Assembly: GCF_029360725.1 (NCBI RefSeq)
Contig: NZ_JARKMY010000001.1
Location: forward strand, 930,001-994,000
Source: Chryseolinea sp. H1M3-3
Lineage (GTDB): Bacteria; Bacteroidota; Bacteroidia; Cytophagales; Cyclobacteriaceae
Direction: 5' to 3'
Length of the DNA: 64,000 nucleotides
Shown here piece by piece: positions 1 to 64,000 of the stretch. How positions within the stretch are numbered: position 1 is the first letter of the stretch; the number at the start of each line of letters is the position of its first letter. The notes under the pieces were generated by a model. It did no database searches, was not told where the DNA came from, and saw nothing but the letters and a program-made list of their open reading frames with translations. The position numbers were made by a program, and so were the translations under genes.

Positions 1-1
1 T

Positions 2-154
2 TTTCTTCCAATCCAAGACGGTGACGTCCCTGAGACATATGCGGACGTTACAGATCTGATACGGGACATCGATTTTAAGCCAACAACGCCCATCGAAGTG
101 GGTGTTTCCAAATTTGTGGAATGGTATAAAGATTATTATAAACTAAACCTGTGA
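2..154 (+). CDS. C-terminal end of a nucleotide-sugar epimerase (partial)
   Basis: This is the last 50 codons of a gene that begins before the window. The reading frame is open from base 2 and ends with TGA at 152-154. The visible tail has the pattern GDVPETYADVTDLIRD followed by FKPTTPIEVGVSKFVEWY, which is the usual C-terminus of extended SDR epimerases of the UDP-glucuronate 4-epimerase (CapI/LspL) type. It lies 9 bases before the wbpA-like gene on the same strand, so it probably belongs to the same polysaccharide operon and supplies a uronic-acid nucleotide. The catalytic YxxxK and the NAD-binding region are outside the window, so the substrate is an inference. Confidence 0.75.
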   Translation, partial: FLPIQDGDVPETYADVTDLIRDIDFKPTTPIEVGVSKFVEWYKDYYKLNL

Positions 155-163
155 TTTTTTAGC

Positions 164-1414
164 ATGGAAAAAATAGGCATCATCGGGCTCGGTTATGTAG
201 GCCTACCGTTAGCAGTAGAATTTGGAAAAATCTTAGATGTAATTGGCTTCGATATAAATGAAGAACGAATCAAACAACTCAAAGCTGCCTTCGATCGGAC
301 ACGCGAAGTTGAACCAGAAGAGTTAATTCTCTCTAAAAAACTAAAATATTCGAGCCTTGTCGAAGACCTGAAAGATATAAACTATTTTATCATTACAGTT
401 CCCACACCTATCGATGAATTTAAAACCCCTGATTTAAGTCCACTGAAAAGTGCTAGTAAAACGGTGGGTCAAGTATTAAAAAAAGGAGACATTGTTATTT
501 ACGAATCCACCGTATACCCCGGTTGTACAGAGGAGATCTGCGTTCCGATTTTAGAACACGCTAGTGGTCTCACTTTCAACCATGACTTTTTTTGTGGCTA
601 TTCCCCGGAACGAATAAATCCTGGAGATAAACATCATCGTGTAACTACCATTAAGAAAGTAACAAGCGGAAGTACGCCTGAAGTTGCTGATAGAGTTGAT
701 CTTTTGTATAAAAAGATTATCGTAGCTGGAACCCATAAGGCATCGTCTATCAAGGTAGCAGAGGCTGCAAAAGTTATTGAGAATTCACAACGTGACCTAA
801 ACATCGCCTTTGTCAATGAACTAGCGCTTATCTTTGAGAGGATAGGGATTGATACTCATGAAGTGTTGGAAGCGGCCGGCACGAAATGGAATTTTCTACC
901 GTTTAAGCCAGGGCTCGTGGGTGGACATTGTATTGGCGTTGATCCATATTATCTAACTCATAAAGCCGAAAGTCTAGGTTATCATCCAGAGGTAATCCTA
1001 TCTGGCCGGAGAATAAATGATAACATGGGGGTACACGTAGCAAATTCAGTTATTAAACTCATGGCGCAACACGAACTCCCAATTAACAAGGCTAATATTC
1101 TAATACTTGGTATAACATTCAAAGAAAATTGTCCTGACATCAGGAACAGTAGAGTAATCGATGTCATCAGAGAGCTTGAAAGCTTTGGAACAGATATCGA
1201 TATTTATGATCCAGAGGCCGACGCCAGCGAAGTGAAGCATGAATATGGTTTAACGCTTATTAGTGCACTTGATAAAAAATATCATGCGGTGGTACTTGCA
1301 GTAGGACATCACGTTTTTAATGAGATTGATTGGAGTGTCATTACTTTTGAAAACTCCGTCATCTACGACGTGAAAGGAATTCTAGATAAAAGTAAAATTA
1401 CAGCGCGCTTATAA
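164..1414 (+). CDS. wbpA: UDP-N-acetylhexosamine 6-dehydrogenase, WbpA/TviB-like
   Basis: A 416-residue UDP-sugar dehydrogenase that oxidises C6 of UDP-GlcNAc or UDP-GalNAc to the uronic acid with two NAD+. The N-terminal Rossmann motif GIIGLGYVGLPLA is at residues 5-17. ESTVYPGCTEE (114-124) and YSPERINPGD (146-155) are typical of the WbpA/TviB/VipA branch rather than of UDP-glucose dehydrogenases. The catalytic cysteine is C256 in GGHCIGVDPYY. Length is normal for the family. It is the first complete gene of the locus and is immediately followed by galE with no gap. With the WbpE-, WbpD- and WbpB-like genes nearby, the likely role is the first step toward a 2,3-diacetamido uronic acid. Exact substrate epimer (gluco or galacto) cannot be read from sequence. 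Confidence 0.88.
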   Translation: MEKIGIIGLGYVGLPLAVEFGKILDVIGFDINEERIKQLKAAFDRTREVEPEELILSKKLKYSSLVEDLKDINYFIITVPTPIDEFKTPDLSPLKSASKTVGQVLKKGDIVIYESTVYPGCTEEICVPILEHASGLTFNHDFFCGYSPERINPGDKHHRVTTIKKVTSGSTPEVADRVDLLYKKIIVAGTHKASSIKVAEAAKVIENSQRDLNIAFVNELALIFERIGIDTHEVLEAAGTKWNFLPFKPGLVGGHCIGVDPYYLTHKAESLGYHPEVILSGRRINDNMGVHVANSVIKLMAQHELPINKANILILGITFKENCPDIRNSRVIDVIRELESFGTDIDIYDPEADASEVKHEYGLTLISALDKKYHAVVLAVGHHVFNEIDWSVITFENSVIYDVKGILDKSKITARL

Positions 1415-2437
1415 ATGAAAGCAAAAAAAATTCTTGTTACAGGTGGGGCCGGATATATTGGAGCTCATACTGCTGTTGAATTGATAAACGCAGGATACGA
1501 TGTCGCTATCGTTGATAATTTGTCGAGAAGCGACAAACGCCTGTTGGAGGGGATTGAAAAAATAACGGGAAAACCTGTAAAATTTTTCGAAGGGGATTGC
1601 CGCGATAGAAATTTCCTTTTAAAAGTTTTTCAGTCCGAAGGTCCTTTCTCCTGCGTCCTTCATTTTGCTGCTTACAAAGCAGTAGGTGAATCGGTCGAGA
1701 AGCCCCTCCTTTACTACGAGAACAATTTGAATTCGACGATTGCGCTCGTTGAAATAATGATAAAATGTGGAGTCACGGATTTTATATTTTCATCTTCGTG
1801 TACCGTGTATGGTCAACCAGACCAAATTCCAGTGAGCGAGGCTGCCCCATTCAAAAAGGCGGAGTCTCCATATGGAGCTACAAAACAAATGAGCGAACGT
1901 ATTTTAGAGGATGTTTCCAGAAATAATATACGAATAATCACGTTGCGCTACTTTAATCCAATTGGCGCGCATCCATCAGCACTAATTGGAGAAATTCCGC
2001 TTGGTACTCCTAATAATCTTGTCCCCTTTATAACGCAAACAGCTGTGGGTGTTCGAGAGAAATTAACTGTTTTTGGCAATGATTACAACACTGCCGATGG
2101 AACTTGCATTCGGGATTACATACATGTTGTTGATTTAGCGACAGCGCATGTAAAGGCAATGGAGTACTTATCCCAACAGCGAGAAACGAAATTTTATGAA
2201 GTCTTTAATGTAGGCACGGGGATCGGAGTTTCAGTATTAGAGTTGATCAACCGGTTTAAAGCCGTGAATAATGTGGAACTTAATTACGAAATCGGGTCGA
2301 GAAGGTCAGGAGATATTGAGAAAGTTTTTGCTGATCCATCGAAAGCTATGTCTTCTCTTGGTTGGGCGGCAAAGTTCACCATTGATGACTCCTTGCTACA
2401 TGCTTGGCAATGGGAGAAAAAAATAAGGGATAAATGA
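1415..2437 (+). CDS. galE: UDP-glucose/UDP-GlcNAc 4-epimerase
   Basis: A 340-residue extended short-chain dehydrogenase of the GalE type, which interconverts UDP-glucose and UDP-galactose and sometimes the N-acetyl forms. TGGAGYIG (9-16) binds NAD, SSSCTVYG (126-133) carries the catalytic Ser/Thr, and YGATK gives the YxxxK pair Y153 and K157. FNVGTG and the SRRSGDIEKVFADP stretch are typical of GalE. The ATG starts on the base after the TAA of the wbpA-like gene, which implies cotranscription and probably coupled translation. The role here is presumably to provide galacto-configured sugar nucleotides for the glycan. Confidence 0.9.
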   Translation: MKAKKILVTGGAGYIGAHTAVELINAGYDVAIVDNLSRSDKRLLEGIEKITGKPVKFFEGDCRDRNFLLKVFQSEGPFSCVLHFAAYKAVGESVEKPLLYYENNLNSTIALVEIMIKCGVTDFIFSSSCTVYGQPDQIPVSEAAPFKKAESPYGATKQMSERILEDVSRNNIRIITLRYFNPIGAHPSALIGEIPLGTPNNLVPFITQTAVGVREKLTVFGNDYNTADGTCIRDYIHVVDLATAHVKAMEYLSQQRETKFYEVFNVGTGIGVSVLELINRFKAVNNVELNYEIGSRRSGDIEKVFADPSKAMSSLGWAAKFTIDDSLLHAWQWEKKIRDK

Positions 2438-2461
2438 AATTGAGCATTTAAAACTTGCGGC

Positions 2462-3601
2462 ATGAATAAAATCAAGATGGTAGATTTAGAAAACCAGTAC
2501 GCAACAATTAAAAGTGAAGTTGACGAAGCGATTCAGACTGTTTTAAGATCAACGGCGTTCATTCAGGGGCCCGAGGTACAGGAATTTGCGCAAGAATTGG
2601 CAACATACACGGGAGTAAAATTTGTGATTCCGTGTGCCAATGGAACTGATGCATTGCAGATTGCCATGATGGCGCTTGAATACAAACCTGGCGATGAAAT
2701 TCTATTGCCAGTCCACACCTATGTGGCCACCGCAGAAGTTATCGCTCTACTTGGCTTAACTCCCGTTTTTATTGATGTTGATTGGAATACCTTTAACATT
2801 GATGTGACTCAACTGGAGAAAAAGATCTCAAGTCGGACTGTGGCCATAGTTCCAGTGCATCTCTACGGTCAATGCGCCAATATGGAAATCATTCTGCAGT
2901 TAGCGAAAAAGTATAACCTACATGTAATTGAAGATGCAGCGCAATCATTAAGCGCTGAATATATTTTTAGTAGTGGGGAAAGAAAAAAGTCTGGTACGAT
3001 CGGAACGATAGGTACTACATCTTTTTTTCCATCAAAAAACCTTGGATGTTTTGGAGACGGCGGAGCCCTCTTTACGAATGATGAAATCCTCGCAGAGAGG
3101 ATTCAAATGATTGCTAACCATGGACAGAAAGAGAAATATCATCACGAGGTGATTGGCGTAAATAGTCGCCTCGATACGTTGCAAGCTGCTGTCTTGAAGG
3201 TCAAACTGAAATATCTGGATGACTATTCGCAAAGGAGAATGGACGTCGCGTCCGCGTACGATAGCGCCTTTGGTGAGTTGGAGAACGTTGAAATTCCTGC
3301 GCGATCAGTGTTTTCAACCCATGTTTTCAATCAATATACCCTTAAACTCAAAAGTGATAACCGAGACGACTTTAAAAAATATTTGGCGCAGCATGACATA
3401 CCAACCATGATCTATTATCCTGTCCCTTTACATCTTCAAAAAGCGTTTCGTCGAAATAATACAACCAACGGTTCATTCCCGGTGACCGAAAAACTTTCGA
3501 AAGTGGTAATTTCGCTCCCCATTCATACCGAATTGTCTAATGAACAAATAGAATTCATCTGCCACCGAGTTAAACTTTATTTTAAGAATGATGGAAGGTA
3601 A
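2462..3601 (+). CDS. wbpE: PLP-dependent sugar aminotransferase, WbpE/DegT-like
   Basis: A 379-residue DegT/DnrJ/EryC1/StrS aminotransferase. [14 protein letters not shown] (61-74) binds the cofactor phosphate, IEDAAQS (156-162) holds the Asp that contacts the PLP nitrogen, and [15 protein letters not shown] places the Schiff-base lysine at K192. The FFPSKNLG form, together with the opening KMVDLENQY, is what I recall for WbpE, which aminates the 3-keto UDP-GlcNAc uronic acid using glutamate. It overlaps the following acetyltransferase by 14 bases, matching the WbpE-WbpD pairing of transaminase and N-acetyltransferase. Other 3- or 4-keto sugars remain possible substrates. Confidence 0.85.
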
Positions 3602-4169
3602 AGATTACTATGCCCACGCTACGGCTGTAATTGATGAGGGTTGTGAAATTGGTAAGGGGACAAAGATCTGGCACTTTTCTCACATCATGCCTAACTCTAA
3701 AATTGGTGAAAATTGTAACATAGGCCAAAACGTAGTCATTTCGCCAGATGTCATATTGGGACGAAATGTTAAAGTGCAAAACAACGTCTCCATCTATACT
3801 GGAGTAATTTGTGAGGACGATGTATTTCTTGGGCCCTCGATGGTTTTTACCAACGTGATTAATCCCAGAAGTTCCATTAACCGAAAAAATCAGTATTTAA
3901 AGACTACTGTTAAAAAGGGCGCATCTATCGGCGCAAATGCTACTATTGTGTGTGGGATAGACATCGGAAAATTTGCGTTTATCGGTGCAGGCGCCGTTGT
4001 CACCAAATCTGTGCCTGATTATGCACTTGTGATGGGAAATCCTGCCAGACAATCAGGATGGATGAGTGAGTATGGTCAAAAACTTTTATTTGATAAGAAC
4101 GGCGTAGCAAATTGCAGTGAGAGCAAGGAGACATACCATCTCAAAAATGGTGTCGTCGTTAAAGTGTAA
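3588..4169 (+). CDS. wbpD: UDP-3-amino-sugar N-acetyltransferase, WbpD-like
   Basis: A 193-residue left-handed beta-helix acyltransferase with repeated hexapeptides such as [24 protein letters not shown] and [10 protein letters not shown], the last turns running through [22 protein letters not shown]. WbpD-type enzymes use acetyl-CoA to acetylate the 3-amino group made by WbpE. The KIWHF segment near residue 26 is characteristic of the WbpD/WlbB group. Two tandem ATGs occur at 3588 and 3591; translation is likely coupled to the overlapping wbpE end. It is the only obvious N-acetyltransferase in the locus, so it is also a candidate for acetylating other amino sugars made here. Confidence 0.87.
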
Positions 4170-4308
4170 ACTTCAGTTTTGCGTACAAGTGAAATTAATC
4201 GATTGACAAATATGATAACCTCATACGGGCGGTGGCCATTTTTTTTTAACTTATCGCATTCTGTACTTCTTTTTCAAATTGACTTTAAAACAAGGTCCAA
4301 AAGAAGAC

Positions 4309-5649
4309 ATGGTTAAGTATCTGATAAAGGAAGCCAATAAGTTCGTTAGCATTGAATACAGAAAAATTCTAAAGAACATCGGCTGGCTTTTCTTTGATCG
4401 AGTCTTCCGGATGGGCATGGGATTGGTTGTGGGCGCATGGCTTGCGCGTTACCTTGGCCCGTCTGACTTTGGCACATTCAATTATTTGTTAGCTACCATT
4501 GGTATCTTTATGCCTTTTGCCAGTTTAGGACTTGAAAGCATGATTGTTAAGGAGCTGGTCGAGCACCCTCAACGCATCAGCACTATCATGTCTACCTCAA
4601 TAACGTTGCGCCTATTAGCAGGAATGCTATCCTTTTCTTTATGTGTCGGGATTTTCTTCTTTCTCAAACATGACGATATGCGGACGTTTTACGTTGGAAT
4701 GATCCTGGCCTTGACGCTTTTCGCTCAAGCACTCGTAAGTATGGAATTGTATTATCAGTCACAAGTAGCATCCAAAGTGGCTGTCATTTCACAAAGCATC
4801 GCTTACGTACTTGTAAACATCATAAAGGTTATTCTTATCCTCGTCAAAGCAGAGTTGATGGCATTTGCCGTAGTTACTACCCTGGAGATGGCATTAGGCG
4901 GTTTATTCATGATTGGTGCTTTTAAAAAGATTACAAAGCAGCGGCTCACTTTAATGGTCGACTGGATTTTGGCAAAAAAGCTCCTCTCGAAAGGCTGGCC
5001 GCTTATCTTTTCCGGATTTATGATCATGATCTACATGCGCATAGATCAGATCATGTTGGGTGAAATGATCAATGACTATCAAGTTGGAACGTATTCCGCA
5101 GCCTTGAAGCTTTCAGAAATCTGGTACATCATTCCAACCATCATCTGCAATTCGTTTTTCCCCTCTATTATTGAAGCCAAAAAGCTAGGCGAAGAAACAT
5201 ATTTTCGAAAAATTCAAAACCTGTTTAATATTCTATTTATACTAAGTTTCGTGATAGCGATTGTGGTGACCATTTTTTCAGATCTGATCATACATATTCT
5301 TTATGGCACCCAGTATAAAGATGCCGCCACCATTTTATCGATACACATTTGGACGTCGGTGTTTGTGTTCGTTGGTGTAGGAAGTTCTAGTTTCTTCATT
5401 GTTGAAAATTTACAACTAAAAACTTTTACTAGAACAGCACTAGGCGCAGTCGTAAATATTGGGTTAAACGTAATCCTTATTCCAAAATATTTAGCTGTAG
5501 GCGCCGCTGTAGCAACACTTATTTCCCAGTTCCTCTCTTCTTATGCTTTCGATTTGTTGAGCCCGAAAACCTATGTACTTTTTCGAATGAAAAGCAGGGC
5601 TTTTTTGGCCATTAATTATATATCCCAACTTTTAAAGAAGCGGCAGTAA
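4309..5649 (+). CDS. wzx: Wzx-type polysaccharide flippase (first of two)
   Basis: A multi-pass membrane protein of about 446 residues in the MOP/PST superfamily, which translocates lipid-linked repeat units across the inner membrane. After a polar lead, WLFFDRVFRMGMGLVVG and WLARYLGPSDFGTFNY are the classic N-terminal flippase signature, followed by roughly 12-14 hydrophobic segments. I prefer the ATG at 4309; a TTG at 4279 would add ten residues without any recognisable ribosome site. A 139-base gap separates it from wbpD and holds nothing I recognise. A second flippase lies at 16706, so two different glycans may be exported. Substrate cannot be inferred. Confidence 0.85.
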   Translation: MVKYLIKEANKFVSIEYRKILKNIGWLFFDRVFRMGMGLVVGAWLARYLGPSDFGTFNYLLATIGIFMPFASLGLESMIVKELVEHPQRISTIMSTSITLRLLAGMLSFSLCVGIFFFLKHDDMRTFYVGMILALTLFAQALVSMELYYQSQVASKVAVISQSIAYVLVNIIKVILILVKAELMAFAVVTTLEMALGGLFMIGAFKKITKQRLTLMVDWILAKKLLSKGWPLIFSGFMIMIYMRIDQIMLGEMINDYQVGTYSAALKLSEIWYIIPTIICNSFFPSIIEAKKLGEETYFRKIQNLFNILFILSFVIAIVVTIFSDLIIHILYGTQYKDAATILSIHIWTSVFVFVGVGSSSFFIVENLQLKTFTRTALGAVVNIGLNVILIPKYLAVGAAVATLISQFLSSYAFDLLSPKTYVLFRMKSRAFLAINYISQLLKKRQ

Positions 5650-5762
5650 TTACTAACTTCGCGGCTATATGATGAATAATTCTGTGTTCGGTGAGATTTC
5701 AAGGTTAATGAATATCAGCTTCACGTGTCAAAGTATTGTAGAACGATTATGTATTGTTATAG

Positions 5763-6770
<1,008 letters not shown>

Positions 6771-6882
6771 TTCTTTCTTATGTGTAAAAATTTAAAACTT
6801 TTTTTAAAACGGATATCGAAGAAGGTAATTCAGGAAGCGGCTCAGACTACCATTCGGCACAACCATTTGACTCTTAACAACG

Positions 6883-7881
6883 ATGGATTTACTGGGTAAA
6901 AAAGTGCTGATAACAGGCGCAGATGGGTTTATTGGAAGCCATCTGGTTGAACACCTATTAGAAGAAGGTTGTAAGGTCAAAGCGTTTGTCTACTACAATT
7001 CCTTCAATAGCTGGGGATGGCTCGATACCTTTCCTGCGGACAAATTAAAGTTACTTGAGATTTTCGCGGGCGACATACGCGATCCTAACGGTGTCAGAGA
7101 AGCAATGAAAGGAACGGAGGTCGTGTTTCACCTGGCAGCACTGATCGCTATTCCATTCAGTTATCATTCCCCCGATTCATATATAGACACAAACGTAAAG
7201 GGGACATTAAATATCGTTCAAGGCGCGAAAGATCTGGGCATTGAGCGTGTGCTCGTTACATCGACTTCTGAAGTTTATGGAACAGCAACCTACATTCCAA
7301 TTGACGAAAATCATCCGCGCCAACCGCAGTCGCCTTATTCTGCATCGAAGATCGGGGCAGATTGTATAGCCGAGTCATTTTACAGAAGCTTTAACCTACC
7401 CCTAACCATCGTACGACCTTTTAATACATATGGTCCGCGTCAGTCAGCAAGGGCAGTGATCCCTACAATCATATCGCAGTTGCTAAATGGTATGAATGAC
7501 ATTCGACTTGGCGATACCATTCCGACAAGGGATCTACTTTTCGTAAAAGATACTGTGAAGGCATTTGCTGCCATTGCAAAGTCAGATAAGCTCATCGGAC
7601 ATGATTGTAACATCGCGACGCAATCGGAGATATCCGTTGGCGATCTTGCACAGGAGCTTATTAATCAGATAAATCCATCGGCGAAAATTGTTTCCGACAA
7701 TACTCGCATCAGACCAGCTAAGTCGGAAGTGTTCCGGCTGTATGGCTCGAACCAGAAAATAAAGGAGCATACAGATTGGAAACCATTGTATACTTTATCT
7801 CAGGGTTTGACAGAGACGATTGCCTGGTTCAGGCATCCCGATAATCTTAGCAGGTACAAGGCCGATATATATAATATCTAG
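6883..7881 (+). CDS. legB: Nucleotide-GlcNAc 4,6-dehydratase, LegB-like
   Basis: A 332-residue extended SDR. TGADGFIGSH (11-20) binds NAD, TSTSEVYG (126-133) replaces the epimerase Ser with the Thr-Ser-Glu typical of dehydratases, and Y152/K156 form the YxxxK pair. YYNSFNSWGWLD after the third strand is a feature I associate with LegB and related GDP/UDP-GlcNAc 4,6-dehydratases. The enzyme would make the 4-keto-6-deoxy sugar that LegC aminates. It sits two bases before the aminotransferase start, and the following genes complete a legionaminic-acid-type block. A plain 4-epimerase is less likely because of the TSE triad. Confidence 0.85.
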   Translation: MDLLGKKVLITGADGFIGSHLVEHLLEEGCKVKAFVYYNSFNSWGWLDTFPADKLKLLEIFAGDIRDPNGVREAMKGTEVVFHLAALIAIPFSYHSPDSYIDTNVKGTLNIVQGAKDLGIERVLVTSTSEVYGTATYIPIDENHPRQPQSPYSASKIGADCIAESFYRSFNLPLTIVRPFNTYGPRQSARAVIPTIISQLLNGMNDIRLGDTIPTRDLLFVKDTVKAFAAIAKSDKLIGHDCNIATQSEISVGDLAQELINQINPSAKIVSDNTRIRPAKSEVFRLYGSNQKIKEHTDWKPLYTLSQGLTETIAWFRHPDNLSRYKADIYNI

Positions 7882-7882
7882 C

Positions 7883-9037
7883 ATGCAGAAAGTATTTGAG
7901 GATATTTTATCGGTTATCAAGGATGCGTTTCCTGCGCAGGCACTTATTCCGCTACACGCACCAGTGTTTCCCGGCAATGAACGCAAGTATGTGTTGGATG
8001 CAATTGACTCAACGTATGTCTCATCCGTTGGGGCATATGTAAATAAGTTTGAGCGAATGATGTGCGATATTACCGGCGCATCTCACGCAGTGGCGATCGT
8101 TAACGGAACCAATGCATTGCACCTCGCATTGATACTTGCCGGGGTTGTTCGAGAGGATGAAGTACTTTCACAGAGCCTCACGTTCATCGCGACATGCAAT
8201 GCCATCAGTTACCTATCAGCTACGCCAGTCTTTATCGATGTTGATAAAGATACGATTGGGCTATCTGCCGATTCCTTGAGACAGTTTCTCGATAAAAATG
8301 CAAGAATTGGTCAAGATGGATTCTGTTATAACAAGCGTTCAGGAAAACGAATAAAGGCATGTGTGCCCATGCATACATTCGGCTTTCCATGCCGCATTGA
8401 TGAAATTGCACAGATATGTGCTCAATGGAATATCATGCTTGTTGAAGACGCGGCAGAATCGCTCGGAAGTAGTTATAAAGGAAAGCACACCGGTACGTTT
8501 GGAACGTTGGGAACGTTCAGCTTCAACGGAAACAAGACGGTGACCTGCGGCGGTGGTGGGGCCATCGTCACTAACGACGAGAATCTTGCTCGTCGGGCAA
8601 AACATTTAAGCACACAGGCTAAGGTTCCCCATGCATGGGAATTCGTACATGATGAAGTCGGTTTCAACTACCGGATGCCAAACTTGAATGCTGCCCTTGC
8701 ATGCGCGCAGTTGGAGGAACTCAATTCCTTTGTGTCGAACAAAAGAGATCTTGCGCAACTTTATCATCGGAAATTCAAATCGCTTAAATTGTCAATCCTT
8801 GAGGAAATAACCGGCTCAAAATCCAACTACTGGTTAAATGGAATATTTTTTGAAAACAGGCATCAGCGGGATGAATTTTTAACGTATTCGAATGAAAATG
8901 GAGTTATGACGAGACCCGTGTGGGAGCTGATGCATCGACTCAAAATGTTTTCTGGTGGCCACAATGCGCCTTTGCCGAATAGTGAATGGATAGCAGACAG
9001 GCTGGTAAATATTCCAAGCAGCGTAAGGATGGAGTAA
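7883..9037 (+). CDS. legC: 4-amino-sugar aminotransferase, LegC-like
   Basis: A 384-residue PLP aminotransferase of the LegC branch. LIPLHAPVFPGNERKYV near the N-terminus, NGTNALHLAL for cofactor phosphate binding, VEDAAES with the PLP-contacting Asp (D189), and SFNGNKTVTCGGGGA with Schiff-base K218 are all present. It should aminate C4 of the LegB product. I chose ATG 7883, two bases after the legB stop, over an upstream in-frame start at 7820 that would overlap legB and lacks family support. In known Leg pathways the next gene is often the acetyltransferase LegH; here only 42 bases separate it from the synthase gene. Confidence 0.88.
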   Translation: MQKVFEDILSVIKDAFPAQALIPLHAPVFPGNERKYVLDAIDSTYVSSVGAYVNKFERMMCDITGASHAVAIVNGTNALHLALILAGVVREDEVLSQSLTFIATCNAISYLSATPVFIDVDKDTIGLSADSLRQFLDKNARIGQDGFCYNKRSGKRIKACVPMHTFGFPCRIDEIAQICAQWNIMLVEDAAESLGSSYKGKHTGTFGTLGTFSFNGNKTVTCGGGGAIVTNDENLARRAKHLSTQAKVPHAWEFVHDEVGFNYRMPNLNAALACAQLEELNSFVSNKRDLAQLYHRKFKSLKLSILEEITGSKSNYWLNGIFFENRHQRDEFLTYSNENGVMTRPVWELMHRLKMFSGGHNAPLPNSEWIADRLVNIPSSVRME

Positions 9038-9079
9038 TAAAGGCTGAAGTAAAGTTTAAGTATAAATTTTCAAATAGTA

Positions 9080-10105
9080 ATGAATGCGCGTGTCATGATA
9101 ATTGCTGAGGCTGGTGTGAACCATAATGGTTCACTTGAAACAGCCCGAAGCCTGATAGATGCTGCATGCGATGCGGGTGCAGACTTTGTAAAATTTCAAA
9201 CTTTTAGGGCTGAGAAGCTGGTTAGCAAGAACGCAAGAAAAGCTGCGTATCAGCAAAAGAATATGGCAGATACAGGAAGCACGCAATTCGACATGCTTCG
9301 AAAGCTTGAACTGTCTGAAGATGATCATTTCAAACTCAGAGATTATGCCAACCAACGGCGCATCAAATTTTTCTCTACCGCGTTTGATGAAGATGGCCTG
9401 GATTTCCTCTATGCCCTCGGTATTGCTATTTTCAAAATACCTTCCGGAGAAATAACCAATCTTCCCTACCTCAAAAAAATAGCCAGCAAAAAAAAACCAA
9501 CCATTCTTTCAACAGGAATGGCAACACTTGGCGAGATTGAATCCGCGCTGGCCGTACTGCTCACAAATGGACTGCAGAGAAATCAAATAACGGTATTGCA
9601 TTGCAACACTGAGTATCCGACACCTTTTTCGGATGTGAATCTCAAAGCAATGAACACGATCGCGCAGGCATTCCACGTAAAAGTCGGCTACTCTGATCAT
9701 ACTACGGGAATTGAAGTACCCATTGCAGCCGTTGCCCTGGGGGCGACCTGCATTGAGAAGCATTTTACCCTGAGCCGGGATATGGAAGGCCCCGATCATA
9801 AGGCTTCATTAGAGCCTGAAGAATTAAAAGCCATGGTAACAGCCATCCGGAATATTGAAAAGGCGATCAGTGGCTCCGGCTTGAAAGAACCGTCACCTTC
9901 AGAAATAAAGAATAAGGAAGTTGCACGCAAAAGCATTCACCTGAAAAAGGATCTTCCGCAGGGCCATATCTTAAGAGAAGCGGATCTTATCATGAAAAGA
10001 CCGGGAAATGGCATCAGTCCAATGAACATTCCCATGGTTCTGGGGAAAAAGGTTAGTCAGGATCTTCCATCCGATACAATGCTTGCGTTCAACCATCTCA
10101 GCTGA
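9080..10105 (+). CDS. legI: Nonulosonic acid synthase (legionaminate/neuraminate synthase), NeuB/LegI family
   Basis: A 341-residue NeuB-family synthase that condenses a 6-deoxy or N-acetyl mannosamine-type sugar with phosphoenolpyruvate to give a nine-carbon acid. IAEAGVNHNG (8-17), FVKFQTFRAEKLVS, FKIPSGEITNLPYL, STGMATLGEIE and VGYSDHTTG are the barrel motifs; the C-terminal part from about residue 285 (ARKSIHLKKDLPQGHILREADL) is the SAF antifreeze-like domain. Which acid is made depends on the precursor; LegB/LegC/PtmE-like neighbours favour a legionaminic-type product over sialic acid. Adjacent genes overlap or nearly so. Confidence 0.9.
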   Translation: MNARVMIIAEAGVNHNGSLETARSLIDAACDAGADFVKFQTFRAEKLVSKNARKAAYQQKNMADTGSTQFDMLRKLELSEDDHFKLRDYANQRRIKFFSTAFDEDGLDFLYALGIAIFKIPSGEITNLPYLKKIASKKKPTILSTGMATLGEIESALAVLLTNGLQRNQITVLHCNTEYPTPFSDVNLKAMNTIAQAFHVKVGYSDHTTGIEVPIAAVALGATCIEKHFTLSRDMEGPDHKASLEPEELKAMVTAIRNIEKAISGSGLKEPSPSEIKNKEVARKSIHLKKDLPQGHILREADLIMKRPGNGISPMNIPMVLGKKVSQDLPSDTMLAFNHLS

Positions 10106-10106
10106 T

Positions 10107-11213
10107 ATGAAACGAATTGGAATTCTGACAAGTTCTCGCGCTGATTATGGTATATACTACCCGTTACTGAAGAAGCTTCAATCAGATTCCTTTTTTTCTT
10201 TATCAGTTATCGCATTTGGAACTCACCTCTCGGCTAAATTTGGTCATACTGTTGATAGGATAAAAGAGGATGGATTTATAGTAACCCATGAACTGGATAC
10301 AATGCCTCCGAATGATTCTCCTGAGGGCGTTAGTATAGCAATGGGAAAAACCATACTCGCGTTTTCCTCCCTGTGGGTCAAAGAGAAATTCGATGTGGTC
10401 CTTTGTCTTGGAGACCGTTACGAAATATTTGCAGCGTGTGCCAGCTCAATTCCTTATAACGTAAAACTTGCACACCTTCATGGCGGGGAAGAAACCCTTG
10501 GCGCGATAGACGACTGTCTCCGACACTCCATTACCCATATGTCTACAATTCACTTTACTGTTGCTGAGCCGTACCGCCAGCGGGTTGTAGCATTAAAAGG
10601 TTCTGATAAAAATGTTTTCAATACCGGTTCCCTTAGTATTGACAATCTTAAACACCTCAAGCTGTTTACAATTGAGGAGTTTAAAAAGCAGTTTAATATT
10701 GATCTTTCAATACCAACGATACTCATCACGTTTCATCCTGAAACCGTATCGTATGAAAAAAACGATTGGTATGTCAACGAGCTGGTTGGCGCTCTGGAAG
10801 AATTAACCTCGTACCAGCTTGTGATTACGATGCCAAATGCCGACACGATGGGTAATGTAATAAGGGAAAAGCTGAACCAATTTATTGGAAGATCAGCGAA
10901 CGCAATTGGTGTTGAGTCGTTTGGAATGCTGGGGTATTTAAGCTGCATGAAACACTGCAGCCTTATGCTCGGAAACACTTCAAGCGGTTACGTTGAAGCT
11001 TCATTCTTCCCGAAGTATGTGATTGACCTCGGAACGAGGCAGAATGGAAGAATAGTCACTGAAAACATTCGGAAGTGTGACATCGAAAAAACTGCGATAC
11101 TAAAAGCTGTTAATGCCTATTCCTATATACAACTTCCATCGAAAATCGATATCTATGGGAGCGGCGAATCCTCAGACTATATCGTTAAAATATTAAAGGA
11201 AAAGAATGATTGA
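10107..11213 (+). CDS. legG: Hydrolysing nucleotide-sugar 2-epimerase, NeuC/LegG-like
   Basis: A 368-residue GT-B-fold UDP/GDP-GlcNAc 2-epimerase of the hydrolysing branch. The opening RIGILTSSRADYGIYYPLL is the NeuC/LegG signature; LGDRYEI, AHLHGGEETLGAIDD, TFHPET and GNTSSGYVEA follow in the usual order. It releases the nucleotide while inverting C2 and hands the free sugar to LegI. I chose ATG 10107, one base after the legI stop; a TTG at 10083 would place eight extra residues inside legI. It overlaps the next gene by 8 bases. The order synthase-epimerase-nucleotidyltransferase-cytidylyltransferase matches nonulosonate operons. Confidence 0.9.
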   Translation: MKRIGILTSSRADYGIYYPLLKKLQSDSFFSLSVIAFGTHLSAKFGHTVDRIKEDGFIVTHELDTMPPNDSPEGVSIAMGKTILAFSSLWVKEKFDVVLCLGDRYEIFAACASSIPYNVKLAHLHGGEETLGAIDDCLRHSITHMSTIHFTVAEPYRQRVVALKGSDKNVFNTGSLSIDNLKHLKLFTIEEFKKQFNIDLSIPTILITFHPETVSYEKNDWYVNELVGALEELTSYQLVITMPNADTMGNVIREKLNQFIGRSANAIGVESFGMLGYLSCMKHCSLMLGNTSSGYVEASFFPKYVIDLGTRQNGRIVTENIRKCDIEKTAILKAVNAYSYIQLPSKIDIYGSGESSDYIVKILKEKND

Positions 11214-12249
11214 TATTGTTAGCCATACCATTCACCATAATAGCACGGTCACCGACGCATTCGTGCAGATGGACAATTTAGGTCAAGACCTCACGCTATT
11301 TGTTGTAGACGACGATAACCGGCTAATGGGCACCTTGACTGACGGAGATATCCGCAGAGGATTGATCAAAAGACTCGGCTTGCTCGACAAAGTCGAGCTT
11401 TTTATGTTTCGCAATTGCAGCTATGTAACTAAAAATAATTTTACCGTTCAGGACGTTGCCAACATCAAGCGGAAGGGAGTGCTGCTTTTGCCAGTTCTTG
11501 ATGAGGATAAAAAAATTGTAAAAATAGTTAACCTCAGCACCACGCAAACCATACTTCCCCTGGATGTGGTCGTGATGGCCGGTGGAGAGGGCAAACGGCT
11601 TAGACCGCTTACTGAAAGAACGCCGAAACCTTTACTCAAAGTTGGAGATAAGCCAATTATCGAACACAACCTTGATCGACTTATTCATTTTGGAATTGAT
11701 GACTATTGGATTTGTATCCGATATCTCGGAAAGCAATTGGAACAATACTTTGGTAATGGCGCGTCCAAAAACATATCGATCAACTTCATCTGGGAAGATC
11801 AACCTCTTGGAACAATAGGTGCTATACGGAAGATCCAAAACTTCAAGCACGACTATATTTTGGTCACCAATTCCGATTTGCTGACCAACCTGGATTACGA
11901 AGCCTTCTTGGTTGATTTTATTAACAATGGCGCTGATTTTTCAGTTGCGACCATTCCCTATTCGGTTAATATTCCCTACGCAGTTTTGGACACTGCAAAT
12001 GGCCATGTTGTCAGCTTCAAGGAAAAACCTACCTACACTTATTATTCCAATGCTGGAATTTATCTGATGCGAAAGGAAGTAATTGAACAGATCCCGGACG
12101 GTTTCTATAACGCAACTGATCTGATGGAGAAACTGATTCAGAAAGGACGCAAAGTGATTTCCTATCCGATTATTGGCTACTGGATTGACGTTGGAAATCC
12201 GCAAGACTACGCTAAGGCAAATCAGGACATAAAACATCTGAAGTTTTGA
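11206..12249 (+). CDS. ptmE: CBS-domain sugar-1-phosphate nucleotidyltransferase, PtmE-like
   Basis: A 347-residue fusion: a CBS pair in residues 1-110 (DDDNRLMGTLTDGDIRRGL and VLLLPVLDEDKKI are visible) followed by a nucleotidyltransferase domain beginning VVMAGGEGKRLRPLTERTPKPLL. This arrangement is that of Campylobacter PtmE, a glucosamine-1-phosphate guanylyltransferase that starts the GDP-linked legionaminic pathway. TNSDLLTNLDY and YWIDVGNPQDY complete the transferase domain. CBS pairs bind adenine nucleotides, so activity may respond to energy state. Overlaps both neighbours (8 and 4 bases). Its presence argues that LegB, LegC and LegG use GDP-sugars, but that is inference. Confidence 0.85.
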   Translation: MIDIVSHTIHHNSTVTDAFVQMDNLGQDLTLFVVDDDNRLMGTLTDGDIRRGLIKRLGLLDKVELFMFRNCSYVTKNNFTVQDVANIKRKGVLLLPVLDEDKKIVKIVNLSTTQTILPLDVVVMAGGEGKRLRPLTERTPKPLLKVGDKPIIEHNLDRLIHFGIDDYWICIRYLGKQLEQYFGNGASKNISINFIWEDQPLGTIGAIRKIQNFKHDYILVTNSDLLTNLDYEAFLVDFINNGADFSVATIPYSVNIPYAVLDTANGHVVSFKEKPTYTYYSNAGIYLMRKEVIEQIPDGFYNATDLMEKLIQKGRKVISYPIIGYWIDVGNPQDYAKANQDIKHLKF

Positions 12250-12941
12250 AATTCCTTGCATTAATTCCTGCGCGTGGAGGTTCTAAGGGTATTCCCCAAA
12301 AAAACATTAAACCCTTTTTCGGCAAGCCGCTGATTAGCTACTCCATTGATCTCGCCAGAAAATTTTTACCTGACGAAGATATATGTGTTTCGACTGACGA
12401 CAGCGAAACAATCAAAGTAGTGGAAGCTTGCCATCTTCAAGTTCCATTTGTAAGGCCGCATTCGTTGGCTGGCGATGACGCTGGAATGTATGAAGTGGTT
12501 TTACATGCGCTTGATTTTTATGCACAAAAGGATAAGATGTACGATGCGGTAATACTTCTGCAGCCAACTTCACCCCTTCGTTCCGAGCAGTCATTGCGGG
12601 AGGCAATTACCTTATACAATCCTGAAGTTGACATGGTGGTTTCAGTTAAGAAAACTTTGGCCAACCCCTATTTCAAGCTTTATGAGGAAGATCAGCAAGG
12701 TTTTTTAGTGAAGTCAAAATCGGGAGATTTTAAGACGAGGCAGGAAGCTCCTGACGTTTGGGAATTAAATGGTGCGATTTACATTTACAACGTTGCAGCC
12801 CTGGGCCGTTCCTCACCATCCGGATTTAAGAAAGTTCGGAAGTATGTAATGAATGAGATCGAGTCTATAGATATCGACACTCCAATGGACTGGGCGTTAG
12901 CAGAATTTCTAAAACAAAAACAAATCGATGAAAGAAGATAG
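12246..12941 (+). CDS. legF: CMP-nonulosonate cytidylyltransferase, LegF/NeuA-like
   Basis: A 231-residue cytidylyltransferase that activates the nonulosonic acid with CTP. LIPARGGSKGIPQKNIK (6-22) is the nucleotide-binding signature, LLQPTSPLRS and WELNGAIYIYN follow, and IDIDTPMDW near residue 215 carries the metal-binding Asp pair. Translation appears to start at a TTG (12246) inside a TTGA that overlaps the preceding stop by four bases, which is characteristic of coupled translation. No better start was seen. It completes the Leg-type block. Overlaps the next ORF by 14 bases. Confidence 0.9.
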   Translation: MKFLALIPARGGSKGIPQKNIKPFFGKPLISYSIDLARKFLPDEDICVSTDDSETIKVVEACHLQVPFVRPHSLAGDDAGMYEVVLHALDFYAQKDKMYDAVILLQPTSPLRSEQSLREAITLYNPEVDMVVSVKKTLANPYFKLYEEDQQGFLVKSKSGDFKTRQEAPDVWELNGAIYIYNVAALGRSSPSGFKKVRKYVMNEIESIDIDTPMDWALAEFLKQKQIDERR

Positions 12942-14316
12942 TCCAACTGTATATATTGTACACCACATCGATACGGAAGGCCCTTTGCATGAGCCTATGC
13001 AGGAAGTATTTAAACGTATTGAAACCATCCTTGGTGTTTCCCTCAATCTCTTTCCGTCTCCGCAAAATCTAAAAAAAATACAGGCAGGCCAACTTGAAAA
13101 TGTGAGCAATTCAATTGCAGATGCTGCGAGGGCCATTGCAGACCCGCATCTTCTGGGATTCAAATCCTCATGGTCGGAGGTAGACGAAATGTTGTACAGG
13201 ATGATGAGTAAAGATTATCGGAATTCCCTGCGTGATTCTTTTGGAAATGGCTGGATCTATAACTGGCATATTTTAGATCATGTTGGATTTGTCACCAACG
13301 AACGACGGCGGGACCTTGGGTATCTCAATATCTTTAATCACTACGAGCAAATCCTGAAGGAAACTGATTCTGCTCAGGATGAGCTTCATTGGCATTTTCA
13401 TCCACTGCCGTTTTTCAGAGAAGCACATATTCCTGCCACGAGTTATGATAACTCTTTTTATGAACTGCATCAAGTGATGTGCCGACGCCTCATTGAAAAA
13501 CATTGGTTTCCCAGAATAAACCGTGCCGGATTTCACACCGTACGTCCAGACTCCAATTTCTTCCTTGAACAATGGATTCCTTTTGACGCATCGAATCAAA
13601 GTATGATCGAAGAAAACGAGCAGGTGCAGAAGGATGCGATCAATGGGAGATTTGGAGACTGGAAGGGAGCACCTTCAGACTGGTCTGTTTACCACCCAGA
13701 TCTTTACGACTGGAGAAAACCTGGAGATTTGAAAAGAGTAATTGCCAAATGTCTTAATCTCAAAACACGTTTTAGAAATATTAGTCAGAATGAGTTAGAA
13801 ATTGCGTTCAGTAAGGCGCAGCGCGAGAATTCCGGAGTTTATGTGGGGGTGACTAACCATGATTTCCGCGAGATGTCAGTCGAGATCGAGGCGTTCTATC
13901 AGCTACTTTCAAATGTCGCAAAAAATTATCCAGATGTAAAGTTTCAGTTCAGTGGCGCTCTTGGTGCATTCCGAAATGTACTCGGATATTCATCCACGGA
14001 AATTCGAAAAAATAGAATAATGATTGAAGCTGAAATAAATGAGGAGGTGCTTAAAGTTGAAGTGGTAAATGGTGCCCTCTTTGGAAGTCAGCCATACTTG
14101 GCACTGAAAAGCAGTACCGGGACATACTGGCACGACAATTTTGACTTCGGCAAACCGGGAAAAGAATTTTTCTACACTTTCGATAGGAACACTATTACGT
14201 TAGATGCGCTAAGTACGATTGCGATTGCTGCCAATGACAAATACGGTAATACATCAATTGTAGAAATTCAGCTCGCTAACGCGTCCGTAAAAAGTAACAA
14301 ACCCTATCAACAATAA
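12928..14316 (+). CDS. Uncharacterised NodB-fold-like protein coupled to the nonulosonate operon
   Basis: A 462-residue protein that I cannot assign to a characterised family. Early residues HHIDTEG (12-18) look like the metal-binding first motif of carbohydrate esterase 4/NodB proteins; HWHFHP (154-159) could supply the His pair; GFHTVRPDSNFFLE (201-214) resembles the Arg-Pro motif; and NHDFREM (310-316) may close the site. Residues from about 361 to 455 are strand-rich without Cys and look like a beta-sandwich domain. There is no signal peptide or membrane segment, so a cytoplasmic role is likely. It overlaps legF by 14 bases and is the last gene before a convergent methyltransferase. It may deacylate or otherwise process the nonulosonate or a linked sugar. 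A distant WbmS-like relation is possible but untested. Confidence 0.6.
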   Translation: MKEDSPTVYIVHHIDTEGPLHEPMQEVFKRIETILGVSLNLFPSPQNLKKIQAGQLENVSNSIADAARAIADPHLLGFKSSWSEVDEMLYRMMSKDYRNSLRDSFGNGWIYNWHILDHVGFVTNERRRDLGYLNIFNHYEQILKETDSAQDELHWHFHPLPFFREAHIPATSYDNSFYELHQVMCRRLIEKHWFPRINRAGFHTVRPDSNFFLEQWIPFDASNQSMIEENEQVQKDAINGRFGDWKGAPSDWSVYHPDLYDWRKPGDLKRVIAKCLNLKTRFRNISQNELEIAFSKAQRENSGVYVGVTNHDFREMSVEIEAFYQLLSNVAKNYPDVKFQFSGALGAFRNVLGYSSTEIRKNRIMIEAEINEEVLKVEVVNGALFGSQPYLALKSSTGTYWHDNFDFGKPGKEFFYTFDRNTITLDALSTIAIAANDKYGNTSIVEIQLANASVKSNKPYQQ

Positions 14317-14326
14317 GGGTCGCTGA

Positions 14327-15154
14327 TTATTTTTTAGATGTGCCTGGGTTATCGGCGTCGAACGACTTTCGGAAATAACCCAGAACGTCAGTTCCAAACC
14401 CTTCGCATTCTGCTTTGGCCCTCGCTGTTACTGAATATTCATCCCACCATTGTGTGACACTGGCGCCCGAGGGCTCTGTTACTTTCTTGAGAATTGCTAC
14501 AAATTCATAAAACGAGTTCGATTGAATTTCCTTCAGATCATTCAACGGCTGATTCAATCCAAGGTCGCCCCGTTTTGAAAAATGGAATTTTCGTTCAATG
14601 GTAAAGCCAAGCAACGGTAGGGCTTGCATAAGCAATTCAAGATCGATAAATCTGTTCGGGAAATTTTTAAGTTTTGCATTACGTTCGGCAACGTAAGCCA
14701 GGCAATCGGAGTCCGGATAATGCGCACCTTTGGCCGTAAAAAGGAACTTGCCACCGGTCTTTAGGATCCTGTTCGTTTCTTTCAAACATTCTATCTGGTC
14801 GACAATATCGAATACCCCCCACGCCACTACATGATTAAAAAAGTTGGACGGGAACGCCAGCTTTTCGGCCTGACCAACTATGGCGATCACGTATGGGTTC
14901 TTAATCGCTTCGTTGACAACCTGAAGGTCGACATCAGCGCCAAATATCTGCTTTGTATAGTTGGCAAATACCGGATATAACCTTCCATAACTGCATCCCA
15001 GATCCAGCAACCGGTCATTGGGATTGACGCCTAAAAGATTTACGTAGTGATTGCATACATTAAGCCCAGGTATAACTGTGCCATCAAGGGATTTATCAAC
15101 CGCTTTTCGAAAATACTCATAGTACTCGACGCCAAATTCAAATTTTTCATTCAT
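14327..15154 (-). CDS. Class I SAM-dependent methyltransferase
   Basis: A 275-residue methyltransferase on the opposite strand to the rest of the locus. LLDLGCSYGRLYP (49-61) is motif I of the Rossmann-fold methyltransferases, VFDIVDQIECLKETNRILKTGGKFLFTAKG covers the later motifs. Its 3' end is ten bases from the end of the preceding + strand gene, so the two are convergent, and its start faces the next + strand gene across 125 bases. The acceptor is unknown; O-methylation of a glycan residue is a reasonable inference from context. The reversal suggests separate acquisition or its own promoter. The revcomp of 15155-15180 has a TAACTTTA element that is one base off the TAnnTTTG consensus. Confidence 0.8.
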   Translation of the reverse strand: MNEKFEFGVEYYEYFRKAVDKSLDGTVIPGLNVCNHYVNLLGVNPNDRLLDLGCSYGRLYPVFANYTKQIFGADVDLQVVNEAIKNPYVIAIVGQAEKLAFPSNFFNHVVAWGVFDIVDQIECLKETNRILKTGGKFLFTAKGAHYPDSDCLAYVAERNAKLKNFPNRFIDLELLMQALPLLGFTIERKFHFSKRGDLGLNQPLNDLKEIQSNSFYEFVAILKKVTEPSGASVTQWWDEYSVTARAKAECEGFGTDVLGYFRKSFDADNPGTSKK

Positions 15155-15279
15155 TAGTTCTTGGGGCAGGGTAAAGTTATGTTCTATTTCACCAGTTCGA
15201 TATAAGTATTCGAGTTATAACCGCTAAAATATCATTATTTTTATCTTTTTTAATTGCGACTTGTTTAGAATCTCAAATT

Positions 15280-16725
15280 TTGGAAAGCCCAGGTGACTTA
15301 GTACTTGACCGACTTCTCAGTAAACTAGAAGGGGATTCAAAGGTTACAGGAATCACGCACGATGGTTCAGGGTTGGCATTATGGCCATTTATCAGACATC
15401 AGACACTTTTTTATTTCGCCTTTACAAAAAGAAATTTTGCTTCTGTGGGTAAAGGGCATTCAGCTACCAAATGGCAGGTGATAAGAACCCTCATTTTTGC
15501 TGTTTGGAAAAATGCTTTTATCCTTACAATAAAAAGCAAACCGATATGGATTGTTAATTCTGGAATTACCAATGTAAAAACGGGTAACAAATACTTCAAC
15601 CGGCTTGCTGATTATTTCTATCAGGTAAAACCCAACGACACTATTGAACTGGAGGAAACGGCTTATGGTATGCATTCGCTGCCCCGAATACACAGGGAGG
15701 TTTACTCACATTTATCAATAAGAATTTTAGCTAAGGTTCTTTCTTTTTTTCTTTACCGATCTGAAGGCATAGGGGTGCAGCCGCAGGTTGATCGCCTCTT
15801 TGCAGCGTTGGAGGAAAGACTTTCTGATGAAGAGTATGATGCAGACTTCTTGAAAAATCTTAGACATGAACTGCTGGCCAAATTCCGTACGATATTAGCG
15901 GAGTACGCGATCTATAAATTTCTATTCAAGTATGGGAAACCCAAAATATTGCTGGTGGAAGACGCCTCATATGGTTCGAAGTCTCATTTGATTAAGGCCG
16001 CGAAAGACTTGGCAATTCCGGTAGCAGAATATCAACATGGTCAGATCAATCACCTTCATATTGCTTACAATTTCGGGCCTTCCGTTGGCAAGTCGTCATA
16101 TGTAAATTTTTTGCCCGACTTTTTTCTAACGTTTGGAAGTCTCTGGGGCGACATGATTCAATTGCCCGTTAAGAAAGTTAACATTGGCAATCCTCATTTA
16201 GCCGAGTCCGTTGAAAAAGCGAAAGGAATAACAAAGGAAAAAATCATCCTGGTCCTAGGTTCGGGCACGAATTCTGAAGAAATGATCGATCTCGTGCTGC
16301 GTTTAGCCAAAAGGTATAAATCAATGGGATATCAGTTAATCTTTAGACCTCACCCACTTGAATGGGCTACCCTTGATTCAGTCTACAAGCGGGTTCTTGA
16401 CGAAAAAATTGCAATTGATACGACCTCTAATTTATATAACTCTCTTCAAAGAGCCGAAGTTGTCGTGTCAGAGTTATCCACCGCCCTGTATGAAGCAAAG
16501 GCATTTGTTAATAAGGTTTATATAATCCGAAATTATTTTGCGGAGAGCTTTGGCGATGAATCTATTAACCTATTCCCGATTTTAAAAGCAAATGCCGAGT
16601 TGGACTTGGCCGGAGACAATAAGGCAGGCGAATCGAATCACCAGCTTTGGGAACGGAACTGGAAAAAGAACTATGAAGAATTTATTCGTTCGGTTATAAA
16701 CAGTAATGCAAAAAGCACTCTTTAA
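15280..16725 (+). CDS. GT-B-like capsular polysaccharide glycosyltransferase candidate
   Basis: A 481-residue protein without a signal peptide. The C-terminal half has features seen in GT-B capsule and teichoic-type transferases: EYQHGQIN around residue 250, RPHP near residue 363 and VVSELSTALYEAKAF near residue 400. Middle residues DASYGSKSHLIKAAKDLAIPVAEYQHG are reminiscent of surface carbohydrate transferases that use CMP-linked donors, but the match is by impression only. It starts at TTG 15280, the only plausible start in frame, and ends 20 bases inside the following flippase gene. Because the locus makes a CMP-nonulosonate, this is a candidate nonulosonate transferase. A different donor is equally possible. 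Confidence 0.55.
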   Translation: MESPGDLVLDRLLSKLEGDSKVTGITHDGSGLALWPFIRHQTLFYFAFTKRNFASVGKGHSATKWQVIRTLIFAVWKNAFILTIKSKPIWIVNSGITNVKTGNKYFNRLADYFYQVKPNDTIELEETAYGMHSLPRIHREVYSHLSIRILAKVLSFFLYRSEGIGVQPQVDRLFAALEERLSDEEYDADFLKNLRHELLAKFRTILAEYAIYKFLFKYGKPKILLVEDASYGSKSHLIKAAKDLAIPVAEYQHGQINHLHIAYNFGPSVGKSSYVNFLPDFFLTFGSLWGDMIQLPVKKVNIGNPHLAESVEKAKGITKEKIILVLGSGTNSEEMIDLVLRLAKRYKSMGYQLIFRPHPLEWATLDSVYKRVLDEKIAIDTTSNLYNSLQRAEVVVSELSTALYEAKAFVNKVYIIRNYFAESFGDESINLFPILKANAELDLAGDNKAGESNHQLWERNWKKNYEEFIRSVINSNAKSTL

Positions 16726-18163
16726 GAATTCTTTTATCTATTCGCTGACTACTTTCGTTCAGAAAGGTCTTGTTTTCCTGTTATTGCCGCTTTATACGCG
16801 TTACTTACCTCCTCATGAATATGGGATTGTCACCGTAATGCTAGCCATCAGTTTTATATGCTCTGCGTTTTTTACGTTCGGCCTGGATAGCGCCATATTA
16901 CGATTCTATTATGATGCAAAACAAGACGCGGAGGAATTTAAAAAGCTGTTCGGTACCTTGCTAATTGCTCTTTTTTTTATCTCACTCACAGTCTTTTTCC
17001 TCGCAGTAACGGCATTTTCTCCAGTTGTACAATTCTTCATGGACAACATACCTTTTTATCCTTATGCCTACATCGGTTTTGCAATCGTGGTGTTCCAACC
17101 ATTGTATAATCTGTGTCTTGCATTTCTTCAGGCGAAGCATCAAGCATCCGGTTATAGTTTTCTCAGCTTTATGTATTTCATTATCAACATCGGGTTTATG
17201 GTTTTCTTTGTTGTGATCCTGCAAATGGGTGCTATTGGATATTTGCTATCGATCCTTATTGCACAAGTATTATCAAGTGTTGCTGGTCTGTGGATCCTTC
17301 GGGACGAATTTCTCTTTAAGTTCCAGCTACAATTTCTTAACGCGGCAATGAAGTACTCAATGCCATTGATCCCCCATTCAGTGGCGAGTCAGGCCGCTGG
17401 ATATGCCGACCGTATTCTTCTAAATAAATTCATGAATTCAGGTATGGCCGGGATCTACCATCTTGGCTATGTTTTAAGCATGCCTATTGAGGTGGTGACA
17501 TTTAGTATCAATAGGGCATATACACCTTTGTTTTTTAAACAGGTCGGGGAAAACCAAGAGGACCTTTCCAAGGTCGTAGATGTTGCCTTAGTAGTAACCT
17601 TGATCTACCTCTTTTTCAGCACGGCGTTGGCCCTGTTCTCATTTGAAATTGTTAGCTGGTTTTTCAGTGAAAATTTTCTCCCTGCTTATAAAGTAATCCC
17701 TTTTATAAGTTTTTCATTTGCTAATACGGGATTCTATTATCTGTTCAGTACAGTTTTATTTTACGACAAAACGTTGACCAAGTTTGTCCCAATCAGTACA
17801 ATAATTGCAGCCATAACGATCATTGCGCTAGACCTCATCCTTATTCCCGAGATCGGTTTTCTTGGAGCGGGTATAGCTATGTATACGGGGCAGTTAACGC
17901 TTGCCATCCTGTCGTATTGCTTTTCATGGAACAAAATTATCCACTGGCCGTTATCCAAAATCCTTCCATGCTATCTGATTGCAGTGGCCATTTCGGCTGT
18001 AGGTATTTTCATCAGCAGTAATTTGCCAAGCCTATTTTTTTCAATTGGACTAAAGCTAATGCTGCTTTTAGTGTTGTTGTTTTTCTGTAGCTGGATATAT
18101 TACCGTAACATGCTTCAGATTTTTAAGCACATTCTCAATGTTCTAAAGAGTTTAAAAAAGTGA
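16706..18163 (+). CDS. wzx: Wzx-type polysaccharide flippase (second)
   Basis: A 485-residue polytopic membrane protein of the MOP/PST superfamily. LFKNSFIYSLTTFVQKGLVF followed by LLPLYTRYLPPHEYGIV is the classic N-terminus, and about 14 hydrophobic segments follow; KYSMPLIPHSVASQAAGYADRILL marks the middle of the protein, as in RfbX-like flippases. It overlaps the previous gene by 20 bases. Unlike the first flippase (4309) it has the P-L-Y-T-R-Y-L pattern, so the two are only distant relatives. It likely exports the repeat unit or sugar chain made by the nonulosonate block. The substrate is not readable. Confidence 0.85.
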   Translation: MQKALFKNSFIYSLTTFVQKGLVFLLLPLYTRYLPPHEYGIVTVMLAISFICSAFFTFGLDSAILRFYYDAKQDAEEFKKLFGTLLIALFFISLTVFFLAVTAFSPVVQFFMDNIPFYPYAYIGFAIVVFQPLYNLCLAFLQAKHQASGYSFLSFMYFIINIGFMVFFVVILQMGAIGYLLSILIAQVLSSVAGLWILRDEFLFKFQLQFLNAAMKYSMPLIPHSVASQAAGYADRILLNKFMNSGMAGIYHLGYVLSMPIEVVTFSINRAYTPLFFKQVGENQEDLSKVVDVALVVTLIYLFFSTALALFSFEIVSWFFSENFLPAYKVIPFISFSFANTGFYYLFSTVLFYDKTLTKFVPISTIIAAITIIALDLILIPEIGFLGAGIAMYTGQLTLAILSYCFSWNKIIHWPLSKILPCYLIAVAISAVGIFISSNLPSLFFSIGLKLMLLLVLLFFCSWIYYRNMLQIFKHILNVLKSLKK

Positions 18164-18528
18164 TGACCCAATGCCTGTTGTATCCGAATCCTTTTTCTGC
18201 TGTGTTTCAAAACGATGTTTGAATGCTCACGAGTCTGTGATGCTCAATTTCTGCAGTTATATTTTGCTTATTTTTGGTGCTGAGCTCAATTCTCAGAGAG
18301 GACTATACCCGTTACACTTGACTGGAAGAAATTTAGATTACCCTATGCAATCGTGTTCCCTTCCGTTGTGGATATTTTTATATGGCCACGATCTTCTCCA
18401 TATTTGCTTTTGATTGTTTGCTTTACAATGTTGATTTTGCAAACGAAGACCTAAGAATTTTATGATCAAAGTGTCGCCATTGTTATTGAAAAAACAGGGC
18501 TTCCAAAATATTTAGATAATTAACAGAG
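18164..18528 (+). other. 365-base gap without a recognised gene
   Basis: Between the second flippase and hisH2. A possible 80-codon frame starting at 18171 is Cys-rich and resembles no known protein, so I do not call it. A second frame, open from 18284 to the TAA at 18452-18454 without a start codon, reads as a basic and then hydrophobic stretch and may be a gene remnant. A small inverted repeat (CTGAG...CTCAG) lies near 18280-18296. The region probably also carries the promoter of the hisH2-hisF2-wbpG group, but I cannot identify it. Confidence 0.4.
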
Positions 18529-19137
18529 ATGATCCAAATAATTAACTATGGACTTGGAAATCTAGGCTCTGTCCAAAATATGCTCAAAAGAATAAACATT
18601 ACGAGCGTAATTGTTAAAAGCCCTAAAGATTTAGTCCCGGAAAAGATCATTCTGCCTGGCGTTGGATCTTTTGATACAGGTATGCAAAATCTTTTAAATG
18701 ACGGGTGGATTGAAGCCTTAAATGAAAAGGTGTATAAAGACAAAGTTCCAGTTCTAGGAATTTGCTTAGGGATGCAGTTAATGACAAACAGGAGCGACGA
18801 AGGGCACTTAGCAGGCCTGGGCTGGATTGATGGCGAAGTATTAAAATTTCAGGGGAATGGTCTCAAAATTCCTCACATGGGATGGAACATCGTGAGGCCG
18901 TCAACCGAGGATGTTTCTATTCTTCGCAGCGACAAGAGCGAATTGCGTTTTTATTTTGTGCATTCTTATTTTGTTAGTGTTAAGAATCATTCCGATCAGC
19001 TCGGGGTCACGCGATATGGAAATGACTTTACGTCTGTTTTTCGTCGGGAGAATATCTACGGGGTCCAATTTCATCCTGAAAAGAGCCATAAATTTGGAAT
19101 GATGCTTCTTAAAAATTTTGCTTCTGTCAAATGCTGA
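18529..19137 (+). CDS. hisH2: HisH-like glutaminase subunit of an amidotransferase (HisH2/WbpX role)
   Basis: A 202-residue class I glutamine amidotransferase resembling HisH. The catalytic triad is complete: C79 in GICLGMQL, and H182 and E184 in QFHPEKS. ILPGVGSFDTGM near residue 41 is also typical. In histidine biosynthesis it would feed ammonia to HisF, but here it lies next to a HisF paralogue and a WbpG-like amidotransferase, away from any other his gene. The likely job is to supply ammonia for formation of an acetamidino group on a surface sugar, as described for the HisH2-HisF2-WbpG set. It overlaps hisF2 by 7 bases. Confidence 0.88.
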   Translation: MIQIINYGLGNLGSVQNMLKRINITSVIVKSPKDLVPEKIILPGVGSFDTGMQNLLNDGWIEALNEKVYKDKVPVLGICLGMQLMTNRSDEGHLAGLGWIDGEVLKFQGNGLKIPHMGWNIVRPSTEDVSILRSDKSELRFYFVHSYFVSVKNHSDQLGVTRYGNDFTSVFRRENIYGVQFHPEKSHKFGMMLLKNFASVKC

Positions 19138-19892
19138 AAATCAGAATAATTCCATGTTTGCTATTGCATGATGGTGGCTTAGTGAAAACCGAAAAATTTA
19201 AGAATCCGAAATATGTGGGTGATCCTATTAATGCCGTCAGGATTTTTAACGAAAAGGAGGTAGACGAGCTTATTTTTTTGGATATAGATGCTTCCAAACA
19301 TAATCGCGAGCCAAATTTAAGCATCATTGATGATTTGGCATCCGAGTGCTTTATGCCATTTGCTTATGGCGGGGGGATAACTACTCTAAAACAAATTCAG
19401 CACATCCTTAAAATTGGTGTGGAAAAGGTTATTATCAACTATTCTGCCTTAACGGATGTTAATTTTGTAAAAGAAGCCAGCAAACATTTTGGCAGCTCTA
19501 CGATAATCGTAGCGTTGGATATAAAAAAGGATTTATGGGGAAATTATAAGGTGTTTAATCATGTTAGGCAGAAAACTGAAAAAATAGGTCCGCAAGAACA
19601 TGCGCAAAGAATTTGTGACGCCGGAGCAGGAGAATTATTCATCAATAATGTTGACCGAGATGGTACTTATTTAGGGTTCGATTTGCCCATTTTGGAGGCC
19701 ATCAATAAAACCGTATCCGTTCCTGTAATTGCCTGCGGAGGCGCCTCACGTCTGGCAGACCTGAAAGAAGTGGTTGCTAAAACCAACGTTTCAGCAGTCG
19801 CTGCTGGTAGTTTATTTGTTTATCAAGGCCCACATCGTGCTGTGTTGATATCTTACCCGTCTCAAGAGGAACTTAAACAGTTATTTTCCTAG
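19131..19892 (+). CDS. hisF2: HisF-like subunit of a sugar amidotransferase (HisF2)
   Basis: A 253-residue TIM barrel of the HisF family. It begins MLKIRIIPCLLLHDGGLVKT: the residue at the position of catalytic Asp11 of true HisF is Leu, while the Asp at position 130 (VALD) is kept, as are FAYGGGI (77-83) and NNVDRDGT. Loss of Asp11 argues against cyclase activity in histidine synthesis and fits the paralogue that channels ammonia in glycan amidine formation. It overlaps hisH2 by 7 bases, so the pair is probably translated together, and wbpG follows 29 bases later. Confidence 0.88.
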   Translation: MLKIRIIPCLLLHDGGLVKTEKFKNPKYVGDPINAVRIFNEKEVDELIFLDIDASKHNREPNLSIIDDLASECFMPFAYGGGITTLKQIQHILKIGVEKVIINYSALTDVNFVKEASKHFGSSTIIVALDIKKDLWGNYKVFNHVRQKTEKIGPQEHAQRICDAGAGELFINNVDRDGTYLGFDLPILEAINKTVSVPVIACGGASRLADLKEVVAKTNVSAVAAGSLFVYQGPHRAVLISYPSQEELKQLFS

Positions 19893-19909
19893 TTTCGATG
19901 TTACTTTAT

Positions 19910-19917
19910 TAGTTTTG
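19910..19917 (+). promoter_or_regulatory. TAnnTTTG element before wbpG
   Basis: The octamer TAGTTTTG matches the Bacteroidota -7 consensus TAnnTTTG. It ends four bases before the ATG of the wbpG-like gene at 19922, so a transcript started here would be nearly leaderless. No clear TTTG lies 19-21 bases upstream, so this may be a chance match. Confidence 0.3.
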
Positions 19918-19921
19918 CGTC

Positions 19922-21040
19922 ATGAATAAGACTTTTCAAAGGTGTGTCCGCTGTGTGATTGACACAACCGATCCAGATATCAGATTTGACAATGAAGGTG
20001 TTTGCAATTATTGCCGGGAGGCTGAGAAGGAACTGCCCAAATATCGATTTACCCCTGATCAAGAGAAGAAAAATCTTGATCGTATTTCCCAGCAAATACA
20101 GAAAGAGGCTAAGGGTAAATATCATGCCATTGTAGGATTAAGTGGTGGTGTGGATAGTTCATATGTTACTCATCTGTCGAAGTCCATGAATTTAAATCCG
20201 TTGATTGTTCATTTTGATAATGGTTGGAATTCAGAGAAGTCTGTCTCCAACATTAAAAAAATCGTCGACAAGTGTGGATTTGATCTAGAAACATATGTTA
20301 TTAATTGGCCTGAGTTCAAGGATTTGCAGCGTTCTTTTTTTAAGGCAGGAGTCGTTGATATTGAAATATTAAGTGACCATGCTATCATGGCAACAATGTT
20401 CAAATTGCGGAGGAAGCATAACATAAAATTTGTTCTTTCAGGGAGCAACTATGTAACGGAACATGGCATGCCATTAGGCTGGCTTTGGCGTAAACAAGAT
20501 TTGACAAACATAAAAGCCATACAAAAGCAGTTTGGCACAAAACCCCTAAAGGAGTTCCCTACGCTGAGTTCTGTTGAATTTCAAATGATAAAAATGTTTG
20601 GATGGGGTGGCGTTTATATAGAGCTATTAAATCATATTAATTATTCAAAAAAGAGAGCTCTGGAAATCCTTATTGAAAAGTATGGTTGGGAATATTATGG
20701 TGGTAAGCATTATGAGTCTACTTTCACCAAATTTTATCAGGCTTTTGTTTTGCCTCAGAAATTCGGATACGACAAGCGCAAAGTTCACTTATCGGCTTTA
20801 ATTCGAAATAATGAAATTACCCGGGAAGAAGCCTTGAAAGAGTTGGAGAAGCCGTCATATGATCCACAGGAACTAAAAATCGATAAGGAATATGTACTTA
20901 AAAAACTCGGTTTTACTGAACAGCAATTTGACCAAATGATGAGTGAAAAACCAAAGAAGCATCTGGATTATCCGAGCGATGAATGGGTCTTTAAGATTTG
21001 GAGAAAGTTTAAGCCACACCTCGTCAAACTACCTTCATAA
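19922..21040 (+). CDS. wbpG: N-acetyl sugar amidotransferase, WbpG/PseA-like
   Basis: A 372-residue ATP-dependent amidotransferase. An N-terminal zinc-finger-like set of Cys is at C8, C11, C28 and C31 (CVRC and CNYC), and the ATP pyrophosphatase P-loop VGLSGGVDSSYVTHL spans 71-85. These are the marks of the PseA/WbpG/LegA family, which makes acetamidino groups (C(=NH)CH3) on sugars such as pseudaminic or legionaminic acid or ManNAc3NAcA. With hisH2 and hisF2 directly upstream the ammonia source is supplied. Two targets are available here: the WbpABED uronic acid and the Leg-type nonulosonate. The TAA overlaps the next ATG by one base. Confidence 0.9.
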   Translation: MNKTFQRCVRCVIDTTDPDIRFDNEGVCNYCREAEKELPKYRFTPDQEKKNLDRISQQIQKEAKGKYHAIVGLSGGVDSSYVTHLSKSMNLNPLIVHFDNGWNSEKSVSNIKKIVDKCGFDLETYVINWPEFKDLQRSFFKAGVVDIEILSDHAIMATMFKLRRKHNIKFVLSGSNYVTEHGMPLGWLWRKQDLTNIKAIQKQFGTKPLKEFPTLSSVEFQMIKMFGWGGVYIELLNHINYSKKRALEILIEKYGWEYYGGKHYESTFTKFYQAFVLPQKFGYDKRKVHLSALIRNNEITREEALKELEKPSYDPQELKIDKEYVLKKLGFTEQQFDQMMSEKPKKHLDYPSDEWVFKIWRKFKPHLVKLPS

Positions 21041-22308
21041 TGGTGGGCCCAAAGAGGATTCTTTTTCTATCTGGGGTAGACTTTAAAGAAAAATCCATTC
21101 AGGTCATACGAAAGACTCCGGAGGCGTATGTTCAACGAAACTGGGAGGTTCATTATATTGTCGGTCGTGACAATTCAGTTAATGGCGATTACTTCTACGA
21201 ATCTGTCATAAATCCAGAAGGGGTTATTGTACACAGGTTTATAGTACCTCTTACGAGAATTCATGGTTTGTTAAATAATGTGATTTGGAAAGCCGTTTGG
21301 TTTAGGATCAGAAATATCATCCTGGTTTGTAAACTTGCATACATTGCGGCCGGACTTATCAGAAAAAAAGACTTTCATGTTATATATGGCTACGAAATTC
21401 CCGGTGTGTTGGCTGTCCGGCTCCTTCGATTCTTTCGGATTAAAACGAATGCCAGATTTGTTACCCGATTTCAAGGCGTGCTGTACGTTAAAGAGTGGCT
21501 GCGCAAAAAACAGCGGTTCAGGTTTCTGTCTAATATCGATGCAATTTTGGCGCTGAAAACCAAGGCGGATCTTTGCATCATGACAAACGATGGGTCTCAG
21601 GGATTGGATGTCCTTAAGAAGGTCAAATCACCGGTGAAAAATATCTTATTTTTCCCCAACGGAGTAGACAAGGTTTGTTTAGACCAGCACATACTGGATG
21701 AAATACGATCTAAGTATTATCCAGACCCTCAAAAAAAATACCTTTTATCAATTTCAAGATTAGACAATCATAAAAGAATCGACAGGAGTATCCGAGTGAT
21801 TCACAAGATGGTAAACTCATTTGGCTTCACTAATTTTAGATTTATAGTTATTGGGGGAGGAGTGGAGTACCAGAATTTGATCAGATTAATAGATAGGTTA
21901 CACCTTAAAGATTACTTTGAATTCTTGGGTCCTATAAAACATGAATATATAAAGTATCATTTTGCTCTTGCGAATCTTTTTCTCTCCATGTATACCAGTA
22001 CAAATGTGGGCAATCCATTATTGGAAGCTATAAGACATAACAAAGTAATTATAACGTTGAATAACGGCGACACAGGAGACTGGATCGCACATAGAGTCAG
22101 CGGGTTCATTTATGATGTAAATGATGACCGAGATTTGGATTCTAAGGACTATGAAATAATCGCCAGGGACGTTATTGGCGTATTGAATGATCCACACTTG
22201 CATAATGATTTAACGGCAGGTGTTAAGACCGTTGAAGCGAGTAAATTGTGGACATGGGACGAACGTTTCCAAGCGGAAGTTAATAGAGTAGAATTACTAT
22301 TGAGCTAA
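21040..22308 (+). CDS. Glycosyltransferase family 4-like protein
   Basis: A 422-residue GT-B glycosyltransferase. SISRLDNHKRIDRSI near residue 242 begins the nucleotide-binding C-terminal domain, FIVIGGGVEY follows, and NPLLEAIRHNKVIITLNNGD near 327 contains the EX7E-type acceptor loop. The N-terminal half resembles a surface-glycan transferase (HVIYGYEIPGVLAVRLL). It starts at ATG 21040 on the last base of the wbpG stop, so the two are coupled. It probably adds one residue of the repeat unit on the cytosolic face of the membrane. The donor is unknown. Confidence 0.82.
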   Translation: MVGPKRILFLSGVDFKEKSIQVIRKTPEAYVQRNWEVHYIVGRDNSVNGDYFYESVINPEGVIVHRFIVPLTRIHGLLNNVIWKAVWFRIRNIILVCKLAYIAAGLIRKKDFHVIYGYEIPGVLAVRLLRFFRIKTNARFVTRFQGVLYVKEWLRKKQRFRFLSNIDAILALKTKADLCIMTNDGSQGLDVLKKVKSPVKNILFFPNGVDKVCLDQHILDEIRSKYYPDPQKKYLLSISRLDNHKRIDRSIRVIHKMVNSFGFTNFRFIVIGGGVEYQNLIRLIDRLHLKDYFEFLGPIKHEYIKYHFALANLFLSMYTSTNVGNPLLEAIRHNKVIITLNNGDTGDWIAHRVSGFIYDVNDDRDLDSKDYEIIARDVIGVLNDPHLHNDLTAGVKTVEASKLWTWDERFQAEVNRVELLLS

Positions 22309-22328
22309 GATCCTTTTGATTATCTGAC

Positions 22329-23483
22329 ATGTTAATTTTTGCACTCATCATTTCGCTGGTCCTTGTTGGTATTTCGATACTGAGATATAATAAAATTTTC
22401 AACCCGTTTACAATAGAGGTTTACTTTACAATTTTTTTTCTCATCCTGCCACAACTTTTGATAATAAAGACGGTAGGGATAGATAACGAATTTTTTTATT
22501 CAGATTTAGTGATCATAATTTATGTATTGGCTATTTTCTTTGGGACATTTTTGAATGTAAACTCTTTTAAGCTCAGAGCTATTGAGAATGTTAGCATTAT
22601 TAATTCATTGAATATCCTCTTGTATGCGGCTCTTATCATGCCAATGATTCCTTTTTTATTACAGAGTGGGATTTCAGCTCAAGGTTTCAGGCAATTTTAT
22701 GAAACCGTTGTTTTTTCAAAATATGCTTCATTTTTTGAGTTGTCTAAATTGGTCTTGTATTTTATTATTTTTTTCAAATTAATAAATCGCCAAAAGTTTA
22801 CGATTGGCTTTTTCTTCCTTTTCCCACTTGTGTTTTTTTATGGGAGCAGATTTGTGATCCTTGATTGCATTATTTATTTGTGTGTCTTCCTTGAGCAATT
22901 CAAAAATCTAGGCATAAAAAGGATAATTGCTGCCTGTTTATTAGGCGCGCTTTTTATTGGTATTTACACCTATCTCCAATTTTCGTCGAGGTATAATATG
23001 AGCCAACATTTAATTTCATACTTTGATATCTATAAAAATCAATCCTATGTAATTAATAAATTTTTAAATGGCGAGATGGAATATTACTATGGTGAAATAT
23101 ATTTGTCATCTTATTTGAAATTTATACCGCGAATTTTGTGGGAAGATAAACCAAAGCAATTTGGTTTTGCTATTCTTAACTATGCAATATTCCCTGAGTC
23201 AGCAGCTTCGGGATATATGCCCTCATTCGGACTAGGCACTCTGTTTGCTGATTTTGGTTTTTTTAGCGTTGTGTTCACCGGATTTGTCAACGGTTTTTTT
23301 AAAAATTTTTTTTACCGAATATTTCTAAAGTCAAAGAACAATCTTTCATTTTTTCTTTTCGTTTTCCCTTTTGGAATTATAACTAGCGCTTTTCTGCTAA
23401 TCTATCTAATGCTTGATTATTTCATTAGGTTGGCGCGTGGCAGACCCAATCTGGAAGGCAACGCAGATGGACAACAAGGCTAG
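22329..23483 (+). CDS. wzy: Wzy-like O-antigen polymerase candidate
   Basis: A 384-residue membrane protein with about ten hydrophobic helices and a large extracytoplasmic loop near residues 200-300 (SSRYNMSQH through YYGEIYLSSYLKFIPRILWEDKP). Such architecture, with an Arg-rich loop and low sequence conservation, is typical of Wzy polymerases, and the genomic context fits. The nucleotide sequence is strikingly AT-rich compared with the housekeeping genes, like many polymerase genes. Sequence alone cannot distinguish it from an O-antigen acetylase or other membrane enzyme. Confidence 0.6.
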   Translation: MLIFALIISLVLVGISILRYNKIFNPFTIEVYFTIFFLILPQLLIIKTVGIDNEFFYSDLVIIIYVLAIFFGTFLNVNSFKLRAIENVSIINSLNILLYAALIMPMIPFLLQSGISAQGFRQFYETVVFSKYASFFELSKLVLYFIIFFKLINRQKFTIGFFFLFPLVFFYGSRFVILDCIIYLCVFLEQFKNLGIKRIIAACLLGALFIGIYTYLQFSSRYNMSQHLISYFDIYKNQSYVINKFLNGEMEYYYGEIYLSSYLKFIPRILWEDKPKQFGFAILNYAIFPESAASGYMPSFGLGTLFADFGFFSVVFTGFVNGFFKNFFYRIFLKSKNNLSFFLFVFPFGIITSAFLLIYLMLDYFIRLARGRPNLEGNADGQQG

Positions 23484-23495
23484 AGCGAACACAAA

Positions 23496-24605
23496 GTGGA
23501 AAAAAGAGTAGCAATAAATCTCCTTAATTTTTCTGATGAAAAAATTGCCGGGGCAGCAGTGTTTGCTAAAAATTTGCTTAATGGATGGTTTAAAAAACAA
23601 CTTGATTTGCCTGATGTAATTATTTATCATGCTGATAGCGTTGACATAAAGCGTGTGTTTGCCTTTCCTGATTTAGATAACGTAACCTATAAAAAAGTTA
23701 AGGCGAATAATTTTTGGTTGCGAATTCTCTATGAACAATTTATGATGCCGTTTGTCCTCAGGGGTTTTGATGTTTATTTTTCGCCAACGCCTGTCATGCC
23801 GTTCTTAAGCAGAATTGTTAACAGACAGCTAAAACACATCGTGACCATCCACGACATGATTCCTTTTTTTGTTCCAAAAAAATATGGGAAAATCCGCTCC
23901 GTATATGTAAAGCTTATAAGCAAATACAGTTCAAAATACGCAGACAAAATTATTACAGTTTCTGAAAACTCCAGGAAAGACATAAGTTTTATCACTAAGA
24001 TCAATCCCGCTAAGGTGGTTATCATCTATAATTTTATGCCTTCAATAGTTGCCGCAGAAAACGTATCTTATGATCAATTCTTCCTTTCCATATCAACGAT
24101 AGAACCAGGAAAGAATATAGAGAATACTATTCGCGGATTTAAGGTATTTTTAGAAGATGAATCGAACCGAAACTATAAATTTTATTGGGTTGGAAAAATT
24201 GGATGGGGTTATACGCCGGCAGCCATAAAAAAGATGATCGAAGATTCCGGATTGGAACAAAAGTTTTTTCTTTTGGGATATGTCGATGATACAAAGAAGA
24301 TCGAGTTGTTAAGGCACTGCACTGCCTTAGTGTATATTAGCCATTATGAGGGATTTGGGCTGCCCGTTCTGGAGGGCCTTTACTACAATAAGCCGGCTGT
24401 GGTTTCAAACACCTCGTCGTTACCCGAAGCGGTTGGGAAAGCAGGTATCTTATGTGATAAAAGCGATGCCAACAATATTGGCGTTGCTCTCACAAAGATT
24501 ACCATGAATTTGCACGAATATGTAAATGAAATACCCGATCAATTGAAAAAATTTGATGAAAACATACAGGTGCAAAGGTTTCTTGAAGTAATGGAATTGA
24601 ACTGA
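23496..24605 (+). CDS. Glycosyltransferase family 4
   Basis: A 369-residue GT-B enzyme. TIHDMIPFF near residue 117 belongs to the N-terminal domain. STIEPGKNIENTIRGFK near 200 opens the C-terminal domain, and HYEGFGLPVLEGLYYNKPAVVSNTSSLPEAVGKAG (from about 286) is the classic GT4 EX7E region. Translation probably starts at GTG 23496, 13 bases after the previous gene. It is likely to assemble the same repeat unit as the neighbouring transferases. The sugar donor is unknown. Confidence 0.85.
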   Translation: MEKRVAINLLNFSDEKIAGAAVFAKNLLNGWFKKQLDLPDVIIYHADSVDIKRVFAFPDLDNVTYKKVKANNFWLRILYEQFMMPFVLRGFDVYFSPTPVMPFLSRIVNRQLKHIVTIHDMIPFFVPKKYGKIRSVYVKLISKYSSKYADKIITVSENSRKDISFITKINPAKVVIIYNFMPSIVAAENVSYDQFFLSISTIEPGKNIENTIRGFKVFLEDESNRNYKFYWVGKIGWGYTPAAIKKMIEDSGLEQKFFLLGYVDDTKKIELLRHCTALVYISHYEGFGLPVLEGLYYNKPAVVSNTSSLPEAVGKAGILCDKSDANNIGVALTKITMNLHEYVNEIPDQLKKFDENIQVQRFLEVMELN

Positions 24606-24618
24606 TAATTAATTTCAA

Positions 24619-25869
24619 ATGATTGGTGAAAAAATAAGCGCGAAGTTATTAACTCAGATTCAATTTTTATCGATCATCTTGTTAGCAATTATTTTAGCTT
24701 TCAAATTTCCGGCGGCTTTCATCGTTTTGCCGCTCCTTGGTCTTTTCATTTCAGTGATAATAAATCGAGATAACTTTTCCATTAAAAGTCTTCGGGTATC
24801 AAAAAAAGGGTATGTCTTTATAATTTTTTTTGGAATTCATTTTTTATGGTTTTTTCAGTCAATTATGGAAACAAAGTCATTTTCTTATTTGGAAAAAACT
24901 TTGCCATTCTTGCTTTTCCCCCTGATGATATCGTCCACCTCAATTGATAAGCAAAAACTGAAAATTGTTTTGACAGGATTTATTTGTGCTGTTTTACTTT
25001 CCTATAGTTTATCGTTGATAGCGGCTGTCTTTCATTACTTTAATTCGGTTCCCCGATGGGGACGAGCCAGCGATTTTTTTTTCCATGAGCAGTTTACTTC
25101 CGGATTATTTGATATCCACCCAACGTACTATAGCTTATTGGGATGCTTAGCTACTCTTTTCGTATTTCAGATCACAACAAAATGGTATCGTTTTCTTATT
25201 GTCCTGATATTGACAATTTTTATCATACTAATTAATGCAAGGGTCACCATACTCATTCAGATTTTATTAATCATTTCTTTTCTCTTGAAATATTTTTTTC
25301 AAGGTTTTACGTTTCGAAAGCTTGGTTTAATTACTGGGATGGGCTTGATTATTTTGATTTTTATTCGGGTGACAAATTCAATATATGATTATCCGCATCG
25401 TAAGATGTTAGTCGATGTAAAATCATCATGGGAAAGGAGTTATGCTACGGATATTTCTGACGGAGATGGAGGCTTAGTGACACGATTTGCCATTTGGCGC
25501 AGTGCAGCCGAGGTGATAAAACGTCATCCTCTATTCGGTGTAGGTTTAGGTAATGAGAAGGAAGCTTTGGCGTTTGAGTTCAAGAAAAACAATATCCCTT
25601 TTTTAATTCAGAATTCGAACAATGCGCATAATCAGGTGCTCAGTTATCTGATAAGCCTGGGAATTGCAGGCTGTATTCTTTTGACTTTGTTTTTTCTTAT
25701 ACTTATAAGAGAAGCTTATTCGAAAAAATGCTGGCTCTATTTTGAATTTCTGGCCATTTTTTTTATTGTGAGTATGACTGAATCCATATTCAATAGAGGA
25801 CATGGTGTTGCCATTTTTGCGTTCTTTAATTCGTTGGTACTTTTGAAACATGTAAATCAAGATGAATAG
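24619..25869 (+). CDS. O-antigen ligase/polymerase family membrane protein
   Basis: A 416-residue polytopic protein. The periplasmic loop and flanks contain TRFAIWRSAAEVIKRHPLFGVGLGNEKEAL followed by NAHNQVLSYLISLGIAG, the Wzy_C signature of O-antigen ligases (WaaL) and related polymerases. NARVTILIQILLI precedes it. The enzyme would join the polymerised chain to the lipid core or another acceptor in the periplasm. It lies 13 bases after the GT4 gene, and the following 151-base gap (25870-26020) shows nothing clear. Together with the Wzy-like gene at 22329 it may complete a Wzy-dependent pathway, or it may serve protein glycosylation. Confidence 0.78.
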   Translation: MIGEKISAKLLTQIQFLSIILLAIILAFKFPAAFIVLPLLGLFISVIINRDNFSIKSLRVSKKGYVFIIFFGIHFLWFFQSIMETKSFSYLEKTLPFLLFPLMISSTSIDKQKLKIVLTGFICAVLLSYSLSLIAAVFHYFNSVPRWGRASDFFFHEQFTSGLFDIHPTYYSLLGCLATLFVFQITTKWYRFLIVLILTIFIILINARVTILIQILLIISFLLKYFFQGFTFRKLGLITGMGLIILIFIRVTNSIYDYPHRKMLVDVKSSWERSYATDISDGDGGLVTRFAIWRSAAEVIKRHPLFGVGLGNEKEALAFEFKKNNIPFLIQNSNNAHNQVLSYLISLGIAGCILLTLFFLILIREAYSKKCWLYFEFLAIFFIVSMTESIFNRGHGVAIFAFFNSLVLLKHVNQDE

Positions 25870-26020
25870 TCCATTTTTCAGAATGTATCCATTAACCCAC
25901 GGGCTCAGGTTGAAATAATTTAGGTACTAATACATTAACCAACTATATTATCTTGCATCGTTTTTACGGAATAATCACATAATGCTAACGTAGAACAATA
26001 CGCTGACCATACACATACGC

Positions 26021-26866
26021 ATGTTGCAACATTCAATGTATCCTAAATTTTCAGTTTTAATTCCAGTATATATTAAGGAGAATTCATCGTTTCTTGAATC
26101 CGCCTTACGGAGTATCTTGGATGAACAAACTATAGTTCCGGATGAAGTGATCGTTGTCGAAGACGGTCCGATAACGGAAGCGTTGGAAAATGTTATCGGC
26201 GATTTTCATACGCGGCATGGTAACGTTATCAAGCGATATAAATTAGAAAAAAATCAGGGAATGGGTATTGCGATGAATTATGGATTGACGCGTGCCTCTT
26301 TCGAATGGATTGCAAGAATGGACTCTGATGACATTGCTGTATTCGATCGGTTTGAGCGACAACTCAAATTTTTGAAAAGGAATCCAATGATAGATGTACT
26401 CGGCTCTTCAATTGAAGAATTTAATCTCCAACCCGGAGATTTGCGCCGCTTTAGAGCTTTACCACAGGAAAATAACGCCATTGTAAGGTTAATGAAGTTC
26501 AGAAATCCTATAAATCATATGACGGTTTTTTTTCGCAAAGAAGTTGCCTTAAGGGCCGGAGGATATTGGTCTCATAAGTTTAACGAGGACTATAATTTGT
26601 GGTATGAAATGCAAAAAATCGGTGCTAAATTCCACAACTTGAGCGATAATCTTGTTCACGTTAGAGTTGGAAACAATATGGTAGGTCGACGGAGAGGCTA
26701 TCACTATTTTGTGTTTGAAAGGATTCTTTTAACGAAATTTTTAAATGACCGTTTTATTACGCCTTTTCAATACTCATATTTAACTTTAGTTAAGTTGTCT
26801 TTAAGAATTTTGCCCACGGGTATTTTAAAAATGTTTTACAAAACATTTTTAAGAAAATCCAACTAA
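26021..26866 (+). CDS. Glycosyltransferase family 2
   Basis: A 281-residue GT-A enzyme. FSVLIPVYIKENSSFLESALRSIL begins the nucleotide-binding fold, VVEDGP and MDSDDI (near residue 104) provide the DXD-type metal site, and GGYWSHKFNEDYNLWYEM (186-203) carries the catalytic ED region. It resembles AmsE/WcaA-type repeat-unit transferases. A second in-frame ATG at 26036 would cut five residues. It is isolated by gaps of 151 and 292 bases, so it may be its own transcript. The C-terminal 60 residues are hydrophobic and basic, suggesting membrane association. The donor is unknown. Confidence 0.82.
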   Translation: MLQHSMYPKFSVLIPVYIKENSSFLESALRSILDEQTIVPDEVIVVEDGPITEALENVIGDFHTRHGNVIKRYKLEKNQGMGIAMNYGLTRASFEWIARMDSDDIAVFDRFERQLKFLKRNPMIDVLGSSIEEFNLQPGDLRRFRALPQENNAIVRLMKFRNPINHMTVFFRKEVALRAGGYWSHKFNEDYNLWYEMQKIGAKFHNLSDNLVHVRVGNNMVGRRRGYHYFVFERILLTKFLNDRFITPFQYSYLTLVKLSLRILPTGILKMFYKTFLRKSN

Positions 26867-27158
26867 ATGTTTTTGGTGTGATTGCCACTAACGATATCAT
26901 ATTGCTTTTCGTAAAAGCTTTGGAAATGATATGAGCCCCTGATCTTGCAAATAGAGAAGGAGGCCAAAGTATATTCCAATAATTTCTTAAAGAAATTTAG
27001 AGAGTTAGAATAATAGGCACATTATCTGGCATTTCACAGAAACAACTTTATAAGTACATTTGAGTTATGCACGTTTTCAATAGGATTGCCGTTGGTCTAT
27101 GGGCCTCGAGATTTTTGATTTTTATTATTTGTGTTACAGAAAAATATAATTAGTAAGC
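26867..27158 (+). other. 292-base gap without a recognised gene
   Basis: This AT-rich stretch between the GT2 gene and the SDR gene shows no open frame of interest, tRNA-like or repeat structure that I can see. It may carry the promoter for the downstream cassette. Confidence 0.35.
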
Positions 27159-28154
27159 ATGATCCTGTTAACTGGAGGTTCTGGGTTCATTGGGAGCCAT
27201 TTTCAAAGGTCTCCTTACGAAGAACAATTCATTAATTTAGACTTAAATGAACCGAAATTTCAATCCAAGGCGGCGTTCTCTCAGGGAGATATCAGGCGAA
27301 AAGAAGATGTAAGCAAGGCCATACAATCAAAAAACATAAAGTCGATTATTTCGTTAGCAGCCAAGCATCATGACTTTGGGATTGGCCATGCCGAATATTT
27401 TGACACTAATGAGGATGGGACAGCCGTGATATGTGAGGTAGCATCGGAAAATGGGATTAAAGAAATCATATTTTTCTCGTCTGTGGCCGTATATGGTATA
27501 CGTGGCGAAGTGTCAACAGAATTAACAACTCCGCAGCCGGACAGTCCATACGGAGCATCTAAACTAGCGGGTGAAAAGGTATTGCAGAAGTGGGCTGATG
27601 AAGCTGCTGATCGAAAAGTTCTCATTATTCGACCTACGTTGGTCTTTGGACCGAATAATATGGCGAATATGCGAAATCTCATCCGGCAGATCGATTCTGG
27701 ACTTTATTTCCACCTAGGGAAAGCCGACAATATCAAATCCATAGCATACGTTGAAAACCTGGTGAACGCTACGCTCTATTTAAAAAATCGGATTAAACCG
27801 GGCGTGTCAATATATAACTACGCAGATGAACCGCAGCTTACAACGCGGCAAATAAGTGACACAATTGCCCATGCTTTGAATAAAAAAATTCGGGTAACGG
27901 TTCCTAAAACATTAGGGATCATGATGGGAATACCATTTGACGTAATGATCAAAGTGACTGGCAAAAATTTTCCAATATCATCAGCAAGAATCAAAAAATT
28001 GGGGACACAAACACATCACTCTGCACAAAAGATTTTTCAGGAAGGTTTTAGACCTTCCTTTACTACCCTGGATGGCCTAAGAAAGATGGTGGAATGGTAT
28101 AAAGAAGAAACGTCCACAGTACGAGAGAATGACGACCACCTGAAAGCAAAATAA
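27159..28154 (+). CDS. NAD-dependent epimerase/dehydratase (extended SDR)
   Basis: A 331-residue extended SDR. TGGSGFIGSHF (5-15) binds NAD, SSVAVYG (near 109) holds the catalytic Ser, and YGASK (near 132) gives YxxxK. The protein shares RPTLVFGPNNMANM and a long C-terminal helical end with UDP-GlcNAc or GlcNAc-PP-Und 4-epimerases such as Gnu/WbpV-like proteins, but the substrate cannot be fixed. It sits first in a group with an ArnT-like transferase, a GT2 and a NodB deacetylase, so it may supply UDP-GalNAc or another N-acetylhexosamine to that cassette. Confidence 0.75.
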   Translation: MILLTGGSGFIGSHFQRSPYEEQFINLDLNEPKFQSKAAFSQGDIRRKEDVSKAIQSKNIKSIISLAAKHHDFGIGHAEYFDTNEDGTAVICEVASENGIKEIIFFSSVAVYGIRGEVSTELTTPQPDSPYGASKLAGEKVLQKWADEAADRKVLIIRPTLVFGPNNMANMRNLIRQIDSGLYFHLGKADNIKSIAYVENLVNATLYLKNRIKPGVSIYNYADEPQLTTRQISDTIAHALNKKIRVTVPKTLGIMMGIPFDVMIKVTGKNFPISSARIKKLGTQTHHSAQKIFQEGFRPSFTTLDGLRKMVEWYKEETSTVRENDDHLKAK

Positions 28155-28253
28155 CCCTTTCCAAAGTGAAATTGTAGAATCTTATTTCTTGGCGGCGCGG
28201 ACAACCCAACACTCGCGTATCGAATACTTAGTCATAACGTTAAAGAGCGTCTG

Positions 28254-28990
28254 ATGGACTTAAATACCTGGGATAATTTTTGGAAGCGCGAAGAAGATTC
28301 ATTTCACGAGGTGATGAAAATTAGTACTTCTTTTTTTGCCGCCCGCCTGCAGAAGATATTGAAGATAAAGCCTGGTGATGAACTATTCGACTATGGGTGT
28401 GGCCCTGGTTTTCTTGCCGATGATTTGGAACTAAAACAAATAAGGGTAACCGGAGCGGACATCAACAATTTTTTTATAGAACAAAGTAAAAAAAACACCC
28501 GGCAAGTTTGTTTTTATTGATAACAAATGATAGCTCCCATAATAAAAAAATATTTCAGGAGCATTTAGTTGATAAGAAATTCGATTTCATCGTATTATTG
28601 AGTATCGTTCAATATTTTGAAAATCTTTCAGCCTTAGATTGCGTAATTGACACACTACATCCTTTGTTAAAAGGAACAGGACAAATAATAATAGCGGATA
28701 TATGTGATCGACATACTTCGTCAGTTACAGATGCACTGTCCTTGTTTTTTCATTGTATTAAAAATGGCAAGAGTATATCGTTTTTTAGGTTCATATTTTA
28801 CTTACTTTTTTCTGACTACAGGAAGTTGCGTAAAAGGGCCAGTTTACTTAACATATCAAGTGCCCACATGATCGAAATTGCGAAAAGAAACTCGTTGTAT
28901 TGTAAAAAAATTGATGGACTTACTCTTCATCCTAGTCGAACAAGCTATATCTTAACAAAACGTTTACACACTGAAGCGCCAGACATGTAA
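28254..28990 (+). pseudogene. Frameshifted SAM-dependent methyltransferase
   Basis: Two frames make one methyltransferase. The first (from ATG 28254) contains ELFDYGCGPGFLADDL, motif I, and runs into TGA around 28520. The second, open from 28508 to 28990, contains FIVLLSIVQYFENL and GTGQIIIADI, the later motifs, and ends with a normal C-terminus. Around 28488-28530 the sense passes through all three frames: the 8-A run at 28488-28495 and an AAA at about 28525 each look like one extra base, because removing one base from each restores a continuous SKKTPGKFVFIDNNDSSH reading. So there are two small indels in about 40 bases, either a real decay or a sequencing error. It probably methylated a sugar or lipid. 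Confidence 0.75.
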
Positions 28991-29001
28991 CTCTATTCTA
29001 G

Positions 29002-30453
29002 ATGTCGAACAATATCGATCTTAACCCAAAGTTTGGTGGACTTTTAAAAGATATACGCTTCTGGATTGTATTTTTTTTTCTGCTGCGGCTCTATGGAATT
29101 ACTTTTCCCCCATTGGAGGTTGGCCACAATTGGCGGCAAACTGATGGGCTAATGATTGCCCGGAATTTCTATGAACGTGATTCGAATATCTTTTATCCGA
29201 CCGTCGACTTAGCCGGAGAAAAAAGCGGTATTGTAGGTTGTGAATTCCCCACATTAAATTATCTCGTTTACTTGGTTTCTTTGTTGTTTGGCTATGACCA
29301 CTGGTACGGAAGGCTGATTGTTTTGCTATCTTCATCCATTGGTGTTCTTTTTTTTTATAAGCTGATAAGAAAATATTTTGATGAATCAACCGCCTTTAAT
29401 TCCTCGATCATACTCATCGTTTCGCTATGGTTTTCTTATTCAAGAAAAACTATTCCGGATGTTTTTGCTGCGTCACTTTGCATTGTGGGTTTATACTGCG
29501 CTTTTGGGTATTTTGAGAAAGGAAAACCACTCCATTTACTCATATTTTTTATTTTAGCACTTTTAGGATGCTTGTCCAAAATTTTAGCCGCGACACTTTT
29601 AACAGTGCTTCTTTTCCCAATGTTAGATCGCAATATTCCCCTTGGAAGAAAGATTGCATTGTCGTTATTTTCATTGTGTATTTTATCCCTTGTTTGTTGG
29701 TGGTATTTTGTTTGGGTTCCATATCTCAATACCACCTATGGGTTTGGAGGCCATTTTTTTATGGGACTATCTTTCACGGAAGGCGCCTCGCGGATTTTAC
29801 AAAACCTGAACCCAGTGCTAAAACGGTTTTATGGAACACCCTTGAAATATTTTGGTTTTGCTGTCTTCCTGTATGCTGTTTTTCTTGTCATTCATAAAAA
29901 GCTCTGGCTACCTCTCGGAGTTTTTCTTCTTCCCTTCATCTCTTTTATAATTATTTTGATAAAGACAGGAACGAGCATCATCGGGGACCACTATTATATT
30001 TTAACAGCAATTCCTTCCATGGCTTTCATAACGGGCTACGGTCTAACAAAGGTCAATAGCACAAAGATTGCAACTATCGTGCTGACTTTAATCGGGATCG
30101 AATGTATTGCAGCGCAGATTTATGATTTTAGAATACGACAACCTTATAGGTCATTAGCGGAATTAGAAGTACTTTTGGATGAAGTATCCCAGCCTTCTGA
30201 TTTAATCGCTGTAAATGCAGATTTCCACAATCCGACAGCAATGTACTTCACACATCGTCGTGGGTGGGCTACTCCCAACAGCAACCTTTCGGACTCTACA
30301 TATAGAAATGAGTTAAGAGATAAAGGATGTCAATACATACTGATAGTCAAAAAATTATATGGAGATTTAAATCTGGAGCATCCCGTAGTGCACGACTCCG
30401 AATATTTCAAGATTTATCGGATCAATGATTATAAGAAAGAATCTTTTAAATGA
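29002..30453 (+). CDS. ArnT/PMT-like GT-C polyprenyl-phosphate glycosyltransferase
   Basis: A 483-residue membrane protein with about 11-12 hydrophobic helices and a first periplasmic loop containing HNWRQTDGLMIARNFYERD (37-55), the position where GT-C enzymes hold their catalytic Asp. The family (ArnT, PMT, FlmK) moves a sugar from undecaprenyl phosphate to a periplasmic acceptor such as lipid A or protein. The soluble C-terminal part from about 385 is also typical. It overlaps the next gene by the four bases ATGA. The acceptor is unknown, though its neighbours make a polyprenyl-phosphate donor pathway likely. Confidence 0.78.
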   Translation: MSNNIDLNPKFGGLLKDIRFWIVFFFLLRLYGITFPPLEVGHNWRQTDGLMIARNFYERDSNIFYPTVDLAGEKSGIVGCEFPTLNYLVYLVSLLFGYDHWYGRLIVLLSSSIGVLFFYKLIRKYFDESTAFNSSIILIVSLWFSYSRKTIPDVFAASLCIVGLYCAFGYFEKGKPLHLLIFFILALLGCLSKILAATLLTVLLFPMLDRNIPLGRKIALSLFSLCILSLVCWWYFVWVPYLNTTYGFGGHFFMGLSFTEGASRILQNLNPVLKRFYGTPLKYFGFAVFLYAVFLVIHKKLWLPLGVFLLPFISFIIILIKTGTSIIGDHYYILTAIPSMAFITGYGLTKVNSTKIATIVLTLIGIECIAAQIYDFRIRQPYRSLAELEVLLDEVSQPSDLIAVNADFHNPTAMYFTHRRGWATPNSNLSDSTYRNELRDKGCQYILIVKKLYGDLNLEHPVVHDSEYFKIYRINDYKKESFK

Positions 30454-31445
30454 ATGACAATTTCAAAAAAACAATTTCATTTGTAATTCCTGTTTACAAT
30501 GAAGCAGAGAATCTTGGATTGCTTCATAAAGAACTCTGCTCAACGTTATTTGATTTGCCTTATGTCTACGAATTTATTTTCGTTGATGATGGTAGTGCTG
30601 ACGATTCCTTGGCAATAATTAAAAGGCTTACTGAAAAGGATTCAAATATATTTTACATTGAACTTTCCAGGAACTTTGGTCACCAACATGCATTGAAAGC
30701 CGGAATGGATATAGCGCAGGGCGATTGTGTAATTTCCATGGATTGTGACTTACAGCATCCGCCTCAAGTTGTGAGGCAATTGATTGCAAAATGGGAAGAA
30801 GGTTTTGACATCGTGTATACCCGGCGAAAGGAGGACAAAAAACTGCCAAGAATAAAAAGAAAAACATCATCGCTCTTTTATGCTTTGTTGAATAAAATAT
30901 CAGACATGAAACTTGAAAATGGAACAGCCGATTTTCGGTTGGTCAATCGACACGTATTAAAGGCTTTTTCACATTTGAATGAAAATGAACTTTTCATTCG
31001 TGGACTGATCAAATGGGCAGGTTTTCGACAGTTCGCTATTGACTATTACCCGCGTGAGCGTTATGCGGGTGAAAGTAAATATGATTTTAGGAAAATGCTG
31101 TCATTTGCTTTTCGGGGAATTACTTCGTTCAGTGTTAAACCTTTAAAACTCATCGCATATCTAGGTATATTGCTTTTCTTAATTTCGATGGTCCTTGTTC
31201 CATATGCGCTGATTAGTTATTTCATAGGCAAAGCAGTTTCAGGCTGGACATCCCTAATGATCTCAATTATTTTTTTTGGTAGCTTACAACTTTTAATGAT
31301 AGGTATAATTGGTTTATATCTTGGCAAACTTGTGATCCAGGCAAAACAACGACCGCTCTATTTTATTCGAGATACCAATTACAGTTCTAATGCAGCCAGC
31401 AATTTGGAAAGACCCAATCATGAAGAAAGTACTTCTCTCTTTTGA
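30450..31445 (+). CDS. ArnC/GtrB-like polyprenyl-phosphate glycosyltransferase (GT2)
   Basis: A 331-residue GT2 enzyme of the DPM1/ArnC/GtrB branch. SFVIPVYNEAENL near residue 10, FVDDGSADDSL (49-59), and MDCDLQHPP (95-103) are visible. TADFRLVNR and YYPRERYAGESKYDFRKM are the membrane-proximal motifs, followed by two transmembrane helices (around 231-250 and 268-292). Such enzymes transfer a sugar to undecaprenyl phosphate on the cytosolic side. It is coupled to both the GT-C gene upstream (ATGA overlap) and the NodB gene downstream (26-base overlap). Confidence 0.87.
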   Translation: MNDNFKKTISFVIPVYNEAENLGLLHKELCSTLFDLPYVYEFIFVDDGSADDSLAIIKRLTEKDSNIFYIELSRNFGHQHALKAGMDIAQGDCVISMDCDLQHPPQVVRQLIAKWEEGFDIVYTRRKEDKKLPRIKRKTSSLFYALLNKISDMKLENGTADFRLVNRHVLKAFSHLNENELFIRGLIKWAGFRQFAIDYYPRERYAGESKYDFRKMLSFAFRGITSFSVKPLKLIAYLGILLFLISMVLVPYALISYFIGKAVSGWTSLMISIIFFGSLQLLMIGIIGLYLGKLVIQAKQRPLYFIRDTNYSSNAASNLERPNHEESTSLF

Positions 31446-32229
31446 TATTGAAGAATTTGATATGCCATTGGAGTATGGAAAGTCCATCCCACTCGAAGAG
31501 CAAATTCGTATTTCAAAAGAAGGTACTAGGGTTATTTTGGATATTCTCCATAGAAATAAAATTCGAGCTACCTTCTTCAGTACGGTTGTATTTGCATCAC
31601 ATGCCCCCGAGTTAATTGATCGCTTGGTTAATGAAGGCCATGAACTTGCATCCCACGGATATTTTCATTCGCAGTTCCAAAATAAACATTTATTAGAATC
31701 TAGAGATCAGCTTCAAAAACTATCGGGAAAGCGTGTGGATGGTTTTAGAATGCCCCGCATGATGCCCGTAAATGATCAAGAAATTAAAAAAGCAGGATAC
31801 AAGTACAACTCGTCGTTAAACCCTGTATACTTACCCGGACGATATAATAATTTTTTTAAGCCCCGAATAATATTCAAATCAAATGAAGTATTTCAATTGC
31901 CTGCCTCGGCTACACCGATCATTCGGCTTCCATTATTTTGGTTATCATTTCACAATTTGCCCCTCTGGTTGTATAAGTCGGCGTGTCTTTGGACAATAAA
32001 TCGAGACTTATATCTCAACATTTATTTTCATCCATGGGAATTTATAAATCTTGCCAAGTCCAACTATGGTCTTCCGAAAATCGTAACGAGGAAAACTGGC
32101 GCTAAAATGGCTGTGAGATTTTCCCATTTAATTGACTGGATGAAAAGCCGTAAATACGGCTTTTCAACGATAAAGGACTTTTTGCTTTATGATTTATACA
32201 TATATAAGGTTGGGAACGACATACATTGA
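31420..32229 (+). CDS. NodB-type polysaccharide deacetylase
   Basis: A 269-residue member of carbohydrate esterase family 4 (NodB/ArnD/NaxD). LLSFDIEEFD (5-14) is motif 1 with Asp and Glu; HELASHGYFH holds the metal-binding H-x3-H; GFRMPRM resembles the RxxP motif; and NIYFHPWEF near residue 200 supplies the late His. I chose ATG 31420 (MKKVLLSF), inside the end of the GT2 gene; an upstream ATG at 31390 would add ten residues from the overlap. The neighbour order GT-C, GT2, deacetylase resembles Arn and FlmF2/NaxD/FlmK systems, where the deacetylase trims an acyl group from a polyprenyl-phosphate sugar. Confidence 0.8.
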   Translation: MKKVLLSFDIEEFDMPLEYGKSIPLEEQIRISKEGTRVILDILHRNKIRATFFSTVVFASHAPELIDRLVNEGHELASHGYFHSQFQNKHLLESRDQLQKLSGKRVDGFRMPRMMPVNDQEIKKAGYKYNSSLNPVYLPGRYNNFFKPRIIFKSNEVFQLPASATPIIRLPLFWLSFHNLPLWLYKSACLWTINRDLYLNIYFHPWEFINLAKSNYGLPKIVTRKTGAKMAVRFSHLIDWMKSRKYGFSTIKDFLLYDLYIYKVGNDIH

Positions 32230-32507
32230 AATTTTGATTGTTTTCCAAGTCATCAAATCCGTTTAAATAACAAAGGTCGTTCATTGGAGAGATCAGTTCG
32301 TTCCGTCAAATATTGATCTGAGTGAAATAGGCGTATTCCTCGTCCACGTAACACCATTGGTATTGTTTTGAAGATTTTTCACTTTTTAAGCAGCGTCCAT
32401 TTAGCCAGAAAGTCAAAATGCTAAAAACTTTATAAAAGGGCCTACTTCCATAATGAAAGCTGTAAGATTCCTTATGTTTCATTATTTTTAACATCTTTTT
32501 AAATCAT
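32230..32507 (+). other. 278-base gap without a recognised gene
   Basis: Between the deacetylase and the WecA-like gene. A 62-codon frame on the - strand (32306-32494) resembles nothing known, and I do not call it. No tRNA, repeat or promoter consensus was recognised. Confidence 0.3.
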
Positions 32508-33551
32508 ATGGCTGTTCAACTCGCTGCTGCGATAACTTCTTTTGTCATTGCTTTTTTAATTGTTCCAGTGATTATCAAATATTCGCTACGGAAAAATCTT
32601 GTCGATGTACCAGGCCGGCGGAAAATTCATAAGAAAGTTACTCCTTCAATGGGTGGTATTGCAATATTCATAGGTTTTTTCATTTCCTCGCTCATCTGGA
32701 TAGATATTCAGGGTTGGGCGAACATCAAATTTATTTTAGTTGCGCTCTTTGTAATTTTTTTTATTGGAGTCCGGGATGACCTTGTGCCATTGCGCGCAAT
32801 GGTGAAGTTAATGGGGCAGATTATGGCGGCCTCGCTCGTCATCTTCTTATTTGACCTGCGTATTAAGACTTTTTACGGGCTTTTTGGTATTTATGAGTTG
32901 CCAGATCTCGTCAGTTACTTCATTACCTATCTTACCATTATTGTTATTACAAATTCATTCAACCTCATTGATGGCCTTGACGGATTAGCAGGTACAATTG
33001 CTATTGTTGCCCTCCTTGCGTTTGGATTGTGGTTTTTTCTAGTCGATGATTCGATTTTCTCCATCCTTGCCTTTTCCATGTTAGGTGCCATTTTCGCTTT
33101 TCTGATATTTAACTGGGAACCCTCGGAGGTCTTCATGGGTGACACGGGTGCGTTGGTCATCGGAATGATGCTGGCAATCCTATCCATTCATTTTATCAAC
33201 ACCAATTACGGCCTGCCCGCTATGGCTCCTTATAAGTTTAACGCATCGATTGGTACCGCAGCTTGTATTATCATTATTCCATTGGTGGATACGCTACGAA
33301 TTGTAATACTTCGCCTCTCTAAAAGACAGTCACCATTTCATCCTGATAAAAGCCACGTACATCACGCGATCATGCGGTTGGGTATGCGACACAGTCAGAC
33401 CACGTTGATCCTGGCTGCTGTTCATATATTCTACATAGCGCTGGCACTCATTTTTAATCAATTCGGTGATGCTTATGTCCTTTCAGGCGTAATCATCCTT
33501 TCTTTTCTTTTAAGTGTGTCCCTCGACAGGCTGATTATAAACAAGCTTTAG
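32508..33551 (+). CDS. wecA: Undecaprenyl-phosphate sugar-1-phosphate transferase, WecA/TagO-like
   Basis: A 347-residue polyisoprenyl-phosphate sugar-1-phosphate transferase (PNPT family) with about ten hydrophobic helices. DVPGRRKIHKKVTPSMGGIA (27-46), GVRDDLVPLRAMVKLMGQI (85-103), NSFNLIDGLDGLAG (147-160) and EVFMGDTGAL (206-215) hold the catalytic Asp residues; HPDKSHVHHAIMRLG near 280 is the hallmark of the WecA/TagO/RfbF side rather than MraY. It transfers GlcNAc-1-phosphate or a relative to undecaprenyl phosphate and so starts a glycan repeat unit. It sits at the distal end of the locus, just before housekeeping genes. Confidence 0.88.
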   Translation: MAVQLAAAITSFVIAFLIVPVIIKYSLRKNLVDVPGRRKIHKKVTPSMGGIAIFIGFFISSLIWIDIQGWANIKFILVALFVIFFIGVRDDLVPLRAMVKLMGQIMAASLVIFLFDLRIKTFYGLFGIYELPDLVSYFITYLTIIVITNSFNLIDGLDGLAGTIAIVALLAFGLWFFLVDDSIFSILAFSMLGAIFAFLIFNWEPSEVFMGDTGALVIGMMLAILSIHFINTNYGLPAMAPYKFNASIGTAACIIIIPLVDTLRIVILRLSKRQSPFHPDKSHVHHAIMRLGMRHSQTTLILAAVHIFYIALALIFNQFGDAYVLSGVIILSFLLSVSLDRLIINKL

Positions 33552-33593
33552 AAGCAATTATTTTCTGGATTAGTGCGTTTTCTTTCAAAATCT

Positions 33594-33601
33594 TAATTTT
33601 G
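33594..33601 (+). promoter_or_regulatory. TAnnTTTG element before pheS
   Basis: TAATTTTG at 33594-33601 matches the Bacteroidota -7 consensus and lies 19 bases before the pheS ATG (33621). No TTTG box is seen at the right distance upstream. Moderately likely as the pheS promoter. Confidence 0.45.
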
Positions 33602-33620
33602 AGGTTTCTCGAAGTTAATT

Positions 33621-34658
33621 ATGGAAGAACGAATCCAGGAACTATTAAGTGAAGTCAAAGGCTATCTGGCGCGCGACAAAAAGGAACTTGAGGCGTTTCG
33701 CCTTAAATACATCAGCAAAAAAGGTGAGATCAGCGAGCTGTTTGAACAATTGCGAAAGGTTTCTTCTGAACAAAAGAAAAATGTCGGTAAGGTATTGAAT
33801 CAGCTGAAGCAGACTGCCGAGTCAAAGCTTGTAGAACTGACCGAGAAACTGGACGCGGTTCCGGTGGAGTCGGCAGAAATTGACCTTACGCTGCCTCCGG
33901 TTCCAAATGAAATTGGGAATCTTCATCCTCTCACCTTAACACGCTATCGCATCATAGAAATATTTGAGCGCCTAGGTTTTAATGTTGCTGATGGCCCTGA
34001 AATAGAAGATGACTGGCATAATTTCTCAGCGCTAAATTTTCCTGAGAATCATCCCGCGCGGGAGATGCAGGATACTTTTTTTATTGAGAAAAAAGCAGGT
34101 GAAAAGGGACATCAGGATGTGTTGTTACGGACCCACACCTCCAATGTCCAGATCCGGCTTATGGAAAAACAAAAGCCACCTATACGAGCCATTATGCCTG
34201 GGAGAGTCTATCGTAATGAAGCTATCTCTGCTCGTGCGCACTGTTTCTTCCACCAAGTTGAAGCACTGTATATCGACAAAAATGTCGGGTTTGCAGACCT
34301 AAAACAAACCATTTACCATTTTGCGAAAGAAATGTACGGCAACGACATCAAGATCAGGTTCCGGCCTTCTTTCTTCCCTTTTACAGAACCCAGCGCTGAG
34401 ATCGACGTCTCATGTTTGATCTGTAAAGGAAGTGGTTGCAATGTGTGTAAGCATTCCGGATGGGTTGAGATTGCTGGTTCCGGGATGGTACATCCCAATG
34501 TATTAAAAAGCTGCAATATAGATCCGGAGGAATACACTGGGTTTGCTTTTGGAATGGGAATAGAGCGCGTTACAATGCTTCGTTATCAGATTAATGATCT
34601 CCGATTGTTCTCTGAAAATGACATACGTTTCTTGCGGCAGTTCCAACCGGTGATATAA
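33621..34658 (+). CDS. pheS: Phenylalanyl-tRNA synthetase, alpha subunit
   Basis: A 345-residue class II aminoacyl-tRNA synthetase subunit. The N-terminal 90 residues form the coiled-coil tRNA-binding arm. HPLTLTRYRIIEIFERLGF, FPENHPAREMQDTFFI, LRTHTSNVQIR and RNEAISARAHCFFHQVEALYID are motifs 1 and 2 and the Phe pocket. GFAFGMGIERVTMLRY (near 314-329) is motif 3. CLICKGSGCNVCKHSGW resembles a zinc knuckle found in many bacterial PheS proteins. It charges tRNA-Phe with PheT, whose gene is not in the window. Length is typical. Confidence 0.95.
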   Translation: MEERIQELLSEVKGYLARDKKELEAFRLKYISKKGEISELFEQLRKVSSEQKKNVGKVLNQLKQTAESKLVELTEKLDAVPVESAEIDLTLPPVPNEIGNLHPLTLTRYRIIEIFERLGFNVADGPEIEDDWHNFSALNFPENHPAREMQDTFFIEKKAGEKGHQDVLLRTHTSNVQIRLMEKQKPPIRAIMPGRVYRNEAISARAHCFFHQVEALYIDKNVGFADLKQTIYHFAKEMYGNDIKIRFRPSFFPFTEPSAEIDVSCLICKGSGCNVCKHSGWVEIAGSGMVHPNVLKSCNIDPEEYTGFAFGMGIERVTMLRYQINDLRLFSENDIRFLRQFQPVI

Positions 34659-34682
34659 ATCTGAAGAGGGACGGAAATCTAA

Positions 34683-35168
34683 GTGAGGATCTGGATGAAT
34701 ATGCTACCAACGAAAATTCGAAAAACAGCATCTGCTTTTTGGAGTAAGGCCACCGTTGTGTTGGTCTTTCTCGCAAGTTGTTCTCCAGATCTCAGCGATG
34801 ATAACATCCCGCTGGCACATTTTCCAGATATCATTGTCAATTTAAGTCTTCCTTCCAACATCGCCCTGATAGCAAAGGGCGGTCATAAGGAATTTAATGA
34901 TGAAGGTGTCAGGGGCATCATTGTGTACTGTGAAGATGTAGGTATTTACCACGCTTACGAACGTAATTGTTCGTACACTCCGAACGAAGCCTGTGCCACG
35001 GTCAATGTAGATGCTTCCAATTTATTCATGAAAGATCCATGCTGCGGATCCTCATTCGACTTTCGGACAGGAGAGCCTATTGGCGGTGTTGCCTGGAGAC
35101 CCTTACGAAAATATGAGACCCTTGTCAATGGTTCACAATTGACGATTACAGAAAATATCATCAACTAA
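34683..35168 (+). CDS. Lipoprotein with a degenerate Rieske-like domain
   Basis: A 161-residue protein. A lipobox FLASC puts the lipid-modified cysteine at residue 33 if translation starts at GTG 34683; a start at ATG 34695 shortens the leader by four residues. Residues 75-160 resemble a Rieske [2Fe-2S] fold: CCGSSFDFRTGEPIGG then WRPLRKYETLVNGSQLTI. However the usual ligands are altered. The first Cys-x-His is CSY (96-98), and at the second site the His position is C121 and the Cys position is D118. So an iron-sulfur cluster is unlikely, unless C104 and C120 take part. It is a likely outer- or inner-membrane-anchored protein of unknown role, ending four bases before convergent ppc. Confidence 0.6.
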   Translation: MRIWMNMLPTKIRKTASAFWSKATVVLVFLASCSPDLSDDNIPLAHFPDIIVNLSLPSNIALIAKGGHKEFNDEGVRGIIVYCEDVGIYHAYERNCSYTPNEACATVNVDASNLFMKDPCCGSSFDFRTGEPIGGVAWRPLRKYETLVNGSQLTITENIIN

Positions 35169-35172
35169 TTTC

Positions 35173-37737
35173 TTATGCTGAGTTACGAGCGGCATTAATG
35201 ATTCCAAACATACAGCGAAGCACAAGCTTACGATACAGTTTCTCATGTTGTTCTTCCGACTTTTCTAACGTGCGCAGTTGTTGAAGAGCGTATTGCTGAA
35301 TGGTGATCAGCGGTAGCACGATGCGTTCACGCAACTTTACAGAATCCCGGTTCATAGGCGTATTTTCCATCAGTTCGCTTAGTCCGGAAACCTCTAAAAT
35401 CATATCTACGGAAAGTTTATATTCCGAAAACATTTTCTTCCAGAGTTCACTGAACTCTTCATCCTTTGCCAGGTAGGCCGTTGCCGGATAATATGATTTG
35501 GTAAGCGACATCATACTATTGCTTAGCAGTGTTCTGAAAAATAATGATTCCTTAAAAAGTAGTTTTAACTTGGACAGCTTTCCTTTCTTTTTCAGTTCCT
35601 TTAACGCAGTGCCTACACCATAAAAACCTGGGATGTTTTGTTTCATTTGAGCCCAAGACCCAACGAATGGAATCGCCCTGAGGTCTTCGAATTTCAAACT
35701 TCCCTGACTACGTTTTACAGGCCGTGAGCCAATGTTAGTATCACCAAAGAAAGCCAATGGCGTTATTTTTTCAAGGTATGGAACGAACTTGGGGTGCTGT
35801 TTTAGATCCAAATATGCCTTGTGACCTTCTTGTGCAAGACCGTTTACCAATTGAATTTCATCCGGCGTAAGCTTGTTTCGGTTGATCTTGAAAACATCAT
35901 TCTCCACTCCAGCCGAAAGCAATTGCTCTAAATTGTATGCGCATGAAACAGGTTTGCCAAAATTAGAACTGATGGTTTGGCCCTGGATAGTTACCTGCAC
36001 TTCCTTATCTTCAATACTGTCTCCGAGCGATGCATAAAAATCATGTGTATTTCCACCACCTCTGGCAGGAGGGCCACCGCGACCATCAAAAAATACTGCC
36101 ATAAATCCCTGTTCACGAGAGATTCTGGTGAGATGTTCTTTCGCCTGAAAGATCGACCAGTTCGCGCGCAAGTATCCGCCATCTTTTGTACCATCTGAAA
36201 AACCTAGCATGATGGTCTGCTTCGAGCCACGCCTTTTCAAGTGATCACGATAGGCTCCAACGTTGTATAGTGCCTCCATTATTTCAGGGGCGTTGGCAAG
36301 ATCCTCAATCGTTTCGAACAATGGAACAATGTCAAGCGTGAGTTCATTATTGTGGCCTATGATAAGCTTGGCCAGTTGATAAACACGGATAACGTCTAAG
36401 GCAGATTGGCAATTGCTGATCACGTAACGATGACATCCATCTTCCCCATTCTGCTCCTGTATCTGTCCGATGATATCGATGCTTTCAATAAGTTCATGAA
36501 CAAAATCATCTTCAAATTTTAATGAACCTGGATTGAATTTCAGCGATAACAGCGTTTCAATTTTCTCAGCTTCTGATAGCGAGTCGAAGTCCTTAAGTTT
36601 TTTATTTTTTGGTTTTAATTTTTCGATAATCGCGTTCCAAGCATAACCATGCTTACGGCTATCCTGACGGATGTCCATGCTCGCAAAATAAAATCCAAAG
36701 ATTCTGATTTTTATTATAAACGCCTCTAGCAGATTTAGAAACAAGCCTTTATGATCACGCAGCAATACTTCGCGTGCTTCTGCCAAATCTTGCAGGAGCT
36801 CCTTCGGATTGTGATAGATGTCTCCATATCCTCCAAAAGCCATGGGATAAACTTTCCGTTCTGCTTTTGCGATAATATGATCAACACCTTTAAACGTTAA
36901 TCTTCTTTTCAAAAAGCGTATATCACGATAGTAGCATCTGAATAACGTTTGCTGTAAATGCTGTGCAACCTTCAATGTAATTTCGTGCGTGACGAACGGG
37001 TTTCCATCACGATCGCCTCCCGGCCAGAAACCTATTTTTAGTAAATCGAAATTAGTCCAATCCTCCAGCTTCATGTGTAAACCAGTCATGAGCTTGTTCA
37101 CGATTTCAGGAATGGCAACATAAAAAACATTTTCAAGGAACCAACACAGGCTTACGGCCTCATCAAACGGCGTTGGCTTTTCTCTGTTAATAAATGCTGT
37201 CTTTCCCAACTGACGAAGTAACAGGTTAATATGTTCCAGGCGGTTTTCGCGAATGGCTTGCTCAAGGTCATTTAGTATGGCCAGAACGTTACCCGGATAA
37301 AACTGAGTAGGGTGAGCGGTAAGGACTACTCTAACACTGAATTCGTTTAGCTTTTTCTTCAACTCATCCACGGCTCCTTCTGCCTCGGCCCGTAAAAGCA
37401 GTTCAGTGATTGTGCCCTTTCCTTCCAATTCATTTATTTCTTCAAAAGCAGCATCTTCTATCGAATCAAAAAGCACAACCTGGCGTTCGACATATTGAAT
37501 AAAGCCGAACAATAAGTTGAATTGTTCTTCGCGGGAAGCTTTAGGGGTATAGTCAGTAAAAAACTTCTTTATGATAGCCTTGGGGTCCTTTCCTTTGTCA
37601 TAGCCATTTTCACAAGATTGTTGCAAAAGTGGAAGTAACGTTCCAGTGCGGTAGATACCGGTATATGGAAGGTTAAGGAAAAGACTGTTATACATGTGAT
37701 AACGTGTAGAAACAGTCTCGTTGAATTGACTTGCCAT
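35173..37737 (-). CDS. ppc: Phosphoenolpyruvate carboxylase
   Basis: An 854-residue PEP carboxylase that forms oxaloacetate from PEP and bicarbonate as an anaplerotic step. VVLTAHPTQ with the essential His at 142, GFWPGGDRDGNPFVT near 237-251, FSDGTKDGGYLRANW and FFDGRGGPPARGGGNTH (around 553-569) are the catalytic signatures. Length is shorter than enterobacterial PEPC (about 880) but within the range for Bacteroidota. The gene is convergent with the Rieske-like lipoprotein (4-base gap). Its upstream region carries a palindrome and a hairpin, described separately. Confidence 0.96.
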   Translation of the reverse strand: MASQFNETVSTRYHMYNSLFLNLPYTGIYRTGTLLPLLQQSCENGYDKGKDPKAIIKKFFTDYTPKASREEQFNLLFGFIQYVERQVVLFDSIEDAAFEEINELEGKGTITELLLRAEAEGAVDELKKKLNEFSVRVVLTAHPTQFYPGNVLAILNDLEQAIRENRLEHINLLLRQLGKTAFINREKPTPFDEAVSLCWFLENVFYVAIPEIVNKLMTGLHMKLEDWTNFDLLKIGFWPGGDRDGNPFVTHEITLKVAQHLQQTLFRCYYRDIRFLKRRLTFKGVDHIIAKAERKVYPMAFGGYGDIYHNPKELLQDLAEAREVLLRDHKGLFLNLLEAFIIKIRIFGFYFASMDIRQDSRKHGYAWNAIIEKLKPKNKKLKDFDSLSEAEKIETLLSLKFNPGSLKFEDDFVHELIESIDIIGQIQEQNGEDGCHRYVISNCQSALDVIRVYQLAKLIIGHNNELTLDIVPLFETIEDLANAPEIMEALYNVGAYRDHLKRRGSKQTIMLGFSDGTKDGGYLRANWSIFQAKEHLTRISREQGFMAVFFDGRGGPPARGGGNTHDFYASLGDSIEDKEVQVTIQGQTISSNFGKPVSCAYNLEQLLSAGVENDVFKINRNKLTPDEIQLVNGLAQEGHKAYLDLKQHPKFVPYLEKITPLAFFGDTNIGSRPVKRSQGSLKFEDLRAIPFVGSWAQMKQNIPGFYGVGTALKELKKKGKLSKLKLLFKESLFFRTLLSNSMMSLTKSYYPATAYLAKDEEFSELWKKMFSEYKLSVDMILEVSGLSELMENTPMNRDSVKLRERIVLPLITIQQYALQQLRTLEKSEEQHEKLYRKLVLRCMFGIINAARNSA

Positions 37738-37818
37738 GGTAGTATAAGAAATCCAGTAAAGGTATCAAATACTACATTGGCATTTTCCCTCTAACGCCGA
37801 ATTGATAACATTTTTTTT

Positions 37819-37830
37819 GAAAACGTTTTC
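37819..37830. promoter_or_regulatory. Perfect palindrome GAAAACGTTTTC upstream of ppc
   Basis: A perfect 12-base palindrome centred about 87 bases before the ppc ATG. With one flanking base it reads TGAAAACGTTTTCG, close to LacI/GalR-family and cre-type operators, whose centres are CG. It may be an operator controlling ppc, but there is no independent evidence. Confidence 0.35.
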
Positions 37831-37840
37831 GATAAAACAT

Positions 37841-37900
37841 TTAGCCGTCAGACTAAGGATACCGTGGCCTTTGCCCACCAACCTTGCATCTGACGGCTAA
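37841..37900 (-). terminator. Long hairpin between DUF1573 and ppc
   Basis: Two perfect 12-base arms, 37841-37852 and 37889-37900, flank a 36-base interior with further pairing (AAGG with CCTT, GTGG with CCAC). On the - strand it lies 25 bases after the DUF1573 stop and is followed by TGTTTTAT, so a terminator is reasonable. A regulatory RNA element or repeat is an alternative, because the T-run is short. Confidence 0.5.
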
Positions 37901-37925
37901 TTCTTAAACGACTTAGATGTTGGTT

Positions 37926-38342
37926 TTATTGAACCACTTCTCCTTTTATTAGTAGCTGTACGGCACCCTCACCCGCGTTTGCATTTACGGTAACTGTCTT
38001 TGTAAAAACACCAACTTTTGCAGCGTTATAGGTTGCTTTTACATAACCCTCTGCGCCGGCAGGAATAGGATCTTTGCTATAATCTGTAACAGTACATCCG
38101 CAGGAAGCCTGCACGGAAGAAATGACCAGTGGCGCATCGCCGGAGTTTGTAAATCGGAATTCGTGAGTAACGGGATTGTTCACTTTGATCTTTCCAAAAT
38201 CATAAGTTGTAACGCTCCACAAAAATTGAGGTGTTTCATTTAGTTCAATGCGTGGCGTCAAAAAGTTGATGGCTGCAAATTGTTGGGCAAAGATGGGTGT
38301 GGCTAGCAGGCCGATCATTAAAATCAAACAAATCTTTTTCAT
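37926..38342 (-). CDS. Secreted DUF1573-domain protein
   Basis: A 138-residue protein with an N-terminal signal peptide (MKKICLILMIGLLATPIFA, cleavage near residue 20) and a DUF1573 domain in residues 45-138. TYDFGKIKVNNPVTHEFRFTNSGDAPLVISSVQASCGCTVTDY is the typical core, with the CGC motif. The fold is Ig-like (ASPM/SPD-2/Hydin type) and common in Bacteroidota as short periplasmic or exported proteins of unknown function. It is transcribed away from the histidine kinase gene at 38678 across a 335-base intergenic region. No DNA-proximal partner gene indicates its role. Confidence 0.85.
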   Translation of the reverse strand: MKKICLILMIGLLATPIFAQQFAAINFLTPRIELNETPQFLWSVTTYDFGKIKVNNPVTHEFRFTNSGDAPLVISSVQASCGCTVTDYSKDPIPAGAEGYVKATYNAAKVGVFTKTVTVNANAGEGAVQLLIKGEVVQ

Positions 38343-38677
38343 AAGTTTAAAATTTAAGGTGAATAAATAATATCATTAACTCCGACGTTGCGCCAGATCA
38401 ATTTGATCGTCACCAAATGATTTCCGTGCCTCGAAGTACTTGGACAAACTTCATTAATAAATCCCTTCATGAATGTTAATGAGTTTCTAATTCTTGTTAA
38501 TGACATGTTAAAAATTTCAACGTTGTCTATAAAATTGCGATACCAACGTATCTGTCCAGACCAACATGCCAGGATACACCTCTTTAAACTATGATTTAAA
38601 TCGTTGGGGACGGAGAGCTTTGTTAACAACTTGTTAATGCCTAAAACCATAATTCAGATTTATCGTAACTTTAATAG
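38343..38677. promoter_or_regulatory. 335-base divergent intergenic region with GTTAA boxes
   Basis: Between the DUF1573 gene (-) and the histidine kinase gene (+). Two GTTAA pairs with an 11-base period occur: 38496-38500 with 38507-38511, and 38622-38626 with 38633-38637, each being GTTAA-N6-GTTAA. A fifth box is at 38475-38479. An 11-base spacing is usual for OmpR/PhoB-type response-regulator half sites. The adjacent operon encodes just such a regulator, so autoregulation is plausible. The distal pair is about 40 bases before the kinase start. Confidence 0.5.
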
Positions 38678-39940
38678 GTGAAGAACTCAACCATACGTTT
38701 TGTAGTTATTCTGGCAGCCCTCAGCATCGTGGGGATTACCATTACTCAAATCTATTGGATCAGGCGCGCTTTTGATCTGAAGGAAGCTGAGTTTGAACGA
38801 ACAGTTAGTACAGCCCTTTACAATGTTGCCCAGCAAATTTTTGATATTAATCATACTCCCTCTCCGGCAAATAACCCTGTAAAACAACTCTCCACCAACT
38901 ATTTTGTGGTCATGGTGAATAGTGAAATCGATGCCAACTTTTTGGAATTTCTTTTAAAGAATGAATTCGAAAAGCGCGGAATCATTGCCGATTTTGAATA
39001 TGGCGTATACGACTGCTCGAGTGAAAAAATGGTATACGGGAATTATGTCCCTTTAAAAACTTCCAAAGAAAAAGCAACTTCAAAAAATCTTCCCAAGTGG
39101 AGTAATCAGAGTTATTATTTTGGTGTTCAATTTCCCAATCGCGTCGCTCACATCATTAATCAAATGGGTATTTGGTCCTTCTCCTCCATCGTGCTGTTAC
39201 TGGTCATTACATTTTTTGCCTACACTTTGTTTGTTATACTCAAGCAAAAACGCCTCTCCGAAATTCAAAAAGATTTTATCAACAACATGACGCATGAGTT
39301 CAAAACCCCCATCGCTACCATCGCTGTCTCAACGGAAGTGTTAAAGGATCCTGCGATTATTTCGCAACCTGAACGTTTAATGAATTACGCGGGAATCATA
39401 GAAAAGGAAAATGTAAGACTCAAACAACAGGTTGAGCGGGTTTTACAAATGGCGCGTCTGGACAAGGAATATCCACGACTTAAAAAAGAAATTGTCGACA
39501 TTCATCAAATCCTCCATGATGCCGTTCGACATCATACCATGGCGTTAGAAGAACGCAAAGGAAGTATCCATTATGAGCTAAATGCCACAAAAACTGAAGT
39601 TCAGGCTGACAGGTTTCATCTTACCAGCGTCTTCAATAATCTGTTGGACAATGCCATTAAATATTGTAAGGAGATTCCGCAAATAACAATTCGCACCTCC
39701 AACAAAAACCACGGATGTCTTATCGAATTTATAGATAACGGGATCGGTATTAGCCGAGAGAATCAAAAAAGAGTCTTTCAAAAATTCTACCGCGTACCCA
39801 CGGGAAATGTTCACGACGTAAAAGGCTTTGGCCTTGGCCTCAGTTATACTAAAACAATTGTAGAAGCGCATAGCGGCGAAATTTCTCTGCAAAGTGAATT
39901 AGGAAAAGGTTGTTCATTTCAAATTTATATTCCTGGTTAA
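38678..39940 (+). CDS. Two-component sensor histidine kinase
   Basis: A 420-residue membrane sensor. A first transmembrane helix (around 8-25) and a second near 168-190 flank a periplasmic domain of about 140 residues. MTHEFKTPIATIAVS (205-219) carries the phosphorylated His206. The ATP-binding domain has NLLDNAIKYCKE (N box), DNGIGI, FQKFYRVP and GFGLGLSYTK. The opening (IVGITITQIYWIRRAF) is common in Bacteroidota kinases of the RprX type. It starts at GTG 38678. Partner of the regulator gene 12 bases downstream. Signal unknown. Confidence 0.88.
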   Translation: MKNSTIRFVVILAALSIVGITITQIYWIRRAFDLKEAEFERTVSTALYNVAQQIFDINHTPSPANNPVKQLSTNYFVVMVNSEIDANFLEFLLKNEFEKRGIIADFEYGVYDCSSEKMVYGNYVPLKTSKEKATSKNLPKWSNQSYYFGVQFPNRVAHIINQMGIWSFSSIVLLLVITFFAYTLFVILKQKRLSEIQKDFINNMTHEFKTPIATIAVSTEVLKDPAIISQPERLMNYAGIIEKENVRLKQQVERVLQMARLDKEYPRLKKEIVDIHQILHDAVRHHTMALEERKGSIHYELNATKTEVQADRFHLTSVFNNLLDNAIKYCKEIPQITIRTSNKNHGCLIEFIDNGIGISRENQKRVFQKFYRVPTGNVHDVKGFGLGLSYTKTIVEAHSGEISLQSELGKGCSFQIYIPG

Positions 39941-39952
39941 TTTGTTTCATAA

Positions 39953-40648
39953 ATGATAACGGATAACAACAGAATTCTGCTCGTTGAGGATGATCCAAGT
40001 TTGGGGTTTGTCATTAAAGACAATTTGAGTTTGAAGGGATATGATGTGACCCTTTGTAAGGACGGCGAAGAAGGTGAGCGATCTTTTCTTAACCACCATT
40101 ATAACCTCTGCATCTTCGACGTGATGCTTCCTAAAAAAGATGGATTTTCCTTAGCACAAAGCGTTAGAAAAAGTAATGCAACGGTCCCGATATTGTTTTT
40201 GACAGCGAAGTCGATGATGGAAGATAAGCTGGAAGGATATCGTACCGGCGCAGATGACTATATCACAAAGCCGTTCAGCTTGGACGAATTGCTTTGCAAA
40301 ATCGAAGTGTTTTTAAGGAGAAGTCCCAGAATTCATTTGGGGCATGAGAAGATTGTTCCGCTTGGAAAATACGAGTTTGATTTCGCTAACTTAACGCTGA
40401 AACAAAACGGCGTCGAAAAAACGTTAACACAAAAAGAAGCGGAGGTTTTAAAATTGCTTTACCACAACCGCGAGCGCGTTTTAAAGCGAGAAGAAATTTT
40501 GAAACATGTGTGGGGCGACGACGACTACTTCATGGGAAGAAGTATGGACGTTTTCATTTCGAAGCTCCGAAAATATTTAAAAGAAGATGCCTCCGTTCAG
40601 ATTGTGAACTACCATGGTGTCGGCTTTAAACTCGAAGTTGCCGGCTAA
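39953..40648 (+). CDS. OmpR/PhoB-family response regulator
   Basis: A 231-residue regulator. The receiver domain (5-120) has the acidic pair EDD, phospho-Asp D56 in CIFDVMLPKKDG, TAKS (around 84-87) and K106 in YITKPFS. The winged-helix domain (135-229) has LTQKEAEVLKLL, REEILKHVWGDDDYFMGRSMDVFISKLRKYL and the C-terminal NYHGVGFKL. It follows the kinase by 12 bases, so the pair is an operon. The GTTAA boxes upstream of the kinase gene are its probable sites. Its end is convergent with the APC permease, 22 bases apart. Confidence 0.92.
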   Translation: MITDNNRILLVEDDPSLGFVIKDNLSLKGYDVTLCKDGEEGERSFLNHHYNLCIFDVMLPKKDGFSLAQSVRKSNATVPILFLTAKSMMEDKLEGYRTGADDYITKPFSLDELLCKIEVFLRRSPRIHLGHEKIVPLGKYEFDFANLTLKQNGVEKTLTQKEAEVLKLLYHNRERVLKREEILKHVWGDDDYFMGRSMDVFISKLRKYLKEDASVQIVNYHGVGFKLEVAG

Positions 40649-40670
40649 CAGATCTTTAACAACTTCCCTC

Positions 40671-42119
40671 CTATTGATTTCGTAGATGGCTGTTGTTTTT
40701 GCTGTATACGAAATAAATTACAATTCCCATGGCCATCCATACGAGCAAGCGAACCCAGGTGTCTCCTGGCAGAAATGCCATCATCCCCAAACAAATAATC
40801 ATTCCCAATATAGGTACCAGGGGAACAAGGGGTGTTTTAAAAGCCCGTGGCTGATTTGGCATTTTAACACGCATAACCCAGACACCGGCACAGACCAATA
40901 CAAATGCCAGAAGAGTTCCTATACTCACCATTTCTCCTACTACACGTGCAGGGACAAAGCCAGCAAACAGGCTCACAAATATCATAAACAATAAGTTCGA
41001 TTTGTAAGGCGTTCTGAATTTGGGATGGACATCAGAAAAGAATTTAGGAAGCAGCCCATCTCTTGACATCGAAAAGAAAACACGCGATTGCCCCATGAGC
41101 ATAACCAGAATAACAGAAGTATATCCAGCCAGAATAGCCAGGATAATTGCCTGTTGCAAAAATGTGTAAGGTGTATGACTAATCGCGACGGCAACCGGTG
41201 CAATACCATCCTGGCCTGCAAATTCTTTATAATTAGCAAGGCCGGTCATGACGTGCGCAAATAAAACATACAGGATTGTACAAACAACAAGCGATCCTAA
41301 TATTCCTATGGGCATGTCCTTCTTTGGATTCTTCGATTCCTGTGCAGCAGTTGATACAGCATCAAATCCGATATAAGCGAAGAATACGATACCTGCTGCG
41401 CGAATTACACCGCTAACACCGAACTCCCCGAAAGTGCCCGTATTTTCAGGAACATAAGGAATGTAGTTATCAGGATTGATATAACCCCATCCTAGAAAAA
41501 TAAAAACAAGCACCACAGTTACTTTCAACATCACAATAATCGCATTTACAAACGCTGACTCCTGGATACCCTTGATGAGAATAAAAGAAATGATAAATAC
41601 AATGACAACGGCAGGGAGGTTGATCATGCCACTCACAACAGAACCATCGGCCAACGTTGCTGTATCGTATGATGACATAGCAAGATAATGGGGAATATGA
41701 ATATCGTAGTACTCTAAAAACTTAACGAGATAACGAGACCAACTGATGGCAACCGTTGCTGCCCCCAATGCATATTCCAAAACTAGGTCCCATCCGATGA
41801 TCCATGCTATGAATTCGCCCAAAGTAGCATATGAATATGTATATGCACTTCCTGCAACGGGAATCATAGACGCAAACTCCGCATAGCACAGGCCGGCAAA
41901 TGCACAGCCCAATGCGGCAACGATAAACGATATCGTAATCGCAGGACCAGCATTTGCAGCAGCCGCAACGCCCGTGATAGAAAACAAGCCCGCGCCGATG
42001 ATTGCACCAATACCCAAGGCTACCAGGTTGGTAGGCCCCAGTGTACGCTTTAGACTTTTTTCAGAATCCTCAGCTTGCTCCAGTAGTTGATTGAGAGGTT
42101 TCTTAATGAACAGACCCAT
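40671..42119 (-). CDS. APC-family amino acid permease
   Basis: A 482-residue transporter with about 12 predicted helices. GIGAIIGAGLFSITGVAA (36-53) is the first discontinuous helix of APC transporters. FFAYIGFDAVSTAAQESKNPKKDMPIGI (around 251-278) is the cationic amino acid transporter-like signature of the YhdG/CAT branch. It probably imports amino acids by proton coupling. It is 65 bases downstream of the AGCS gene on the same strand and may share a transcript. Specificity is not readable. Confidence 0.85.
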   Translation of the reverse strand: MGLFIKKPLNQLLEQAEDSEKSLKRTLGPTNLVALGIGAIIGAGLFSITGVAAAANAGPAITISFIVAALGCAFAGLCYAEFASMIPVAGSAYTYSYATLGEFIAWIIGWDLVLEYALGAATVAISWSRYLVKFLEYYDIHIPHYLAMSSYDTATLADGSVVSGMINLPAVVIVFIISFILIKGIQESAFVNAIIVMLKVTVVLVFIFLGWGYINPDNYIPYVPENTGTFGEFGVSGVIRAAGIVFFAYIGFDAVSTAAQESKNPKKDMPIGILGSLVVCTILYVLFAHVMTGLANYKEFAGQDGIAPVAVAISHTPYTFLQQAIILAILAGYTSVILVMLMGQSRVFFSMSRDGLLPKFFSDVHPKFRTPYKSNLLFMIFVSLFAGFVPARVVGEMVSIGTLLAFVLVCAGVWVMRVKMPNQPRAFKTPLVPLVPILGMIICLGMMAFLPGDTWVRLLVWMAMGIVIYFVYSKNNSHLRNQ

Positions 42120-42184
42120 GGTAATTTCTTAACGTAAACAATTCAATCATTTCGCTTGTACTTTTTCGTACAGCCATTTTAATA

Positions 42185-43861
42185 TTATTCGCTTTTCTTA
42201 TTAGGATATTCCTTCTTGAATCCGATCCAATATTCTTTTAAGGTAGTCTTCATGTCTTTATGCAATAAAAGAATTCCCACCAAATTCGGTATCGTCATGA
42301 GTGCTATGGTAATTCCAGACAGCGTCCAGATAATGGTCGTATCTGTAAATGACGCCAGAAAAAAGCCGATGACATAAACGATGTGATAGTAGATTACCCC
42401 TTTCGCCCCAAACAGGTATGTCACCGCCCGATCTCCGTAATACGACCATGATATCGCTGTGGAAAAAGCAAATAGTAAAAGTCCGATAGTAACAATGTAT
42501 TTCCCATATTCTCCAAAAGGACTTCTCTTGAATGCCTCATTGGTAAGCGGAGCGCTATGCAATAACGATTTACCACTGATTTCTACATCACTACCGTTTC
42601 TTATAAGCTTGCCATTCACAATTTTTAATTTACCAGTAAACTTACCGTTGCGTTCACTAACCAGTATATCTTCTCCCACAGACCTCGCATGAAGTATGGT
42701 AAGATTGTTCGTAATTTCTCCTGCGCTTACGTCCAAATCCCCTGTAAAAAAAGGCAAGGATTCTTCGCCTTTGATGTAATTCGAAAGTTTTTGCTTGTCC
42801 TCTGCATTTGCCTCATCGTATTTGGAATCAAGCACAATAAGGTCTGTATCTTGAAAATCATTTTGAATTTTATCGTCCCATGCCCCAGAAGACAGTACAG
42901 CTAAGCCTGTAAGCAAACAAATAATAATGGTGTCAATAAAAGGTTCGAGAATGGCGACCATTCCTTCGGAAACAGGTTCATGCGCTTTTGCTGCAGCGTG
43001 CGCGATCGGGGCAGAGCCTTGTCCAGCTTCATTAGAAAACAATCCCCGGTTTACGCCCCTATTAAAGGCAAAGGAAACTGTCGCACCAAGGAACCCGCCG
43101 GTAGCGGTCGTGCCTGAAAACAGGTCTCTCCCAATTGTAGCGATGGATGGAATTAAGTTCTCTACGTTGTAAAGAATTACAGAAATGGCTCCGATGAAAT
43201 ATAAAATGGCCATGAAAGGAACTAACATTTCAGAAACCTGCGCAATGCGTTTGATTCCTCCAATGATGATGAAACCTAAAATAACGGTGAGGATACCCCC
43301 TGTGATAATATGATCCAATCCAAAGGAGGTATACATGGCGTTGGCAATGCTATTGACTTGAGGGAGGCTGCCAGTGCCGAAGGAAGAAAGCACGGTAGCC
43401 ACGGCAAAGATTACTGCAAGCCACTTCATGTTCAATGCATTTTTCATATAATACATTGGCCCGCCGGCAACATGTCCTTTCACATCCATTTCCCTGTATT
43501 TGTGTGATAAGGTCACCTCTACAAATTTTGTAGTCATACCGAGAAATGCTGTTACGAGCATCCAGAAAAGCGCCGCAGGTCCACCGAGGTGAATGGCTAA
43601 CGCAACCCCTGCAATATTTCCCGTTCCAACCGTACCAGAAAGTGCTGTCGCCAATGCTTGGAAATGTGAGGCATCACCTACATCAGTAGATTTATCATAC
43701 TTGCCTCTTACGATCCGAATGGCGTGACGGAAAAAACGTATCTGCGGAAATTTTAAATAAAAGGTAAAAAAGATACCGGTGCCTAATAGAAAATATACAA
43801 ACCAATTTGCGCTTCCAATATAACTGTCGATGGTGGCGAGAACGTCATTTAGCTGCTGCAT
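42185..43861 (-). CDS. AGCS-family alanine/glycine:sodium symporter with an inserted domain
   Basis: A 558-residue symporter. ALSGTVGTGNIAGVALAI (73-90), NRGLFSNEAGQGSAPIAHAAA (271-291) and SYYGDRAVTYLFG are AGCS signatures. The family is usually about 450-490 residues. Here an extra soluble segment of about 110 residues (roughly 328-438), polar and mainly extended, sits between GAW and the LTNEAF block, in the predicted extracytoplasmic loop. It likely imports alanine or glycine with Na+. The insert is discussed in the findings. Hairpin and lspA lie upstream. Confidence 0.9.
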   Translation of the reverse strand: MQQLNDVLATIDSYIGSANWFVYFLLGTGIFFTFYLKFPQIRFFRHAIRIVRGKYDKSTDVGDASHFQALATALSGTVGTGNIAGVALAIHLGGPAALFWMLVTAFLGMTTKFVEVTLSHKYREMDVKGHVAGGPMYYMKNALNMKWLAVIFAVATVLSSFGTGSLPQVNSIANAMYTSFGLDHIITGGILTVILGFIIIGGIKRIAQVSEMLVPFMAILYFIGAISVILYNVENLIPSIATIGRDLFSGTTATGGFLGATVSFAFNRGVNRGLFSNEAGQGSAPIAHAAAKAHEPVSEGMVAILEPFIDTIIICLLTGLAVLSSGAWDDKIQNDFQDTDLIVLDSKYDEANAEDKQKLSNYIKGEESLPFFTGDLDVSAGEITNNLTILHARSVGEDILVSERNGKFTGKLKIVNGKLIRNGSDVEISGKSLLHSAPLTNEAFKRSPFGEYGKYIVTIGLLLFAFSTAISWSYYGDRAVTYLFGAKGVIYYHIVYVIGFFLASFTDTTIIWTLSGITIALMTIPNLVGILLLHKDMKTTLKEYWIGFKKEYPNKKSE

Positions 43862-43918
43862 TTCGGAATCGGCTTTGGTTTAAGCTAGTAATAATAGCGA
43901 AATGAAATAAAAACGCTC

Positions 43919-43941
43919 AATAAGTTAGAATAAAACTTATT
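43919..43941 (-). terminator. Inverted repeat after lspA
   Basis: AATAAGTT (43919-43926) and AACTTATT (43934-43941) form an 8-base AT-rich stem with a 7-base loop. On the - strand it lies about 30 bases after the lspA stop and is followed by GAGCGTTTTTAT. It could terminate the ileS-lspA transcript before the AGCS gene. The stem is weak. Confidence 0.4.
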
Positions 43942-43973
43942 GGAATATTTTTATCAGGTACAAGCACACGAAT

Positions 43974-44636
43974 TCAGACTTCCTTGGAATCCGATATTTC
44001 CTTCTCTGTCGTAGAAATCGGGGGGGAATCAATCTGTGGTTCTTCCTGATGGAGTTTGTCAGCAAAGAACTTTCGCTGAAAAATCAAAATAATGACTACG
44101 CCAATGAAAATAGAAGAGTCGGCAACGTTAAATACCGGACTAAAAAATAAAAAATATTCACCACCAACCAAAGGCACCCAAGCTGGCCAGGTATGATCGA
44201 AAAGCGGAAAAAACAACATATCAATTACTTGTCCATGAAACCATGGGGTTGGAGAATTCGGCGGGTGATTGTTCAGCAGCACACCGTAAAATGTGCTATC
44301 AATTACGTTACCAACAGCTCCTCCAAGTATTAAGGCCATGCATACCAAAAATCCATAGTGTGCTTTCCTTTTAGCCATTTTAACAAGGTAATAAGCTATC
44401 CCGACCATCGCGGCGATGCGAAAAGCAGTAAGCGCAAGTTTTCCGAATTCATTGTTCCAACGAATTCCGAAAGCCATGCCCGGGTTCAAAAGATAATGCA
44501 GTTTAAATCCATACTGCTCATTGCCTAACACTGTGATTTCCTGATGCAGATACATATAATGATAAACGAGCAGCTTCGAAACTTGATCGATAATAATCAC
44601 CAGCAACGCCAGCAGGAAATATTTGTAGACTTTCAT
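43974..44636 (-). CDS. lspA: Lipoprotein signal peptidase II
   Basis: A 220-residue membrane aspartyl protease with four helices that removes signal peptides from prolipoproteins after diacylglyceryl transfer. The two catalytic aspartates are in GNVIDSTFYG (near 113) and NVADSSIFIGV (near 171). The N-terminus (LVIIIDQVSKLLVYHYM) is typical. It is longer than E. coli LspA (164) because of an extended central segment and an acidic C-terminal tail, as in many Bacteroidota. It is 42 bases after ileS in a common ileS-lspA order. Confidence 0.93.
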   Translation of the reverse strand: MKVYKYFLLALLVIIIDQVSKLLVYHYMYLHQEITVLGNEQYGFKLHYLLNPGMAFGIRWNNEFGKLALTAFRIAAMVGIAYYLVKMAKRKAHYGFLVCMALILGGAVGNVIDSTFYGVLLNNHPPNSPTPWFHGQVIDMLFFPLFDHTWPAWVPLVGGEYFLFFSPVFNVADSSIFIGVVIILIFQRKFFADKLHQEEPQIDSPPISTTEKEISDSKEV

Positions 44637-44678
44637 TCTTCCGTTATCTGTTAGTGAAACCGTGTATCAGCACGGACA

Positions 44679-47600
44679 TCATTTCATTACACTGATTCTG
44701 ACCTTTAATACAAACTCATCCATGTCTACCTCAGTTGCATCTGCAATACTATCCTTTAACTCTAAAGTAAGTGCTTGTGTTTCTGTACTGATATAGTCGC
44801 TAAATTCTGTCAACGCAGCCGTTACAGCCTCACCATCTTTTTCGACCTCTATACTAATTTTATCGAGCACTTCCAGTCCTTGCTCTTTTCTTAAATTCTG
44901 GACACGGTTCACGAAGTCGCGGGCAATACCTTCCTTCTTCAATTCATCGGTCACCCGGATGTCCAACGCAACGGTAAGGCCACCCTCGGAAGCTACTGCC
45001 CATCCTGGAATATCTTCCGAAGAGATCAGCACATCTTCCAATACCAGGTCAAATCCTGATTTTGACAATGCACCCTGTTTTTCTAAAACTTGGATTTCCT
45101 CTTTATTAAGGCTGCTAATGACAGCAGAAACTTCTTTCATCTTCGGCCCGTATTGTTTGCCTAATTTGGGGAAGTTAGGTTTTACTTTTTTAACCAATAC
45201 ACCAGAAGTATCATCAATGTATTGAATGGTCTTTACGTTGACCTCTGCCAAAATAATATCCTCAACCGTCTTAATCCGATCAGCAAATGACTTGTCTAAC
45301 ACCGGTAACAAAATCTTCTGGAGCGGCGTGCGAACTTTGATCTTGGAATTTTTTCTTATCGAGTGCACCAGTGAACAAATCCGTTGGGCATAATCCATCG
45401 ACAGCTCGAGTTCCATATCAATTCTGGACGACTCAGCCTTTACAAGATCTGTTAAATGAACTGATTCATGACGCAGCGGCGTTTTATTTGCGATAGCCTT
45501 TTGACGAATGTTATCCGTAAGATTTTTGTATAACCACTCAGCATAAAACGGCGCAATGGCTGACATCAATTGAGCAGTCACCATTAAACTTTCGTAAAGC
45601 GTTTCATAAGCTGCTTTCTTATCAACAGAAAATTCACCTTTCCAGAAACGTTTGCGATTTAAACGTACGTACCAGTTAGACAAATGATCATTCACAAAAT
45701 CCTGGATCGCTCGCGCTGCCCGGGTAGGTTCATATTCATCATAAGCTTTGGTCACTTCAACGATCAACGACTGCAGTTTCGATGTGATCCAGCGATCCAG
45801 TAAACTCAAATTACTTGCCGGAACATTATTCATTTCATCCTTTTCAAATCCATCGATATTAGCATAAAGTGCAAAGAATGAATAAGTATTTTGCAGGGTA
45901 CCAAAGAACCTTCGTTGAACCTCCACAATCCCATCGTAGTCAAATTTAAGATTATCCCAGGGTGGCGCATTCTCCATCATATACCAACGAACCAAATCAG
46001 GTCCATACTTCGACAACGTTTCAAATGGGTTTACAACGTTCCCCAAACGCTTGGACATTTTGTTTCCGTTCTTATCGAGCACAAGTCCGTTGGAGATTAC
46101 ATTCTTAAATGCAATGCCAGGATTACCGTTTGAAAGATTAACCGCTTTTATTTCATCGCTGCATTCGTTAATCATTACTGCAATAGCATGCAGCGTGAAA
46201 AACCAGCCGCGTGTTTGATCAACGCCTTCTGCAATGAAATCAGCGGGGTAATTTTTTTCAAATACTTCTTTATTTTCGAACGGGTAATGCCATTGCGCAT
46301 AAGGCATGGCACCCGAGTCGAACCATACATCAATCAAATCAGGCTCCCGGTACATTGGTTGTCCTGACGGACTTACTAAGATAACGTCGTCAACATATGG
46401 TCGATGAAGATCAAATTCAGGAGGAAGTGCAGCTTTCATAATGCCGGCCTGAATTGATTTTTGAACTTCATTTGTTAGTTCGTCCATCGAGCCAATACAG
46501 ATCTCTTCCTGGCCCTCCTTAGTTTTCCAAATGGGTAAGGGAGTCCCCCAGTAGCGCGACCGTGACAGATTCCAGTCTACAAGATTTTCCAACCAGTTTC
46601 CAAAACGGCCGGTACCTGTTGACTCAGGTTTCCAGTTGATAGTCTTATTCAACTCCGCCATTTTATCCTTTAAAGCTGTGGTCTTAATGAACCACGAATC
46701 AAGTGGATAATAAAGTACCGGCTTATCTGTCCGCCAGCAATGCGGATAAGTGTGTTCGTATTTCTCGACTTTAAATGCTTTGTTCTCCTCTTTTAGAATA
46801 ATGGAAATGATAACATCGGTGTTCTTATAATCGTGATGGGTTTCATCTTCATTTGTATAATTCTTTACATAGAAGTCATCAACATCTAAAAGCTTATGTG
46901 TTTTGATTCCAAATTTGGCAACTCCTTCTTTTAATTTAGCGCCAACTTCTCTAATAAATTTCCCTTTGCGATCGACCGTTGGTATTTCATTTCCCGCATC
47001 ATCGCGCACTGTTAATGGCGGAATGCCATGTTGTTTGGCAACTCGAAAATCGTCGGCACCAAAGGTTGGCGAAGAGTGAACTACGCCCGTTCCGTCTTCC
47101 GTTGTCACGAAGTCTCCTGCAACAACCTGAAACGCCTTTTCCGCGTCATACAAGGGCTGCACATAGGGCATCAGTTGGTTATATTTTATGCCGATAAGCT
47201 GCTTTCCGGAAAATTCCTGCACTATTTCATAAGGTATAGCCTTATCGCCGCTTTTGTATTCACTTAGTTTTAGGCCTTTATTTTTTTCTGAGAAATATTT
47301 TCCTAAAAGATCTTTTGCCAACACAACACTAACCGGTTTGAAAGTGTAAGGATTAAATGTGTTGACCTGAACATAGTTTATTTTTTCACCGACAACCAAC
47401 GCGGTATTGGACGGCAATGTCCAGGGGGTTGTTGTCCAAGCTAAAATGAAAACATCTGCATTTGCTTTCTTGAACAAAAAATCAGATTTGTGATCTTTCT
47501 TGATATTAAACTGAGCAACAATAGAAGTATCCTTGACATCCTTATAGCAACCCGGCAAATTCAGCTCATGAGAACTCAGGCCCGTACCTGCAGCCGGAGA

Positions 47601-48149
47601 AAAAGGTTGAATTGAATAACCTTTGTACAACAGTTTCTTATTGTATAACTGCTTTAGTAACCACCAAAGTGATTCGATGTATTCTTTGGAATATGTGATG
47701 TACGGATGCTGAAGATCTACCCAGTATCCCATTTTTTCCGTAAGGTCATCCCATTGATCCTTATACATCATCACCGTCTCGCGGCATTTTTGATTATATT
47801 CTTCAATGGAAATTTTCTTGCCAATATCGTCTTTAGTAATGCCTAGTTGTTTTTCTACCTGGAGCTCCACCGGCAATCCATGCGTATCCCAGCCGCCCTT
47901 TCTCTTCACCTGGTAGCCTTGAAGCGTTTTAAATCGGCAGAAGATATCTTTTACGGTCCGGCCGATAACGTGGTGAATGCCAGGAGTTCCGTTGGCAGAA
48001 GGCGGGCCCTCATAAAATGTAAAAGAAGGTGCACCTTCACGGTTAGTCACCGATTTTTCGAAGATTTTCTCTTTTTTCCAAAAATCAAGTATTTCACTTC
48101 CGATCTGGGCAAAATTCAGTGATTTATATTCTTTGTATTTCCCGGCCAT
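44679..48149 (-). CDS. ileS: Isoleucyl-tRNA synthetase
   Basis: An 1156-residue class I synthetase. GPPSANGTPGIHH (48-60) is the HIGH-type motif, DWNLSRSRYWGTPLPIW and WFFTLHAIAVMI mark the core, and NKMSKRLGN near residue 693 is KMSKS-like. The CP1 editing domain lies around 200-420. The long C-terminal region (about 760-1156) contains the anticodon-binding alpha bundle and extra domains as in eukaryotic-type and many Bacteroidota IleRS (about 1100-1160 residues). It charges tRNA-Ile. Upstream, two -7 elements occur. Confidence 0.95.
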   Translation of the reverse strand: MAGKYKEYKSLNFAQIGSEILDFWKKEKIFEKSVTNREGAPSFTFYEGPPSANGTPGIHHVIGRTVKDIFCRFKTLQGYQVKRKGGWDTHGLPVELQVEKQLGITKDDIGKKISIEEYNQKCRETVMMYKDQWDDLTEKMGYWVDLQHPYITYSKEYIESLWWLLKQLYNKKLLYKGYSIQPFSPAAGTGLSSHELNLPGCYKDVKDTSIVAQFNIKKDHKSDFLFKKANADVFILAWTTTPWTLPSNTALVVGEKINYVQVNTFNPYTFKPVSVVLAKDLLGKYFSEKNKGLKLSEYKSGDKAIPYEIVQEFSGKQLIGIKYNQLMPYVQPLYDAEKAFQVVAGDFVTTEDGTGVVHSSPTFGADDFRVAKQHGIPPLTVRDDAGNEIPTVDRKGKFIREVGAKLKEGVAKFGIKTHKLLDVDDFYVKNYTNEDETHHDYKNTDVIISIILKEENKAFKVEKYEHTYPHCWRTDKPVLYYPLDSWFIKTTALKDKMAELNKTINWKPESTGTGRFGNWLENLVDWNLSRSRYWGTPLPIWKTKEGQEEICIGSMDELTNEVQKSIQAGIMKAALPPEFDLHRPYVDDVILVSPSGQPMYREPDLIDVWFDSGAMPYAQWHYPFENKEVFEKNYPADFIAEGVDQTRGWFFTLHAIAVMINECSDEIKAVNLSNGNPGIAFKNVISNGLVLDKNGNKMSKRLGNVVNPFETLSKYGPDLVRWYMMENAPPWDNLKFDYDGIVEVQRRFFGTLQNTYSFFALYANIDGFEKDEMNNVPASNLSLLDRWITSKLQSLIVEVTKAYDEYEPTRAARAIQDFVNDHLSNWYVRLNRKRFWKGEFSVDKKAAYETLYESLMVTAQLMSAIAPFYAEWLYKNLTDNIRQKAIANKTPLRHESVHLTDLVKAESSRIDMELELSMDYAQRICSLVHSIRKNSKIKVRTPLQKILLPVLDKSFADRIKTVEDIILAEVNVKTIQYIDDTSGVLVKKVKPNFPKLGKQYGPKMKEVSAVISSLNKEEIQVLEKQGALSKSGFDLVLEDVLISSEDIPGWAVASEGGLTVALDIRVTDELKKEGIARDFVNRVQNLRKEQGLEVLDKISIEVEKDGEAVTAALTEFSDYISTETQALTLELKDSIADATEVDMDEFVLKVRISVMK

Positions 48150-48191
48150 TGTTTCTACCTATATTTTTCTCACTCCCGACTACCATCGAGA

Positions 48192-48212
48192 CAAATTTAG
48201 CCCGCAAAGATA
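48192..48212 (-). promoter_or_regulatory. Two TAnnTTTG elements before ileS
   Basis: On the - strand TATCTTTG (48205-48212) and TAAATTTG (48192-48199) both match the Bacteroidota -7 consensus, 43-63 bases before the ileS start. No upstream -33 TTTG was seen at the correct spacing. Good candidates for one or two ileS promoters. Confidence 0.4.
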
Positions 48213-48345
48213 TTTGTTTTTGGATAAAGTCCACAGTAACTCCAGGGCCGGCGGTCGCTCAATTCCCGACGGGACAGTGATTTGAGTTGAAGAAAATATT
48301 GAAAGGTATCACCGGCAGCCTAATTCCATGTTGCAGCAACCACTG

Positions 48346-50778
48346 CTATTCCGCGGCTGGATGTCGGTTTCTGATTCTGATCTTATTCAAATCGATTTCC
48401 TCATCTTCACTTTCCCCATAAAAACTTGAGTCGAAATCGTCAATCAAGAGGTGTTCGCCTTTGCGCCCTTTTGGTTTATCGAAGGTCATGATGAGTGCAG
48501 GAAGCAGGATTAAGTTGGTAAACATCGAAATGACAAGTGTCGTTGATGTAAGCAGCCCCAAGGCGATAGTTCCGCCAAAAGATGAAAAAGCAAAAATGAT
48601 GAATCCTGCAAACAGTACAATGGATGTATACATGATGCTTTTACCTGTCTCCATAATGCTGTCGCTTACAGCACGTGGCACGTAAAAATTATTGGTTAAG
48701 ATTTCCTGACGGTATTTTGCGAGGAAACGAATGGAATTATCTACTGAAATTCCGAAGGTGATACTGAAAATGAGGGCCGTACTGGGTTTTAGTGGGATAT
48801 TAAAATAACCCATCAATCCTGCGGTAATCATGAGTGCCAGCAAGTTGGGCAACAGGGAAATTACGATCATTCTAACGTTGGCAAACAGAATCGCCATGGA
48901 AAGGGTAATGAGCAAAAACGCCAGCAATAAACTTTCCTGCAGGTTCTCGATAAGGAATTTATTTCCCTTGATAAAGATTTTGGTAGAGCCTGTAATAGAG
49001 GTTGAAATGGAATCTCTGGCAGTAGAGGCAAAAATGGATTTCATTCGCGGCTCGATAACCTGGACAAGAGAATCCAATCGCGTGGATCCGATGTCAACAA
49101 TGCGCGTACTGATCCGCATTTTGCTAAATGTTGTGTCGACGATCGAATTGAACAAACCGCTACTATCGCTTTGTCCTTTCATGTATCGTAAAATAAACGC
49201 TCCTTCCTGTGCACTGGTTGGAAGCTGATATTTCGCCGGGTTATTGTTGTAGAAGGCCTGCTTAAACGTTTTAACGAAACTCAACATGGAAAGCGGTTGA
49301 GAAATTACAGGAATGGAATCCAAAAAGTTTTCAAACTCTTCCACTTTCCGAAGATTCTTAAGATCTAAAATTGGTCTTCTTTTTTTTGTATGAAATTCAA
49401 CTGTAAACTCCAATGGCATGATACCATTGAAATTTGTTTCGACGAATTTTAAATCCTTTTTGATCTGACTTTCTTCCGGAATGTCATCTACCATAAAAGA
49501 CACTGATCGCAGTTGAAGAATTCCATAAATAGAAATCAATGCCAGTACAAGCGAGCCAGCATAAATCACTGCCCGATGTCGATGTACAAACAAATCGATC
49601 AGTGAAAGAAAACCCTTCATGATGGGAAAGTCCAAATGTCTCAGATGCTTTTCGGTTGGGATGGGCAACCATGAAAATATGCCTGGTATCATGATCAAGC
49701 TCACAAAAAATAAAGCCATGATATTGAGTCCAGCAACGATTCCGAATTCGCGCAAAATAATGACATCGGTGGCAAGCAACGTAAGGAAGCCTATCGCGAC
49801 CGTTAGATTCGTGAGGAACGTAGCGAGTCCCATTTTTCGAACTACAATCCGGATGGCTTCCAGTTTGTTTTTCGTCTTTGCAAATTCCAGGTGGTATTTG
49901 TTGAGCAGGTAAATTGCATTGGTGATACCGAGGGTTACAATTACAGGCGGTATCAGTGCACTCAACAGCGTAATTTTATAACCGAAAAGCGACAGCGTTC
50001 CCATGGTCCAGACCACAACAATACCAATGATGATCATGGAAAAGAGAACCGCCTTAAAAGAACGAAAGAACGCGAACATGATCAGTCCGGTAACCAATAT
50101 GGACGCATATAAAAATATTTGCATTTCCTTCCGGACGGCGTTGGCAACTAATGTTCGGATAAATGGCAAGCCAGCATAGTGGACCTGAATTTTTGTTTTT
50201 TCTTCAAACTTTCTTCCGGCTTCTTGCAAAGCTTCGGCGACGGCTTCACGTTTCGAAGAATTCATCACCTCCTTTGGAACAGAAACAGCCATCATCGCGG
50301 CGCCATTCTCAGGATTCAATAATAAATTAGCATATATATGTTGATTTAAGGCGATGGTCAAAAGGCTATCCAATTCTGCCTGAGTGGCAATGGTGTCAGG
50401 GAAAATGCGTGCAGGATAAAATCTAGTGTTAACTGTATCTTTTAATATGATGGGCAACACCGATAGTGAAATTGCAGTCTTAACACCGGAAATATCTCTA
50501 ATATCCCGCGTCAGCTGCTGGTAAGCCTGAAAATTCTTTAATTGGTACAACGAACTGTCTTTAACGCCAACTGCAATCACATTTCCGTCTTCGCCAAACT
50601 GCTCCCTGAACTTTGTCAGATCAATCATATCGGGATCATCCAACGGAACAGAGCGCGCGAAATCGTAACTCATTTCAACCCTAGCGGCATGGTACCCCAT
50701 AAAAGCCGTAATGAGCCCAATCAAAATAATGAGCGGTAAACGTTGTTTGATGACGAAATCAGCAATCTTATTCCACAT
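48346..50778 (-). CDS. RND-superfamily MMPL transporter
   Basis: An 810-residue transporter of the RND/MMPL/Hopanoid-transporter type. It has a first helix (13-32), a periplasmic domain of about 170 residues, five to six helices (around 215-370), a second helix (about 400-420), a second periplasmic domain, and a final group near 615-770. TSIVLFAGFIIFAFSSFGGTIALGLLTS in the last group and TFLTNLTVAIGFLTLLATDV in the first are typical. Such proteins move lipids or hydrophobic compounds. It is not in an operon with an MFP or outer-membrane partner, so a lipid carrier function is a fair inference. C-terminal tail is acidic. Confidence 0.85.
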   Translation of the reverse strand: MWNKIADFVIKQRLPLIILIGLITAFMGYHAARVEMSYDFARSVPLDDPDMIDLTKFREQFGEDGNVIAVGVKDSSLYQLKNFQAYQQLTRDIRDISGVKTAISLSVLPIILKDTVNTRFYPARIFPDTIATQAELDSLLTIALNQHIYANLLLNPENGAAMMAVSVPKEVMNSSKREAVAEALQEAGRKFEEKTKIQVHYAGLPFIRTLVANAVRKEMQIFLYASILVTGLIMFAFFRSFKAVLFSMIIIGIVVVWTMGTLSLFGYKITLLSALIPPVIVTLGITNAIYLLNKYHLEFAKTKNKLEAIRIVVRKMGLATFLTNLTVAIGFLTLLATDVIILREFGIVAGLNIMALFFVSLIMIPGIFSWLPIPTEKHLRHLDFPIMKGFLSLIDLFVHRHRAVIYAGSLVLALISIYGILQLRSVSFMVDDIPEESQIKKDLKFVETNFNGIMPLEFTVEFHTKKRRPILDLKNLRKVEEFENFLDSIPVISQPLSMLSFVKTFKQAFYNNNPAKYQLPTSAQEGAFILRYMKGQSDSSGLFNSIVDTTFSKMRISTRIVDIGSTRLDSLVQVIEPRMKSIFASTARDSISTSITGSTKIFIKGNKFLIENLQESLLLAFLLITLSMAILFANVRMIVISLLPNLLALMITAGLMGYFNIPLKPSTALIFSITFGISVDNSIRFLAKYRQEILTNNFYVPRAVSDSIMETGKSIMYTSIVLFAGFIIFAFSSFGGTIALGLLTSTTLVISMFTNLILLPALIMTFDKPKGRKGEHLLIDDFDSSFYGESEDEEIDLNKIRIRNRHPAAE

Positions 50779-50803
50779 GTTAAAAAGAGGAATTATAAGG
50801 GGC

Positions 50804-50811
50804 CAAAGCTA
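50804..50811 (-). promoter_or_regulatory. TAnnTTTG element before the MMPL gene
   Basis: On the - strand TAGCTTTG (50804-50811), 25 bases before the ATG of the MMPL gene. It matches the -7 consensus; no clear -33 box. Confidence 0.4.
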
Positions 50812-50873
50812 ATGAATTTGTGGTTTAATCAGGTGTGAATTAGTTTGATTGGCCTGACTTAAGGATTTTGACT

Positions 50874-52472
50874 TCAGTATTTAAAATAAACTTTGAATGT
50901 CGTGCCTTGGTTGAGCTCACTTTCGACGTCAATTTTTCCGCCGAGTGCAATAATTTGCGTTTTTACAAGATAGAGGCCTAAACCCTTTCCTTCCATATGG
51001 GTATGGAATCGTTTATATAGGGTGAACATGTTTTGTTTATACTTACCAAGATTAATACCCAGGCCGTTGTCAGTGATGGTGAGACACACAAAATCCTGAT
51101 CAATAGCCGTGGAAAGATTAATTCTGGGAGGCCGCTGTGGGTCGCGATATTTAATGGCGTTGCTGATGAGATTATATAAAATACTTTCAACATATGGGGC
51201 AACCGCATAGACCTTTTCTGCAGCGGAAAAATCTTTCGTAATAATGGCACCCGTTTCCTCAATTTCTTTTTCAAGCATTTTGACAACACGAATAAAGGCG
51301 GGTGCAAGATCAACGCTCACCAAATTGCTTGTGTGTTTCTGAATATTGAGTATTAGGTTCAGATCGCGAATAACATGATCAAGATCCTGTGTTGACGTAA
51401 CTAATTTCTGCAGTGCTGTATCTTTATCTTCTGCGGTTTTGCTCAGTTCAACCACATTGGCAAGTCCTAAAATACGTGCAAGCGGTGCCCTTAAGTTATG
51501 CGCTGCTATAAAAGCGAATTGTTCTAACTGGTTATTGTGAAGTACCAGTTCACGGTTAGTATTTTGAAGTTCCTGCGTCCTGCTTTCGATCTCCAACTCC
51601 AACTTTTCGTTTTTAAGCTGAATTTCCCTGTTTTGTTCTTCGATAAGCTTTTGAGCATCGAATAATTGCTTGTTCTGGAATGCAAGCGCTTCATGCTGCG
51701 CTGCTAGTTCTTCACTTTGAGAAATAATTTCTTCGTTTTGAGCAGCTATCTCCTGGGTTCTTTTTGCCACGCGGTGTTCAAGCTTGGTGTTTTGATTTGT
51801 CAAAATTTTATTCCGCTCTGCTTCTGCCTGGCGAAGGAGATCTGATAACTTGAAGGTCTTGCCGGTATAATACGCCGTGTACAACAAGGTGGGTATACAA
51901 ATTATAAACAGGATAATCTGCAGCATTTGATTTCGTGCAAGCGCCTTTTCGTAACTTTCTTGAGCCTGTGCAGCAATATTATTTGTGAAGGCAACTATAC
52001 TTTCTTCTGAGCTTATGTATTGTCCCCAAAGACCTGCACCTTTATCAGCACTGAATAACCTTAAAAACTCTTCTGTTTTATTTTCATCCAACAATCTTTT
52101 CAAGTTGTAACAATACGTTGCGTAGGCATAAACCGAATCTTTTAAAGCGTTGAATTCTGTTAAGTCATAATTTAATTTCCTGAGGGGTTCCTCAATATTT
52201 GTAAAAATGCTGTCGCTCCATTTTTTAGCGTTTTCCATGGGCGTGGAAAACCGGTCTTCTTTTATAATGGCATACCCTCTCAATCCAATGTCTAATGAGT
52301 GAATAACAACGCGGCCCACCTGATCATGATAGCGCTTGATGGTCTCTGTTTGGATTTGGAGATCTTTGTTGTGCCTGATAATGATATTGTTTTGTCTGGT
52401 CAACAGAATATCCGCAAGGATTAGCGCGCCAATTAGTAAGACAACGATGTAAATAATGTTTTTCCAAAACAT
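50874..52472 (-). CDS. CHASE3-like sensor histidine kinase with coiled coil
   Basis: A 532-residue membrane kinase. One N-terminal helix (5-25), an extracytoplasmic helical domain of about 150 residues that looks like CHASE3 (DQVGRVVIHSLDIGLRGYAI), a second helix (near 190), a long coiled coil rich in Glu and Gln (about 210-300), then the kinase core. AAHNLRAPLARILGL includes His325 in the less common H-N-L-R-A-P form. NLISNAIKYRDP, DNGLGINL and GKGLGLYLVKTQ form the ATP-binding site. No adjacent response regulator, so it is an orphan. The signal is unknown. Confidence 0.85.
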   Translation of the reverse strand: MFWKNIIYIVVLLIGALILADILLTRQNNIIIRHNKDLQIQTETIKRYHDQVGRVVIHSLDIGLRGYAIIKEDRFSTPMENAKKWSDSIFTNIEEPLRKLNYDLTEFNALKDSVYAYATYCYNLKRLLDENKTEEFLRLFSADKGAGLWGQYISSEESIVAFTNNIAAQAQESYEKALARNQMLQIILFIICIPTLLYTAYYTGKTFKLSDLLRQAEAERNKILTNQNTKLEHRVAKRTQEIAAQNEEIISQSEELAAQHEALAFQNKQLFDAQKLIEEQNREIQLKNEKLELEIESRTQELQNTNRELVLHNNQLEQFAFIAAHNLRAPLARILGLANVVELSKTAEDKDTALQKLVTSTQDLDHVIRDLNLILNIQKHTSNLVSVDLAPAFIRVVKMLEKEIEETGAIITKDFSAAEKVYAVAPYVESILYNLISNAIKYRDPQRPPRINLSTAIDQDFVCLTITDNGLGINLGKYKQNMFTLYKRFHTHMEGKGLGLYLVKTQIIALGGKIDVESELNQGTTFKVYFKY

Positions 52473-52537
52473 AGCGCTACCGCAGAAAGAAACCTAATGT
52501 ACAAATGCAGGACAAGTTAAAGGAATATTGTAATTTC

Positions 52538-53863
52538 TTAAAGACTCATGCCCTTAATCTTACGATAAAGCGAGATTGCGTGTCGATCCGTCATTCCTGA
52601 AATGAAGTCAACAATGTTTCGTAGCATCAAATAGTAATTTTCAGGATCCGCTTTGGTGGCCAGTATTACTTCTGGCGGAAGTAATTTTTGCAGGTTAAAA
52701 TATTTTCTCGATACTTTTTGTTCCATCAAATAAGCACCAGTCTTTGTGAACTCCTCCAGCAACCCGGGTAAGACTTCGTGCCCCGCGGCTTCAATCTCAA
52801 CAACACTTCGAGCGCGATAAATTTTATCTATGGAAAGCTTAATAATTTCATTAAGCGCATTTTTTGACGAGCATTCATCACACAATGCCCGATCAAATTT
52901 GCCGTTCAAAATATCCGTTTCATGATCGAGGAACAGGCTTGTACATTCTGCCATTAGATCGGCAATCGCTAATGCTCGCAGGTAGCCGATTTTCTCCGCC
53001 TGACTGTTGATAAATTCTAATTTTCCAAGCTTGGATTTGCTTTTGGTAATGACCGATTCAAAAAGCATTTTGGCTTCGGAATAATTGACGAGCCCAAGGC
53101 TACATCCATCTTCGAGGTCGATGATACTGTAACATATGTCATCAGCCGCCTCTACCAAAAACGCTAAGGGATGGCGATTCCATCCACCCGGGTTAGGCTC
53201 AATCAGTTCTAACTGCGTGGCCACCTCCTGAAAAATTTGTTTTTCAGTTTGAAAGAATCCATACTTTTTCTGACTTCTTTTTCCTTTATCGCGAAATTGG
53301 AATTGAGCTGGGCAAGGATACTTTGTAAAAGCACCTAAAGTTGCAAAGGTTAGCTTGAGCCCAAATTGATTTTTATTCAGAATTCTGAACCCTTGCGCAT
53401 TGCCTTCAAATTTGATCAGGTCGGCCCACGATTCGGGGGTTACTTTATCTTTAAAAAATAAACCTTCAGGATGGTGAACGAAAAAATCGGAAATCGCATC
53501 TTCTCCCGCGTGCCCAAAAGGCGGATTGCCTAGATCGTGAGCGAGTGACGCCGCAGCGACAATGGCACCAAAGTCGAAAAGAGAGAAGTCTTTTTTTAAA
53601 ACCGGATAGCGTTCCAAAACCACTTCTCCAACGCGTTTTCCCAACGATCGCCCTACACTGGAAACTTCCAAACTATGCGTCAATCGTGTGTGAACGAAAT
53701 CATGCTCCGGCAGCGGGTGAACCTGCGTTTTATCTTGTAGCCTGCGGAATGGATGTGAGAAAATAATTCGATCATAATCCTGTTCGAAAGCACTGCGAGA
53801 TTGTTCAGCGGCCAATATTTTTTGCCCGGTGCGTTGTGAAGATAAAAGTGTATTCCAGTTCAA
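52538..53863 (-). CDS. dgt: Deoxyguanosinetriphosphate triphosphohydrolase-like protein
   Basis: A 441-residue HD-domain dNTP triphosphohydrolase that releases the nucleoside and triphosphate from dGTP. HDFVHTRLTHSLEVSSVGRSLG (about 54-75) and SLAHDLGNPPFGHAGE (about 111-126) hold the HD metal-binding residues. FEGNAQGFRILN and AADDICYSIIDLEDG are further family motifs. The start at 53863 follows the mtfA-like gene by 13 bases, so the two are likely cotranscribed. Length and motifs fit the bacterial Dgt family. Confidence 0.92.
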   Translation of the reverse strand: MNWNTLLSSQRTGQKILAAEQSRSAFEQDYDRIIFSHPFRRLQDKTQVHPLPEHDFVHTRLTHSLEVSSVGRSLGKRVGEVVLERYPVLKKDFSLFDFGAIVAAASLAHDLGNPPFGHAGEDAISDFFVHHPEGLFFKDKVTPESWADLIKFEGNAQGFRILNKNQFGLKLTFATLGAFTKYPCPAQFQFRDKGKRSQKKYGFFQTEKQIFQEVATQLELIEPNPGGWNRHPLAFLVEAADDICYSIIDLEDGCSLGLVNYSEAKMLFESVITKSKSKLGKLEFINSQAEKIGYLRALAIADLMAECTSLFLDHETDILNGKFDRALCDECSSKNALNEIIKLSIDKIYRARSVVEIEAAGHEVLPGLLEEFTKTGAYLMEQKVSRKYFNLQKLLPPEVILATKADPENYYLMLRNIVDFISGMTDRHAISLYRKIKGMSL

Positions 53864-53876
53864 AGCTTTTTTATTC

Positions 53877-54680
53877 TTAAGATAGTGGTCGCAATAAGGT
53901 CGGGTCCTGATTTAGAAGCTTGCTAAGGATTTTATAAAGTTCGGGCAATGCATTTTTAAATTCGTGTGGCCGCTCAAAAAAATTTTCTACTGCCACTGCG
54001 AAAAATTCATGTTCATTCGCACATGCATACGGACGAAAGAACGTATCGTTCCAATTTTCGACATGACAAAGCTTCTGGGCATAGGCATCAAACTCATTTA
54101 CTAATTCCTCATCAAAAAACTGATACTCATCATTTTTGATGATATTTTCCAGTCGCAACGCATGGGCCATCTCATGCAAACCAAGATTTATAGAATCGTT
54201 AGGATAAATAAAACCATCTACGAAACTCTGCCACGACAGCACAATGATTCCAAAGCGTGGATTAACCTCGCCTTTGTGATAACGCTTAGTAATGGAAGAA
54301 TAGTAGTCGTTTGGGTATACCAGTATCTTGTCAAAATGTTGTAGATAAACGTCGGTCAGCCCGAAGGTGAGTTGAACTGCTGTGGCCGCAATTAATACCC
54401 GGGCTTCCATGGTGACCTGATCCACATTCCGAGGGATAAATCTTTTTCCATAGATGAACTGACAAACCTTTTGGACAAATTTCGTTTTTGCCACATCGTC
54501 TAATTGGCGGTAGTATAGAAAATATTTTTGAAGAATATCTCTATAAGCCTGCGGTATGGGTAAGACTTTTGAACGCAAAGGCGCTGCAACGCGGCCGGCA
54601 TACAAATAGCTTTCTTTTAATTCCTTATCAAACCGGTAGATAGCAAACGCGACTACCAGAACGATGACAAAGGAAATCAT
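53877..54680 (-). CDS. MtfA-like zinc-dependent peptidase
   Basis: A 267-residue protein beginning with a transmembrane helix (MISFVIVLVVAFAIYRF). The HEMAHALRLEN motif near residue 168 is the HExxH zinc peptidase site, and FFAVAVENFFERP nearby supplies the further ligand Glu, as in the MtfA/DUF980 family. MtfA binds Mlc and controls sugar transport in E. coli; the same role is not assured here. It overlaps the glyS stop by four bases (ATGA), so translation is coupled. Confidence 0.82.
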   Translation of the reverse strand: MISFVIVLVVAFAIYRFDKELKESYLYAGRVAAPLRSKVLPIPQAYRDILQKYFLYYRQLDDVAKTKFVQKVCQFIYGKRFIPRNVDQVTMEARVLIAATAVQLTFGLTDVYLQHFDKILVYPNDYYSSITKRYHKGEVNPRFGIIVLSWQSFVDGFIYPNDSINLGLHEMAHALRLENIIKNDEYQFFDEELVNEFDAYAQKLCHVENWNDTFFRPYACANEHEFFAVAVENFFERPHEFKNALPELYKILSKLLNQDPTLLRPLS

Positions 54681-56227
54681 TGCTCGATCTTCCGTAAAAT
54701 ATTATTGATAGAACACGCCGCAATAAGTTGTGATTTCACATCGCTAATCTTAACACGTTCTTGTTTCATACTGTCGCGATCACGAATCGTTACAGTGTCA
54801 TCGGTTAGCGTCTGATGATCAACGGTAACGCAATACGGTGTGCCTATCGCATCCTGTCGACGATAACGTTTTCCAATAGCATCTTTCTCTTCATAGAAGC
54901 ACCGGAGGTCATATTTGAGTTCATTCATGATTTCCATTGCTTTTTCCGGCAGGCCGTCTTTCTTAACGAGCGGAAGGATGGCAACTTTAACGGGGGCCAG
55001 CGGAACAGGAATTTTTAATACCACACGTTCGCTTCCATCTGGCAACTTTTCTTCGGTATACGCTTTTGAAAGAATGGATAGAAACATGCGGTCTAGTCCA
55101 ACGGAGGTTTCAACCACATAGGGAATATAACTTTCGTTATCCTCTGTGTCAAAATATTGAAGCTTTTTACCAGAATATTTTTCGTGGCTTTTTAGATCGA
55201 AATCGGTTCGTGAATGGATGCCTTCCAATTCTTTAAAACCCATTGGAAAATTAAATTGAATATCGCAAGCAGCGTTGGCATAGTGCGCTAAGTTTAGGTG
55301 ATCGTGGTATCGGTAATTCTCATCGCCCAGATCTAATGCTTTGTGCCACTTCATTCTTTTCTCCTTCCAGAATTCATACCACTTCATTTCTTCACCTGGC
55401 TTAACGAAAAATTGCATTTCCATTTGCTCAAATTCACGCATGCGGAAAATAAACTGGCGGGCGACGATCTCATTACGAAAGGCCTTTCCAATTTGTGCGA
55501 TACCAAAGGGAAGTTTCATTCTTCCTGTCTTTTGAACATTGAGGAAGTTTACAAAAATCCCCTGCGCGGTTTCTGGCCTTAAGTAAATCTTGTTTGCTTC
55601 TTCAGCGATCGATCCCATCTCTGTTGAAAACATTAAATTAAACTGGCGTACATCGGTCCAGTTTTTTGTGCCGGAAACGGGATCAGTAATTTCCAAATCC
55701 TCCATTAATTTCTTCATGCCGGCCATATCACCGTTACCCATTGATTCCTTTAATCGGGCATTGGCATTCGCTATCTTTTGACTGTATTCAAGTACTCGCG
55801 GATTTGTCTTTATAAACATTTCGCTGTCGAAAGAATCACCGAAACGTTTAGCGGCTTTATCAACTTCCTTCTGAATTTTTTCCTCCATTTTGGCAATGGC
55901 ATCCTCCACCAAAACGTCAGCACGATACCTTTTTTTGGAGTCTTTATTATCTACCATGGGATCATTGAATGCATCCACATGGCCAGACGCTTTCCATGTT
56001 GTCGGATGCATAAAAATCGCGGCGTCAATTCCTACGATGTTGTCATGGAGTAATGTCATGAACTTCCACCAGTACTCCTTGATGTTATTTTTTAGCTCAG
56101 CACCATTCTGACCGTAGTCATAAACGGCGCTTAGACCATCGTAAATTTCACTGGAAGGAAAAATAAATCCATACTCCTTTGAATGGGAGATTACATTCTT
56201 AAATAAGTTATCTTCTTGAATTGCCAT
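54677..56227 (-). CDS. glyS: Glycyl-tRNA synthetase (alpha2 dimer type)
   Basis: A 516-residue class II synthetase. The motif RPETAQGIFVNF (near 213-224), FGIAQIGKAFRNEI and EFEQMEMQFFV are core signatures, and ETSVGLDRMFLSIL is motif 3. Length and composition fit the eukaryote-like single-subunit form, not the alpha-beta type. I chose ATG 56227 (MAIQEDNLF) over a TTG at 56236, because a -7 element covers the TTG. It ends overlapping the mtfA-like gene. It charges tRNA-Gly. Confidence 0.95.
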   Translation of the reverse strand: MAIQEDNLFKNVISHSKEYGFIFPSSEIYDGLSAVYDYGQNGAELKNNIKEYWWKFMTLLHDNIVGIDAAIFMHPTTWKASGHVDAFNDPMVDNKDSKKRYRADVLVEDAIAKMEEKIQKEVDKAAKRFGDSFDSEMFIKTNPRVLEYSQKIANANARLKESMGNGDMAGMKKLMEDLEITDPVSGTKNWTDVRQFNLMFSTEMGSIAEEANKIYLRPETAQGIFVNFLNVQKTGRMKLPFGIAQIGKAFRNEIVARQFIFRMREFEQMEMQFFVKPGEEMKWYEFWKEKRMKWHKALDLGDENYRYHDHLNLAHYANAACDIQFNFPMGFKELEGIHSRTDFDLKSHEKYSGKKLQYFDTEDNESYIPYVVETSVGLDRMFLSILSKAYTEEKLPDGSERVVLKIPVPLAPVKVAILPLVKKDGLPEKAMEIMNELKYDLRCFYEEKDAIGKRYRRQDAIGTPYCVTVDHQTLTDDTVTIRDRDSMKQERVKISDVKSQLIAACSINNILRKIEQ

Positions 56228-56233
56228 AAGTGG

Positions 56234-56241
56234 CAAAGATA
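56234..56241 (-). promoter_or_regulatory. TAnnTTTG element before glyS
   Basis: On the - strand TATCTTTG (56234-56241) matches the -7 consensus and lies only six bases before the glyS ATG (56227), so a transcript would be nearly leaderless. It overlaps a TTG start candidate and supports the ATG. A true -33 box was not seen. Confidence 0.35.
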
Positions 56242-56311
56242 ATATTAGTCTACAGTCAACCTGTTTGCTGCTGAAAGTTTTTTACCCAGGAAGGTGAAAA
56301 AATAAGCCTCC

Positions 56312-57598
56312 TCATGAATTTCTATGCGGAAGCATAATTGTAAAAGTCGTGCCTTCACCTACAGTAGATTCAAGCTTAATTGAGCCGGAAAGCTTCATTA
56401 ACGCTTCCTTAACAATGTATAAACCCAATCCTGAGCCTTTGGATTGCTCATTTGCGCGAAAGAACATGTCAAATATTTTGGCGTGATATTCGGAAGCAAT
56501 GCCCTGACCATTATCCTCAACCTGGATATAGCTGATGCGACCCGACATCTGATAATGCATGCGGATGTACTGATGGTCTTTTTTTAGATCATGATACCTC
56601 ACCGCGTTCGAAATCAGATTTCCGATGATCACACGCAACCTGTTCTTATCTGATTCAATATAAATATCATCCGGTATGTCGATCCTAAAATCAATGTTCT
56701 CGGCTTCTGGCGAGAACTTGAGACTTTCCCATACGTCGTGGGCTAAATCCGCTAACTTCACGGGCTCACGCTTAACCTCAAGTCTATTGTTACGGGAGTA
56801 ATCTGTAATGTCTTTAATAAAATGGTCTAGGGAATGAACCCTGTCCTTCATCAGGGAAAGATACCTTCTAACTTCGTTGGGATTTTGTGAATCGAGTGTA
56901 ATGTTGATCAACCCCATGATCGAAGTTAGTGGAGCACGCAAGTCATGCGATGTGCTGTAAACAAATCTATCTAATTCAGCATTTGTTTTAGAGAGCAGCA
57001 TGTTATTTTCTACAAGCTCCAATGCATTGTGGTGATTTAAACTCTTCAGCAAATATACCGTCATAACAGTTCCGGGAAGTGCCGCTGAAAAATTTATGAC
57101 GATACAAAAAAGAAGCACGTCATCACTGTAGTTACGCAATGGTAATATGCTATAATCGACGAAGTATGCTAATGCAAAAAGCACATAAGTGAATACGGCA
57201 AATAGTATGGACAGTAAACGTTCATGGTAGCTAAACACAGCAAAGGACGCAATGCTGCTTACTATAAAAAATAAAAAAGATCCGGTTTTTGCTGATTCAC
57301 TGGAAGCAAGAATATAAACCGAGATATTCATTGTAGCCAGCAGAATGTAATTCGCTAAGGAGTGGCGTCCATTTCGGTGACAGATAATCGAGAGAACTAA
57401 AAAGAGGGTCGTCGCCCCAAGAACAGGAAGCGTCTCCAAATACCCGATCTTATAGTTGAAGATCGCGCTCACGACGCAAAACAAAACACCTACAATAGCA
57501 AACTCACCTGAGAGCAAAGCTTGTCGGTATTCACTGTAGGATTCAATAAACTTGTCATCTCCGATAATTACATTTCTGATGACTCGTTTGAAGGACAT
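56312..57598 (-). CDS. Membrane sensor histidine kinase
   Basis: A 428-residue kinase when started at ATG 57598 (MSFKRVIRNV). About six hydrophobic helices occupy residues 34-190. SHDLRAPLTSIMGLINI carries His218. NLISNAVRYHDL, DNGQGIA and GSGLGLYIVKEAL build the ATP-binding site. The open frame continues upstream to 57901, but that part lies under the divergent UspA gene and is not recognised; the promoter described next begins just upstream of 57598 and confirms the trimmed start. No cognate regulator is adjacent. Confidence 0.87.
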   Translation of the reverse strand: MSFKRVIRNVIIGDDKFIESYSEYRQALLSGEFAIVGVLFCVVSAIFNYKIGYLETLPVLGATTLFLVLSIICHRNGRHSLANYILLATMNISVYILASSESAKTGSFLFFIVSSIASFAVFSYHERLLSILFAVFTYVLFALAYFVDYSILPLRNYSDDVLLFCIVINFSAALPGTVMTVYLLKSLNHHNALELVENNMLLSKTNAELDRFVYSTSHDLRAPLTSIMGLINITLDSQNPNEVRRYLSLMKDRVHSLDHFIKDITDYSRNNRLEVKREPVKLADLAHDVWESLKFSPEAENIDFRIDIPDDIYIESDKNRLRVIIGNLISNAVRYHDLKKDHQYIRMHYQMSGRISYIQVEDNGQGIASEYHAKIFDMFFRANEQSKGSGLGLYIVKEALMKLSGSIKLESTVGEGTTFTIMLPHRNS

Positions 57599-57615
57599 AT
57601 TGGTAATTGAATAAA

Positions 57616-57647
57616 CAAAATTACCCGGCAATGGAGGTGCACACAAC
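57616..57647 (-). promoter_or_regulatory. Bacteroidota-type promoter before the histidine kinase
   Basis: On the - strand a -7 element TAATTTTG (57616-57623) and a -33 GTTG (57644-57647), whose TTG is exactly 20 bases from the TA. The distance is in the expected range. The ATG at 57598 is 17 bases after the -7 box. This is the best promoter candidate in the window. Confidence 0.6.
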
Positions 57648-57818
57648 CATAAACTCAATGGTAGAGTATGCATGCAAGTTTTTTTTATTATTCCAATAAA
57701 TACACATTTGCATTGTGGGAATAGGTTTAATGATGGGAATACAGTCTGAAGCACCCTATCTTTTCCCGGAATTTGAGCCTTTAAAAATTGATGAAATAAT
57801 GAATAACTTTCCCTTAGC

Positions 57819-58685
57819 ATGCTGAACGTTATCAAAAAGATAGGTGTTGCCATTGCCTTTTCACCACGCATCGAAGCCATCCTTGCGGAAGCCATTCGCA
57901 TTAAAAATATGTGGAACGCCGAATTGATTCTTATCCATGTGGGTGTTCACGGAGAAAAAGAGACTGCAAGATTAAATGAGTTATTGAGTAAAACAGGGTT
58001 GGGCAATGCCGGGGATGTAAAGATTTTTTGGGAGGAGGGAAAACCTAGTCACCGCATTTTGGCAACATGCAAAAAAGAAAATGTTGACTTGCTTATTGCA
58101 GGCGCGTTGAAAAAAGAAAACCTCGTTCAATATTATCTTGGCACGGTAGCACGAAAAATTATTCGAAAAGCCGATTGCTCCGTGCTTCTTCTCACCAATC
58201 CCTCCACTACACCTCAACCTTTTAAAAATATTGTGGTAGATGCTGACGATAGGCCCTACGTAGAACAGTCATTACAAGCTGCATGTGAAGTTGCATTGAA
58301 GGATCAATCGACATGGTTGCACATTGTACGCGAATTAAAAATGTATGGCCTTACGATGGCGGCCGCAGAGCAATGCACAGAGGAGGAGTATGAAGAAATG
58401 CGCCATCAACTTGTTCAATCGGAAATTGAAACGGTAGAAAAAATTCTCCAGAAAATTCCTCACCAGGGACTAAAAGTTAATATCAAACTGGTCTCCGGCA
58501 AATCGGGATTTGAACTGGCACAATTTGCTAAGCGAAAACAAGCAGACTTATTGGTAGTTGGAGCACCTGACCGGAGGTTTTCTTTTTTTGACCGCGTTTT
58601 TACACACGACCAGGAATATATTTTTGCCGACCTCCCCTGTAATCTTTTGATCATCCACCCAAGGAAGGAGGTAGTCAATGGGTAA
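57819..58685 (+). CDS. Tandem universal stress protein (UspA)
   Basis: A 288-residue protein with two Usp domains. The first (1-140) begins VIKKIGVAIAFSPRIEAILAEA and ends near YLGTVARKIIRKADCSVLLL; the second (about 150-285) ends GAPDRRFSFFDRVFTHDQEYIFADLPCNLLII. The family binds ATP and helps survival of stress. It overlaps the Na+/H+ antiporter gene by 8 bases. It is divergent from the histidine kinase. UspA-antiporter pairs are common, where the Usp domain may regulate the transporter. Confidence 0.85.
   Translation: MLNVIKKIGVAIAFSPRIEAILAEAIRIKNMWNAELILIHVGVHGEKETARLNELLSKTGLGNAGDVKIFWEEGKPSHRILATCKKENVDLLIAGALKKENLVQYYLGTVARKIIRKADCSVLLLTNPSTTPQPFKNIVVDADDRPYVEQSLQAACEVALKDQSTWLHIVRELKMYGLTMAAAEQCTEEEYEEMRHQLVQSEIETVEKILQKIPHQGLKVNIKLVSGKSGFELAQFAKRKQADLLVVGAPDRRFSFFDRVFTHDQEYIFADLPCNLLIIHPRKEVVNG
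58665..58672 (+). promoter_or_regulatory. Strong ribosome binding site for the antiporter gene
   Basis: AAGGAGGT, a perfect anti-Shine-Dalgarno match, lies five bases before the ATG at 58678 inside the end of the Usp gene. Strong sites like this are uncommon in the neighbouring genes and point to direct initiation of the antiporter. Confidence 0.7.
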
Positions 58686-59910
58686 ATTAAGCCATGCCGA
58701 TGTAGTGCATCTTTTAATTCAGCTTAGTGCCATGCTGGTTATGGGGAGGCTCTTTGCCGAAGCAGCGCGAAAAATTCACCAACCGGCAGTCATCGGTGAA
58801 ATTATAGCTGGTATTTTGCTTGGACCAACCGTATTGGGAATGCTTCAACCGGAGTGGTTCGAAGCCTTGTTTCCGCCCGCATCTGGCGCAGGCGTTGTGC
58901 TCACGGGATTTGTACAAGTGGCTGTGGTTATGCTGTTGTTTATCGCGGGGCTGGAAGTTGACTTACACATTGTATGGCAACAAGGGCGACAAGCAGTTAC
59001 CACGAGTACGGTAGGGCTGGTGGTTCCTTTCAGTGTAGGCTTTACGTTTCCGTATTTCTTCTCTGATTTTTTCGGCATTAACGATGTAAACGCCAAATTG
59101 ACTTTCGCACTTTTCATGGGTACAGCTATGGCCATCACTGCCTTACCAGTAATTGTGCGAATCCTTATGGATTTAAACTTATTTAAATCAAAAATGGGAC
59201 TGCTGGTAGTCGCTTCTGCCATGGTCGATGATTTGGTAGGATGGTTGATCTTCTCCGTTATTCTAGGACTGATCGGAAAGAACAGCGGCTCAATGCCGTT
59301 AATAAATACGATAATTTTGACTATTGGCTATGCCGTTTTTATGCTGACCATTGGACGTGGTATGTTGAATAAGCTGTTGCCTTGGGTTAATAAAAAACTG
59401 GCGTGGCCCGGAGGCGTTCTGTCAATTTCGCTAGCCTTGTGCTTTCTTGCAGGCGCATTCACTGAATACATTGGCATCCACGCAATTTTTGGTGCTTTTA
59501 TCATGGGCGTGGCGCTAGGTGATTCAGAACACTTTTCCGAACGCGCGAAAGAAATTGTGCATCAGTTTATCAATAACATTTTTGCTCCATTATTTTTTGT
59601 ATCGATTGGGCTAAGGGTCAACTTCATCGCCAATTTTGACCTCGTGCTCACCTTGGTTATTTTATTGATTGCATTTACCGGCAAAATTATTGGAAGCGGT
59701 TTGGGTGCTCGGCTTGGCGGCTTCAGTTGGAAAGAATCCGTTGCCGTTGGTTTCGGGATGAATGCCCGCGGTGCCATGGAAATTATCCTGGGATTAATTG
59801 CGCTGGAAAATGGCCTTATCAATGAAAAGGTATTCGTATCGTTGGTTATCATGGCGTTGATAACAAGTATGACCAGCGGACCTTTGATGAAGTGGACACT
59901 AAATCGATGA
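58678..59910 (+). CDS. CPA2-family Na+/H+ or K+/H+ antiporter
   Basis: A 410-residue membrane protein with 12-13 helices. QPAVIGEIIAGILLGPTVLG (35-54), LLFIAGLEVDLH (88-99), LTFALFMGTAMAITALPVIVRIL and VASAMVDDLVGWLIFSVILG (with the DD pair) are the KefB/NhaP-like core signatures of CPA2 exchangers, and GAFIMGVALGDSEHFSERAKEI follows. It lacks a C-terminal regulatory RCK domain, so a Usp partner may regulate it. Cotranscribed with the Usp gene. Ion specificity is not readable. Confidence 0.85.
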   Translation: MGKLSHADVVHLLIQLSAMLVMGRLFAEAARKIHQPAVIGEIIAGILLGPTVLGMLQPEWFEALFPPASGAGVVLTGFVQVAVVMLLFIAGLEVDLHIVWQQGRQAVTTSTVGLVVPFSVGFTFPYFFSDFFGINDVNAKLTFALFMGTAMAITALPVIVRILMDLNLFKSKMGLLVVASAMVDDLVGWLIFSVILGLIGKNSGSMPLINTIILTIGYAVFMLTIGRGMLNKLLPWVNKKLAWPGGVLSISLALCFLAGAFTEYIGIHAIFGAFIMGVALGDSEHFSERAKEIVHQFINNIFAPLFFVSIGLRVNFIANFDLVLTLVILLIAFTGKIIGSGLGARLGGFSWKESVAVGFGMNARGAMEIILGLIALENGLINEKVFVSLVIMALITSMTSGPLMKWTLNR

Positions 59911-59942
59911 AGCGCCTGATTTAGATTCAGCTATTTCGAATG

Positions 59943-60755
59943 TCAGATCTTTTTCGCTCGCTCCCAGTACTTGTCCATCTCGGCTAATGTCATCTCTCCC
60001 ATTTTTTTACCGTCCTTGGCCGACTCGGATTCCAGGTATTGGAAACGCTTGATGAATTTTTTGTTCGTACGTTCCAAAGCTTCTTCAGGATCAATGTTGA
60101 TGAAGCGCGCATAGTTCACCAGCGAAAAAAGCAAATCCCCGAATTCTGCCATAGCCCTTTCGCTATTGATGGGCTGAGATGAGTCTGTATTAAATTCACT
60201 CTTGAACTCCTGCATCTCTTCCTCAACCTTTTGCCAGACTTGTTCCTTTTTTTCCCAGTCAAATCCAACGCCGCGAGCTTTGTCTTGAATGCGTATGGAC
60301 TTCACCAAAGCGGGTAGCGATTTCGGTACACCTTCCAAGACAGATTTATTTCCAGTTTTAAGTTTAATTTTTTCCCAGTTTGCTTTTACCGTTTCTTCAT
60401 CGTTGGCAATGACGTCGCTATAAATATGCGGATGGCGTTCTATCAGTTTGTCACAAATAGAATTCAACACATCCGTAATATCAAACGCCTTCAATTCCGA
60501 AGCAATGCGGGCATAAAAAACAATGTGCAAAAGGATATCGCCCAGTTCTTTTTTAATTTCCGTCAGATTTCCGTTCAGTATGGAGTCTGATAATTCATAG
60601 GTCTCTTCTATTGTCAAGTGGCGCAAACTTTCGAGCGTCTGTTTTTTATCCCATGGACAATTCTCCCGCAACTCATCCATAATGGTGAGCAATCTGTCAA
60701 ATGCCTGTAATTTTGCCTCCCGGTCTAAATCTGGTGTCGAAAGAACCTTTTTCAT
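59943..60755 (-). CDS. mazG: Nucleoside triphosphate pyrophosphohydrolase
   Basis: A 270-residue all-alpha NTP pyrophosphatase with two MazG domains, which hydrolyses non-canonical or excess NTPs to NMP and PPi. ENCPWDKKQTLESLRHLTIEETYELSDSI (around 34-62) carries the EExxE motif of the first domain; the second (around 165-265) contains EEEMQEF and EFGDLLFSLVNYARFINIDPEEALERTNKKF. It converges with the antiporter, 32 bases apart. Length is typical of bacterial MazG. Confidence 0.94.
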   Translation of the reverse strand: MKKVLSTPDLDREAKLQAFDRLLTIMDELRENCPWDKKQTLESLRHLTIEETYELSDSILNGNLTEIKKELGDILLHIVFYARIASELKAFDITDVLNSICDKLIERHPHIYSDVIANDEETVKANWEKIKLKTGNKSVLEGVPKSLPALVKSIRIQDKARGVGFDWEKKEQVWQKVEEEMQEFKSEFNTDSSQPINSERAMAEFGDLLFSLVNYARFINIDPEEALERTNKKFIKRFQYLESESAKDGKKMGEMTLAEMDKYWERAKKI

Positions 60756-60844
60756 GTAAAAAGCTGTTCAAATAATATGTTAATTTGCCGAAGGTACTAA
60801 CAAATTTTTAGCACCGACGGATTCACACAAAAAGCTGAAATCAG

Positions 60845-61093
60845 ATGACAGTTTTCTTATTTAGTATCGGAATCTTTGCTCTTTTTTTTGTACTCCTATC
60901 CGTTCGGCTTCTTTTTATCAAAAACGGGGAATTCCGGGGAACTTGTGCCTCGCAAAGCCCATGGCTTAATAAAGAAGGAGTTACTTGTGGCTATTGCGGT
61001 AAGCAGTTGAAGGCCGGTGACGCAGCCTGCGGAGATCCTGATGTTTTAAATAAAGAAGCAATGCCGACCATCAAAAGAAAACCGGGCCAGTAA
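60845..61093 (+). CDS. Small membrane Cys-rich protein, NqrM-like layout
   Basis: An 82-residue protein with a single N-terminal helix (4-24), then GEFRGTCASQSPWLNKEGVTCGYCGKQLKAGDAACG, in which four Cys (residues 34, 48, 51 and 62) lie on the probable cytoplasmic or membrane side. Such proteins are common in Bacteroidota as unnamed membrane or secreted proteins. The one-helix-plus-Cys layout recalls NqrM, an iron insertion factor for Na+-NQR, but the motif differs. A metal-related role is inferred. It starts at ATG 60845 and is 109 bases before glmM. Confidence 0.6.
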   Translation: MTVFLFSIGIFALFFVLLSVRLLFIKNGEFRGTCASQSPWLNKEGVTCGYCGKQLKAGDAACGDPDVLNKEAMPTIKRKPGQ

Positions 61094-61149
61094 AACTTCT
61101 TCTCCGATCCACTTGAGGGATCTTAAAATCATTTTTAGCATTTCCGGGA

Positions 61150-61183
61150 TTTGGTAATTAGTTACATTATTCTTTTAATTTTG
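61150..61183 (+). promoter_or_regulatory. Candidate promoter before glmM
   Basis: TTTG at 61150-61153 and TAATTTTG at 61176-61183 are separated by 22 bases, one more than the usual spacer. The -7 box is 19 bases before the GTG start of the phosphoglucosamine mutase gene at 61203. Confidence 0.5.
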
Positions 61184-61202
61184 CTGTACAAAATGATGTA
61201 TT

Positions 61203-62606
61203 GTGGCTTTAATTAAATCTATTTCCGGAATTCGCGGGACGATTGGTGGCAAGACCAATGAGAATCTTACCCCGCTTGATATTGTAAAGTTTACGGCTGC
61301 CTACGGCACGTTAATCAAAAAGAAAAAAGGCACTACTAAAATTGTATTAGGTCGCGATGCCCGACCATCAGGTGAAATGGTGAGTGCTTTAGTTACGTCA
61401 ACCTTGCAAGCATTAGGAATCGATGTCATTGATCTTGGGTTGTCCACTACGCCAACCGTGGAAATCGCGGTACCTTTAGAAAAAGCTGCCGGAGGAATAA
61501 TTCTCACTGCAAGTCATAATCCAGTACAATGGAATGCCCTGAAACTTTTAAATGAGAAAGGTGAATTCATTTCGGGCAAAGATGGTGAAGAGGTATTAAG
61601 AATTGCTGATAAAGAAGAATTTGATTTCGCCCCTGTCACGAAACTCGGTGGCTATACCAAGAATGATACTTATCTGCAGAAACATGTCGATCTTATTTTA
61701 AAATTGCCTTTGGTTGATGTAGATGCCATCAAAGCCAGAGGATTCAAAGTTGTGTTGGATGCAGTCAATTCATCGGGTGGAATTGCTGTACCACTCCTGT
61801 TAAAAGCTTTGAACGTTACGGTCAAGGAATTATACTGTGAGCCTACCGGCCATTTTCCTCACAACCCAGAACCACTACCAGAGCATATTGGTGACATTTG
61901 CCGAGAGATTAAAAAAGGTAAATATGATTTGGGTATTGTTGTTGACCCTGACGTAGATCGGCTTGCGCTTGTTTCAGAAGATGGATCTCCATTCGGAGAA
62001 GAATATACTTTAGTGGCAGTGGCAGATTACGTTTTGAAAGCCACCAAAAAGAAAAAGGGGAACTCCGTTTCAAATCTTTCTTCAACACGCGCGCTACGCG
62101 ACGTGACCGAGAAAGAGGGCGGAGAATATTTTGCCGCAGCAGTCGGGGAAGTTAATGTTGTTACGATGATGAAAGAATGTAATGCGGTGATCGGTGGGGA
62201 AGGCAATGGTGGGATTATCTATCCTGACTTACATTACGGAAGAGATGCGCTGGTAGGTATTGCGTTGTTTTTGACGCACCTAGCAAAGTCAAACATGCCC
62301 GTATCCAGGCTGCGAGCTTCTTACCCCAACTATATCATATCCAAAAATAAGATTGAGCTTACCCCTAGCATAGATGTAGATAAAGTGCTTGAGGAAATTA
62401 AAAAGAAATATAAAAAACAACCGATCAATACGATCGATGGCGTAAAAATCGAGTTTGATAAAGAATGGGTACACCTGCGTAAATCAAATACAGAACCTAT
62501 TATTCGTATTTATGCTGAATCTGACCTAGAAGTGAAAGCTGAGAATCTCGCAAAAAAAATGATCAGCGACATAAAGGAAATCATTACGGAAAAAGTGATT
62601 GCGTGA
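61203..62606 (+). CDS. glmM: Phosphoglucosamine mutase (GlmM-type)
   Basis: A 467-residue alpha-D-phosphohexomutase that converts glucosamine-6-phosphate to glucosamine-1-phosphate, which feeds UDP-GlcNAc and also the glycan locus. ILTASHNPVQWNALK carries the phosphoserine S104. DPDVDRLALV (near 247) is the metal-binding loop, GEGNGG (near 336) the sugar-binding loop, and RKSNTEPIIRIYAE (near 428) the phosphate-binding loop. The archaeal/Bacteroidota type of GlmM fits best, but phosphomannomutase activity is possible. The start is a GTG at 61203. Confidence 0.88.
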   Translation: MALIKSISGIRGTIGGKTNENLTPLDIVKFTAAYGTLIKKKKGTTKIVLGRDARPSGEMVSALVTSTLQALGIDVIDLGLSTTPTVEIAVPLEKAAGGIILTASHNPVQWNALKLLNEKGEFISGKDGEEVLRIADKEEFDFAPVTKLGGYTKNDTYLQKHVDLILKLPLVDVDAIKARGFKVVLDAVNSSGGIAVPLLLKALNVTVKELYCEPTGHFPHNPEPLPEHIGDICREIKKGKYDLGIVVDPDVDRLALVSEDGSPFGEEYTLVAVADYVLKATKKKKGNSVSNLSSTRALRDVTEKEGGEYFAAAVGEVNVVTMMKECNAVIGGEGNGGIIYPDLHYGRDALVGIALFLTHLAKSNMPVSRLRASYPNYIISKNKIELTPSIDVDKVLEEIKKKYKKQPINTIDGVKIEFDKEWVHLRKSNTEPIIRIYAESDLEVKAENLAKKMISDIKEIITEKVIA

Positions 62607-62730
62607 TCCTAACATTTATTCCGTAAGGATGTATACAACAGCAAGCATGGTCTCTTATATGCAAATCTTATCATCGGCCAAGTAACTTTTGTTAGTGTAG
62701 TTTTAACAGACACGATTGCAGTCAACACTT

Positions 62731-63864
62731 ATGCGCATATACCTGGACAACGCCGCAACAACGCCTCTTGACCCTGAAGTCTTTGAAGCAATGAAGCCCT
62801 TTATGCTGGAAGATTTCGGAAATCCTTCATCCACACATGCGCATGGCCGGACAGTTAGGGCTGCAATAGAGTCAGCTCGAAAAAAAATTGCTGAGTTACT
62901 GCATTGTACGCCGGGAGAAATTATTTTCACTTCTGGTGGAACAGAAGCTGATAATACCATTCTTACGGGCGCAGTTATCTCCTACAATGTCCAAAACATT
63001 ATAACTTCTCCAATAGAACACCACGCTGTCGAAGAAACATTGAGCAGTCTTTCCAAGAAGAAACATATCCATCTTCACATGGTTGACCTGGACGAACATG
63101 GTCATATAGATTTGACTCACCTCGATCTTTTGCTAAGCAAACATCCGAATTCGTTGGTGTCGCTCATGCATGCCAATAATGAAATTGGAAACTTGCTTAA
63201 CCTCGAGGCTGCCGGTGATTTATGCAATGAGCACAAAGCATATTTTCACTCGGATACCGTTCAGACTATTGGTCACTATCACCATGATCTACGAAAAATT
63301 AAAGTACAAGGTCTTGCTGCAGCTGCCCATAAATTTCACGGACCGAAAGGTGCAGGTTTCATGTTTATTCGAAAGGATAAAAAAATACAACCTTTCATTC
63401 ACGGCGGTCCGCAAGAAAGAAACATGCGTGGAGGCACCGAAAATGTATACGGAATCATCGGCCTGGCCAAAGCTCTGGAAATCGCCTACCGCGATATGGA
63501 TGGCCACCAGAAATATATCACAGGGCTAAAATCTCGCATGATCGATAAGTTAAAGGCGACTATCCCCCACGTCGAATTTCATGGCGATTCTGCAAACCTC
63601 GATAGAAGCTTATACACCGTATTAAATGTTTGTCTCCCAGAATCCGATCAAAACAGCATGCTGCTTTTTAATTTGGATCTTCATGGGATATCTGCGTCCG
63701 GGGGAAGTGCTTGCTCGAGCGGTGCAACGGCTGGCTCACACGTTTTGGGAGCCCTCCACCCAGGTTCCAAAAAGGGGGCGGTAAGATTTTCATTCAGCAA
63801 ATACAACACCGTAGAGGAGATTGATTTTGCCGTAGAAAAACTAGCGGAATGTTTGAAGGCGTAA
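62731..63864 (+). CDS. Cysteine desulfurase, NifS/IscS family
   Basis: A 377-residue PLP enzyme that releases sulfur from cysteine for Fe-S clusters and tRNA thiolation. IYLDNAATTPLDPEV (3-17) is the family opening. FTSGGTEADN (66-75) binds the phosphate, and AAAHKFHGPKGAG places the Schiff-base K201. SASGGSACSSGA carries the catalytic loop Cys, without a long loop, so a group I-like short form. I chose ATG 62731 rather than the TTG at 62716, whose five added residues have no family support. Partner IscU is not in the window. Confidence 0.92.
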   Translation: MRIYLDNAATTPLDPEVFEAMKPFMLEDFGNPSSTHAHGRTVRAAIESARKKIAELLHCTPGEIIFTSGGTEADNTILTGAVISYNVQNIITSPIEHHAVEETLSSLSKKKHIHLHMVDLDEHGHIDLTHLDLLLSKHPNSLVSLMHANNEIGNLLNLEAAGDLCNEHKAYFHSDTVQTIGHYHHDLRKIKVQGLAAAAHKFHGPKGAGFMFIRKDKKIQPFIHGGPQERNMRGGTENVYGIIGLAKALEIAYRDMDGHQKYITGLKSRMIDKLKATIPHVEFHGDSANLDRSLYTVLNVCLPESDQNSMLLFNLDLHGISASGGSACSSGATAGSHVLGALHPGSKKGAVRFSFSKYNTVEEIDFAVEKLAECLKA

Positions 63865-64000
63865 AGGCGAAGTCTAAAGACAAAGACCGTTCGGATTTCT
63901 AACCGTTTCTTCAACATTTCGACTTAAACACTACCAATAATCCCCATCTTCTTCATTAAAAAGGTAGCATTCATTTTTTGCGCAATGCCCAATTTTAGTT
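63865..64000 (-). other. Window end; possible C-terminal tail of a - strand gene
   Basis: On the - strand two frames are open to the window edge: one ends with TAG at 63931-63933 (tail NEEDGDYW) and one with TAA at 63924-63926 (tail KKMGIIGSV). Either could be the 3' end of a gene beginning beyond 64000, convergent with the desulfurase. The evidence does not decide. Confidence 0.3.

Follow-up and report, generated by a model that had tools for sequence, protein, structure and literature searches.

We describe a family of proteins represented by gene X, at 12928..14316 on the + strand of the window, that is, of the whole 64,000-nucleotide stretch of Chryseolinea sp. H1M3-3 DNA analysed here. 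Genes of this family lie beside nonulosonic acid (NulO) genes in several phyla, their products keep a common set of conserved residues, and in most cases one subfamily of methyltransferase is encoded in the same cluster. X starts with ATG and encodes an uncharacterised protein of 462 residues, for which our preferred reading, held at somewhat less than an even chance, is an N-deacylase that works in the cytosol, depends on a metal and acts on a legionaminic-type NulO or its CMP form, with a barrel of divergent NodB-superfamily type followed by a beta-sandwich at the C-terminus; its metal binding, its substrate, the position of the acyl group and the order of the steps are what we infer from the evidence below. 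Nonulosonic acids are found on flagella, capsules and O-antigens, where charge and recognition depend on their N-acyl groups, and in the usual routes the C5 nitrogen stays acetylated or becomes acetamidino. If the proposal is true, a dedicated N-deacylase would explain the origin of other C5 substituents, and X would be a genetic marker for a class of sugars that could be sought by mass spectrometry. Among the papers listed in literature searches on NulO deacylases and N-acyl change, none has a title that points to an enzyme of NodB type in NulO synthesis; what is new here is a family without a Pfam or NCBIfam model and, as far as these titles go, without a described NulO enzyme of its fold.

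The genes upstream of X, all on the + strand, stand in the order legB (4,6-dehydratase, 6883..7881, TIGR04180), legC (LegC-family aminotransferase, 7820..9037, TIGR04181), legI/neuB (nonulosonate synthase, 9080..10105, TIGR03569), legG/neuC (2-epimerase/hydrolase, 10083..11213, TIGR03568), a ptmE-like gene (11206..12249) and legF (12246..12941). The first four match their models above cut-off; the ptmE-like gene has no model above cut-off, and we take it to be a ptmE/legX-type sugar-1-phosphate nucleotidyltransferase. For legF, a neuA-type CMP-NulO synthetase, the best NCBIfam model is PseF at E 3e-43, which is below cut-off, so that the name legF rests on context. The ATG of X lies inside the end of legF, and the two genes overlap by 14 bases (12928-12941); both this overlap and the 462-residue reading frame had been noticed in the initial annotation and agree with the coordinates. 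Downstream and convergent with X is the SAM-dependent methyltransferase gene MT (14327..15154, - strand), whose opposite orientation means that it is not co-transcribed with X in the window. No LegH-type acetyltransferase adjoins legC (7820-10105); hexapeptide-type acyltransferase frames were seen by eye in the clusters of five other X loci (L004, L007, L008, L010 and L040), and the one in L010 has its best relative in the host genome on another contig (C6), at 36% identity. An acetamidino-forming set, with hisH-like and hisF-like genes and an N-acetyl sugar amidotransferase, lies beside the Leg cluster at 18529-21040 (+); the amidotransferase (19922-21037, +) is of the PtmG type, with TIGR03573 above cut-off. 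The types LegB, C, I, G, F, PtmE and PtmG are represented by other genes of the window, and X matches no NCBIfam model.

X cannot be a chance reading frame, since proteins 40-58% identical to it over most of its length are encoded in eight other genomes. A single-sequence scan of genome contigs gave nine loci (L002-L010) with 40-59% identity to X, from Bacteroidetes/Bacteroidia, Holosporaceae, Roseovarius, Gemmatimonadetes, Treponema socranskii, Kaiserbacteria, Taylorbacteria and an unplaced metagenome-assembled genome (MAG); relatives of X, at 29-58% identity, are sparse, yet occur in several phyla. No Pfam match was obtained for X, for nine members scanned or for the further relatives L040 (genome G358) and L044 (G1167); the hits of X to LPD16 (0.06) and WWE (0.19) were rejected as noise. 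There was likewise no NCBIfam match to the members scanned and no match of X to PDB sequences, by single sequence or by profile, and X-family genes would therefore read as hypothetical. With regard to carbohydrate esterase family 4 (CE4), PF01522 matched neither X, nor the nine members, nor L040 and L044, and a search of the host genome with PF01522 found nine other loci and none at X; judged by sequence, X is not a member of this family. One PF01522 protein is an ordinary polysaccharide deacetylase encoded separately in the same surface-polysaccharide region of the window (31390-32229, +; E 8.5e-14 at 31465-31764), which has no profile match to X. Neither X nor MT was found in the viral contigs and plasmids searched.

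NulO genes of the neuB, neuC or neuA type occur near X, within the stretch read, in all ten other loci that could be judged (L003-L010, L040 and L044). The window itself was excluded from this count, as was L002, where 175 bases separate the start of X from the end of the contig. Six loci (L004, L005, L006, L008, L010 and L044) have neuB, neuC and neuA; L007 has neuB and neuC, L040 neuB and neuA, L003 neuA and ptmE, and L009 neuA alone. Such linkage is not due to chance, since a stretch of 16 kb makes up, by a crude estimate, some 0.4% of a genome of 4 Mb. X adjoins or overlaps the neuA-type gene in the window, L004 and L005, and in these three and L008 it stands among sugar or sugar-nucleotide genes. 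Co-occurrence with legF across Bacteroidota had been put forward as a check of the initial annotation; the linkage stands, in a different form, as X is linked to NulO clusters generally and over several phyla, and its cytosolic form was found in at least two of 296 genomes of the host's phylum.

The spread of the family was surveyed by an X profile in several phyla and classes, with matches taken at E up to 0.001; most genomes with X are MAGs and may be incomplete, and the counts for the phyla of the host and of Treponema and for the class of Roseovarius are lower bounds. In the host's phylum, where at most five first-look candidates were scored per genome, at least 13 of 296 genomes matched: two with the cytosolic form (the host and G358), ten with a longer form and one weakly. 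At least two of 247 genomes matched in the phylum of Treponema (its own genome and a weak match in G463, E 2.7e-4), at least one of 337 in the class of Roseovarius (Roseovarius itself) and two of 332 in the phylum of Kaiserbacteria (its own genome and G1167). A single-sequence search of 98 genomes, made up of the host and its relatives, found X in the host alone. The class-level draws, which overlap in part with the genomes of the phylum surveys, gave five matches among 175 genomes in the class of G358 (G358, three longer forms and one contig-end fragment from the genus of G358) and 17 among 178 in the class of G163, where the matches lie in long open frames and are, judging by length, of the longer form. 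A tree was built from 12 X and four longer proteins; L044 and the longer forms sit on long branches in it, and L010 entered with a partial sequence. The cytosolic and the longer form separate in this tree, and the host phyla are mixed: Taylorbacteria and Roseovarius join at 100/99, and the window falls with Holosporaceae, Kaiserbacteria and Bacteroidota MAGs in a group of six at 100/100. This mixing of host phyla suggests horizontal transfer. The X gene of L010 (7980-9336) is split over two reading frames, being either a broken gene or an assembly error, and owing to this interruption it was left out of the A1 alignment and of the count of conserved positions below.

The longer form comprises 21 proteins (L013-L022, L048-L049 and L051-L059) of 604-960 residues in the frames read, which match X from about column 77-88 on. 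Golvesin_C and T9SS sorting domains were found in both of the proteins scanned, whose X-like domain has no Pfam name; the branch is apparently exported, by likeness as regards the proteins beyond these two. The weak L023 was left out of this set, and so was L050 (G1400, of the genus of G358), a 96-residue contig-end frame that is possibly of the cytosolic form. Like X, the longer proteins have the catalytic and the beta domain; they differ in their length, in the Golvesin_C and T9SS domains of the two scanned and in their surroundings, as no leg gene match was found in three genomic regions read around longer-form genes. X itself opens straight into its first strand, with no start that looks like a signal peptide by eye, and is apparently a soluble protein that looks cytosolic.

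Counting as kept any position found in at least 10 of 11 X proteins and at least 80% of the 21 longer ones, the two branches have 29 positions in common, and 14 of these (D15, G18, R98, W113, D151, H156, H158, R199, G201, W245, P257, G266, A297 and H311) are the same in all 32. The initial annotation had proposed a CE4-like metal site at three motifs, HHIDTEG (residues 12-18), HWHFHP (154-159) and RPDSNFF (206-212). In the nine aligned X (the window and eight others), H12, D15, E17, G18, P19, H156, H158 and R206-N210 are invariant; H154, the first histidine of HWHFHP, is a histidine in just three of the nine, the RPDSN stretch is altered in L040 and L044, and both this stretch and E17 are absent from the 29 kept positions.

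The order of the kept residues is that of the NodB superfamily, namely an acid, His-x-His, Arg, Trp and a final His. The motif-1-like acid site would be D15-T-E17-G18-P19 (12970..12984, +) at the end of strand 1, where all 11 X and all 21 exported proteins have D15 and G18, and E17 and P19 are invariant in the nine aligned X only. The motif-2-like putative metal histidines H156-x-H158 (13393..13401, +), at the end of a strand, are kept in all 11 and all 21. R199-x-G201, followed by R206PDSNFF212 (13522..13563, +), may correspond to motif 3 in a region of low model confidence; R199 and G201 are in 32 of 32, and R206-N210 is invariant only in the nine aligned X. D244-W245 (13657..13662, +) is motif-4-like, with W245 in every protein of both branches and D244 in 10 of 11 X and 18 of 21 exported proteins, and H311 (13858..13860, +), again at the end of a strand, would be the motif-5-like histidine, kept in 11 of 11 and 21 of 21. 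NodB has five motifs, with the spacing Hx3H in motif 2. Unlike NodB and CE4, X has H-x-H in motif 2, its own C-terminal domain and no Pfam or PF01522 match; a helical insert at about 25-75 is missing from L044 and from the exported sequences displayed. The D-x-E form of motif 1 is visible too in the PF01522 protein at 31390.

The predicted structure points in the same direction. AlphaFold2 model 1 (9 rows; pLDDT 73.8, pTM 0.75) has a NodB-superfamily-like catalytic domain followed by a C-terminal beta domain, and is weak at 119-127, 160-175 and 200-246, the last of which includes motif 3. Its best VIA-align match is 3lm3, annotated as 'putative glycoside hydrolase/deacetylase', with Z 9.5 and an rmsd of 4.1 over 228 residues between model positions 5 and 354; the next row (Z 7.3) is an Ig-like match to the C-terminal domain, and the catalytic part is also aligned by amylopullulanase 7e1y (6.8) and PelA 9cgy (6.8). 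The strand-rich C-terminal domain of the initial annotation is reproduced in the model, with strands from residue 365 on, as a predicted beta-sandwich of residues 358-453 (13999..14286, +), Ig/FN3-like by fold. Model 2, of the catalytic part alone, is poorer (pLDDT 59.5); its top 17 rows, at Z 5.4-7.2, are seven distinct proteins (11 of the rows being Golgi mannosidase II), among them polysaccharide, chitin and chito-oligosaccharide deacetylases, PuuE allantoinase and NDST1, all of which we take to be members of the glycoside hydrolase/deacetylase superfamily, and rows 5-17 are level, to within 1 Z, with the lactonase/phosphotriesterase barrels that follow (row 18 on, at most 5.3). Single Z values of this size mean little, and it is the agreement of the two models that carries weight. 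Foldseek gave no match at E < 0.001 for either model, model 1 being judged by the best 50 of 1563 matches, which are dominated by FN3/Ig-like and other beta proteins; with model 2, PuuE 3cl6 comes first at E 0.36, amid unrelated rows. By hhalign, X against seven ordinary NodB proteins of its own genome scored a non-significant 16.8, and X with the exported branch 19.7 against the same seven, four unrelated control families giving 12.9-22.2; the best local piece sets DELHWHFHP opposite the NodB HxxxH motif, which is suggestive only. Profile comparison of X with GH57 and with the D-x-E protein L064 gave no match.

The (beta/alpha) barrel of the superfamily is therefore predicted for X with moderate strength, in likeness to NodB/CE4, GH38 and GH57 (3lm3, 1z7a and 3cl6), and the membership of X in the broad glycoside hydrolase/deacetylase superfamily as a divergent member is supported, not proven. 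As to the CE4-like metal site, the earlier suggestion is supported in part, by the conserved acid and histidines in the right order and the NodB-like predicted fold; X is not recognisable as CE4 or PF01522. The low model confidence, the want of a significant profile match and the phosphotriesterase-type barrels close behind for model 2 could also mean that X has a role in binding or as a scaffold, or that it is an enzyme with an unrelated fold such as an amidohydrolase-type barrel; this we consider unlikely, as polar residues are kept in two branches and 3lm3 is well clear of the other rows. The Golgi mannosidase II and amylopullulanase matches, together with exported relatives, from which the domain would seem able to work on glycans outside the cell, would suit a GH57/GH38-like glycosidase or other polysaccharide-directed enzyme working on a NulO-containing lipid-linked oligosaccharide, but X looks cytosolic and sits with sugar and sugar-nucleotide genes in the window, L004, L005 and L008, and we give this reading, too, a low probability.

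For the N-deacylase that we favour, a divalent metal would, by analogy with motifs 1 and 2, be held by D15, H156 and H158, joined by E17 in the cytosolic branch, R199 (motif 3) and D244/W245 (motif 4) would shape the pocket, and H311 (motif 5) would be the general acid. X would then act around the CMP-activation step and take off an N-acyl group, probably the N-acetyl that C5 retains from GlcNAc, and the exposed amine would be modified, by MT in most X clusters and perhaps by a formyltransferase in some. Removal of an N-acyl group is the simplest reading in view of the CMP-NulO synthetase neighbour, the cytosolic location, the frequent methyltransferase and the formyltransferases in two clusters; amide hydrolysis is also the reaction that deacetylases of the superfamily commonly catalyse. 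C5 rather than C7 is a guess, favoured because the C5 acetyl comes fixed from GlcNAc, whereas the LegH step allows a choice of acyl at C7. N-acyl remodelling genes are indeed present in two X clusters: in L004 a formyltransferase and a PIG-L deacetylase gene are adjacent within the NulO cluster (3025-4577), a pair that suggests exchange of N-acetyl for N-formyl, and in L005 there is a formyltransferase (13079-13930). Against the reading count the PIG-L deacetylase that L004 already has, the absence of E17 from the residues kept in the exported branch, the altered RPDSN of L040 and L044, HxH in place of Hx3H, the low model confidence around motif 3, the X genomes that lack MT and the absence of a significant profile or Foldseek match. 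The fold and linkage evidence would also fit an O-deacylase (esterase) that trims O-acetyl from NulO or CMP-NulO, and the superfamily has ester-cleaving members too; in the loci read, no O-acetyltransferase stood out by eye as regularly adjoining X, and we give this a low probability. We put just as low a cleavage of some other C-N bond or a ring opening in NulO tailoring, PuuE/allantoinase-like and directed at an amidine, a lactam or a longer N-acyl group: PuuE 3cl6 (Z 6.9) ties with the top row of model 2 besides heading its Foldseek list, and amidotransferase-like and hisH-like genes are in the cluster of the window, L006 and L009, but seven of ten X genomes gave no match to the amidotransferase of the window.

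MT (METHYLTRANSFERASE) is the partner of X in the sense that the same subfamily is encoded in the X cluster of eight of the 11 other X genomes (L003, L004, L005, L006, L007, L009, L010 and L044), or nine of 12 with the window. It was not found in G388 (L002) or in G394 (T. socranskii), and G358 gave a generic match only; an obligate partnership was rejected, as T. socranskii and G358 have X without MT. The nine MT proteins have a characteristic C-terminal region in common. The matches of MT in NCBIfam and the PDB are assorted SAM methyltransferases, the best being a phosphoethanolamine N-methyltransferase, at profile positions 37-150 only. With an MT profile at E up to 1e-20, a threshold set to exclude generic methyltransferases, and at most nine first-look candidates scored per genome, at least one of 296 genomes of the host's phylum matched, the match being the host, so MT is no general NulO gene there; no MT-bearing genome without X was found. 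Pairwise distances of X and MT correlate best among six gene pairs (r 0.36, with 118 of 5000 permutations as high), compared with r 0.29 (649 of 5000) for X and NeuB and r 0.14 (1033 of 5000) for X and NeuA; with nine taxa, this is weak support for the association. It is conceivable, and rather unlikely in our judgement, that X and MT are a two-enzyme module spread across phyla by horizontal transfer, which takes the N-acetyl group off a CMP-legionaminic-type sugar and methylates the amine so exposed, to yield a class of zwitterionic or N-methyl nonulosonic acids not yet described.

The nearest known systems resemble these clusters in part. As far as the accessible parts of the two reports go, PtmG and PtmH tailor legionaminic acid by an acetamidino and then an N-methyl step, PtmH being the acetamidino N-methyltransferase (PMC3766260, PMC13317340); X and MT would resemble them as a set for late tailoring within a Leg cluster that includes a methyltransferase, but neither enzyme described there is a deacylase. 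Unlike that pathway, seven of the ten other X genomes have no match to a PtmG-type gene and three have one, so MT is probably not always an acetamidino N-methyltransferase. A role of X in the acetamidino step was rejected on the same count, which concerns MAGs in which a divergent amidotransferase could be missed. That remodelling at C5 exists is shown by Leg5GluNMe7Ac of a Clostridium, with a non-acetyl C5 substituent, in the available portion of PMC13317340. Already known, from what could be consulted of PMC7874193, is a 'deacetylase' gene in Aeromonas flagellin glycosylation islands, where it is found with pse genes and methyltransferase genes; these islands are like the X clusters in having a gene of that name beside NulO genes, but belong to the pseudaminic acid pathway. 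The polysaccharide deacetylase of PMC3628348 is from an outer-core locus, not a NulO one.

Other genes near X were also noted. Neither MT nor the exported branch had been listed in the initial annotation. Amidotransferase-like and hisH-like matches are near X in L006 and L009, and a hisF match in L009. Two proteins that by eye resemble B12-dependent radical SAM enzymes are encoded near the NulO genes of L044 (7586-9199 and 17693-19375), one of them adjoining X. The X/MT cluster of L009 has a sulfotransferase-family gene (4887-5948), and a gene that looks similar by eye lies between X and MT in L007 (5764-6759).
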